Source: Nitrospirota bacterium (GTDB taxonomy: Bacteria; Nitrospirota; Thermodesulfovibrionia; Thermodesulfovibrionales; Dissulfurispiraceae). Taken from it: a stretch of 35,662 bases of DNA. Numbering within the stretch: the first letter of the stretch is position 1; every line of letters starts with the position of its first letter. A program made the position numbers and the translations under genes. The notes beneath the pieces were generated by a model, which did not search any database, was not told where the DNA came from, and saw nothing but the letters and a program-made list of their open reading frames with translations. Positions 1 to 35,662 of the stretch are shown here, in pieces. The stretch spans positions 1 through 35,662 of the forward strand of contig SCQE01000035.1 in NCBI GenBank assembly GCA_004321915.1, written 5' to 3'.

Positions 1-63
1 GTCCTAAAGGCATTTGGATACGAAATAAAGGACGGTTGGGTCTTACAGATTTCAAAACGCTGA
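1..63 (+). CDS. 3' end of an unidentified gene (partial)
   Basis: The first frame is open from the window edge and closes with TGA at 61-63, giving about 20 residues ending in WVLQISKR. This could be the C-terminus of a gene that begins outside the window. The piece is too short to recognise. The only support is an open frame with a mixed hydrophobic and charged composition. Confidence 0.2.
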   Translation, partial: VLKAFGYEIKDGWVLQISKR

Positions 64-86
64 AACAGCCACTATCAAGCATTTGA

Positions 87-266
87 GGCCTACTGTCGCT
101 TATTATCGCCGAAAGTCCAGAGAAAATCAATCCCAATCCCCTCAGCGGAAATGTCGTAATCACATACGAGCCTGACATGATAAACATCGTAAACTTCATA
201 GAGGACCTATTAATGGACCCTAATATCCAAGCCGTAATAGCAGAAAATCATCATGTAACAGAATGA
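87..266 (+). pseudogene. Broken HMA_2-like (heavy-metal-associated) domain fragment
   Basis: An open stretch of 59 codons ends with TGA at 264-266, is preceded in frame by a TGA at 84-86, and has no start codon or ribosome-binding site near its beginning. The residues around 129-180 read NPLSGNVVITYEP, which resembles the conserved NPxTGxVxVxYDP core of HMA_2 domains, followed by a helix with INIVNFIEDLL. HMA_2 proteins normally start with a strand such as SxPGRLRxRVP, which is missing here. I infer the 3' remnant of a gene disabled by a frameshift or stop. A programmed or sequencing frameshift is the alternative. Confidence 0.35.
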
Positions 267-404
267 GTGTGCAGCTCTAATGCCATGCAAACAGTCCAAA
301 ATCCAAGTAAAGTGTCCCCTTCAGAACTTTCACCATATTTTCACATCAGTTTAATACTGTCGTCATGTCCATATTTTAAAATGTTTACAGAAGGAGGAAA
401 TACA

Positions 405-695
405 ATGAACAATAAAATTTCAGAACACCGTAAAACAAACACAAACGGCGTCCTCAAACATTTGGGGGTCATTGCGCAGATATTGTTCCGTCACAATCTG
501 ACCGGCAAGAAACTGCATCCCGGCACACGAAGCAGGCTTATCGAATCCGTAATTTATGTTGAGAAAAACAAGGACCGCCTGCCGGTCGACAACAACGGCG
601 AAATAGACAGACTCTTGGAAGAAACGCGGTACAGACTCAGCGCAGATAAAATTATCAGGCAGCGCGAACAAAGCCTGCATGAAAAGGAGGTATAA
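405..695 (+). CDS. Hypothetical protein, 96 aa
   Basis: I do not recognise this protein. The start chosen is the ATG at 405, because AAGGAGG at 391-397 lies a suitable distance upstream; a longer frame open from 267 has no such site. The product is soluble, basic and probably all-helical, with a central segment VLKHLGVIAQILFRHNL and a C-terminal half rich in Glu, Arg and Asn. There is no signal peptide, membrane segment or cysteine. Its stop codon directly abuts the start of the next small gene (TAA then ATG), so the two are almost certainly co-transcribed and translationally coupled. Confidence 0.6.
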   Translation: MNNKISEHRKTNTNGVLKHLGVIAQILFRHNLTGKKLHPGTRSRLIESVIYVEKNKDRLPVDNNGEIDRLLEETRYRLSADKIIRQREQSLHEKEV

Positions 696-962
696 ATGAC
701 GAGTTTTTCTATCGAAAACGTAACACACGGCAAAACACCGTACCATGATGAGACACCATGTCCTTTCATAAACGCCAAAATCGAGATTTGCACGGCGGCC
801 GTTTCTCTTCTGAAGACCGACGAGCATAGGCGCAGGTTTTATTGCGATACGGATGACTATGACAACTGTCCGTTTTTTATTTCTAAGTCGCTCAGGAGTT
901 GCATAGATGTTAACTTTTCAACATGGACAGCCGAAGAAGCTCCGGCACATATTGAACCGTAG
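696..962 (+). CDS. Small cysteine-containing hypothetical protein, 88 aa
   Basis: The start follows AAAAGGAGG at 682-690 and directly abuts the preceding stop. The protein has a CPF-x6-C spacing near residue 22, then YC and NCPFF around residues 50-60. This pattern is common in small metal-binding or disulphide proteins of unknown role, but I cannot name a family. The last third overlaps the 3' end of the convergent acyltransferase gene by 106 bp, and the cysteine core lies mostly before the overlap. Either the overlap is real or one gene is shorter in life. There is no signal peptide. Confidence 0.55.
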   Translation: MTSFSIENVTHGKTPYHDETPCPFINAKIEICTAAVSLLKTDEHRRRFYCDTDDYDNCPFFISKSLRSCIDVNFSTWTAEEAPAHIEP

Positions 963-1771
963 TCCCCGCATAAGGAATATTCCCGCACACGCATCCGCAG
1001 CAAACCTTTCCCGATACTCACCCTCGCCAACCACGAAAGCCTCTTTCTCGCATAAGCGGTCCCTTGATCGGTCATGTCCTCTAAGATAGTCCGGTTGAAA
1101 CTCAGCGCTGCATCTATCCGTCCGAGACCGAGAAGCGCCATCAGATGGGGCAGCAAGGCCATATCTCCATACCATGCGACAGGACATACGCCTCCGTCAT
1201 TGTCTTCTGTTCCGTAAGCAAGGCTCACAGGTATGACCTTAACGCCCAAAGCAGCCGGTATATTGAAAAAGGCGTTCTTGAATTGGAGCAGCCCGTTACC
1301 GTCGCCTGTGGTGCCTTCCGGAAATACGATTACGTTCACGCCAGCGTCTATGGCCTTCTTTATATCTTTCATTGCATCGATCGCCGATTTCGCGGATCCC
1401 CTGTTTATAAATATGGTCCCGGCAAGCCTTGCCAACCAGCCGAACATAGGCCAGCTTCCCATTTCCTCTTTGGCCACAAACAACGTCGGCCTGATCCCCG
1501 CTAAAACTGCTATGTCAATGTAGCTGATATGATTGCAGACCGTAAAACCGCTCTGCATAAAACTCTCTCCGCTCAGAGATATGCGTATGCCCAATATGCG
1601 GCACATCGTCTTGGCCCAGAGCATCGAACAGTAAGCCCTCGCCCGTATCAGTCCCTCTTCGTCCCAAAAGAAGAGGCTGTTCGCCGCAATGCCGACAAAC
1701 AGGAAAAGCGTATTGGCTGTCCCGAGCAATACGCACCTGTAAAGCTTGCTGAATAAAGCCGGAACGCTCAT
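857..1771 (-). CDS. olsA: Lyso-ornithine lipid O-acyltransferase / PlsC-type acyltransferase
   Basis: This is a member of the PlsC (1-acylglycerol-3-phosphate acyltransferase) superfamily, about 304 aa. An N-terminal hydrophobic stretch (residues about 10-35) anchors it in the inner membrane. The catalytic HX4D box is NHISYID, block II contains FINRG, and block III is FPEGTTGDG. These enzymes transfer a fatty acyl group to a lipid hydroxyl. It overlaps the GNAT acyltransferase gene upstream by ATGA. That pairing is the usual OlsB-OlsA arrangement, in which OlsA esterifies lyso-ornithine lipid. The OlsA assignment therefore rests mainly on context, and phosphatidic acid synthesis remains possible. 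The 3' end overlaps a convergent small gene. Confidence 0.8.
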   Translation of the reverse strand: MSVPALFSKLYRCVLLGTANTLFLFVGIAANSLFFWDEEGLIRARAYCSMLWAKTMCRILGIRISLSGESFMQSGFTVCNHISYIDIAVLAGIRPTLFVAKEEMGSWPMFGWLARLAGTIFINRGSAKSAIDAMKDIKKAIDAGVNVIVFPEGTTGDGNGLLQFKNAFFNIPAALGVKVIPVSLAYGTEDNDGGVCPVAWYGDMALLPHLMALLGLGRIDAALSFNRTILEDMTDQGTAYARKRLSWLARVSIGKGLLRMRVREYSLCGDYGSICAGASSAVHVEKLTSMQLLSDLEIKNGQLS

Positions 1772-2562
1772 ACAAAATAATGTCGTTTATACCGGTCGAG
1801 TATCTTGTCCCTGTCGAGGATAATGAGCAGGTCGGACACCCCGAACTGCTCGTCAAGGGCCGGTTCTCCCGCTATCCGAGCCCCGAGACGCAGGTATGCG
1901 CTCAAAAGCGGAGGCATTTGCTCAGCCACCGCTTTTTTGTCGAACGGAGCGTCCGGATCGAACCCGGGGACCCTTTTAATGGGTGTTACTCTAAAACGCT
2001 CCCCGGTCAAATAGCGCGTCTTCAAGTATGAATAAATACCGCTCACCAGCAAAGGATTGATAGTGTGGATGCTCCCGCATCCGAAGAGATGGCCTATCCT
2101 GTGTTCCTCGATGTATCGCGCTATCCCGGACCACATAAGGTTCAGCGTAGCAGAGCCGCGATAGGCATGGCGGACGCACGCACGCCCGAGTTCAACCTTT
2201 TCTCCTTCGATCCTTTTAATTGCCGACAGTTCAAATTCCGTTTCGGAATAAAAGCCGGGGCCCCGTTCCGCCCTTGAGCCCGGCAGCAGTCTATAAGCTC
2301 CTACTACCATGTCTTTTTCAGTATCCATTACGATGATATGATCGCAGTATTCATCGTATTCGTCCGTGTCCATGCCGGTAAGGTAGGAAGCCTGCAGTCC
2401 TTCATTCAATTCGAGATTAAAAACCTCGAACCGCAACCGCATAGCAGCCTCCATCTCCGCATAGCTTTCCGCCCGTTTTACTATCAACCTTGCCGTAGAA
2501 CTCTGCCTTGCAGGGACCATTTCTTCGATTACGCTTGAAGCGGCCGTTTGCGCTTTAGTCAT
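1768..2562 (-). CDS. olsB: L-ornithine N-alpha-acyltransferase (OlsB-like GNAT)
   Basis: This is a 264-aa GNAT-fold acyltransferase of the Acetyltransf_5/OlsB type, which makes lyso-ornithine lipid from ornithine and a 3-hydroxyacyl-ACP. Visible hallmarks are the RLRFEVFNLELNEG segment near residue 42, the VVGAYRLLP strand, VELGRACVRHAYRG around residue 126, and FGCGSIHTINP around residue 168, all typical of this family. The start is supported by AAGGAGG 5 nt upstream. No membrane segment is visible, and the enzyme probably acts at the inner membrane surface with the PlsC-type partner whose start overlaps its stop. The last gene of the preceding module, a GT21 glycosyltransferase, ends only 16 bp upstream. 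Confidence 0.82.
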   Translation of the reverse strand: MTKAQTAASSVIEEMVPARQSSTARLIVKRAESYAEMEAAMRLRFEVFNLELNEGLQASYLTGMDTDEYDEYCDHIIVMDTEKDMVVGAYRLLPGSRAERGPGFYSETEFELSAIKRIEGEKVELGRACVRHAYRGSATLNLMWSGIARYIEEHRIGHLFGCGSIHTINPLLVSGIYSYLKTRYLTGERFRVTPIKRVPGFDPDAPFDKKAVAEQMPPLLSAYLRLGARIAGEPALDEQFGVSDLLIILDRDKILDRYKRHYFV

Positions 2563-2578
2563 GAATCCTCCTTTTGTT

Positions 2579-3793
2579 TTAAGCGTTATTGATCCTCAAA
2601 GAACTGAACAGCCTGTCTCTCAATACCCAGAATCCGGTATCGGGATACGGAGATATAACGGAATCCTTTCCTATCGCATAACGGTTTCCCCTCCACACTA
2701 CGGTATTGCTGAAAAGAGGGACAAACCAAACAACTCCGATAATGATGTCTTTCAGCGGGACCAATAAGTACAAAAGAGGCGACATGTCCGTTCCTGTATT
2801 TTTTGCGAGATGGTAATCGCCGGCCGCCTTTGCCGCGCTCACGCAGAGCGAAAACAAAACGGTCAATGCCGAAGCCTCCCACAGAAGCACAGGGAGCGCC
2901 GAAAGAAACACAGGATTCACAAGCAGCTCCGACAAATATTTCACGCCGCCGATCTTCCACCTGAGCTTGCCCCACCGGGTATGCCTGTTTAGGAACCTCC
3001 CGAGTCCCCAATACTCGTTTACGTTTTCGACAGCATGACCTGAAAGCGCCACCTTCCAGCCCGCTTCCGAGATTTTTCTACCGATAATGAAGTCTTCTGC
3101 GAGAACGTTCTTAAACGCTTGCAAGCCGCCTATCGACTCAAGGACATCTTTTTTCATTAGCATAGATTTGCCGATAACGCAGGGCATGCCCAGAAATTTA
3201 TCGAGAAAACAGACGCTCCCGATGACAAAAGAATTCATGTGCAAATTCTCGAATATGGATGCGAGGGTCCTGCCTCTCACCCCTTTTATAATATTGGTAA
3301 CGAGCCCCACGGAGGGGTCGGACATGCACGCAACGGTTTCCTTTAAATAATCCCTGTCGGCAAGAACATTGCTGTCGCTTATAAGAATATAGTCGTACGC
3401 AGCCGCTTTATATGCGGGTATAAGGTTGTTTACTTTAGGGTTAAGTCCGTCCTCCCGCTGCCCGACTATTATGGAGATGTTCCTGTCCTTATATTTTTCT
3501 TTCACCTTTCTCGCCACTTTGTATGCCGGATCGTTATGGTCCTGAAGCGCAAATATAAGCTCGTACGAAGGATAGTCCTGCACGCAAAAACTGGACAGGT
3601 TGTCAAAAAGGTTGTCGTCGATGCCTTTAAGCGGCTTGAGGACCGAGACCGGAGGACAAAAAAAACGGGGAAGGGTTTCCCCTTCCCCAGAGCAGGGGGT
3701 AGAAAGAGAACAGCGTTTAGCCGCCGTTATTTGAAGCCAACAGCATATAAGTCCTACGAACGAAAGGAACGAGAAAAACAAGAAAACGCTCAT
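2579..3793 (-). CDS. GT21-type (ceramide glucosyltransferase/HpnI-like) membrane glycosyltransferase
   Basis: This 404-aa enzyme has an N-terminal membrane segment (residues 3-22), a GT-A domain and a C-terminal hydrophobic region (about 290-360). GT21 signatures are present: SVLKPLKG (50-57), the SDSN metal site (139-142), AED (232-234) and the (Q/R)xxRW box as RHTRW (270-274). The family transfers glucose or related sugars from UDP-sugar to a membrane lipid: ceramide, diacylglycerol, or hopanoid in HpnI. No hopanoid genes are nearby. The neighbouring lipid kinase and OlsBA point to a membrane glycolipid product, which is inference. AGGAGGG precedes the start. It follows the PHP gene by 8 bp. 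Confidence 0.82.
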   Translation of the reverse strand: MSVFLFFSFLSFVGLICCWLQITAAKRCSLSTPCSGEGETLPRFFCPPVSVLKPLKGIDDNLFDNLSSFCVQDYPSYELIFALQDHNDPAYKVARKVKEKYKDRNISIIVGQREDGLNPKVNNLIPAYKAAAYDYILISDSNVLADRDYLKETVACMSDPSVGLVTNIIKGVRGRTLASIFENLHMNSFVIGSVCFLDKFLGMPCVIGKSMLMKKDVLESIGGLQAFKNVLAEDFIIGRKISEAGWKVALSGHAVENVNEYWGLGRFLNRHTRWGKLRWKIGGVKYLSELLVNPVFLSALPVLLWEASALTVLFSLCVSAAKAAGDYHLAKNTGTDMSPLLYLLVPLKDIIIGVVWFVPLFSNTVVWRGNRYAIGKDSVISPYPDTGFWVLRDRLFSSLRINNA

Positions 3794-3801
3794 CTGCCCT
3801 C

Positions 3802-4494
3802 CTAATTTCTGAACAGGGTTATCGCAACCCCTTTGTTATGCCTTATACAGTTTTTTACCGAACCCGCGTCTTTTTCGCAGTTCAAAAGCGTCTTCCAAGA
3901 GTAAAGGTGCCTTGCCCTGTGAAAATCGCTGTTGGCAATATACGGATACCTCTTCAGACTTATCACATTGAACACGTCGTCCCTGTTCGCGATCTCCCAC
4001 GCGTCGATATATTTTGCGTATTTGTCCCTGTTGTTCCAGAGAAACAGCGTGTCCCTGTCGGTCCTCGGGGACATGTGGTGGGGATGGCAGGCGATGGTCA
4101 GGGCGTCCTGCTTTTTAGCTTCGAGGAATATCTTTTCACAGCTAAGACCGGCAGGTATAAAATCCTTTATATCGATCACAAGGATATGTGCGGATTTATC
4201 TGAAGAAAGGTAATTCTTGCTTATCTCGATGCCGGGTAGCACGAGCATTTCGTATTTTTCCCATGCGCGTTCACATTCGCTCTTCAGTTCCGACATATAT
4301 TCGCCGAAGTTATTTTCGGTCACAGAAAACCTGAATCTGTTGGCGAGCATACCTATGGAACTGTCCCCGTTCACCACATGGTCCGTTATGGCAATCACAT
4401 CAAACCCCGCTTGTCCGTAAAGTTCAACCACCCTTCTCATGCTGACAGCTCCGTCAGAGTATTTCGTGTGTATATGGAAGTCGCATAAAAGCAT
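3802..4494 (-). CDS. PHP-domain metal-dependent phosphoesterase
   Basis: The 230-aa protein starts with the first PHP motif, FHIHTKYSDG (His7, His9), followed by AITDH (about 36-40), CHPHH in the middle and NSDFH near residue 187. Together these supply the His/Asp cluster that binds two or three metals in PHP phosphoesterases. It is a stand-alone domain like the YciV/TrpH group rather than a polymerase module, and its substrate is unknown. Placement between a lipid kinase and a lipid glycosyltransferase suggests a phosphate-releasing step on a lipid headgroup or nucleotide, but this is a guess. It is separated from the upstream lipid kinase by 59 bp, the largest gap in this unit. Confidence 0.8.
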   Translation of the reverse strand: MLLCDFHIHTKYSDGAVSMRRVVELYGQAGFDVIAITDHVVNGDSSIGMLANRFRFSVTENNFGEYMSELKSECERAWEKYEMLVLPGIEISKNYLSSDKSAHILVIDIKDFIPAGLSCEKIFLEAKKQDALTIACHPHHMSPRTDRDTLFLWNNRDKYAKYIDAWEIANRDDVFNVISLKRYPYIANSDFHRARHLYSWKTLLNCEKDAGSVKNCIRHNKGVAITLFRN

Positions 4495-4553
4495 CTGCTG
4501 AAATGATAGAATTTTCAGGATTACGGGAATATTAAGGCGTTGTGAAGTTTTCG

Positions 4554-5453
4554 TTAATTAGCGGACGTGACCAAATTTAAGGCGGAACCGGCTATACGTA
4601 TATCCACAGGAAGGCGCCCGAAATAATCACCGTCGATCTGGACCGGAGATTCCCCCTCGATACGCACACTTGCGGCAGCAAAACAGCTCACGTCGTGAAA
4701 TCCGAGATGTCTCCCGCTCAATACCCCGGATATATAGCGCACCATGTCGGACCTTGAACCCCCATGCGCCGCAAAGACATACAGCGAGGGCTCTGTAATT
4801 CTAGCAGCAGGGGCCACATGAAAACCGCCTCCATAAAAGGATGATTTGCAGATCACCGCGTGGTAACATTCAAACTCTGTCGGCGCCGGTGTTTCGGCCA
4901 CAAGCTTTATTTTGCAGTATTCGGAGGAAGCGAGCGTTTTAAGGCCGCTGAATATATAGGCGCCTTTGCCGACAAACTTCTTGAGGCCTTCATTGACGCC
5001 TTGCACCGCCATTGCGTCGAAACCGACACCCGCCATCAAGAGGAAACAGCGTTCTACGCCTGCCGCAGTGATTATTGCGGGGTGCGCGGCACTGGAAGTC
5101 CCGTTCAATATTAACTCGCAGCATTCCGCTAAACCCGACGGGAGTTTCAGCTCCCTAGCAAGCACCGAGGTTGTTCCGGCAGGCAATATAGCCATCGGGA
5201 CACCCGAATAAATCAGACCGTTAGCAACTTCGTTATAAGTGCCGTCGCCTCCCGCGGCAACAACGACAATGTCCGCATCGTCACCGAATCTATCGGCGAT
5301 AGACAATGCAAACTCCTCGGCATCGCCCTTTCTGCAAGTAAGCAGCGTCTCAACCGAAGCCCTTCCGCCAAGAAGCTCTGCGGCCCGCTTTATTTTTTCG
5401 GAAGCGCCTTTGCCTGCAACGGGGTTTCCTATCAAAAAAATATGTTTTTTCAA
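4554..5453 (-). CDS. YegS/BmrU-type diacylglycerol/lipid kinase
   Basis: This 299-aa protein fits the DAGK catalytic family. NPVAGKG at residues 10-16 and GGDGTYNEVANGL at 68-80 form the nucleotide-binding loops, and the C-terminal half has the beta-sandwich pattern ending in VQIDGDYF. These enzymes phosphorylate diacylglycerol, undecaprenol or sphingoid-type lipids at the inner membrane, and the substrate cannot be told from sequence. It overlaps the upstream glycosidase gene by ATGA, so expression is probably coupled. In this setting it could recycle diacylglycerol to phosphatidic acid, or compete with the glycosyltransferase for diacylglycerol (inference). Confidence 0.85.
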   Translation of the reverse strand: MKKHIFLIGNPVAGKGASEKIKRAAELLGGRASVETLLTCRKGDAEEFALSIADRFGDDADIVVVAAGGDGTYNEVANGLIYSGVPMAILPAGTTSVLARELKLPSGLAECCELILNGTSSAAHPAIITAAGVERCFLLMAGVGFDAMAVQGVNEGLKKFVGKGAYIFSGLKTLASSEYCKIKLVAETPAPTEFECYHAVICKSSFYGGGFHVAPAARITEPSLYVFAAHGGSRSDMVRYISGVLSGRHLGFHDVSCFAAASVRIEGESPVQIDGDYFGRLPVDIRIAGSALNLVTSAN

Positions 5454-6724
5454 ATCCCGTTCTTTCTAATCCTGCTCTTGATTATGTATGCGTAATATTT
5501 TGCTGCGTTCGTGGGAGTGCGTTCCAAGGTCGAGAAATCGACTTTATACAGGCCGAAACGCGCATCCAGACCCTGCAGCCATTCGTAGTTGTCGATAAGC
5601 GACCAGTAAAAAAAACCCCTGACATCCATACCGTCGGCAAGACAATGTTCGAGAACATCTATATGTCTTTTCAAGAATTTCGTCTTTTTATGGTCGTCGC
5701 GCGTCGCTATCCCGTTTTCGGTTATTATAAGCGGGACCTTGAGTTTAGAGGCATACCTCAGCACCTTGGCGAGTCCGCGCGGATGGACCTCCCATCCCAT
5801 ATCGGTCAGCCCGTGGCCGTCTATGTCCCTATGTCTCATCTCTATACCCATCTTCTTCAACGGATTGAACCTTAGATGCACCCGCATATAATAATTCACC
5901 CCGAAAAAGTCTATCTTGTTTTTTATAGGAACGTCCATTTCGAGAGGCCTGCAGAAAGGAAGAGACACCTTCAGTTTCCCGTCCATGAAAGCGTCGAGCA
6001 GGGAATGGTTGTAAAAATATTTTGCTATCCTTACAAGGAGGCGGTCCAACGGGTTCCAACGCTTCCAAGGCGCAAGCGCCGCCATATTATGGGCCACGCT
6101 CACCATTGCCAAGGGGTTTATAGAGTGAATAATGTCATACATACGGCCGTGGCACTCCAGAATATTTCTGAGCGCCTTTAATCCGAACGCTGCATTACGC
6201 AATCCCGGAGGAGAACAGCCTTCTAAATACCCTGCGAGTATCAGCACATAAGGCTCATTGAACGTTATCCAATATTTAACGCCCCGCAGCGTTGAAATAA
6301 TCCTCCCGGCAAAAAGCATAAATTTCTCAACGGACACATCTTCATGCCATGGATATTTCTTTATAAACCAGAGAGGATGAGTGAAATGATGGATCGTGAC
6401 CATAGGCTCGATGTTATTTTCTATAAGCGTATCTATAATGTCCTGATAATGCGCCACAGCCTCGTCGTCCCACACATGCTCTCTGGGCTGTATCCTGCTC
6501 CACTCGATAGAGAAGCGGTAGGCATTGACCCCCAGCTCTTTTAAGAGCTTAAGGTCTTCCTTGTAGAGCGCATAGTGGTTCGTTATGTCCGGGTTAGCGC
6601 TGAGCAGGTCGTCCCATGAGGTCCAGTCCGCATGAGAGGAACCTTCAAGCTGAAAGGCCGAGGTCGCCACACCCCAAAGAAATCGGTTGTCGGCGCCTTT
6701 AGTTCTACAATCATCCGCTTTCAC
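5450..6724 (-). CDS. Glycoside hydrolase family 1 (beta-glucosidase-like)
   Basis: This is a full-length GH1 (424 aa) with the TIM-barrel landmarks FLWGVATSAFQLEG (15-28), the acid/base glutamate in TFNEPY (Glu157) and the nucleophile in IITENG (Glu336), plus FYWSLIDNYEW near 372. No signal peptide is visible, so it is predicted cytoplasmic. GH1 enzymes hydrolyse beta-linked glycosides, and some act in transglycosylation. It overlaps both neighbours by ATGA, an unusually tight coupling to a c-di-GMP protein and a lipid kinase. Cytoplasmic location next to a glucosyltransferase suggests turnover or remodelling of a glucosyl product rather than sugar scavenging (inference). Confidence 0.88.
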   Translation of the reverse strand: MKADDCRTKGADNRFLWGVATSAFQLEGSSHADWTSWDDLLSANPDITNHYALYKEDLKLLKELGVNAYRFSIEWSRIQPREHVWDDEAVAHYQDIIDTLIENNIEPMVTIHHFTHPLWFIKKYPWHEDVSVEKFMLFAGRIISTLRGVKYWITFNEPYVLILAGYLEGCSPPGLRNAAFGLKALRNILECHGRMYDIIHSINPLAMVSVAHNMAALAPWKRWNPLDRLLVRIAKYFYNHSLLDAFMDGKLKVSLPFCRPLEMDVPIKNKIDFFGVNYYMRVHLRFNPLKKMGIEMRHRDIDGHGLTDMGWEVHPRGLAKVLRYASKLKVPLIITENGIATRDDHKKTKFLKRHIDVLEHCLADGMDVRGFFYWSLIDNYEWLQGLDARFGLYKVDFSTLERTPTNAAKYYAYIIKSRIRKNGI

Positions 6725-8577
6725 ATCAACCTGCGGTCCCTCACTATTGCAGAGCGTCCTTTTTCCGAGGACTGTTTTTTAGAGGCGCTCTTCACCTCTA
6801 CAGCGCGGGAAGCAAGCTGGGCATAAGAATCTATAGAATGGACCTCGGTGCTGACAATGCCTATCGAAACCGTAAGCAATCTGAAGATCTCATCTTCATC
6901 CTTCCGGTTCTTTGCGGTATAGAAGCCCCTGCTGTAATCAACCGCTCCGTGGAAAACAGGCTGCATGGATTCAAAATCACGAACGACCCTTTCTGCTGCC
7001 TGCAATGCGGCCTGAGGTCTTGCAATGAATATAAAATCGTCTCCCCCTATATGCCCGACAAAGTCCAGACCGTCATTCATATAAGACTCCATCGTATCGG
7101 ACAATATCTTTGCGAGGGACTTGATTACAAAGTCCCCGCGTTCAAAACCGTAATAATCGTTGTAGGGCTTAAACCAATTTATGTCCACATATACCACGTC
7201 AAAATGTATGTTATGCGCTATTTTCTTCTCAATTTCCCTCTGTATGGCCTCGTTCCCGGGCAGGCCTGTAAGCGGATTGGCGCCCTTGGCCAGTATTATG
7301 CTCTTACCTGTAATCGCATCCAGAAGGCTGCTTACGGAGACCAAGCCGAAATATTTGCCGTTTTTCGTTACACAGATATCGTCGTACATAAAATCAGGTT
7401 TTCTCCTCTGGACCATATGCGCCACATCTTCGATAGTAGTATTGTCATCGACCGAAAGAAATGCGGTTTCCATCACATGCCCTATGTTTTTGTGCGAGTT
7501 CAGATGTACGCCGTAACCGAACTTGCCGACCACTTGGTCCTCTATAAACCTGCTCCTGTACAACATGCCCACAAGCCTTTCCCTGTCGACTATCGGTAAA
7601 CTCTTCAGGCATGAGTCGTCTATGAACATATTAAGCGCGTTCTTTATGGATGTGTCCGAATTAATAGACCCAACCCTGATTGCAACATCGCCTATAAAAT
7701 CCATTGCAGGTGAATATTTATCGGACGCAGGTACCCTCTTGCTGTCGAGAAACGTTACTGCGGACGGTCCATAGTCCAGCGAGGCTGATGGTCTGGAAAG
7801 AAGAAAACCCTGTATCAGTTCTATGCCCATGTCGAGGACGATATTAAGTTCATCCTCGGTTTCCACGCCCTCCGCAATGACCTTGATGCCCATTCTGTGG
7901 CATGCCGTTGCAATAGAATCTACAAGGGTGTATTTGACCATGGCCTTGTCAATGTTCGATATAAAGTGCCTGTCTATCTTCACAAATTCCGGCTCGATCA
8001 TCGAAAGCATCTTCAGCCCTCCGTATCCGGCCCCGAAGTCGTCTATTGCTATCCTGTAGCCGGCCTTCCTGTAATAGTTTATCGTTTCCTGAAAAAGTTT
8101 ATAGTTGTGGATAGCGCCGTTTTCGGTGATCTCCAAGATTATCCGCTCCTTTGCAACCCCCCATTCCTCGGCCAAGCTGTCCGTGACCCCGACCGAGTGC
8201 GTGGGATCGAGAATGCTTTCAGGGCAGATATTGATAAAGAGAGACGCTTGCGTATTGCTCAAACCGAGCAAGGCCGCCTCCTTGATGGCATTCTCCCTGC
8301 ATTTCATGTCGAGAGAGGCTATTATCTTGGCCTGCTTCGCCCTTTCAAAAAGATCGGGGATATTGTCCAACACCTCGCCGTTTCTGGATCTTAGCAATGC
8401 CTCGTATCCGAAGGCCGAACAGCTCTTGGCCGAAAAAATCGGCTGATAATGAGAGGTCAGAATGTCCCCTTCTATCAGATCGAGCAACTGATTTCTGGAA
8501 GCCGCAACAATATTAGAACTGCCGCTGACAGCCTCTTCGTTTTTAAATTCCCACTTTAGCCTTACCGACGAATTCAT
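6721..8577 (-). CDS. EAL-CBS-GGDEF c-di-GMP signalling protein
   Basis: This 618-aa soluble protein has three parts: EAL phosphodiesterase (about 30-270), a CBS pair (about 295-425) and GGDEF (about 433-600). EAL residues appear complete: YEALLR (59-61 is EAL), NICPES, LEITEN, IDDFGAG, VKID, AEGVET and QGFLL. The GGDEF box is GGDDF (511-515), a functional variant. Both activities could be intact, with CBS domains sensing an adenosyl ligand. AGGAGG sits just upstream of the ATG. It is the first gene of a minus-strand unit, and the glycosidase gene starts inside its stop codon. A regulatory array lies upstream between this gene and the divergent cobalamin gene. Confidence 0.92.
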   Translation of the reverse strand: MNSSVRLKWEFKNEEAVSGSSNIVAASRNQLLDLIEGDILTSHYQPIFSAKSCSAFGYEALLRSRNGEVLDNIPDLFERAKQAKIIASLDMKCRENAIKEAALLGLSNTQASLFINICPESILDPTHSVGVTDSLAEEWGVAKERIILEITENGAIHNYKLFQETINYYRKAGYRIAIDDFGAGYGGLKMLSMIEPEFVKIDRHFISNIDKAMVKYTLVDSIATACHRMGIKVIAEGVETEDELNIVLDMGIELIQGFLLSRPSASLDYGPSAVTFLDSKRVPASDKYSPAMDFIGDVAIRVGSINSDTSIKNALNMFIDDSCLKSLPIVDRERLVGMLYRSRFIEDQVVGKFGYGVHLNSHKNIGHVMETAFLSVDDNTTIEDVAHMVQRRKPDFMYDDICVTKNGKYFGLVSVSSLLDAITGKSIILAKGANPLTGLPGNEAIQREIEKKIAHNIHFDVVYVDINWFKPYNDYYGFERGDFVIKSLAKILSDTMESYMNDGLDFVGHIGGDDFIFIARPQAALQAAERVVRDFESMQPVFHGAVDYSRGFYTAKNRKDEDEIFRLLTVSIGIVSTEVHSIDSYAQLASRAVEVKSASKKQSSEKGRSAIVRDRRLM

Positions 8578-8608
8578 TTTTGTCCTCCTGAGAAATATTA
8601 TCAGGAAA

Positions 8609-8652
8609 AGTTTAACGTTCCGGAGGTTAAAGCATGATTAAGGTAATGTTAA
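8609..8652 (-). promoter_or_regulatory. Pho-box-like direct repeat array upstream of the lipid/c-di-GMP unit
   Basis: Read on the minus strand, TTAACA (8652-8647), TTAATC (8641-8636) and TTAACC (8630-8625) recur with exact 11-bp period. Ten bases further on is TAAACT (8614-8609), which matches a -10 at four of six positions. Phase-spaced 11-bp direct repeats are the mark of OmpR/PhoB-family response regulator sites, and TTAACA-like hexamers with 5-nt spacers match the Bacillus PhoP box. The regulator and the direction of control are not shown. The repeat could equally serve the divergent cobalamin gene. Confidence 0.35.
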
Positions 8653-8673
8653 AAATCGGCGTTGCCTCGATTT

Positions 8674-8682
8674 TGATATAAT
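8674..8682 (+). promoter_or_regulatory. Extended -10 promoter of the cbiGH unit
   Basis: TGATATAAT is a perfect TATAAT with the TGn extension. A start of transcription near 8689 would give a leader of about 18 nt containing the AGGAGG at 8697-8702. No good -35 is seen at 16-18 bp spacing, as expected for extended -10 promoters. The same nonamer occurs at three other promoters in this window. Confidence 0.6.
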
Positions 8683-8706
8683 ATCCGGGTGTTTTCAGGA
8701 GGGCAA

Positions 8707-10449
8707 ATGTCTATAGCTATTATTTATATAACCAACAAAGGTCTCTGTCTCGCGCAAAAAATAAAGGGCTTTTATCCCGATGCCGAGATGCTGAAGTTCA
8801 ATGCCGAAACTGTCGAAAACCTATGGCAGGACACAAAAACGTTCGTGTTCATCATGGCAAGCGGCATAGTCGTGAGGACGATCGCGCCCTTTATCAAAAA
8901 TAAACGCACGGACCCGGCGGTGATCGTACTTGACGAAACAGGCAATTATGCCGTGAGCCTTTTGAGCGGACATTCAGGCGGAGCAAATAAATTTACCCGG
9001 GAACTTGCGGGTTATCTAGGCGCGGAAGCGGTCATCACCACCGCCTCGGATACGAACAATATGCCTTCCATTGATATATGGGCCGCCGAAAACAACCTGC
9101 TGATCGAAGACTGGGACAAACTTCCTCAAATAGCCGTTAGATTTCTGAACGACGGCACCCTGCGGTTATATTCCGAAATAGACATGCCTTTTCCGGAAGG
9201 CTTTCTGAATGTCGCGCCTAATTCAGCAGACCTGCTAATTACAAACAAAAAGAGCATTAAAGAGTGCGGCTGCCGCGCCAAGGAACAACTATACCTCAGG
9301 CCTAAAAACCTTGTGGTCGGCATAGGCTGCAACAGCGGCACAACCATCGACGAGATTGAAAGCGCAGTGTGGGAAGTCGCTGAAGAAAACAACCTTTCTT
9401 TCATCTCCGTCTGCGCCGTAGCAACGATAGACCTTAAAGCGAAAGAGCCCGGACTCGTCGGCTTTGCAAAAAAATACGGCCTGCCTGTGCATAGCTTCCG
9501 TGCGGACGAACTTAATTCGGTAAAGGGCGTAAAAAAATCAAAAACCGTGTTCAAGGCCACTGGAGCGCATGCGGTCTCTGAGCCTGCGGCCCTGTTATTT
9601 TCAGGAGCGGACAGTCTTCTTGTGAAGAAACAGAAACGCGGCAATGTTACTGTAGCTATAGCTCAGCTGTCAGGCAAACAAGCGCGCCTGTTTAGACCCG
9701 GAGAGGTATTCGTCGTCGGCACAGGCCCCGGCGGCATAGAGCACATAACGCCTTACGCACAAAACGCGATACGAAAGGCCGATGCCGTTGTAGGCTACGA
9801 TACATATCTCGAACTCATACCTCAATTGCTGCGCGGCAAAGAGATCCACTCTACCGGAATGACAAAAGAGACCGAACGCTGCCGCAAGGCCGTAGAACTT
9901 GCGCTGGAAGGCAAAAAAGTCGCGGTGATAAGCGGCGGAGACCCGGGCATTTACGCAATGGCAGGCCTTACGCTCGAAATACTCAAGGAAAAAAATGCTG
10001 CCGACCTGCCTGTCGAAATAATACCGGGCATATCGGCCTTGAACGCCTGCGCATCGAGGCTCGGCGCGCCTTTGATGCACGACTTCGCATGCATAAGCCT
10101 CTCCGACCGTTTGACCGATTGGGGCCTGATAGAAAAACGTCTCGAATCTGCGGCCGCATCCGATTTTGTAATCGTGCTCTATAACCCTAAAAGCAGAGGA
10201 AGGGTTGAACATATCAATGTAGCGAGAGATATAATCATGAAGCACAGAACTCCGAATACCCCCGTAGGAATAGTGAAGGCAGCAATGCGGCCCGATGAAA
10301 GCATTGCAATTACAAACCTCAAAGATATGCTTTCGCACGACATAGACATGCAGACGACCGTTATTATCGGAAATTCAAAAACCCTCGTCTGGAACAACCG
10401 CATAATCACACCGCGCGGATATGAATCAAAACTCAAACAGACAAGATAA
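8707..10449 (+). CDS. cbiGH: Fused cobalt-precorrin-5A hydrolase / precorrin-3B C17-methyltransferase
   Basis: This 580-aa fusion of two steps in anaerobic cobalamin synthesis starts at the ATG at 8707, after AGGAGG; an upstream in-frame GTG at 8689 lacks a site. The CbiG part (about 1-320) has MASGIVVRTIAP, GHSGGANKFTRELA and TTASDTNN, then the C-terminal CbiG domain with VVGIGCNSG and FKATGAHAVSEPAAL. The CbiH part begins near residue 333 with the methylase loop VGTGPGG and continues with VGYDTYLELI, VISGGDPGIYAMA and EIIPGISALN. CbiG opens the lactone ring and CbiH adds the C17 methyl. Other cobalamin genes are not in the window. Its 3' end overlaps the next gene by 29 bp. Confidence 0.93.
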   Translation: MSIAIIYITNKGLCLAQKIKGFYPDAEMLKFNAETVENLWQDTKTFVFIMASGIVVRTIAPFIKNKRTDPAVIVLDETGNYAVSLLSGHSGGANKFTRELAGYLGAEAVITTASDTNNMPSIDIWAAENNLLIEDWDKLPQIAVRFLNDGTLRLYSEIDMPFPEGFLNVAPNSADLLITNKKSIKECGCRAKEQLYLRPKNLVVGIGCNSGTTIDEIESAVWEVAEENNLSFISVCAVATIDLKAKEPGLVGFAKKYGLPVHSFRADELNSVKGVKKSKTVFKATGAHAVSEPAALLFSGADSLLVKKQKRGNVTVAIAQLSGKQARLFRPGEVFVVGTGPGGIEHITPYAQNAIRKADAVVGYDTYLELIPQLLRGKEIHSTGMTKETERCRKAVELALEGKKVAVISGGDPGIYAMAGLTLEILKEKNAADLPVEIIPGISALNACASRLGAPLMHDFACISLSDRLTDWGLIEKRLESAAASDFVIVLYNPKSRGRVEHINVARDIIMKHRTPNTPVGIVKAAMRPDESIAITNLKDMLSHDIDMQTTVIIGNSKTLVWNNRIITPRGYESKLKQTR

Positions 10450-11671
10450 AGAACCTGTAGCCCTGCTCTGGGACGAATCCTTCCTGTGGGGGGTAATGGC
10501 TGTGCGCGCCTTGAAAAAAGCGGCCCTGCCCTTCAAATTAATAAGGTCCGAAGATATAAAAAAAGGCGCGCTTTCTAATTACAGGATGCTCTTTGTTCCG
10601 GGCGGCTGGGCTTCCAACAAAATGAAGACCTTGGGGGAGGACGGTGCCGGGGCCATACGCAGCTTTGTTTCATCGGGCGGAAGCTATCTCGGTCTTTGCG
10701 GCGGCGCAGGACTGGCGACACAAGACGGCATAGGCATTATAAACATCAGCCGTATGCCGACAAGAGAGAGAGTGCCGAGTTTCAGCGGCAGAATACGGCT
10801 CAGGACCGACGATCATAAAATCTGGAACGGACTCAAAGACAAAGTAGTCCATGCGTGGTGGCCTTCGCAGTTCGTGGTCGGAGACGGTTCCGTAAAAACA
10901 CTCGCAACCTATGTGGAGGCCATGCCTGACGCCTTCAGTTCCGACATCAATGTAGGGGACATAACTTCCAGCGAAGAATGGGAAAAGCTCGAAACGCTTT
11001 ACGACATCAATCTGAATCCGTCCCGGCTTTTTGGCCAACCGGCAGTGGTCGAAAGCGCCTATGGTTCAGGCAAGGTCCTCTTGTCCCTCGTCCATTTCGA
11101 CAGTCCGGACGATGAGAATGGCTTAGTTATGCTGAAAAACCTGTGGCAATATTTGGCCGGGGCAGAACCTTCCGTCAGCCAAAAACATGCAGAAACAAAA
11201 AGCCCGCTCGCCCCACAAAGACAGAGCGACATATCGAGGCTCGAGGCTATCACAAAGCACATTATAGAATTCGGAGAAAGAAATTTTTTATGGTTCTGGA
11301 GAAACCCGATGCTCCTTCAGTGGCGGCGGGGCGTGCGCGGTCTCGAATACTGCACTCTGTATATGCTTTTGAAAGAGTGTGCCGCAGTGTCTGAAGACCG
11401 AAACCCTGTTTCTACGACACAAGCCGAACGGATGACAAAACTGCGCGGCCTGCTGATACCCTTTGTCAAAGACGCTAAAAATCTACTCTTCAAAGAGCGC
11501 ATAGCCATGCAGCAGGGACATATAACCTACGAAAAATGCAGCGACCCCGAAATACAGGCCTTGCGCAATGACCTTTTTTCTTCGTCCAAGAGCTACGGCG
11601 GCAGATTTAAAGAGCTTCTGGACGAAATAGACGCATTGCTTTTCGAACTGATAAAAAAATCTTACGATTAA
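10421..11671 (+). CDS. BPL_N / glutamine-amidotransferase-like protein with helical C-terminal extension
   Basis: The N-terminal 240 residues resemble the BPL_N class I amidotransferase-like domain: FVPGGWA near 58-64, a nucleophile elbow GLCGGAGLAT with Cys93, and VHAWWPSQF and SLVHFDSP further on. The last 150 residues (about 265-416) are predicted helical, with WFWRNPMLLQWRRGVRGLE, and I recognise no family there. Activity is unproven: the catalytic His/Glu pair typical of amidotransferases is not obvious. The gene overlaps cbiGH by 29 bp and has no clear ribosome-binding site, so it is probably translated by coupling. A role in cobalamin or other cofactor amidation is only a contextual guess. 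Confidence 0.65.
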   Translation: MNQNSNRQDKEPVALLWDESFLWGVMAVRALKKAALPFKLIRSEDIKKGALSNYRMLFVPGGWASNKMKTLGEDGAGAIRSFVSSGGSYLGLCGGAGLATQDGIGIINISRMPTRERVPSFSGRIRLRTDDHKIWNGLKDKVVHAWWPSQFVVGDGSVKTLATYVEAMPDAFSSDINVGDITSSEEWEKLETLYDINLNPSRLFGQPAVVESAYGSGKVLLSLVHFDSPDDENGLVMLKNLWQYLAGAEPSVSQKHAETKSPLAPQRQSDISRLEAITKHIIEFGERNFLWFWRNPMLLQWRRGVRGLEYCTLYMLLKECAAVSEDRNPVSTTQAERMTKLRGLLIPFVKDAKNLLFKERIAMQQGHITYEKCSDPEIQALRNDLFSSSKSYGGRFKELLDEIDALLFELIKKSYD

Positions 11672-11766
11672 GAATAGGAAGAATTCCTGTAGCGAGCGGG
11701 GGCATGCTGCTTACCCTGCCTATGCGTCGCGGCAAGGCCCAAGCTCAGGCCGGAATGCACCGAATA

Positions 11767-11775
11767 TGATATAAT
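11767..11775 (+). promoter_or_regulatory. Extended -10 promoter giving a (near-)leaderless transcript
   Basis: TGATATAAT occurs here with the last T at 11775. The ATG of the next gene is at 11783, exactly where transcription should start (7-8 nt downstream). There is no Shine-Dalgarno sequence between the two, so the mRNA is predicted to be leaderless. No -35 hexamer is seen. Confidence 0.55.
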
Positions 11776-11782
11776 TCCAACT

Positions 11783-12550
11783 ATGAACGCGCTGAAGATA
11801 GACGCACTCAAACCATCGGTTTCTGAAAGACTGGCCCCCTTCCTCGAAGAGATAATAAAGGGCCACGGACACGGCATCCATTCCATCCATGTCGTAGGAA
11901 GCTCCGTAACGCCGGACTTCAACGAGAAGTCATCAGACATAAATAGTGTAGTGATTTTAAAAGAGATGGACCTCTCTTTTGCGAAATTTTTGGCCCCGCT
12001 CGGAGCAAAATACGGCAAGAGGAAAATCGCGGCCCCGCTGATGCTGACCCCCGAATATATCACACAGTCGCTGGATGTTTTCCCTGTGGAGTTTCTAGAC
12101 CTAAAACATATCCATGTTACGGTGCATGGACAAGATATTCTGTCAGGCATAACCGTTGAGCGTTCTTATCTGAGACTACAGTGCGAACAGGAGATGAAGA
12201 GAAGACTGATAGCACTCAGGCAGGACTACATATCCTCGCTCGGCAGCGAAGACAGCATAACAAAACTCCTGTCCCGCTCGATTACAGGAATCATGCCGGT
12301 CCTGAGGGCGATAATCTTTTTGATGGGGCAAGAGCCTCCTGTAAAAAGGTCCGAAGTGATAAACACGCTTCAGGCGTTGTCCGGGACCGAAAAGGGAATA
12401 TTCGAAAAAGTGCTAATGCTCAAATCTGGTCAGATAAAACCAAAAAAAGACGAAGCGCATGCCCTCTTCGAGGAATACTACAAAGCGGCCGGGGCGCTCG
12501 GCAAGATTGTGGATGATATCTCAACCAACCCTGCGTCACAGACGCAATAG
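11783..12550 (+). CDS. Nucleotidyltransferase-like protein, 255 aa
   Basis: The N-terminal third carries a pol-beta-type nucleotidyltransferase signature: VVGSSVTPDFNEKSSDIN around residues 38-55, i.e. GS followed by Asp-Ile-Asn where active enzymes have DxD. The second metal-binding Asp is thus Asn, and activity is doubtful. The rest is helical and lacks membrane segments. I cannot name a substrate. It is the first gene of a three-gene run with a TPM-domain protein and LemA. The start codon lies at the predicted transcription start with no ribosome-binding site. The stop is 19 bp before the next gene. Confidence 0.55.
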   Translation: MNALKIDALKPSVSERLAPFLEEIIKGHGHGIHSIHVVGSSVTPDFNEKSSDINSVVILKEMDLSFAKFLAPLGAKYGKRKIAAPLMLTPEYITQSLDVFPVEFLDLKHIHVTVHGQDILSGITVERSYLRLQCEQEMKRRLIALRQDYISSLGSEDSITKLLSRSITGIMPVLRAIIFLMGQEPPVKRSEVINTLQALSGTEKGIFEKVLMLKSGQIKPKKDEAHALFEEYYKAAGALGKIVDDISTNPASQTQ

Positions 12551-12569
12551 CCGTTATCACCCATCAGTT

Positions 12570-13358
12570 ATGATGTTTCAGTTGTTGCTGATGTCCGTGT
12601 TTTATCTGCTTGTACAAAATGCTTCTTTTGCAGCCACGCCTGAACCTCCCGCAAGACCTGCAAACTATGTAAACGACTTTGCGGGAATAATCGATGACCC
12701 TCAAGAAGTCCAGATGAACGCGTATCTCAAGGAACTCGAACAAAAGACCACAGTACAGATAATGGTGCTGACAGTCCAAAGCCTCGACGGAGAAGACATA
12801 GCAGGCTTTGGCTTGAAAATGGCGGAGAAATGGAAACCCGGACAAAAAGGCAAGGACAACGGCGCAATCATCATTGTTGCATTAAAAGACAAGAAGTACC
12901 GAATAGAGGTCGGATATGGACTCGAAGGTGTGTTGCCTGACGGGTTCGTGGGCTCGGTCGGCAGAGAGCATATGGTTCCGCACTTCAGAAAAGGCGATTA
13001 CACGGGAGGTCTTTTCAGCGCTGTTACAGCCATGACCCAAGCAATAGCCGCTAAAGAGAACATCGAAATAACCGGAATGCCCAAACCTAAGGCGAGAGGA
13101 CAAGTACAAAGGCAGCCTGCACAGAAAAAAGATTCTACTTTTACGATAATCCTTGCGGGAATACTTTTTGTATTGGCCCTTGCGCTCTTTATAAAAAACC
13201 CGAGTCTGTTTTCATACATTTTCATCAATATCATCTATAATACGCTTCTGGCGCTCATCTTCAGCCGAAATTCCGGGGGATGGTCGGGCGGCGGGGGCGG
13301 ATTTGGAGGCGGTGGAGGCGGCGGCTTCGGAGGAGGCGGCGCATCAGGAGACTGGTAA
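12570..13358 (+). CDS. TPM-domain (YgcG/Psb32-type) exported protein
   Basis: The 262-aa form from ATG 12570 has a signal peptide (cleavage near ASFA, residue about 22), a TPM phosphatase-like domain (about 28-165) with YVNDFAGIID, NGAIIIVALKD and GYGLEGVLPDG, then a membrane segment (about 190-208 and 213-230) and a Gly-rich tail ending GGGGASGDW. The Gly-rich end is typical of this family. A longer frame from 12459 overlaps the previous gene and lacks the signal peptide at its N-terminus, so it was rejected. TPM proteins are often beside LemA, as here. Their biochemical role is unsettled (envelope quality control or repair has been proposed). Confidence 0.85.
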   Translation: MMFQLLLMSVFYLLVQNASFAATPEPPARPANYVNDFAGIIDDPQEVQMNAYLKELEQKTTVQIMVLTVQSLDGEDIAGFGLKMAEKWKPGQKGKDNGAIIIVALKDKKYRIEVGYGLEGVLPDGFVGSVGREHMVPHFRKGDYTGGLFSAVTAMTQAIAAKENIEITGMPKPKARGQVQRQPAQKKDSTFTIILAGILFVLALALFIKNPSLFSYIFINIIYNTLLALIFSRNSGGWSGGGGGFGGGGGGGFGGGGASGDW

Positions 13359-13388
13359 TAAAAACACAAAAATAAAGGAGGAAATTTT

Positions 13389-13970
13389 ATGGGCAACGCA
13401 GCAAAAATCGCAATCGTAGTTCTCGGGCTACTGCTCTTGGTCGGCGTGTTCGTCGGCATGTGGGTCATCGGAGAGTACAACCAGATCATAGCTATGGACG
13501 AACAGGTAAAGTCCCAATGGGCTCAGGTCGAAAACCAGCTCAAACGGCGCTACGACCTTATACCGAATCTCGTAGAAACGGTGAAAGGTTACGCCTCTCA
13601 TGAAAAAGGCATCTTCGAAAACATCGCAGCTGCCCGGACCCAATATTTTCAGGCAAAGACCCCGAAAGACCAGATTGCGGCGTCCAATCAACTCGAAGGC
13701 TTTCTTTCAAGACTGCTCGTGCTAAAAGAAACATATCCCAATCTCAAGGCCAACGAATCATTCCTGAAGCTGCAGGACAGCCTTGAAGGGACCGAAAACA
13801 GGATTGCGGTCGAGAGAAAACGCTACAACGATGTGGTCAAGGTGCTGAACACTTATAGAAGGTCGTTCTTCGGCAGATTCATAGCAGCATTGGCTAATGT
13901 GAACGAAGGCGCTTATTATGATATTCCTGAGGCTGAAAAAGCGGCTCCTAAGGTAAACTTCGGGAAATAG
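13389..13970 (+). CDS. lemA: LemA family protein
   Basis: The 193-aa protein has one N-terminal membrane segment (about 7-27), then the family signature YNQIIAMDEQVKSQWAQVENQ and RRYDLIPNLVETVKGYA, with the coiled helical body and the usual FNxxxE-like region VAVERKRYNDVV. The start is preceded by AAAGGAGG at 13374-13381. LemA proteins are membrane-anchored, with the N-terminus outside, and of unknown function. The TPM gene is 30 bp upstream. A strong hairpin follows. Confidence 0.92.
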   Translation: MGNAAKIAIVVLGLLLLVGVFVGMWVIGEYNQIIAMDEQVKSQWAQVENQLKRRYDLIPNLVETVKGYASHEKGIFENIAAARTQYFQAKTPKDQIAASNQLEGFLSRLLVLKETYPNLKANESFLKLQDSLEGTENRIAVERKRYNDVVKVLNTYRRSFFGRFIAALANVNEGAYYDIPEAEKAAPKVNFGK

Positions 13971-13983
13971 CTCATTAAATAAT

Positions 13984-14024
13984 AAACGTAGCCGTGTGGA
14001 ATTCAATTTCGCACGGCTACGTTT
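13984..14024. terminator. Bidirectional hairpin terminator between convergent genes
   Basis: AAACGTAGCCGTG (13984-13996) is exactly complementary to CACGGCTACGTTT (14012-14024), a 13-bp stem with a 15-nt loop. Both sides of the stem are flanked by A/T, so it can serve lemA on the plus strand (TTT then AAAA) and the cytochrome unit on the minus strand (TTTATTATT downstream). It sits between stop codons at 13970 and 14037. Confidence 0.8.
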
Positions 14025-14036
14025 AAAAGCAGCTAC

Positions 14037-14339
14037 TCACCTGCCGCTCTTTTCATCGAGGGCAAATTGATATAGGTCTCTGCACTTTTGGAGCCTTCTG
14101 AGATAAATCTTTTTCCGCGTCTCATCGAGCGCTTCGATAACCGGCTTCAGTTTATCGCTCCTGTTTATGAGTTCCTTCAACTCCTCCGGGGACAGAAGCG
14201 GGGTCTCGTTCGTTTTTGAGCAAATAGCCTCGAATTCAGCCTGCCACGATTCCTGAGCGTGAGCATAGGCAACGTGCGTAAAGATAATAGCCGCAGTCAG
14301 CAGAAGCAGCATGACAGGATTAGAAGTTTTTATGTTCAT
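14037..14339 (-). CDS. Small exported protein downstream of cytochromes, 100 aa
   Basis: The start at 14339 overlaps the preceding cytochrome stop by ATGA; an upstream extension in frame has no ribosome-binding site and lacks the signal peptide. The protein has a cleavable signal peptide (MLLLLTAAIIFTHVAYAHA, cleavage near residue 28), then a helical, charged mature part of about 70 residues with two cysteines (AICSK, QKCRDLY). There is no CxxCH. Because it is coupled to the cytochromes it may be a small periplasmic partner or chaperone of them (inference). I do not know a named family. Confidence 0.65.
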   Translation of the reverse strand: MNIKTSNPVMLLLLTAAIIFTHVAYAHAQESWQAEFEAICSKTNETPLLSPEELKELINRSDKLKPVIEALDETRKKIYLRRLQKCRDLYQFALDEKSGR

Positions 14340-15100
14340 TGTGTCATATCCGGATGGCATCTCTTGCAATCATTCAGTGGAAATGCCACGGAAAGATGGC
14401 AAACACCGCAGAATTGTCCCCCGAGTATAAAAGGCATCGAAAAATGTTTTGTCGTCTTTTGCTTGATATTAAAAATATCTGGATGACAGTTGTTGCAGTC
14501 GAGCCATTGTATGTGTTCTTTGTGCGGAAAAACAGCAGGAGGTATGTTGAGCCATTCGGCCTGAAGCAGGAGTTTTTTCTCAAAGGGGAAGTCCGAAGGT
14601 CTGTCCTTCAGATAAACGGACGGCTTGAACAGGCCTTTTTCCAATGCCTTTACCCAGTCTATTTTGTTGCCGGCAACTGTCTTGGGAAAATGCGAAAGTT
14701 CGGAGAATTTTCCCTTTCCGTAGCTTCTATTGCCGTTATGGCATTTTTCGCAATCGGCTTTGCCGTGGCCGAAGGCTAATTTCCCGTTATGACACGCCCC
14801 GCAGAACCTGCCTGCCTTATTGCTCTCTTCCGTTATTTCTGTTGTATTCAGCTTCATATTGAATTCAAGCTCGGAATGACATACCCTGCAGGTATGTTTA
14901 CGGCGGTGGCTCCAGTGCGAAAACGTCACCGCCTTGACCCCGTTCTTTTCAGAGGTCCTGTTGATGATCAGATTGCCGTACTCTTCCGGCGGCAGATTGG
15001 GAGGGAAATCCCAAAAGCCTTCCGCCTCTATGCGAAGCCCCAAAGCCAAGCCCCAGAACAGGACAGCTGCGATTATTATTGCGGCTGCTTTGTATGACAT
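14336..15100 (-). CDS. Six-haem c-type cytochrome (two c7-type tri-haem domains), second copy
   Basis: The start at 15100 (MSYKAAAIIIAAVLF) gives a signal/anchor segment; a longer frame to 15247 has no site and lies inside the next gene. Six CxxCH motifs are visible: CRVCH, CGACH, CEKCH, CNNCH, CGVCH and CKRCH, in two sets of three separated by about 100 residues. That matches tandem c7-type tri-haem domains with bis-His haems. Extra histidines (SHWSHRRKH, FPHKEH, KHFS) can give axial ligands. It is probably periplasmic, or on the outer face, for electron transfer. It overlaps the upstream paralogue by 25 bp, with which it shares spacing and sequence. Confidence 0.9.
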   Translation of the reverse strand: MSYKAAAIIIAAVLFWGLALGLRIEAEGFWDFPPNLPPEEYGNLIINRTSEKNGVKAVTFSHWSHRRKHTCRVCHSELEFNMKLNTTEITEESNKAGRFCGACHNGKLAFGHGKADCEKCHNGNRSYGKGKFSELSHFPKTVAGNKIDWVKALEKGLFKPSVYLKDRPSDFPFEKKLLLQAEWLNIPPAVFPHKEHIQWLDCNNCHPDIFNIKQKTTKHFSMPFILGGQFCGVCHLSVAFPLNDCKRCHPDMTQ

Positions 15101-15876
15101 CTCTGACAATCTATCAGCGGAAAAGACACCTTGCCGTGGCATACCCCGCAGTATTTGCCGTCGAATATCTCGACCATCGAGTAGCGCGTCGTACCTTTTT
15201 TCACCCCTACGAATATCTCGGGATGGCAGACCTCGCAACCGTTCCATACGGTATGCTTCTTGTGCGAAAATATTATGTCAGGCATCTCGTTGACCTTCGG
15301 ATTGAGCGCAAAGTCTTTCTGTATTTTCAGGGACTGCCTCTTGATAGACACGCCTTCGATAAAATCGACCAGCTTCAGAAGCCCCTCGGCCTCCGCCTTT
15401 TCCCAGTCTATACCGTTGCCGAACCTTTCCTTGGGAAGTTTTTCGGAAAAAGCATAAAAGTCCGCTTCCTTCTTAACGTGTCTGCCTTCGGAATGGCATC
15501 TCTCGCAAACGCCCTTGTCGTCGCCTATGAATTTTCTTGAGCATGATTCAAAAACTTTCCTGCCGTCGTAAACCGTTTTGCCGTTATGGCAAGTCCCGCA
15601 GTAATAGCCTTTCACGTTATCTATGGCCTTTATGTCGGTGGCGCCCGCTTTCATGGCAAACCCGATATCCACATGACAGAGCCTGCATGTAAATTTTGCC
15701 CTATGTACCCAGTGGTCGAACGCTACAGGGGCAAGACCGATGTTCTTGGAGTAGTTGTTGATGACCACCTTACCGTAGTCATGCGCCAGAGGCCGCTTCT
15801 TTTTAGTACCCGGCTGCGCCCACACGGCAACGGCAAAAAACATGATGAGACAAAGTATAAACGCCGGTTTCCTCAT
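15076..15876 (-). CDS. Six-haem c-type cytochrome (two c7-type tri-haem domains), first copy
   Basis: This is a 266-aa exported cytochrome with a clear signal peptide (cleavage at VWAQ, about residue 20). Haem sites are CRLCH, CGTCH, CERCH, CEVCH, CGVCH and CQRCH, again three plus three. The second paralogue downstream has the same FWxFPP/VxxDYGKVVINN-type N-terminal domain and the FPLxDCxRCH ending, so a duplication is evident. GGGAGG at the start is good. The gene follows the MBL hydrolase by 39 bp and is likely in the murJ-MBL transcript. A role in anaerobic or extracellular electron transfer is inferred from the haem count, not shown. Confidence 0.9.
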   Translation of the reverse strand: MRKPAFILCLIMFFAVAVWAQPGTKKKRPLAHDYGKVVINNYSKNIGLAPVAFDHWVHRAKFTCRLCHVDIGFAMKAGATDIKAIDNVKGYYCGTCHNGKTVYDGRKVFESCSRKFIGDDKGVCERCHSEGRHVKKEADFYAFSEKLPKERFGNGIDWEKAEAEGLLKLVDFIEGVSIKRQSLKIQKDFALNPKVNEMPDIIFSHKKHTVWNGCEVCHPEIFVGVKKGTTRYSMVEIFDGKYCGVCHGKVSFPLIDCQRCHTKQPQ

Positions 15877-15915
15877 GATTATACCTCCCTGTAAAATTCG
15901 TAACGACTTGACACC

Positions 15916-16545
15916 CTACAAAAGAAACTGCTCCGAAAACATATTGAATTTCTTCTCGTGCCCGATGCTCGACGAAGGCCCGTGTCCCGGAATGAACTTG
16001 GTTGATCCCGGCAGCTCCATAAGCCTGCGGAACGACTTGCCCAGCTTATTTATATCGCCGCCCGGCAGATCACTTCTTCCTACAGAGCCTGCAAACAAGG
16101 TGTCGCCGGTTATCGCTATATCCCCGGAATAAAGACAGATGCCGCCGAGACTGTGTCCGGGCGTATGAAGCACTTTGAAACTTAAGGCGCCTGCGGTTAT
16201 CACATCGCCGTCCTTCACAAACATATCGGGCGCAGGCTGGGTCTCTCCCTCAAAGCCCCAGAGCGCGGCGCTCTCTTTAGACAAATTGTAGCAACCGAGT
16301 TCGTCCTTGTGCAGAACAACCTTTGCTCCAGTTTCATTTTTTATGTCCACCACCGCTCCGACATGGTCGAAATGGCCGTGGGTGCATATTATGTATTGCA
16401 CCTCCAAGCCGTTCCTGCTTACTACATCCATTATCATTTCGGGCTCATCCCCCGGATCGATGACCAAGGCCTTCTTTGATGCCTCGTCGGCTATAATAAC
16501 GCAGTTAACCTGTAAAGGCCCTACCACCACGGTTTTTATGAACAT
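15916..16545 (-). CDS. MBL-fold hydrolase, glyoxalase II-like
   Basis: The 209-aa protein has the metallo-beta-lactamase metal motif THGHFDH (near 55), the second site LHTPGHSLGG (about 129), GDTLFAGSVGRSD (about 147) and PGHGPSS at the end. That is the YcbL/GloB-like subclass, which hydrolyses thioesters such as S-D-lactoylglutathione or related compounds with two metals. No signal peptide is seen, so it is cytoplasmic. The start overlaps the murJ stop by 10 bp. Confidence 0.88.
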   Translation of the reverse strand: MFIKTVVVGPLQVNCVIIADEASKKALVIDPGDEPEMIMDVVSRNGLEVQYIICTHGHFDHVGAVVDIKNETGAKVVLHKDELGCYNLSKESAALWGFEGETQPAPDMFVKDGDVITAGALSFKVLHTPGHSLGGICLYSGDIAITGDTLFAGSVGRSDLPGGDINKLGKSFRRLMELPGSTKFIPGHGPSSSIGHEKKFNMFSEQFLL

Positions 16546-18125
16546 CCTTTCCCTCCGAATTTATCTTTTATTTTTCCTGTGATGAAGAACATCTCGTCGC
16601 ATTTTAGAAGATAGGCCGAAATCCCGAAAACTCCAAGACAGAAAACAATCGAGCCTCCGAGATAAAACGCCTTCTGCATGCCGCTGCCCGAGGTAGTCCA
16701 TATATCACTACCGCTGACGCTCAAGCCGATTGCCGCCATTACGGCCGAAGCCATAAGGGTCTTAGAAAAAGAGACCGCAATCCTCTTTGTCCCCACACCG
16801 CCGAGCCTCTTTCTGAGAAAATAGAACAACAGAAGAAAATTGCAGCAAGCGGCAATAGAATTGGCCAAGGCAAGGCCGCTGTGCTTCATAGGCCCCATCA
16901 AGACGAGACTGAACCCTATATTTATGGCCATTCCGGCAGCCGCAATCTTGACCGGAGTTTTGGTGTCCTGCATCGAATAAAAAGCCGCGGTGACAACCCT
17001 TACTCCGACTATCGCCCATATCCCGAGCGCGTAAAACATTAACGCCTCAGAGGTCCCTACGGTCGCCTCATGTCCGAACAGGCCGCGCTGAAACAGGGTA
17101 TTAACTATCGGCAGTTTCAGTGCGATAAGTCCGGCCATTGCCGGAACGGTTATGAAAAAAAGCAGCCTCAGGGCGAATGAAAAATCGTCCTTCAGTTTCA
17201 CGAAATCGCCGTTTACCGCGTGCTCCGATAAGGCCGGTAAAACAGCCATGCTCATCGCAACACCGAATATCCCTATCGGGAACTGGATAAGCCTCATCGA
17301 ATAGTAGAGGTAGGTTATGCTGCCGGTAACGAGATATGAAGCCAGAATCGTGCTTACGAAGATATTGATCTGGGACACGGCCATTCCTGCGGTAGAGGGT
17401 ATTATCAACGTGCCGATTTTTTTAAGTCCGGGGTGGTTGAAAATCTCCCTGAATGAAGCTATCCAGCGTATTCTGTAGCCGCTTTTCACAAATGAAGGTA
17501 TCTGAAAAAGCACCTGAACCAAGCCGCCTGCGGTAACACCGACTGCTACAGAGATTATCGGGTTTGCGAACTTGGAAGAAAGCGCAACCACGCAGACTAT
17601 CGTGACAATATTGAGCAGGGCAGGCGCCAATGCGGGAATGAAAAAGATTTTCTTTGTGTTAAGCGCGCCCATAACAAGAGCTGCAAGGCTTGTGCAGAGG
17701 AGAAACGGGAACATTATTCTCGTAAGCAGCACCGAGTTTTCGAACTTGGCGGGGTCTTTCAAAAAACCGGGGGCTATTAAAGTAACAATCTGAGGCGCAA
17801 ACAGAATGCCTAGCAGGCAGATAATCCCAACGAAAACAACTATGAAGATAAATGTGACATTGACAAGCCTGTTAGCCTCTTCTTCGCCCTGCTTGTTGCG
17901 GTATTCGGTCAGCACAGGAACGAATGCTGATGACATCGAGCCTTCGGCAAACAGCTCCCTCAACAAATTCGGGATCCTGAAGGCAACGAAAAAGACATCG
18001 GCAGAACTCGATGCACCGAAAAATCCGGCTAATATCATGTCTTTGATATAGCCGAGTACCCGGCTTATAAAAGTTGCCGCAGACATTACACCCGCGGCTT
18101 TGGCTATTTTACCTTTTGAACTCAT
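16536..18125 (-). CDS. murJ: Lipid II flippase MurJ
   Basis: This is a 529-aa polytopic membrane protein with about 14 predicted helices, a MOP-superfamily flippase that moves the lipid-linked peptidoglycan precursor across the inner membrane. Family landmarks are AAGVMSAATFISRVLGYIKD, FRIPNLLRELFAEGSMSSAFVP and AFYSMQDTKTPVKIA. Its length is normal. The gene is first in its unit and has an extended -10 promoter with a leader of about 22 nt. Confidence 0.95.
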   Translation of the reverse strand: MSSKGKIAKAAGVMSAATFISRVLGYIKDMILAGFFGASSSADVFFVAFRIPNLLRELFAEGSMSSAFVPVLTEYRNKQGEEEANRLVNVTFIFIVVFVGIICLLGILFAPQIVTLIAPGFLKDPAKFENSVLLTRIMFPFLLCTSLAALVMGALNTKKIFFIPALAPALLNIVTIVCVVALSSKFANPIISVAVGVTAGGLVQVLFQIPSFVKSGYRIRWIASFREIFNHPGLKKIGTLIIPSTAGMAVSQINIFVSTILASYLVTGSITYLYYSMRLIQFPIGIFGVAMSMAVLPALSEHAVNGDFVKLKDDFSFALRLLFFITVPAMAGLIALKLPIVNTLFQRGLFGHEATVGTSEALMFYALGIWAIVGVRVVTAAFYSMQDTKTPVKIAAAGMAINIGFSLVLMGPMKHSGLALANSIAACCNFLLLFYFLRKRLGGVGTKRIAVSFSKTLMASAVMAAIGLSVSGSDIWTTSGSGMQKAFYLGGSIVFCLGVFGISAYLLKCDEMFFITGKIKDKFGGKGCS

Positions 18126-18153
18126 TCCCCGTTATCCGTAGTTTTGCTTGCAT

Positions 18154-18162
18154 ATTATATCA
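18154..18162 (-). promoter_or_regulatory. Extended -10 promoter of murJ unit
   Basis: The minus strand reads TGATATAAT (18162-18154), with a predicted start near 18147 and the murJ ATG at 18125. No clear -35. Identical to the elements before cbiGH, the nucleotidyltransferase gene and the antitoxin gene. Confidence 0.6.
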
Positions 18163-18248
18163 GTTTCATGACTGCAGCGTAAGGGAGAACAAGCATACTA
18201 TATGCGATAAGTATAGTTTTTTCGTTTGTTAGACAATTCTCTACCGCT

Positions 18249-18500
18249 TCATTTGTAAACATCGCCTCTTGAACCGATGCGCATTACCAAAACAGTAGAT
18301 TGGATTATTTCGAATAGAATACGGTATTTCCCAATCCTGATTCGGTAAGTATTTTCTTCTCCCTGAATCGGCTTTAAATCCGTAGGCATCCCATCAGCAA
18401 GGCGGAGGAATGCCAAGTCAACAAAAGTTTTGTAATTATGCGGAAGTTTTTTGTAGTGTTTTACGGCTTTCTTTGAGAACTCTATCTCAAGTCTTGCCAT
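18249..18500 (-). CDS. RelE/ParE-type toxin
   Basis: This 83-aa basic protein has the RelE/ParE fold pattern: FSKKAVKHYKKLP near the start, a central helix and a C-terminal YRIRIGKYRILFEI strand plus RIGSRGDVYK. Members inhibit translation as mRNA interferases (RelE) or poison gyrase (ParE). Arg and Lys residues of the central strands are present. The start codon overlaps the antitoxin by 19 bp. RelE-like activity is plausible but not demonstrated from sequence. Confidence 0.85.
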   Translation of the reverse strand: MARLEIEFSKKAVKHYKKLPHNYKTFVDLAFLRLADGMPTDLKPIQGEENTYRIRIGKYRILFEIIQSTVLVMRIGSRGDVYK

Positions 18501-18688
18501 CTGACAGTCTCGCCTTTTTTAAAATCCAAGCGGGCTTTCTTCCTGTCTTCTTTTTCGTCGCTGCTTAACGGGGAGGTGTCGCACTCCACAACAGTTTTCC
18601 AAAATACGCCCAACAGAGCATTCTTTGGCAGGGCTTTCAGCATTGTAACAAGCGCGTCTTCAGGCATAGTCAGTGTTTTTGTGCTCAT
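18482..18688 (-). CDS. Antitoxin-like small protein of the RelE pair, 68 aa
   Basis: The start at 18688 (MSTKTLTMPEDALV) has GGAGG placed 7 nt upstream; a longer frame to 18760 does not. The protein has an N-terminal strand-helix region that could be a DNA-binding arm, and an acidic, helical C-terminus (SPLSSDEKEDRKKARLDFK) that would wrap the toxin. I cannot place it in a named antitoxin family. It is expressed from an extended -10 element about 23-31 nt upstream and overlaps the toxin by 19 bp. Antitoxin-first order is typical. Confidence 0.75.
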   Translation of the reverse strand: MSTKTLTMPEDALVTMLKALPKNALLGVFWKTVVECDTSPLSSDEKEDRKKARLDFKKGETVRWQDLR

Positions 18689-18710
18689 TTCAGCACCTCC
18701 GTATAAGGCT

Positions 18711-18719
18711 ATTATATCA
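18711..18719 (-). promoter_or_regulatory. Extended -10 promoter of the toxin-antitoxin pair
   Basis: TGATATAAT on the minus strand (18719-18711), with predicted transcription start near 18704 and the antitoxin start at 18688. The short leader contains the GGAGG site. Confidence 0.6.
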
Positions 18720-18770
18720 TACGGAGAAACAGCGAGTTTCCGTTGTCGGCTTTTCAGCAATGAGCGTCTG

Positions 18771-18808
18771 GGTTATCCGATGGGCGGGTAACGCCCCGCC
18801 CATTAACC
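18771..18808. repeat. REP-like GC-rich hairpin
   Basis: GGTTA (18771-18775) and TAACC (18804-18808) enclose ATGGGCGGG (18780-18788) and CCCGCCCAT (18795-18803), giving a 14-bp stem with a 4-nt bulge and a 6-nt loop. It lies in the 224-bp gap between the toxin-antitoxin pair and prmC. No T-tract follows, so a classical terminator is less likely than a REP-type palindromic repeat. Only one copy is seen in the window. Confidence 0.5.
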
Positions 18809-18912
18809 TGCAATTGGGGTTCAAATGTAATTATCAGAGGACTGTACGAATCGAAATCACTGACTAATCGCGAATAATGAAAAGTGGTTGCCTCGCGCCT
18901 GCAGCCTCTCCG

Positions 18913-19701
18913 CTATGGTGCGAATCCCCAGAATATCCGCTCTATGCCTGAATAGTCTTTATAAAATGCCATGTCCGTAAAACCATTGTCCAGAGCCAAT
19001 TTGCGGACATCTTCGGACTGGTCATGGCCTATTTCGAGAGCAAGCAGGCCGCCCTGTTTTAAATGTTCTTTGGCTCCTGAAAAAATCCTTCGGTAAAAAA
19101 TAAGCCCGTCTTCACCTCCATCGAGAGCACCTATCGGCTCATAATCCCTTATCTCCCTCTGAAGCCCTGCAATGTCTTTTGTCCTGATGTACGGAGGATT
19201 CGAGACTATGACATCAAACTTTTTTTCAGCCACAGGTTCGAACAGGTCGCCTTTGAGGAACCTGACATTCGTAATGTTGTTCAAATTGGCATTTTGCGCA
19301 GCATACTCCAGCGCAATCTCCGACTGTTCCACCCCGCATACAGCGACATCATCACAATGCTTGGCTACAGCCAACGCGATGCACCCGCTTCCCGTACAAA
19401 GATCAAGCACAAAAACCGGCGCAAATCTTTTTTTGATATGCTCTATGACCTTTTCGGCCAAAAGCTCAGTCTCGGGTCTCGGTATCAGAACGCCATCGCC
19501 GACTTTTATTTTCAGGCCTAAAAAGTCGGTATATCCGATTATGTACTGAAGCGGTTCTCCTCGCAGCCGTCTCTCGACCGCAATGTTTACTGCATTCAGT
19601 TGTTCCCCATATGGACCCAAAACACCGGAATACAGAGCAGACTTATCGATGCGTAGAATCCCTGCGATTAAGGCTTCCGCCTCCTTTGCAGAGTCATTCA
19701 T
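18913..19701 (-). CDS. prmC: Peptide chain release factor N5-glutamine methyltransferase
   Basis: The 262-aa frame from ATG 19701 carries the PrmC fold: SAM-binding LDLCTGSGCIALA (about 99-111) and NPPY (168-171), the catalytic motif that binds the Gln side chain of release factors. It N5-methylates the GGQ glutamine. The family N-terminal helix appears to lie upstream of 19701: the same frame reads EIDNLLNEVASVLKKNG just before the ATG, and is open to a stop at 19794-19792, but contains no ATG, GTG or TTG. So the true start is unclear and may be a rare codon (ATT at 19767 or ATA at 19749). No prfA is beside it. Confidence 0.85.
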   Translation of the reverse strand: MNDSAKEAEALIAGILRIDKSALYSGVLGPYGEQLNAVNIAVERRLRGEPLQYIIGYTDFLGLKIKVGDGVLIPRPETELLAEKVIEHIKKRFAPVFVLDLCTGSGCIALAVAKHCDDVAVCGVEQSEIALEYAAQNANLNNITNVRFLKGDLFEPVAEKKFDVIVSNPPYIRTKDIAGLQREIRDYEPIGALDGGEDGLIFYRRIFSGAKEHLKQGGLLALEIGHDQSEDVRKLALDNGFTDMAFYKDYSGIERIFWGFAP

Positions 19702-19786
19702 ACCGTTCTTTTTTAAAACTGATGCGACTTCGTTTAGAAGATTGTCTATTTCTTTTCTCCCGACAATAGCGCTATAGATTAACCGT

Positions 19787-19795
19787 TGATATTAT
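19787..19795 (+). promoter_or_regulatory. Likely extended -10 promoter of the cupin gene
   Basis: TGATATTAT differs from the recurring TGATATAAT by one base. It lies 47 bp upstream of the ATG at 19842. No clear -35 is seen. Confidence 0.4.
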
Positions 19796-19841
19796 CCCAT
19801 AAAATAAACTAAACTGACCAAATCCGAATAATTGAAGACCT

Positions 19842-20318
19842 ATGAAAAGAGAAAAACAAAAAGCATACGCGCCTTCCTGCGACTGGACAGCCCCGTCAAA
19901 ACCTGAAGCGGTCACAGAGAATAAAGACAGGATCCACCGTTACAAAGGCGACGGTAAATGGTCCGGCGTTAAAACCGAAAAATATAAAAACCAAAACGGA
20001 GGCTGGGCCTCGATAGTCAGAAATGTTCTGATAGGAAACTGCGGGGAATCGGCAAAATTCCACCTCCGCTACTTCGAAATAGCCCCCGGAGGATTCAGCA
20101 GTCTTGAGCGACACAAGCACGAACATGTAGTGGTCTGCATTAGAGGCAAAGGCAAAATTCAAGTCGGCAGAAAACAATATACCCTCAACTTTTTAGATAC
20201 GGCTTACATAGCCCCTGACACAGCACATCAACTCTTAAACCACTATGACAACCCGTTCGGTTTTTTCTGCATCGTAAATGCGAAGAGGGACAGGCCTAAA
20301 CCCGTAAAAAAAGCTTAA
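19842..20318 (+). CDS. Cupin-domain protein, 158 aa
   Basis: The C-terminal half (about 70-150) is a single cupin barrel: RYFEIAPGGFSSLERHKHEH, then VVCIRGKGKIQVG, and the second motif AYIAPDTAHQLLN. The His-x-His-x3-like ligands (HKHEH and a later His) suggest a bound metal. The first 65 residues are basic and contain KWSGVKTEKY. The substrate is unknown. It converges with the caspase gene, and the two stop codons overlap within the palindrome TTAA at 20315-20318. Confidence 0.8.
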   Translation: MKREKQKAYAPSCDWTAPSKPEAVTENKDRIHRYKGDGKWSGVKTEKYKNQNGGWASIVRNVLIGNCGESAKFHLRYFEIAPGGFSSLERHKHEHVVVCIRGKGKIQVGRKQYTLNFLDTAYIAPDTAHQLLNHYDNPFGFFCIVNAKRDRPKPVKKA

Positions 20319-22576
20319 TAAAGTTCGCCGAACTTGCGTTCGTCTATCTTTCCTTCAAGGAACGCTTCGAGAATCTTGGATTTCACCGAAGCCTTAAGCT
20401 CGTCAACGCTCTTGCTCAACTGGTCGGCAGTGATAAGGCCTTTTTCAAAGGCGGCTTTGAGTTTGGACTTTGCAATGTCGACATCCATGATTTTCGCCCT
20501 CTCCCAGTTGCGCGTTACAGGAAAGTTTCCGGTCCCTGCAATCTGCGGCACCTGTTCGACACCCTTCAGTTTTCTGACAGCCTTCGGCACGTTTTCTTTT
20601 ATATAGTTTGCGATGTCATCGACCCTGACCCATACATCTTTGTTCGCCCTGCCCGTAAGACTCTCGATAAAATAATGGCTGAAGATGCCTGATTTAAGCT
20701 CTGTCTCGTCCTCCCACGATTGCTGGTTTACGGCCGAAGAGGTAATAATGACTTTCTGCAGGCCTTGGACCTTTATCAATTCGGACGAAGCCATCATGCC
20801 CACCAAAGGTTTGCCGCCCTTCGGTATAATAGACTTGCCCCCTCCGGTAAAGCAGGCGTCCAGCGCGACCATAACGCCTTTGGCCTGTGAAGAATCAACG
20901 AGTTCTTTGAGATATGATATTTTTATGCTCGTGTCTTCCATAGCTTCGGGATCGGTTATCACCGCATCGTAAGGCACCAGAAAGCCGTCCGAAAATTTAT
21001 CGTCCTTGGTCTTGGGCGCCCCGTGTCCGGAATAATAGACATAAACATAACCGTCCCAGTTTTTTACCTTTCTCAACGCAGCCACCATCTCGTTTCTGGT
21101 CGCCTTCTCATTAAGAAGCAACGTGACATTCTCCTGCGGGATGCCCCCGTAATAAGGGTCTGTAAATATATCGTATACTTTCTTTGCGTCGTTCGCCGCG
21201 AACTGAAGATTCGGAATATCATGCCTGCCATTGTAGTCGATGCCTATTATTACCGCATATGTGTCCGGACGCAAAGGCGCGGCCTTGTCCTCAACCACCG
21301 GTTTAAACGAAGTCTTTTGCTGCGGAACCAAAGAGGTGTATGTCCTGCCGCCTTTCTTTTTAGCGAGGACCGGCGCTACAAGCTCCTCCTGCTCCATGCG
21401 TATCTCGGCAGAACCGATACGTATCTTAACGTCCCTCTCGACGCCCTCCCTGAGTATCCTCATCGAGGCGGTCATTCCGGGCGACAGCACCCTTACCTTA
21501 TTAAAAAAATCAGCGTCGTCTTTGATCGCTTCATTGTTCACGCTCAAAAGTATATCGCCCTGCATTACTCCCGCATTCTCGGCAGGCCCGCCTTTAGTCA
21601 CTCCCTCGACCTCAACGCCGGTTATTACGCCCTTGCTGTAACTCTTCGAGTTTACTCCCACCATCCCCCTGCCGCCCCTGTACTGCCACGCTTTCGCCTT
21701 ATCGCCCATGGCATAGTACATCATCGAATGTTCATAACTCGTGTCGTATTCCAATATTTCTTTCGCCTTTTTTATGAAGCCGAATGCTGTCTCCGCGTCT
21801 CCCAGACCGAGATATGACCAAGCCTTGCCCCTGTAATACCACTGAAGGTTCGTCTTATCATCAGGCTTTGCCGATTCTAAAATCTTGTTGAAATCCCTCA
21901 ACGATTCCTCGAAATTGCCGAGGAAGTAGTTCGACCAAGCCCTGCCGGGGAAGGAATAGTTCATCTTGGGGTCAAGCTGGATGGCCTTGTTGAAATGTCT
22001 TAAGGCCTCGTCATATTTCTGCTTGTTATAATACGCCCACCCGAGGTTATTGTAGGTCGTTGCATCATCTTTCAACTCCAGCGCTTTTCTAAGGGACTCT
22101 ATGGCTTCGTCGTGCTGTTTGAGTTCATTATAGACATAGCCGAGGTCGGCATGAAAGAGAAACTGTTTGGGGTCAACCGCAATGGCCTCCTTCATAAGCG
22201 GGATAGCGGCCTTCAACTGATTTGAACCGCGCAGTTCCTCGAATAACGCATGGTACGAATCCTTTATCCCGTCCCAGCACTCTGTTTCGAGTTCCGCCCT
22301 TTGCGGCCTGTGTTCTAGCGCTTTTTTGTAGGCCTCGACAGCCTTGCGGTAGTTTTTGTTCTTATAATATGCATGTCCCAACCATCGGTAATGGTTGCTG
22401 TATCCGCTGATATTCGGAGCGTAAGAAACAACCTCCGGCATGGTCCAGTAATTGATTGCGAGCTGATATTGCCCCCGGTCATACGCGCCCTTTCCTTCGA
22501 GCCAATAACCGGAAGGGGATATGCAACTTGAGAGTAAGAGAACAAACAGCAGAGAGAAGAACAGGCTTCGCCTCAT
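20315..22576 (-). CDS. Lipoprotein with TPR repeats, PDZ domain and C14-type caspase domain
   Basis: This 753-aa protein has a signal peptide with lipobox LSSC (Cys18). TPR repeats occupy about 30-295, with AAxYNNLGWAYY-type units. A PDZ-like domain (about 305-390) carries GGPAENAGVMQGDILLSVN. A caspase/metacaspase domain (about 435-690) holds His518 in YYSGHGA and Cys575 in ALDACFTG, the intact dyad. A C-terminal helical tail (about 698-753) looks like two SHOCT-like units. It is the last gene of a four-gene unit and starts 6 bp after the TPR/LysM gene. A proteolytic effector or processing protease at the envelope is implied by the dyad, but substrates are unknown. Confidence 0.88.
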   Translation of the reverse strand: MRRSLFFSLLFVLLLSSCISPSGYWLEGKGAYDRGQYQLAINYWTMPEVVSYAPNISGYSNHYRWLGHAYYKNKNYRKAVEAYKKALEHRPQRAELETECWDGIKDSYHALFEELRGSNQLKAAIPLMKEAIAVDPKQFLFHADLGYVYNELKQHDEAIESLRKALELKDDATTYNNLGWAYYNKQKYDEALRHFNKAIQLDPKMNYSFPGRAWSNYFLGNFEESLRDFNKILESAKPDDKTNLQWYYRGKAWSYLGLGDAETAFGFIKKAKEILEYDTSYEHSMMYYAMGDKAKAWQYRGGRGMVGVNSKSYSKGVITGVEVEGVTKGGPAENAGVMQGDILLSVNNEAIKDDADFFNKVRVLSPGMTASMRILREGVERDVKIRIGSAEIRMEQEELVAPVLAKKKGGRTYTSLVPQQKTSFKPVVEDKAAPLRPDTYAVIIGIDYNGRHDIPNLQFAANDAKKVYDIFTDPYYGGIPQENVTLLLNEKATRNEMVAALRKVKNWDGYVYVYYSGHGAPKTKDDKFSDGFLVPYDAVITDPEAMEDTSIKISYLKELVDSSQAKGVMVALDACFTGGGKSIIPKGGKPLVGMMASSELIKVQGLQKVIITSSAVNQQSWEDETELKSGIFSHYFIESLTGRANKDVWVRVDDIANYIKENVPKAVRKLKGVEQVPQIAGTGNFPVTRNWERAKIMDVDIAKSKLKAAFEKGLITADQLSKSVDELKASVKSKILEAFLEGKIDERKFGELY

Positions 22577-22582
22577 AGGAGA

Positions 22583-23707
22583 TTATATATCCTTGAGCTT
22601 TTTCAGAAGTTCCCTTGCTTTTTCGATGTCTTCCTTTGCTTTTTTGTGGGTGGGATCGATTTCGAGCGTGTACTCCCATTCTGAAACGGCCTTCTGATAG
22701 TTGTTGTTTATATAGAAATTCACGCCTTTTTTATAGGAATCCTCGGCCTTGCCCTTTACTATCTTTTTCACCGAGCTTATGTAGCCTGAAACGTCCCGGT
22801 ATCCGGCATCGATAAGGCTGAACAGTTTAAGAGACTCCGAATACTTTTCGTCCTTAACAAGGGCGACCCCCACCTGATAATAAAAATCGTTCTTAACGTC
22901 TTTTTCTACATTGTAATTCATTATCTGATAGGCAAGGCCTAGTGCCTCGCCGTATTTGCGGGCGTTTACGAAAGCGATGGCCTTGGATATCATTTCCTTT
23001 ACGTTTACGGTCACATCTTTCTCGGATTTTGCGGCCCCCAGTTTTGCGACCTCTATGTTTGCCATCTGCTTGGGTTCAGAGCCTGTGATAGGCACGCGCA
23101 AAAGCGTGCCCGGCTCCAGTTTGGCGTTGACATCGACATTATTGAAAAAGGCTATCAAAAAATCCTTGTCCGGATCGCTGTAAGCCTGCTCGGCCACTTC
23201 CTGCAGCGTAGCTGTCCGCTTTATTTCGAAATATCTGAAGTTTTCCTCTTCCACCTTGCCCTGAAGATAGTCCAAGGCCTCGCGGTGCGCAGGATTATAT
23301 AGAAGCGCAGCCAGAAACGCCTTTCTGGCCTCGTTAAAAGACTTGTTCCTGTAAAAATTTACACCCTTGTCAAAGTGGCTCTCGGCAAGCTTCTTTATCT
23401 TGGCCTTCAGCTCTCTTACCTTCTGTGTTGTCTCGGTATCGTTCGGAACGAACCCGCTCACGATCTGCCAGCATTGAAGCGCCTTCACAAATTCCGCGTT
23501 CTTCTCCGCCTCGTTGGCCATCTCCTGATACTTCTCGAAAACCTCTACGAAAGGGTCATCCAGATTCAGGTTGTAAAGCAGAGGTTTGAAGAACTTGTCC
23601 TTGATCTCGTCCAGCTTATCGCCCTTTTGTTCCGCCGCATAAGCGGTAACGCTTAAACAGAGCGACAGCGCGGGGACAATAATTTTCAAACAATTTCTTA
23701 TTTCCAT
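22583..23707 (-). CDS. Exported TPR protein with embedded LysM-like segment
   Basis: This 374-aa protein has a signal peptide (cleavage about AYAA, residue 25). TPR-like helices with FDKGVNFYRNKSFNEARKAF occur around residues 110-155. A LysM-like segment (about 160-205) reads FEIKRTATLQEVAEQAY and ends with LEPGTLLRVP. Further TPR units follow, one with YKKGVNFYINNNYQKAVSEW near the end. TPRs point to protein interaction and LysM-like to peptidoglycan. It overlaps the preceding gene by 10 bp, and lies between the deacetylase-like gene and the caspase gene. Confidence 0.8.
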   Translation of the reverse strand: MEIRNCLKIIVPALSLCLSVTAYAAEQKGDKLDEIKDKFFKPLLYNLNLDDPFVEVFEKYQEMANEAEKNAEFVKALQCWQIVSGFVPNDTETTQKVRELKAKIKKLAESHFDKGVNFYRNKSFNEARKAFLAALLYNPAHREALDYLQGKVEEENFRYFEIKRTATLQEVAEQAYSDPDKDFLIAFFNNVDVNAKLEPGTLLRVPITGSEPKQMANIEVAKLGAAKSEKDVTVNVKEMISKAIAFVNARKYGEALGLAYQIMNYNVEKDVKNDFYYQVGVALVKDEKYSESLKLFSLIDAGYRDVSGYISSVKKIVKGKAEDSYKKGVNFYINNNYQKAVSEWEYTLEIDPTHKKAKEDIEKARELLKKLKDI

Positions 23708-24684
23708 TCAAGCACCTCGCGCCTGAACAAAGACAGGCTCCTCTCGAACATGGACAGAGTGAAGTTCCCGGCAATGACCGAACGGCTTATGCGGTCGCGT
23801 TGGACAAAAAAAGGATTTCCCTCCTGTTTTACCGCGAACGCTCCCTGAAAGTCGTATCTCCTGACTATCTCGCTGACGAGGATATTCGGCTCGCTCAGAG
23901 GATACGCGAGATATCTGAGTTCTTTGTTCATTTCATTACGCATGACCACTCTGGACGAAGAAATACTCTCGTTTACAGTATCGACAAGGTTCCGTGACAG
24001 CTCCTTCTTGTCGAGTTTTGCCATCTTTGCAATGGCCTTGCTCTGGCATTCTATGCTGATCCCGTTTTTTGACATCTCACTGATAATGTCCCAAGATGGG
24101 GGCGAGTGGCTGTCCGCTATATCGTCCACCTCCATAAACAGGACCGCAGGATAACCGTATTTTTTGAGTACCGGATAGGCGATATCATATACATTTTTCC
24201 AGTCGTCCTCGAAGGTTATAAGCACGGACTTCTTGGGAAGCCTTATTTTAAAATCAAGGAACGAGGCGAACTGTTCTATTGTAATGACGTTAAAACCGTT
24301 CTCCTTAAGAAACCTCATCTGGTCCTCTAACGAATCTTTCAAAACAGCGCCTTTATCCAATCTGTTGGTAGTCAGTTTCTGGTAGGCAATGACAGGCACC
24401 GTCTGGTATCCCTTGGCCGTCAAGCCCCCTTTTTCTATACCGTTCAGAGGGATTATGAGTTTCTGTCCGGGCGCAACAGAGGTAACGTCGTTGAACTCGG
24501 ATATGATCCACTCTTTAGAAGGGTCTTTTAAATGAGTTACAGCAAGCGATTGGAGCGTATCTCCCGGTTGAACTACGATGGCCGTATAGCCGTTAAGATC
24601 TCTGGCAACAGGCGTGGTAAGACAACCTGTCATGGAAAACAATATCACCAGTACAAGAGCGACAGTCCTACAAACACGGATCAT
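23698..24684 (-). CDS. LysM lipoprotein with degenerate polysaccharide deacetylase (NodB) domain
   Basis: This 328-aa protein has a lipobox at MTGC (Cys21), a LysM domain (about 33-80, VVQPGDTLQSLA to APGQKLIIPL) and a NodB-like domain (about 90-325). The domain shape is kept (VPVIAYQKL, ITFEDDWKNVY at 156-166, AYP at 260-262), but the metal site is not. Motif 1 TFDD is TFED, and motif 2 HTxxH is replaced by Gln214 and Ile218 (IECQSKAI). The usual YHH is YQK. I infer a catalytically dead, peptidoglycan-binding lipoprotein. It overlaps the cyclase gene upstream by ATGA. Confidence 0.82.
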   Translation of the reverse strand: MIRVCRTVALVLVILFSMTGCLTTPVARDLNGYTAIVVQPGDTLQSLAVTHLKDPSKEWIISEFNDVTSVAPGQKLIIPLNGIEKGGLTAKGYQTVPVIAYQKLTTNRLDKGAVLKDSLEDQMRFLKENGFNVITIEQFASFLDFKIRLPKKSVLITFEDDWKNVYDIAYPVLKKYGYPAVLFMEVDDIADSHSPPSWDIISEMSKNGISIECQSKAIAKMAKLDKKELSRNLVDTVNESISSSRVVMRNEMNKELRYLAYPLSEPNILVSEIVRRYDFQGAFAVKQEGNPFFVQRDRISRSVIAGNFTLSMFERSLSLFRREVLEWK

Positions 24685-26114
24685 TTTTTGTCCTTGATAG
24701 TTAGAACCTTGAAGGTTTCGACAGGCTCGGTCTTCCCTTTTATCTTTGTAGGAGGCAGGGCCTCGACGGTTATGATATTTTTTAGTTCTTCGTAGATGCC
24801 CTTGCTCACAACAGTTTCACCATCTTTTGCAAGGCCGTTCAGCCTTGACGCCACATTAACGGTGTCGCCGATAACGCTGTATTCCATTTTTATATCAGAG
24901 CCTAGGTTGCCTGCAACAAGAACACCGGAATTCACGCCTATGCCTATTCTAGCCAAAAGAACATTCTTGCCGCTCTCTGCAGCCTTTTTAAGCTCTTTCT
25001 GCATGGCGAGGCAGGCCCTCACCGCCCTCTCCACATGGTCTTCATGCTTTACAGGCACTCCAAACAAACCGAGTACAGCATCCCCGACAAACTTGTCGAC
25101 ATGCCCGCCGTGGTCAAGAATGGCCTTTGAGGCTATCTCAAAATATTGGTTCAGCGATTCGACTATGTCTTCAGGTTCATGCGTCTCCGAATACGCGGTA
25201 AAGCCTCTTATATCGGTAAACAGAACAGTTGCCTCGTTGCGCGTGCCTTTAAGCCATGTCTGCTCCGGGTTTTCCATTATCATCTTAACTATTTCGGGAC
25301 TGACATATTTACCGAAACTCGACTTCATCATTTCCTTAAGCCCGAGTTCCTGCGCCATGTAATTGAACGATGACGAAAGGTCGCCCAGTTCGTCATTCTG
25401 TTTTATATTGACCCTGTGCTTAAAATTGCCGTTACCGATTTCCCTCGTCGCCCTGACAAGCTTGGATATGGGCTTTGCAAGGCCTATCCCCATAATTATG
25501 GCGATTACAATGCCGCCCAGAATAATGAAAGAAGCCACCATTAAAATAAACAGGGCCTCTTTCTTTATCATCTTCTCTATGAAATCCACCGAGATGCCTA
25601 CATGCACCTCTCCGAGCACTTTGTCTTGGATCTTTACCGGCCTCGAAAGGTTCAGGATGTTCGAGCCTGTGGGGGTCATGTACTGATAAAAAGTCACGGT
25701 GCCGTCCGAAACAGCGTCCTTGGTGTTCCCGAACGGCTGAAACGGCTTGCCTATCTGATTGCTGTCGGTATGCGCCTTGACGATCTTTTCCCTGTCTATG
25801 ATAATTCCATAGAGCAAACCTTCCGTGGATGACGTCTCTTTTATAAGCTTATTCAGTTCGAGGATATTGTCGTTCAAAAGAGGGATGCTCGCGTTGCTCA
25901 CAAAATAGTTGAGGCTTATCTTGCCGGTCTCGATGGTCTGGATATAGAGCTGTTCTTTTTGCTTATTAAGAAAAATAACGCTTAGCGCCAATATGGTCAA
26001 ACCGATTATTACGGTAAAAGCGATCGCAAGCTTTACCTTTATCGATATTCTTACGCCCGAACGCTCGTCGTCCATAACTGCGGGCTGGCTGCTATCTGGC
26101 TGACCGGTATTCAT
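24681..26114 (-). CDS. Membrane class III adenylate/guanylate cyclase with HAMP
   Basis: This 477-aa protein has TM1 (about 27-49), a periplasmic sensor (about 50-186), TM2 (about 187-212), HAMP (about 212-264) and a class III cyclase domain (291-475). The metal aspartates are at FTDIRG (Asp301) and VGDAVLG (Asp345). Lys341 and the EYSVIGD segment (Ser413) are at base-recognition sites, and Asn420 and Arg424 in TVNVASRL are the transition-state residues. The set looks complete, and ATP is the more likely substrate. It is the first gene of the caspase unit. The chosen ATG at 26114 has no good site; ATG 26075 is an alternative. Confidence 0.87.
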   Translation of the reverse strand: MNTGQPDSSQPAVMDDERSGVRISIKVKLAIAFTVIIGLTILALSVIFLNKQKEQLYIQTIETGKISLNYFVSNASIPLLNDNILELNKLIKETSSTEGLLYGIIIDREKIVKAHTDSNQIGKPFQPFGNTKDAVSDGTVTFYQYMTPTGSNILNLSRPVKIQDKVLGEVHVGISVDFIEKMIKKEALFILMVASFIILGGIVIAIIMGIGLAKPISKLVRATREIGNGNFKHRVNIKQNDELGDLSSSFNYMAQELGLKEMMKSSFGKYVSPEIVKMIMENPEQTWLKGTRNEATVLFTDIRGFTAYSETHEPEDIVESLNQYFEIASKAILDHGGHVDKFVGDAVLGLFGVPVKHEDHVERAVRACLAMQKELKKAAESGKNVLLARIGIGVNSGVLVAGNLGSDIKMEYSVIGDTVNVASRLNGLAKDGETVVSKGIYEELKNIITVEALPPTKIKGKTEPVETFKVLTIKDKK

Positions 26115-26127
26115 AAATTATAGGCTT

Positions 26128-26157
26128 AGTTTCTCCGAAAAAGCAGGCGAATGTCAA
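26128..26157 (-). promoter_or_regulatory. Possible promoter of the cyclase-caspase unit
   Basis: A perfect TTGACA lies on the minus strand (26157-26152), and an 18-bp spacing leads to GAAACT (26133-26128), which matches -10 at three of six positions. The start would be near 26121, upstream of the 26114 ATG. The weak -10 makes this uncertain. Confidence 0.3.
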
Positions 26158-26232
26158 GAGAGGGGATGATTTTTCTTTGATCCAAACGTTACTATATGCT
26201 ACAGAACGTGAACAAGTTTCTCCCGTAGAGCG

Positions 26233-26886
26233 ATGGAAGATTCCAGATATATAAAGACAGGCGCAGGTATGGAGCAGAAACTGATCCTAAGTGAACGGGA
26301 AGCAGTTCTCGTGCTTGAACGCATCTCGAAGATCAAGGACGCCTCTATGGGCAACCACAGCCTGCGCACCGGACACTATGCCCGGCTCATTGCAGAAAAC
26401 ATAGGCATGAGCGAAGAAGAGCAGGACATTATCTTTCACGCGGCGCAGATACACGATATAGGCAACGTCGCCATTTCGGACAAGATACTTTTCAAGCCCG
26501 GCAAACTTACGGACGAGGAGTTCAAGATAGTGATGGGCCATACGATCGAGGGACACCGGTTTCTTAAAGACAGGGAAAACCGCTATTTTAAAGCGGCCTC
26601 GATAATCGCGCTCACTCACCACGAAAGGCTCGACGGGAGCGGGTATCCAAGCGGACTTTCGGGCGACGACATACCTATGTGGGGCAAGATAATGGCCGTG
26701 GTCGATGTCTTCGACGCCCTGACATCCAAAGGCCCCTACAGGGAGCCGTGGAATATCGCCGATGCCGCAGCCCTGCTCATCAAAAACAAAGGGGTACTCT
26801 TTGAGCCGCGATTCGTCGATATCTTTACTCTAAAGCTGGATAGGGTCAACGAAATCCGTATCGGACTCAGCGATTCGCAGCTGTAA
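26233..26886 (+). CDS. HD-GYP domain c-di-GMP phosphodiesterase, 217 aa
   Basis: The 217-aa stand-alone HD-GYP domain has the HD pair (IHDIGN, 74-75), an adjacent HTIEGH (103-108), HHERLDGSGYP (129-139) with an intact GYP, and DVFDALTS (158-165). HD-GYP enzymes hydrolyse c-di-GMP to GMP or pGpG. There is no sensor domain. The motif has Asn78 where HDIGK is common. The start lacks a strong ribosome-binding site. It is divergent from the cyclase gene (118 bp apart) and upstream of a second HD-GYP gene. Confidence 0.88.
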   Translation: MEDSRYIKTGAGMEQKLILSEREAVLVLERISKIKDASMGNHSLRTGHYARLIAENIGMSEEEQDIIFHAAQIHDIGNVAISDKILFKPGKLTDEEFKIVMGHTIEGHRFLKDRENRYFKAASIIALTHHERLDGSGYPSGLSGDDIPMWGKIMAVVDVFDALTSKGPYREPWNIADAAALLIKNKGVLFEPRFVDIFTLKLDRVNEIRIGLSDSQL

Positions 26887-26914
26887 ATCTTTCGTAAAAT
26901 ATTTCGAATTCCCT

Positions 26915-26942
26915 TTAACCGAAGCCTGTTAGCGGTTATAAT
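26915..26942 (+). promoter_or_regulatory. Sigma70-type promoter of the HD-GYP-haemerythrin gene
   Basis: TTAACC (26915-26920), 16 bp, TATAAT (26937-26942). The -10 is perfect and the -35 matches four of six. The predicted start is near 26949 and the gene ATG is at 26981. Confidence 0.5.
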
Positions 26943-26980
26943 AGATAAAGACCGTTATCGATTTATTTAACTGAAATGCC

Positions 26981-29008
26981 ATGAAACAGACCAAGTCATT
27001 TATCAAAAAAACAGCGTTGGCGTTTGTCCTTATGACCCTGCCCATACTCTACGGCGGCAAGTTCATATTCGAAAACCAGAAAATCTCAGAGGACAGAAAC
27101 TCGGCAATAGAGCTGTCCCTGAGCGGCAACATTCTGAAAAACTTCTTTATAGACTTTGAACGCGATGTCAGGCTTGTCGTAAGGATCCCTGATTTCAAGG
27201 AATACATAGAGAACAATTTCAGCAGCGCCCACGCAGACAAAGAGGTAAGAGACATTCTGAAAAACATGTCCGTACTTTTTCATTTCATACGCAGCATCAG
27301 CGTTATCGACAGCAGAGGAAACGAAAGGATAGGTTTGTACAGCGATGGGAAAAGGAGCGGTCTCCCGGCAAACTCGAACTTTGTCAGCATTAAAAAAAGC
27401 TTGGAACAGATCTCCGCGCTTCCTACCGGCCGGTTTTACGTGTCTCCCATAATGTTCGGCGACAACACCGGCAAAAACGGCCCGCCTATTATACGCCTAG
27501 GATATACCCTTTCGAAAGAGGACGGGGAGAAAAAAGGCGTCCTGTTTGTCGACCTGAATATTGCGGACATAGTCAACGAGATACTTCCCCCGAAAATGTT
27601 CATCCAAACACCTTCGGGCTATCAAATATCTTTAGGGGACGATAAGACCGCCTTAGTTGCTAAATCCCCGTACACATTTACAGGACAGGACGGAAGCGTG
27701 CGGGTATCCGACAGTATAGACGCCCATTTCAAGGCAGTGGAATTTTATCCCGAAAACTTTTTCTTCATTGGAATGATCGACAACCATGCCGGACTGAAAA
27801 ACTCGCTCATAAAGGTCGTTTTCGTTTCCATGATAATGTTCACGGTATTCTCCTTACTGATGCTCACGCTTACATTCCGGACTACGAAAGCCACAAAAGA
27901 GCTTGAAGAATCGCACCGGGCAATCATATTCTCTCTCGCAAACTTGGCTGAATGGCGCGACCCCGAGACCGGCTACCACCTCGAAAGGACAAGGAATTAC
28001 GGCGTACTGCTGGCCCGGGAACTCAGGAAGAAAGAAAAATACAAAAACATCATCGACGAGCAGTTCATCAGCGACCTTTACAATGCGGCCCCGCTCCACG
28101 ACATCGGCAAAGTCGGAGTGCGCGACTCTATACTCCTCAAGGAAGGAAAGCTTACTCAGGAAGAGTTCGAGATCATGAAAAAGCATGTGCTTATAGGCAA
28201 AAACATATTGAGAGATGTGATAGAGAAATTCAATATAAACAGGCCGTTCTTGGTCATGAGCAAAAACATTGCGGCTTATCATCACGAGAGATACGACGGC
28301 AGCGGCTACACAAAAGCGCTTAGAGGTGATGATATACCATTGGAGGCAAGGATATACGCGGTTTGCGACTCGTATGATGCGATCAGGGCCAAAAGGCCTT
28401 ACAAAGAACCGATCACCCATGAAAAAGCCATCGAGTTTATAGTAAAGGACAAAGGCAGGCATTTCGATCCTGATATGGTGGATGCGTTTATTTCCTGCGA
28501 AAAAGAGTTCATGGAGGTTTTCGAAACTTACAGGTTCTTCATAGAGACCTACTCAGAAGACAACTCAAGTGTGGTGCGCAAAGACCTTAAGGTCGAGTGG
28601 GACGAAAGTCTTTCGGTGGGGGTCAGCGAGATAGACAATCAACACAAAGAGCTTATAAGACGTATAAACAGCCTGCTGGAAGCGATCCTGCACGGAAAAG
28701 GCAAAGAGAAGGCCGCCGAAATGTTGTCTTTTCTCGAAAACTATACCACAATGCATTTCGGCACCGAAGAAGCATACATGCTCAAATACAGTTATCCGGA
28801 CTACAACGACCATCTATTGCAGCATCAAATATTTATAAAAGAACTTTCAGCGCTGAACAGGCATATCGAAACGCAAGGCGTGAACTCGGACCTCGTAATA
28901 AAACTGAACCACGATGTCATTTCATGGCTTATAAACCATATCTGCAAGGTGGACAAAGAACTCGGCTCATTCCTCAAGGTGAAACTCGCAGAAATAAATC
29001 TGCCGTAA
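26981..29008 (+). CDS. HD-GYP protein with sensor and C-terminal haemerythrin domain
   Basis: This 675-aa membrane protein has TM1 (about 10-27), a large periplasmic sensor (about 30-275, Cache-like), TM2 (about 276-298), HD-GYP (about 315-505) with LHDIGK (373-377) and HHERYDGSGYT (434-444), then a bacteriohaemerythrin domain (about 538-665). The GYP box is GYT, and the rest of the domain is otherwise intact. Haemerythrin ligands look complete: His555, His592, Glu596, His611, His615, His653 and Asp658, giving a di-iron O2- or redox-binding site. I infer oxygen- or redox-controlled c-di-GMP turnover. The gene ends 15 bp from the convergent rluD gene. Confidence 0.88.
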   Translation: MKQTKSFIKKTALAFVLMTLPILYGGKFIFENQKISEDRNSAIELSLSGNILKNFFIDFERDVRLVVRIPDFKEYIENNFSSAHADKEVRDILKNMSVLFHFIRSISVIDSRGNERIGLYSDGKRSGLPANSNFVSIKKSLEQISALPTGRFYVSPIMFGDNTGKNGPPIIRLGYTLSKEDGEKKGVLFVDLNIADIVNEILPPKMFIQTPSGYQISLGDDKTALVAKSPYTFTGQDGSVRVSDSIDAHFKAVEFYPENFFFIGMIDNHAGLKNSLIKVVFVSMIMFTVFSLLMLTLTFRTTKATKELEESHRAIIFSLANLAEWRDPETGYHLERTRNYGVLLARELRKKEKYKNIIDEQFISDLYNAAPLHDIGKVGVRDSILLKEGKLTQEEFEIMKKHVLIGKNILRDVIEKFNINRPFLVMSKNIAAYHHERYDGSGYTKALRGDDIPLEARIYAVCDSYDAIRAKRPYKEPITHEKAIEFIVKDKGRHFDPDMVDAFISCEKEFMEVFETYRFFIETYSEDNSSVVRKDLKVEWDESLSVGVSEIDNQHKELIRRINSLLEAILHGKGKEKAAEMLSFLENYTTMHFGTEEAYMLKYSYPDYNDHLLQHQIFIKELSALNRHIETQGVNSDLVIKLNHDVISWLINHICKVDKELGSFLKVKLAEINLP

Positions 29009-29023
29009 TTATTTGGTAAAGAA

Positions 29024-29953
29024 TCAGGCGATACAGGCAAGCCTTTCGGCGCATAGGGTCATATCATCAGGCATCCCTGCCTCGAACTCAAGATAATCCC
29101 CTGTGGCAGGGTGAGTAAACCCGAGCGTTTCCGCATGCAGCATCTGACGCGGGAAATCTATCCTGCTTTTTCCGATTTGAAGAGAAGTCTTCCTTCCGTA
29201 TGTATCGTCTCCGAGCACAGGATGCCCTATCGCGGCGAAATGCACGCGGATCTGGTGCGTCCTGCCGGTGCCGAGCTTGGCGGCTATAAGCGTGGCATGG
29301 CCGAATCTCTTTATCACCCGCCACGTCGTAAAAGCAGGCTTTCCGCGCCTGCCCCGCGTCGACATGCGTTTTCTGTCCGAATCCGACCTGCCGATGCTCT
29401 TTTCTATTACACCCGAATCACCCTTGAAATCCCCGAACACCAGCGCCTTGTATACCCTGTTTATGGTCCTTTCCCTGAACTGCCCGACAAGGTTATAGTA
29501 GACATCGTCAGAAAGCGCGACGACCATCACGCCCGACGTGTCCTTGTCGAGCCTATGGACAACACCCGGCCTGAGCGGAGCGCCTACGGAGGCAAGTTTA
29601 TCGCAATGATAAGCGAGCGCGTTCATCAATGTGCCGCTGCCGTGGCCTGCAGCAGGATAGACCACCATACCGGCCGGTTTGTCGACAACGACAACATGCC
29701 CGTCCATATGAAGAATATTAAGCGGGATATTTTCGGGAACAAGACCTTCGGTCCCTTCCTCAGGCCTGTTTACCTCAATCGTGTCCGACAACTTTGTCCT
29801 GTAATTCGGGGATTCCGTATTGCCGTTCACGAGCACGCTGCCGTCCTTGATCAACTTTTGAGCCTGAGAACGGGTCGTGCCCGCCCTTTCGGAAACAAAA
29901 AAGTCGAGACGTTTGGAGACGTCTTCGTATAAAATTTCGAAATAAGTCGTCAT
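29024..29953 (-). CDS. rluD: RluD-family 23S rRNA pseudouridine synthase
   Basis: The 309-aa protein has an N-terminal S4 RNA-binding domain (LDFFVSERAGTTRSQAQKLI, with SVLVNG) and a catalytic domain with HRLDKDTSGVMVVA (the catalytic Asp in RLD) and LIAAKLGTGRTHQIRVH. It isomerises uridines of 23S rRNA helix 69 (RluD) or related sites. The RluD/RluC distinction cannot be settled here. Confidence 0.92.
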   Translation of the reverse strand: MTTYFEILYEDVSKRLDFFVSERAGTTRSQAQKLIKDGSVLVNGNTESPNYRTKLSDTIEVNRPEEGTEGLVPENIPLNILHMDGHVVVVDKPAGMVVYPAAGHGSGTLMNALAYHCDKLASVGAPLRPGVVHRLDKDTSGVMVVALSDDVYYNLVGQFRERTINRVYKALVFGDFKGDSGVIEKSIGRSDSDRKRMSTRGRRGKPAFTTWRVIKRFGHATLIAAKLGTGRTHQIRVHFAAIGHPVLGDDTYGRKTSLQIGKSRIDFPRQMLHAETLGFTHPATGDYLEFEAGMPDDMTLCAERLACIA

Positions 29954-30047
29954 TTAAAGTTTCAATCGGATTCAATAAAAATCTTTTTAAAGGGCATCCG
30001 GGGATACCACCAAAAACAAGGTCGGAAAGTAGAGCGCAGCGATATGT

Positions 30048-30773
30048 CTAAGCTGATGGATCTATTTTCAAGCATCGGCCATTTCGTAAAGTTTCAAAAA
30101 GTTCAAGTTGAACTGTGGTCATCACTGTAAGTGTAAAATTCTTTAGGGTTTCCCATTCGTCTTGATCGATGTCCTTAAAAGTTTCACCATGGCTAATTTG
30201 GTTCCGAACGTCAACTAGTTGCTTCAATGCCGAGTATAAAGTGATTTTTGATTCTGCCAATCGATTTTTGATACTCTCAATGTCAATGCCGAAATTCTTG
30301 CAGTTGGATTCTAAAACGGTAAAGTTAACATTTGATTCGGTTTCGATCCAATTTGTTGAATCAGCGAAAACAATTGGCAACTTAAAGAAATCAGCTAAGT
30401 TTTCACAGAATGCTTTTGCCTGCTCAATATCCAGAGTTGAAGATATTTCCTGTAATTGCTTAATACTATGTCGTTTTAAAATCTCATTTAATTCACGCCT
30501 TAGTCTAAATTGGGCAAGATTGGGATGAATTGCATTTAAATCAGCACGCATAAGTTCGACGCAACGTAGATATTCTGCAAATACAGTACGAAAAAATCTT
30601 TCCCAGTAAGCATAAATTATTGGGAGTAGGTATCCCCTCGTCATTCCAGAAAATCGGCTGCTAACGCTTACGATTATTTTATCTAAGTTGGATATGCCAT
30701 TAGCGCACTCAGCATACGCCTGATCAGTGCTACTTAGAAATGTTGTAGCACTTTCTTCAATTGTAGTTGTCAT
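30048..30773 (-). CDS. HEPN-domain RNase-like protein (MAE_28990/MAE_18760 type)
   Basis: This 241-aa helical protein has the HEPN pattern: RGYLLPIIYAYWERFF near residue 46, and Rx4H as VRNQISHGETF near residue 195, the likely RNase site. This family is commonly linked to DUF262 genes in defence islands, and DUF262 pieces are directly upstream on the same strand. The DUF262 stop (30817) is 43 bp before this start. Base composition is AT-richer than the window average. The gene itself appears intact. Confidence 0.75.
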   Translation of the reverse strand: MTTTIEESATTFLSSTDQAYAECANGISNLDKIIVSVSSRFSGMTRGYLLPIIYAYWERFFRTVFAEYLRCVELMRADLNAIHPNLAQFRLRRELNEILKRHSIKQLQEISSTLDIEQAKAFCENLADFFKLPIVFADSTNWIETESNVNFTVLESNCKNFGIDIESIKNRLAESKITLYSALKQLVDVRNQISHGETFKDIDQDEWETLKNFTLTVMTTVQLELFETLRNGRCLKIDPSA

Positions 30774-30816
30774 AGCAATATTGGCCTATCAAATATTACT
30801 TTTCCCTAAAAACTTA

Positions 30817-31260
30817 TTATACGGTAAACCCAGCTTTCCCAAGCTCTAAACGACCTACTGTTTTTGATCTGGAATTTGATCCGCTTCCTGTAAGAACATT
30901 TGCTTTTGCTTTGATAATTAGGTTGGTAATCTTATCTCCTATCTCCTCAGGTGATAGTTTTTCAACTATCTCTATGTTATGTGCAACACCTATGCTGACC
31001 ATTTCAAACAACGCAGGCGAGAAAGGTCCGTAACTTCTTCGGTCAGACGGATTTTTACCACGAAATGCCTCGCCCCCAGGCAATGCCCTATTAATTTGAA
31101 TCCAAACTCTTTTAAAAAGTTCTTTTTCCGCTTCATAGCTAAAGCTAACTGCATTTCTTGCAACTGCCTCCATATATTCCGTCAAAAAATCGCTTACCTC
31201 ATGTTTAAAATTATGACTGTAATTTTTCATCGTAAGAAAACGTAATGCGAATTCCTCAAG
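30817..31260 (-). pseudogene. C-terminal part of an IS-interrupted DUF262 gene
   Basis: This is the C-terminal end of a DUF262 (GmrSD N-like) protein: EEFALRFLTMKNYSHNF, DFLTEYMEAVA and a last segment RLELGKAGF. The N-terminal half lies on the other side of an IS256-family element. The frame continues into the IS (to 31488), where MGAAMQF supplies possible starts with a GGGAG-like sequence, so a C-terminal fragment could be made. Confidence 0.75.
31251..31260 (-). repeat. Left copy of the 10-bp direct repeat flanking the IS (candidate target duplication)
   Basis: The minus strand reads CTTGAGGAAT, identical to 32705-32714. A target duplication of 8-9 bp is usual for IS256. The exact terminal base is uncertain because the terminal inverted repeats do not match well at their tips. 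Confidence 0.5.
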
Positions 31261-32704
31261 AGTCAATCCCTTTTTTAGTTGAAATTGCATAGCGGCTCCC
31301 ATGCTGCATTTCAGGCAGCCACCGCCTCCTTTTGTTGTATTTGTTTTCCCGATGCAAGTTTTATTTCTCTTTGCAGTGCAATCCTCAATTCCTGAAGATA
31401 GCGATAGCCCTTGACTCTGTGCAATCTCCGCTCTATGAACAGCAACGCCGTCGCAACCCATCTCTGCTTCTGACTGCTGTTCTTCCAATAGTCAATCCTC
31501 TCCGTTTTTTGTTCAACTTGGGCATTTATGGACTCAATCATATTGGTTGTCATAAAGCTCCTTCTTAGTACCGAATGTATCCCCAAGCGATGTACTGTCA
31601 GCGTTTCCTCCAAACCCTCCTCCAGACTCCTTACCGCAGATTCATTGATAAGCTGTAGCTCTTTTCTGATATGCTGAAGCGCTGCTCTTGCTTTATCATA
31701 AGTGCCTTTCTCGTAAGCCGCCTGCATCTTCCTGCGAAACTCCCCCTGAAGGTTCTTGGGTAAGTAGGAGACCACATTCTCACGCTTATGCCACTGGCAC
31801 CGCTGAACGATACCATGAGGTCCAAACACTTCGGCGATTGCTTTCTTTATTCCTTTAGCTCCATCTATTACGACCAGCAGACCCTTGTCATATTTCAAAC
31901 CCCTGTCTATCAGCTCCCTTAAAAAATCACCGCAGACCCTGTGGTTCTCACTGCCGCTCTGGATTATCCCTAGGATCACTTTCTTGCCCTCTATCGTTAC
32001 TCCCACGGCCATGATTATTTCGTCCTCACCAAAGGTCTTGCCGTCAAGCACTATGGCTACAAAGTCGTACCCCTCAAGCGGCCGCTCCATTAGCTCCCGC
32101 AACTTACGGCTGCTGGCCTTGATGTACCTCCGGGAAACCGACGAGGAGCTTAACGATAAGGCTTCCGGTACTGCTTCCGCGCACTCCTTGTAATCTCTGC
32201 AACTCAAGCCATGGAGCACTCGCCGCAGCAATGCCTCATCTGCTTGTGCAGGGCTCTGCAGCCGCTCGTAGGAGCTTAGAGATACCTCCCGCTTGTTCTT
32301 CGTGTCTCTGACGCGAGGTATCAGCATCGGTATCCGCTGATCCTGTACATAGATAGAGCCCTTCTGACTGCCCCACCGGCTGTATCCTGCAATCCCATTG
32401 CGTTTGTACCTCTCTCCTGCCAATTGCGCTACCTCTGCTTGCAGTTCCTCTTTAATGTGCATCAGGCCCAAAGGAATTAGCGCCTGTATTAGCGCCAATC
32501 TGCTGTCTACATCCATTGCTCCATATTCCTCTGCTGTCTTCACCTCTGCTACCCTCGCCTTGCTGACCTTGCTTTTTTTGTCAATTTGTAATACCTTTTT
32601 CATATCGGCTCCTTTCTTGATGTCTGTTTTTTTGCCAAAAACTACTTTCATCATTTTAGGAGCCGCCACTTTAAATTTCAACTAAGTTTAGCATTCGTTC
32701 CTTG
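31261..32704 (-). mobile_element. IS256-family insertion sequence
   Basis: About 1.44 kb between two 10-bp direct repeats (CTTGAGGAAT on the minus strand). Imperfect inverted ends share TTAGTTGAAATT and then GCGGCTCC. One transposase gene fills it. It inserted into a DUF262 gene, in the same orientation. The IS boundary could be a few bases inward on either side. Confidence 0.75.
31311..32603 (-). CDS. IS256-family (mutator) transposase
   Basis: The start at 32603 is chosen because AAAGGAG lies 5 nt upstream; an in-frame ATG at 32681 has no such site. In the frame counted from 32681 the catalytic triad is Asp213 (VLDGKTF), Asp273 (VIDGAKG) and Glu383 (MIESIN), with the family CxxWH as CQWH (295-298). 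The protein from 32603 is 430 aa. The gene appears intact, so the element may be mobile. Confidence 0.9.
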   Translation of the reverse strand: MKKVLQIDKKSKVSKARVAEVKTAEEYGAMDVDSRLALIQALIPLGLMHIKEELQAEVAQLAGERYKRNGIAGYSRWGSQKGSIYVQDQRIPMLIPRVRDTKNKREVSLSSYERLQSPAQADEALLRRVLHGLSCRDYKECAEAVPEALSLSSSSVSRRYIKASSRKLRELMERPLEGYDFVAIVLDGKTFGEDEIIMAVGVTIEGKKVILGIIQSGSENHRVCGDFLRELIDRGLKYDKGLLVVIDGAKGIKKAIAEVFGPHGIVQRCQWHKRENVVSYLPKNLQGEFRRKMQAAYEKGTYDKARAALQHIRKELQLINESAVRSLEEGLEETLTVHRLGIHSVLRRSFMTTNMIESINAQVEQKTERIDYWKNSSQKQRWVATALLFIERRLHRVKGYRYLQELRIALQREIKLASGKQIQQKEAVAA

Positions 32705-33416
32705 ATTCCTCAAGCATATAGGCACTTTGTGGCTCATAATCTATCCCCATGGCTTTTGCAAACTCGGCATCTTTACTAACATCTTGCAGAAAAGTTGGGA
32801 AATGATGATCTAACATACGAATGCTGCAATTGCGCATTTCCTGATCTTCCAACCGTAACCCGCCACGATTAAGCCGCTTAAAAACCTCGTATTTATACAT
32901 TGGCTTCGTTTCTCTTTTTAAGACATATACATGAAGACGCGCTCTTTTTAGATTTAATTGGAGTTGCGCCGGGAGTCTCACAAAAGTTAGTCCCTCAAGT
33001 TCTGTTAAATACTCGCCGCGCAAAAGTTGTAATGGCGTCGTTAGATCATGTTCGTTTTCATAGTGCCATATATCTTCATTACCTTTGATCCCTTGCACAT
33101 GAGGAGGAGTGTCTCCTCCCATACCAAGAAACTTAATTATAGTAGATAGTCTCTGTAACCCATCCAAAAGATCCCAAGCGCCATCTATAGTCTCAAAGAA
33201 AAAAAGTGGAGGGATAGGCATTTCTAAAATAAGTGACTCAATAAAGCTGCTTTGTTGTTCTCGTGGCCATCGAAACAGTCTTTGGAAATCAGGACGTATC
33301 TCAATTTCTTTAGGCTTGGCCTTGTACATATTTACCAACTCAGAAAGAGAAAAAGTTAATGCTTCATGCTTAATATGATTCCGATGTTCCGTAGTCTGAT
33401 CAAGCAACGATGGCAT
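32688..33416 (-). pseudogene. N-terminal part of an IS-interrupted DUF262 gene
   Basis: DUF262 proteins have a ParB-like nuclease fold. The frame begins at ATG 33416 with GGAGGT ahead; an in-frame GTG at 33422 overlaps that site. It has PDFQRLFRWPREQQSSFIES (residues about 43-62) and LDGLQRLST (about 84-92), the DGxQR motif. The frame runs into the IS and stops at 32688. The last true host codons are about MLEES. Truncated here, it lacks the C-terminal helical region found at 30817-31260. Confidence 0.85.
32705..32714 (-). repeat. Right copy of the 10-bp direct repeat flanking the IS
   Basis: The minus strand reads CTTGAGGAAT, identical to 31251-31260. A 10-bp identity is one base longer than usual for IS256, so one base may be chance. 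Confidence 0.5.
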
Positions 33417-33463
33417 AAGCACCTCCGATTATTATTTTAAATGCATACAATTTAGTAAGCTCT

Positions 33464-34420
33464 CTACTTTGTAGCCCTCTTCCTTTTTACTGTCATCGTC
33501 TTCCTGCTTTTCCCCTTATAAACAGCACGCTCTTCCGCGACAACAAGTCCACGGCCGTTATCCCCGATTTCCCTGTATTCAATTTCGGCCTCGCTGAACA
33601 AATCTTGTCCCTCAGCCCTGAGGCGGTGAAGGGCCATACGGCAATACTCTTCGTCTATTTCTACGCCGATGCTGTTTCGCCCGCACTTCATAGCGGCAAG
33701 CATTGTTGTCCCGGTGCCGCAAAAAGTATCCAGCACTGTGTCGCCCCAGAAGGAAAACATCCTCACAAGCCGGTATGCAAGTTCAAAGGGAAAAGGGGCC
33801 GGATGATTTCTGGTGGACGCACCAGTTATCGTCCAAAACTGTCTGAACCACGTTGCGAAATCGTCCTTGTCTATCATGCTCAACCTGCGCTGTTCCTGCG
33901 TCGGTTTCCTGTACCCGCCGGGTTTCCGTTGCATCAAAATAAACTCCATATCATTTTTTACGATTGCGTTTGGCTCATACGGCTTGCCTAAAAATTTCGT
34001 GCCGTCATTCGCTTCAAAGGTAGCATTGGAAATCTTATGCCAGATAATAGGGTTGAGATTGTCAAAGCCTATCTTGCGGCATGCTACGGCTATATCGGCA
34101 TGCAACGGCATTACAAGATGGCGTCCGTGCTCCTTTCGTGAGAGACATACGTCTCCAACAACACAAACAAGTCTGCCTCCGGGAACAAGCACGCGATAGA
34201 TTTCCTTCCAGACCTTAGACAGTTCCGAAACAAAATGCTCATAATCGGCTATATGACCTAGTTGATTTGGGTTTTCATTATATCTCTTAAGCGACCAATA
34301 CGGCGGAGAGGTGACAACAAGATGCACGGATTCATCGGATATAAAAGATAAGGAGCGTGTATCGCCGTGAATAAGGCGATGTAATGTTGTATGTTTTTCA
34401 GCTTCAAGTCCGATAATCAT
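33464..34420 (-). CDS. DNA adenine/cytosine-N4 methyltransferase (modification subunit)
   Basis: This 318-aa beta-class amino-methyltransferase has its catalytic motif IV, TSPPYW (37-42), before the SAM-binding FCGTGTT (233-239). The C-terminus is very basic (KGKSRKTMTVKRKRATK). The TSPPY variant suits N4-cytosine but also occurs in N6-adenine enzymes. The start overlaps the restriction gene stop by 1 bp (TGATG), so the two are coupled. It should protect the site cut by its partner. Confidence 0.87.
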   Translation of the reverse strand: MIIGLEAEKHTTLHRLIHGDTRSLSFISDESVHLVVTSPPYWSLKRYNENPNQLGHIADYEHFVSELSKVWKEIYRVLVPGGRLVCVVGDVCLSRKEHGRHLVMPLHADIAVACRKIGFDNLNPIIWHKISNATFEANDGTKFLGKPYEPNAIVKNDMEFILMQRKPGGYRKPTQEQRRLSMIDKDDFATWFRQFWTITGASTRNHPAPFPFELAYRLVRMFSFWGDTVLDTFCGTGTTMLAAMKCGRNSIGVEIDEEYCRMALHRLRAEGQDLFSEAEIEYREIGDNGRGLVVAEERAVYKGKSRKTMTVKRKRATK

Positions 34421-35151
34421 CAGCGCCCTTTGCCGAATGCGGCAACGTGAGCCGCAAGTGAGCGCACATAAAGCTCGAAAGTGAGATCTTCAGCGGGCTC
34501 CCCAAAAGCGCCTTTCAAACCGTATTTCCTGTCCGAAATAAGAAAAGCCGAGGCACTATAGTGCCGTTCCCTTACAAGTTTCCGGCAGAAAAGTTCATAT
34601 CTTTTTGCGTACGACGCGCCCCTGAATTCCTCAAAAACACTGAAATGAGGTTCTTTTACTCTTACAGCGCTTTGAGATCCCTTGCAGTCTTCAAGAAGAA
34701 AAACGTATCCGAGCCAAGGCCGGACAGTCTTGTTAAAAGCCCCATCCCTGTATGCTGTCCAGAGGTCAAGTGCACTCCCCATAGCCTCCTCGGTACGATT
34801 ATTGAAATTATTTCCGAAAGAAGGCCCCACCTGAGATTTTGCCTCAAGAGCAGCTATTAGCTGTCCGTCCTTGATTACGAGGAGGTCCCATTCTTTTGTA
34901 GGCCTGAAAAAGCCGGGTAGTTCAAGGTTCTTGTTGTGAAAAACATAGCGGTCATCTATTCCGGCATCGACTATTATTTCAGTCAGCAAACCAATGAAGC
35001 CGTCCATCTGCGCACCGCCTGTTACAGCGCTTCTTAAGCCTTGATCCGCACGCCCGGCGCCTTCCTGTTTCCGGGCCTGATTTTCACGGGTCAACCAGTA
35101 GTGCGAGACCGCCCCGGCAACCCTATCATTAAGATTCTTTATTGTCTCCAT
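34420..35151 (-). CDS. PaeR7I/XhoI-type type II restriction endonuclease
   Basis: The 243-aa protein has the PaeR7I family signature EWDLLVIKDGQLIAALEAK: Asp89, Glu103 and Lys105 form PD-(D/E)xK, followed by SQVGPSFGNNFNNRTEEA. Family members such as PaeR7I and XhoI cut CTCGAG. The start at 35151 has no strong site. The methyltransferase gene follows with a 1-bp overlap. Confidence 0.88.
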   Translation of the reverse strand: METIKNLNDRVAGAVSHYWLTRENQARKQEGAGRADQGLRSAVTGGAQMDGFIGLLTEIIVDAGIDDRYVFHNKNLELPGFFRPTKEWDLLVIKDGQLIAALEAKSQVGPSFGNNFNNRTEEAMGSALDLWTAYRDGAFNKTVRPWLGYVFLLEDCKGSQSAVRVKEPHFSVFEEFRGASYAKRYELFCRKLVRERHYSASAFLISDRKYGLKGAFGEPAEDLTFELYVRSLAAHVAAFGKGR

Positions 35152-35243
35152 CGATTATTTTATGCTTTTTCGCGGTCTTGCCGCAAATACCGCTCGCATG
35201 AGTTCACAATTCATTTTCATCCTAGTTATGCTCATTGGGTATT

Positions 35244-35257
35244 ATGACTTAAATCAT
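35244..35257 (+). promoter_or_regulatory. FNR/CRP-like palindrome upstream of the tri-haem cytochrome
   Basis: ATGACTTAAATCAT is a near-perfect dyad and resembles the FNR box TTGAT-N4-ATCAA with TTAA in the middle. It lies 36-49 bp before the ATG at 35293, where an FNR-type activator could work. The half-sites differ from the consensus, so this is a candidate only. Confidence 0.4.
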
Positions 35258-35292
35258 ATCCCAAACCGCAGCTCCCATTTTAGAATTGAAGC

Positions 35293-35526
35293 ATGAGACA
35301 ATTCAAATCATTCATCATTGCAGTAGCGTCGTCCACCGCATTTTTGTCAGTGTCCCTTCCTGCTGTTGCATGCAACGTCTGCCACAGCAAAAATCCTAAA
35401 ATGGTAAAGATGCACAAGAACTTCACCAATATGAGCGATTGCTTTAAATGCCACGGCATGCAGAAACAGAGGACCCCTGAAGAAAGATCCACCGATCCGC
35501 TCTGTACGGGCTGCCACAAAAAATAA
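35293..35526 (+). CDS. Small tri-haem c-type cytochrome, 77 aa
   Basis: This exported protein has a signal peptide (cleavage near PAVA, residue about 26) and three CxxCH sites: CNVCH, CFKCH and CTGCH. The mature part has only four histidines, three of which are in CxxCH, so at most one haem can have two His ligands; several Met are candidates. A soluble periplasmic electron carrier is likely. No strong ribosome-binding site is seen; the FNR-like palindrome suggests anoxic control. Confidence 0.8.
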   Translation: MRQFKSFIIAVASSTAFLSVSLPAVACNVCHSKNPKMVKMHKNFTNMSDCFKCHGMQKQRTPEERSTDPLCTGCHKK

Positions 35527-35596
35527 GCCCTGATTTCAGACCCAGGGCAAACGCACTATGTGAAGTGGGGAGGATAAAGCAGGCATAATAAGTGCA

Positions 35597-35635
35597 ATAA
35601 CATAGGCACTAACTTTAAGGGGGAGCCTATGTTAT
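35597..35635 (+). promoter_or_regulatory. Leader hairpin covering a start codon
   Basis: ATAACATAGGC (35597-35607) pairs exactly with GCCTATGTTAT (35625-35635): an 11-bp stem and a 17-nt loop. The 3' arm contains the ATG at 35629, so pairing would hide the start codon while leaving GGGGGAG in the loop. Confidence 0.45.
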
Positions 35636-35662
35636 CGAATCCTAAGCCATATTTTGACAAAG
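35629..35662 (+). CDS. 5' end of a gene cut by the window edge
   Basis: ATG at 35629 is preceded by AAGGGGGAG (35618-35626), a strong ribosome-binding site. The frame gives MLSNPKPYFDK and runs off the window. Too short to name. Confidence 0.45.
   Translation, partial: MLSNPKPYFDK

Follow-up and report, generated by a model that had tools for sequence, protein, structure and literature searches.

Seven neighbouring genes on the minus strand of the window, by which we mean the whole stretch of 35,662 nucleotides analysed here, likely form a PhoB-activated operon for membrane remodelling under phosphate starvation, as judged from comparative sequence analysis. At its core lies an obligate pair of genes for a PHP-family phosphoesterase and a GT21 glycosyltransferase, PHP-GT21, for which we have found no earlier description; a literature search combining PHP domain, glycolipid and phosphate limitation returned nothing. 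Phosphate-driven lipid replacement shapes phosphorus use in nature, and the genes described for it, PlcP, Agt, Pgt and OlsBA/F, stem mostly from Proteobacteria and sulfate-reducing relatives. The locus predicts such a response for a phylum that is deep and largely uncultured, and it provides an uncharacterised phosphoesterase family with an obligate partner and a condition for testing. It also represents a gene-level hypothesis for the deep-subsurface glycolipids whose link to Thermodesulfovibrionia is correlative (PMC10667739).

Gene order and an invariant pair

The seven open reading frames run contiguously from position 8577 to 857, where the initial annotation had located them, in the order EAL-CBS-GGDEF, GH1, YegS-like lipid kinase, PHP, GT21, OlsB and OlsA, and Pfam bears out all seven domain identities proposed there. 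Three junctions are indeed 4-bp overlaps, but not all of them read ATGA as had been stated: this is the case at OlsB/OlsA, whereas the overlaps at EAL/GH1 and GH1/kinase read GTGA and TTGA, because the start codon is GTG in GH1 and TTG in the kinase gene. The other junctions are the short gaps expected, with 59 nt between kinase and PHP, 8 nt between PHP and GT21 and 16 nt between GT21 and OlsB. As the 59-nt gap contains a -10-like element in addition to a Pho-box-like site, the cluster probably has two promoters rather than one. No Rfam families or tRNA were detected in the window.

The seven genes are neighbours, but they are not conserved as the single module that had been envisaged. PHP and GT21 orthologues occur in an identical set of 46 of the 246 Nitrospirota genomes surveyed, adjacent every time and in the same gene order, and PHP-GT21 is the invariant core. 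A Thermodesulfovibrio genome is among the carriers of the pair (L030). GH1 is a usual companion, with an orthologue in 23 of 26 genomes that contain PHP and/or GT21 versus 1 of 14 others, the position of OlsBA is variable, and the placement of the kinase is specific to this genome. Here the kinase gene is present in a single copy, and 35 of the other 39 relatives have it at unlinked loci, genomes devoid of GT21 included; it is a late arrival in the module. With OlsBA located elsewhere or inverted in most relatives as well, we rejected the notion of one conserved seven-gene unit. Note that one relative has GT21 without PHP (G009, L077), and that another holds a solitary additional copy of PHP (G003, L083). 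The census refers to Nitrospirota; from beyond this phylum comes L023, a contig with the label Syntrophaceae, which is possibly misbinned.

Pho-box-like promoters and probable phosphate control

The motif used for promoter analysis was learned exclusively from pst/phoB promoters of relatives and is a Pho-box-like direct repeat of 11 bp with 7-bp half-sites. The half-site of this lineage is CTGTAAC/TTTAAC; a scan with the classical E. coli Pho box yielded scattered sites, none of them convincing at the promoters of the window. The best match of the window to the pst/phoB-trained motif is the repeat CCTTAATATTCCCGTAAT (4520..4537, minus strand), 43 nt upstream of the PHP start and with a TATCAT element 11 nt downstream of the box, which makes it a candidate for an internal promoter of PHP-GT21 and possibly olsBA. 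Upstream of the EAL gene, an array of three half-sites, TTTTAAC-ATTA-CCTTAAT-CATG-CTTTAAC (8626..8654, minus strand), provides the second (11.0) and third (8.3) best scores and is the candidate promoter of the operon. Direct repeats with the 11-bp period of the Pho regulon thus precede the operon, and the two top motif sites of the window coincide with both operon promoter positions, before EAL and before PHP, where 0.07 such sites are expected. Of 38 sites across the relatives, 27 have a TATAAT-like element 10-11 nt past the box; this spacing is kept at the PHP box, but the EAL box of the window, which is weaker than the pst boxes, has no -10 at the usual distance.

As evidenced by comparison with 204 other upstream regions, the motif is enriched upstream of PHP (29 regions, p = 2e-14), of EAL (14 regions, p = 1.5e-5) and of olsB (4 regions, p = 0.001), p-values to be read with the relatives' promoter regions being not fully independent samples. 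This genome contains phoBR and pstSCAB-phoU on another contig, and the neighbourhood comparison suggested by the initial annotation found the module beside pst/pho genes in many relatives, where it adjoins pstSCAB-phoU, phoBR, psiE, phoA or a gene for a YfcE-type phosphoesterase. One genome, G021, holds a GH1-olsB-olsA cluster with a box of its own. In G013, GH1 occurs without the PHP-GT21 pair, and the contig ends 158 bp from a Pho-box-like site that follows GH1, with no PHP start visible there.

Low phosphate would accordingly be expected, from motif and geometry, to switch on the two promoters before EAL and before PHP through PhoR/PhoB. The earlier idea of a module for phosphorus-free ornithine lipid and glycolipid gains support from the pst/pho neighbourhoods and the PhoB-type promoters, but its trigger would be phosphate. 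The lipid reading is well supported, and the input of the module is probably phosphate acting via PhoBR. What the sequences show directly is the gene content, the obligate pairing and the promoter motif.

The lipid enzymes and their probable substrates

The GT21 protein (2579..3793, minus strand; Pfam Glyco_transf_21, 160 bits) is a lipid glycosyltransferase of the ceramide-glucosyltransferase family, with full-length homology to the solved ceramide glucosyltransferase 26qf (172 bits, 2.1e-49). It retains the D-D-D-RxxRW motifs, with D140 (DSN), D234 (AED) and R270-H-T-R-W, and thus combines D1, D2, D3, (Q/R)xxRW and full length in the manner of a glucosylceramide synthase. The enzyme is predicted to glycosylate a membrane lipid with a UDP-sugar as donor, yielding a glycolipid, and the acceptor is most likely diacylglycerol, in view of family, motifs and the exclusion of other acceptors, the latter resting on one draft genome that is 99.6% complete.

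Another acceptor to consider is ceramide, which would imply a glycosphingolipid pathway under phosphate control, as in Caulobacter. In favour of it, a ceramide glucosyltransferase is the closest solved structure, Caulobacter produces a PhoB-controlled glycosphingolipid under phosphate starvation (PMC6445935), and Thermodesulfovibrio is reported to have the gene potential for sphingolipids, as cited in PMC10667739. However, the genome encodes one strong alpha-oxoamine synthase of the bioF/Spt type, itself above the bioF cut-off, a second strong one was not found in this genome, and no sphingolipid genes were recognised among the scanned neighbours. With no candidate for a serine palmitoyltransferase, we consider ceramide an unlikely acceptor. 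Far more improbable still is that GT21 represents HpnI and that the cluster makes sugar-modified hopanoids. HpnI is the best NCBIfam model for the protein, but the score of 262 bits falls short of the HpnI cut-off of 310, and a squalene-hopene cyclase is absent from this draft as well as from 18 of the 25 genomes that carry this GT21. Moreover, a full-length cyclase and a distant GT21 paralogue (~30% identity) occur in precisely the same nine relatives, and on the same contig in seven of them. The missing cyclase and the paralogue test led us to reject an identity as HpnI, unless a cyclase is hidden in the missing 0.4% of the genome.

The PHP protein (3802..4494, minus strand; Pfam PHP, 33 bits) is a metal-dependent phosphoesterase of the TM0559 subfamily. 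It aligns over its full length with TM0559 from Thermotoga maritima (PDB 2anu; 1e-74, about 40% identity), a member of the same subfamily without assigned function, and its structure model matches 2anu. Along with the fold, the His/Asp/Glu metal ligands of the family are conserved, with H7, H9, D14, H39, E90, H103, H137, D190 and H192 invariant in the sequences of 29 relatives. Acting in the cytoplasm, PHP might attack phospholipid or phosphatidic acid to release diacylglycerol, or else strip phosphate off released head groups. It may even be, though this is less likely than not, an intracellular phospholipase C or phosphatidate phosphatase of a new, metal-dependent kind whose diacylglycerol is passed on to GT21; PHP-GT21 would then have evolved independently as a counterpart of PlcP-Agt, with GH1 as a glycolipid transglycosidase. 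It is quite conceivable, if somewhat short of an even chance, that PHP does not act on lipids and instead recovers phosphate from soluble esters such as glycerol phosphate, phosphoethanolamine or nucleotides, its pairing with GT21 reflecting a shared need during starvation. Known PHP enzymes take small phosphate esters or nucleic acids as substrates. Among characterised folds, RNase AM and a protein of the amidohydrolase family that binds AMP and phosphate in its structure come nearest, and phosphate recovery suits the Pho setting. On the other hand, the strict one-to-one adjacency with GT21 (46/46 genomes) points to a common pathway more than to a common condition, and PstS, PhoA and the YfcE-type protein, unlike PHP, do not pair with GT21 in this way. 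The gene for the YfcE-type phosphoesterase adjoins GT21 in several relatives and was considered as the supplier of diacylglycerol, but with close orthologues in only 11 of 40 genomes it is not the obligate partner. All 11 contain PHP-GT21, and the copy in G000 resides on another contig.

The GH1 protein (5450..6724, minus strand; Pfam 279 bits, 8.7e-83) is a retaining beta-glycosidase with TFNEP and ITENG motifs, whose closest solved structure, 1vff, is a Pyrococcus horikoshii beta-glycosidase described as membrane-bound. No signal peptide was obvious by eye. In plants, the GH1 enzyme SFR2 remodels galactolipids by transglycosylation between glycolipids, and the protein encoded here most likely trims or transfers the sugar of the glycolipid. 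The YegS/DgkB-type lipid (diacylglycerol) kinase, with its TTG start (4554..5453, minus strand; Pfam DAGK_cat 78 bits, YegS_C 76 bits), could convert diacylglycerol back to phosphatidic acid, and together with GH1 it might serve the reversal that the initial annotation had envisaged.

For ornithine lipid, the cluster encodes a putative ornithine N-acyltransferase of the GNAT type, OlsB (1768..2562, minus strand; Pfam Acetyltransf_5, 111 bits), and a PlsC-type lyso-ornithine lipid O-acyltransferase, OlsA (857..1771, minus strand; Pfam Acyltransferase, 92 bits), which by family would together produce the lipid. The two genes are adjacent as in known OlsBA systems and here overlap by 4 bp, and the best NCBIfam models by far are OlsB (180 of 350 bits) and OlsA (141 of 300), although, unlike in those systems, the scores remain below the curated equivalog cut-offs and the genes are linked to the GT21-PHP pair. 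Full-length OlsB homologues are found in 9 of 40 relatives, all of which have PHP/GT21, and in another class an OlsF-like fusion directly follows GT21. Ornithine-lipid genes have joined the PHP-GT21 core more than once, as OlsBA here and as OlsF there.

c-di-GMP turnover and related systems

The first gene encodes an EAL-CBS-GGDEF protein (6721..8577, minus strand; Pfam EAL 175 bits, 2.6e-51, CBS, and GGDEF 58 bits). The catalytic residues of EAL phosphodiesterases, E59, N116, E149/E152, D179, D180, K200, E236 and Q256 in the numbering of the alignment reference protein, are conserved, whereas the GGDEF motif reads GGDDF or GGDDY throughout the nine full-length members and departs from the GG[D/E]EF of cyclases. 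The protein is therefore predicted to be a c-di-GMP phosphodiesterase that would lower c-di-GMP within the same starvation response. The initial annotation had regarded c-di-GMP or a CBS ligand as the input that switches lipid composition, and the gene does come first in the operon and often adjoins the core in relatives, with a GGDEF remnant and a CBS pair that could sense GTP, c-di-GMP or adenylates. Yet Pfam finds no c-di-GMP-binding domain on the lipid enzymes of the module, the EAL gene is absent or reversed in many loci that retain PHP-GT21, and the promoters are of the Pho type, so that we regard this reading as quite improbable. Because the EAL gene lies inside the Pho-regulated unit, it is more likely that c-di-GMP turnover follows from phosphate starvation than that it acts as the trigger. 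In Pseudomonas fluorescens, RapA sets a precedent as a downstream, PhoB-controlled EAL phosphodiesterase that decreases c-di-GMP in phosphate starvation (PMC3032545), and by analogy c-di-GMP hydrolysis here is probably such an output. Note that RapA works on adhesin release, while the present protein is part of a lipid-enzyme operon and carries CBS and GGDEF domains.

The arrangement resembles PlcP-Agt of Sinorhizobium, SAR11, Methylosinus and Pseudomonas, in which genes for a phosphate-regulated phosphoesterase and a diacylglycerol glycosyltransferase are likewise paired in this order and the product is a phosphorus-free glycolipid, often alongside ornithine lipid. Neither gene, however, belongs to the known families, since the glycosyltransferase is GT21 rather than the GT4 of Agt and its neighbour has a PHP fold rather than that of a calcineurin-type PlcP. 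Pgt of Agrobacterium and Mesorhizobium, for which PMC3972451 and PMC8231724 report no PHP partner, GH1 or EAL protein, shares with the present enzyme its GT21 family, a Pho-box promoter, predicted in Agrobacterium, and starvation glycolipids beside ornithine lipids. In Desulfovibrio alaskensis G20, Agt (Dde_3613) and OlsF (Dde_3661) are encoded at unlinked loci and a PHP partner is not mentioned, but this anaerobic sulfate reducer equally swaps phospholipid for glycolipid and ornithine lipid when phosphate is limiting (PMC5193443).

Gene content and conservation of the PHP-GT21 pair

The window, contig C60 of a 3.6-Mb draft genome that is 99.6% complete, carries seven genes running from 8577 to 857 on the minus strand (EAL-CBS-GGDEF, GH1, lipid kinase, PHP, GT21, OlsB and OlsA), with gaps of 59, 8 and 16 nt within the run. 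The gene names of the initial annotation were upheld by Pfam and NCBIfam; the ATGA that it reported at three junctions is present at one overlap, the other two being GTGA and TTGA. Elsewhere in the window, from reading of translations only, 20315-22576 encodes a protein that combines TPR-like repeats with a PDZ-like part and a caspase-like domain, and 31311-34420, at the contig's right end, holds transposase-like, DUF262-like and DNA methyltransferase-like ORFs.

Neighbourhood comparison with relatives, which are Nitrospirota and chiefly Thermodesulfovibrionia, identified GT21 directly after PHP as the invariant part; a GH1 gene usually lies just 5' of it, and an EAL-CBS-GGDEF gene often adjoins. 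Among 246 genomes sampled across the phylum, 46 contain PHP orthologues (67-100% identical) and the identical set contains GT21 orthologues, in all 46 on one contig and one strand with 12-290 nt between match ends. Irregular cases are G009, a relative that carries GT21 without PHP (L077), and G003, another with a second, solitary PHP (L083, 5492-6181) without GT21, beside cas1-like and cas4-like ORFs. GH1 is found in 23 of the 26 relatives with PHP and/or GT21 versus 1 of 14 others (p = 6e-7), and OlsB in 9/40, every one with PHP/GT21 (p = 0.011), mostly on the opposite strand a few kb off or on a different contig. The lipid kinase gene occurs generally in the group and, in the window genome, has its place inside the operon. 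The closest sampled relative, of the same genus, is without PHP, GT21, OlsB, GH1 and the lipid kinase.

Probable link to the phosphate regulon

At many loci the pair adjoins pstSCAB-phoU, PhoB/PhoR-like genes, psiE, alkaline phosphatase or a YfcE-type phosphoesterase. A phosphoesterase of the latter type on contig C81 of the window genome (L098, 3923-4639) has close orthologues confined to PHP-GT21 genomes (11/11), often immediately 3' of GT21. The phoBR-pstSCAB-phoU genes of the window genome are on contig C65, where a small 123-aa protein is encoded directly 5' of phoB (L059, 12429-12800), with a pair of overlapping, high-scoring Pho-box-like sites (14.1 and 13.0) about 600 nt 5' of it; similar proteins occur near OlsBA in relatives.

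A Gibbs sampler trained solely on 20 regions lying 5' of pstS or phoB-like genes yielded CTGTAACANNGCTGTAAC, a Pho-box-type 11-bp direct repeat. In non-training upstream regions, and compared with 204 other genes, this box scored higher upstream of PHP (p = 2e-14), EAL (p = 1.5e-5) and olsB (p = 0.001), and was not raised upstream of GT21, an internal gene. When the whole window was scanned on both strands, the best two sites were found before PHP (4520-4537) and before EAL (8626-8643, with a third half-site to 8654), versus 0.07 sites of that score expected. A TATAAT-like element follows the box by 10-11 nt at 27 of 38 sites, and this spacing at the PHP box of the window would place the transcription start almost at the PHP ATG. 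No ribosome-binding site is present at this ATG, and in several genomes 41-46 nt separate the box from the PHP ATG; the PHP message is likely near-leaderless, judging by the sequence of 4480-4540. The EAL promoter is less certain, as a -10 with the usual spacing from the box is missing from its site. We infer that PhoB controls the seven-gene operon.

Likely acceptor of GT21 and predicted roles of its partners

GT21 matches a solved ceramide glucosyltransferase at 2e-49 as a single sequence and at 1e-68 as a profile, and retains its catalytic motifs. Ceramide is nevertheless an unlikely acceptor in the window genome, because bioF itself is the sole strong alpha-oxoamine synthase there. An assignment as HpnI is ruled out: no squalene-hopene cyclase was found in the 99.6% complete draft, and among relatives a full-length cyclase occurs in nine genomes, precisely those that carry a second, distant GT21 paralogue, the two genes sharing a contig in seven of them. 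This leaves diacylglycerol as the likely acceptor, which it also is for Pgt of Agrobacterium and Mesorhizobium, itself a GT21 enzyme; a Pho box has been predicted for the Agrobacterium gene (PMC8231724, PMC3972451).

The closest solved relative of PHP is Thermotoga TM0559 (PDB 2anu; 1e-74, about 40% identical), for which no known function is listed (PMC2709924). Nine residues of metal-ligand type are all invariant in the alignment of relatives, and a moderate structure model (mean pLDDT 76) has 2anu as its top structural match. As PHP is strictly paired with a lipid glycosyltransferase within a probable phosphate regulon, its task may be PlcP-like or else the recovery of phosphate from head groups.

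In GH1 both catalytic glutamates are retained, and the closest of its solved relatives is a beta-glycosidase described as membrane-bound. This archaeal enzyme favours alkyl glucosides, and SFR2, a GH1 enzyme of plants, moves galactose between galactolipids; both are leads to what GH1 may do. In one relative (G021) GH1 is first in an olsB-olsA cluster that has its own box. The EAL-CBS-GGDEF protein has an intact EAL domain and an altered GGDEF motif, so it probably lowers c-di-GMP in starvation, as does RapA of Pseudomonas (PMC3032545).

Recruitment of ornithine-lipid synthesis

The comparisons establish the gene content, the pairing, the promoter motif and the exclusion of HpnI; PhoB control, the acceptor and every enzyme activity are predictions. 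We predict for Nitrospirota a variant form of the lipid replacement known as a response to phosphate starvation; new are the obligate PHP-GT21 pair, GH1 as its companion and a predicted c-di-GMP phosphodiesterase within the same regulated unit as the lipid genes. Loci from another class of Nitrospirota have an OlsF-like fusion immediately 3' of GT21 (L020, L085 and L086; L087 duplicates the contig of L020 and is no separate case). The PHP-GT21 core has been joined by ornithine-lipid synthesis on at least two occasions, with different enzymes (OlsBA here, OlsF-like elsewhere), and this repeated recruitment is good evidence for a functional combination.
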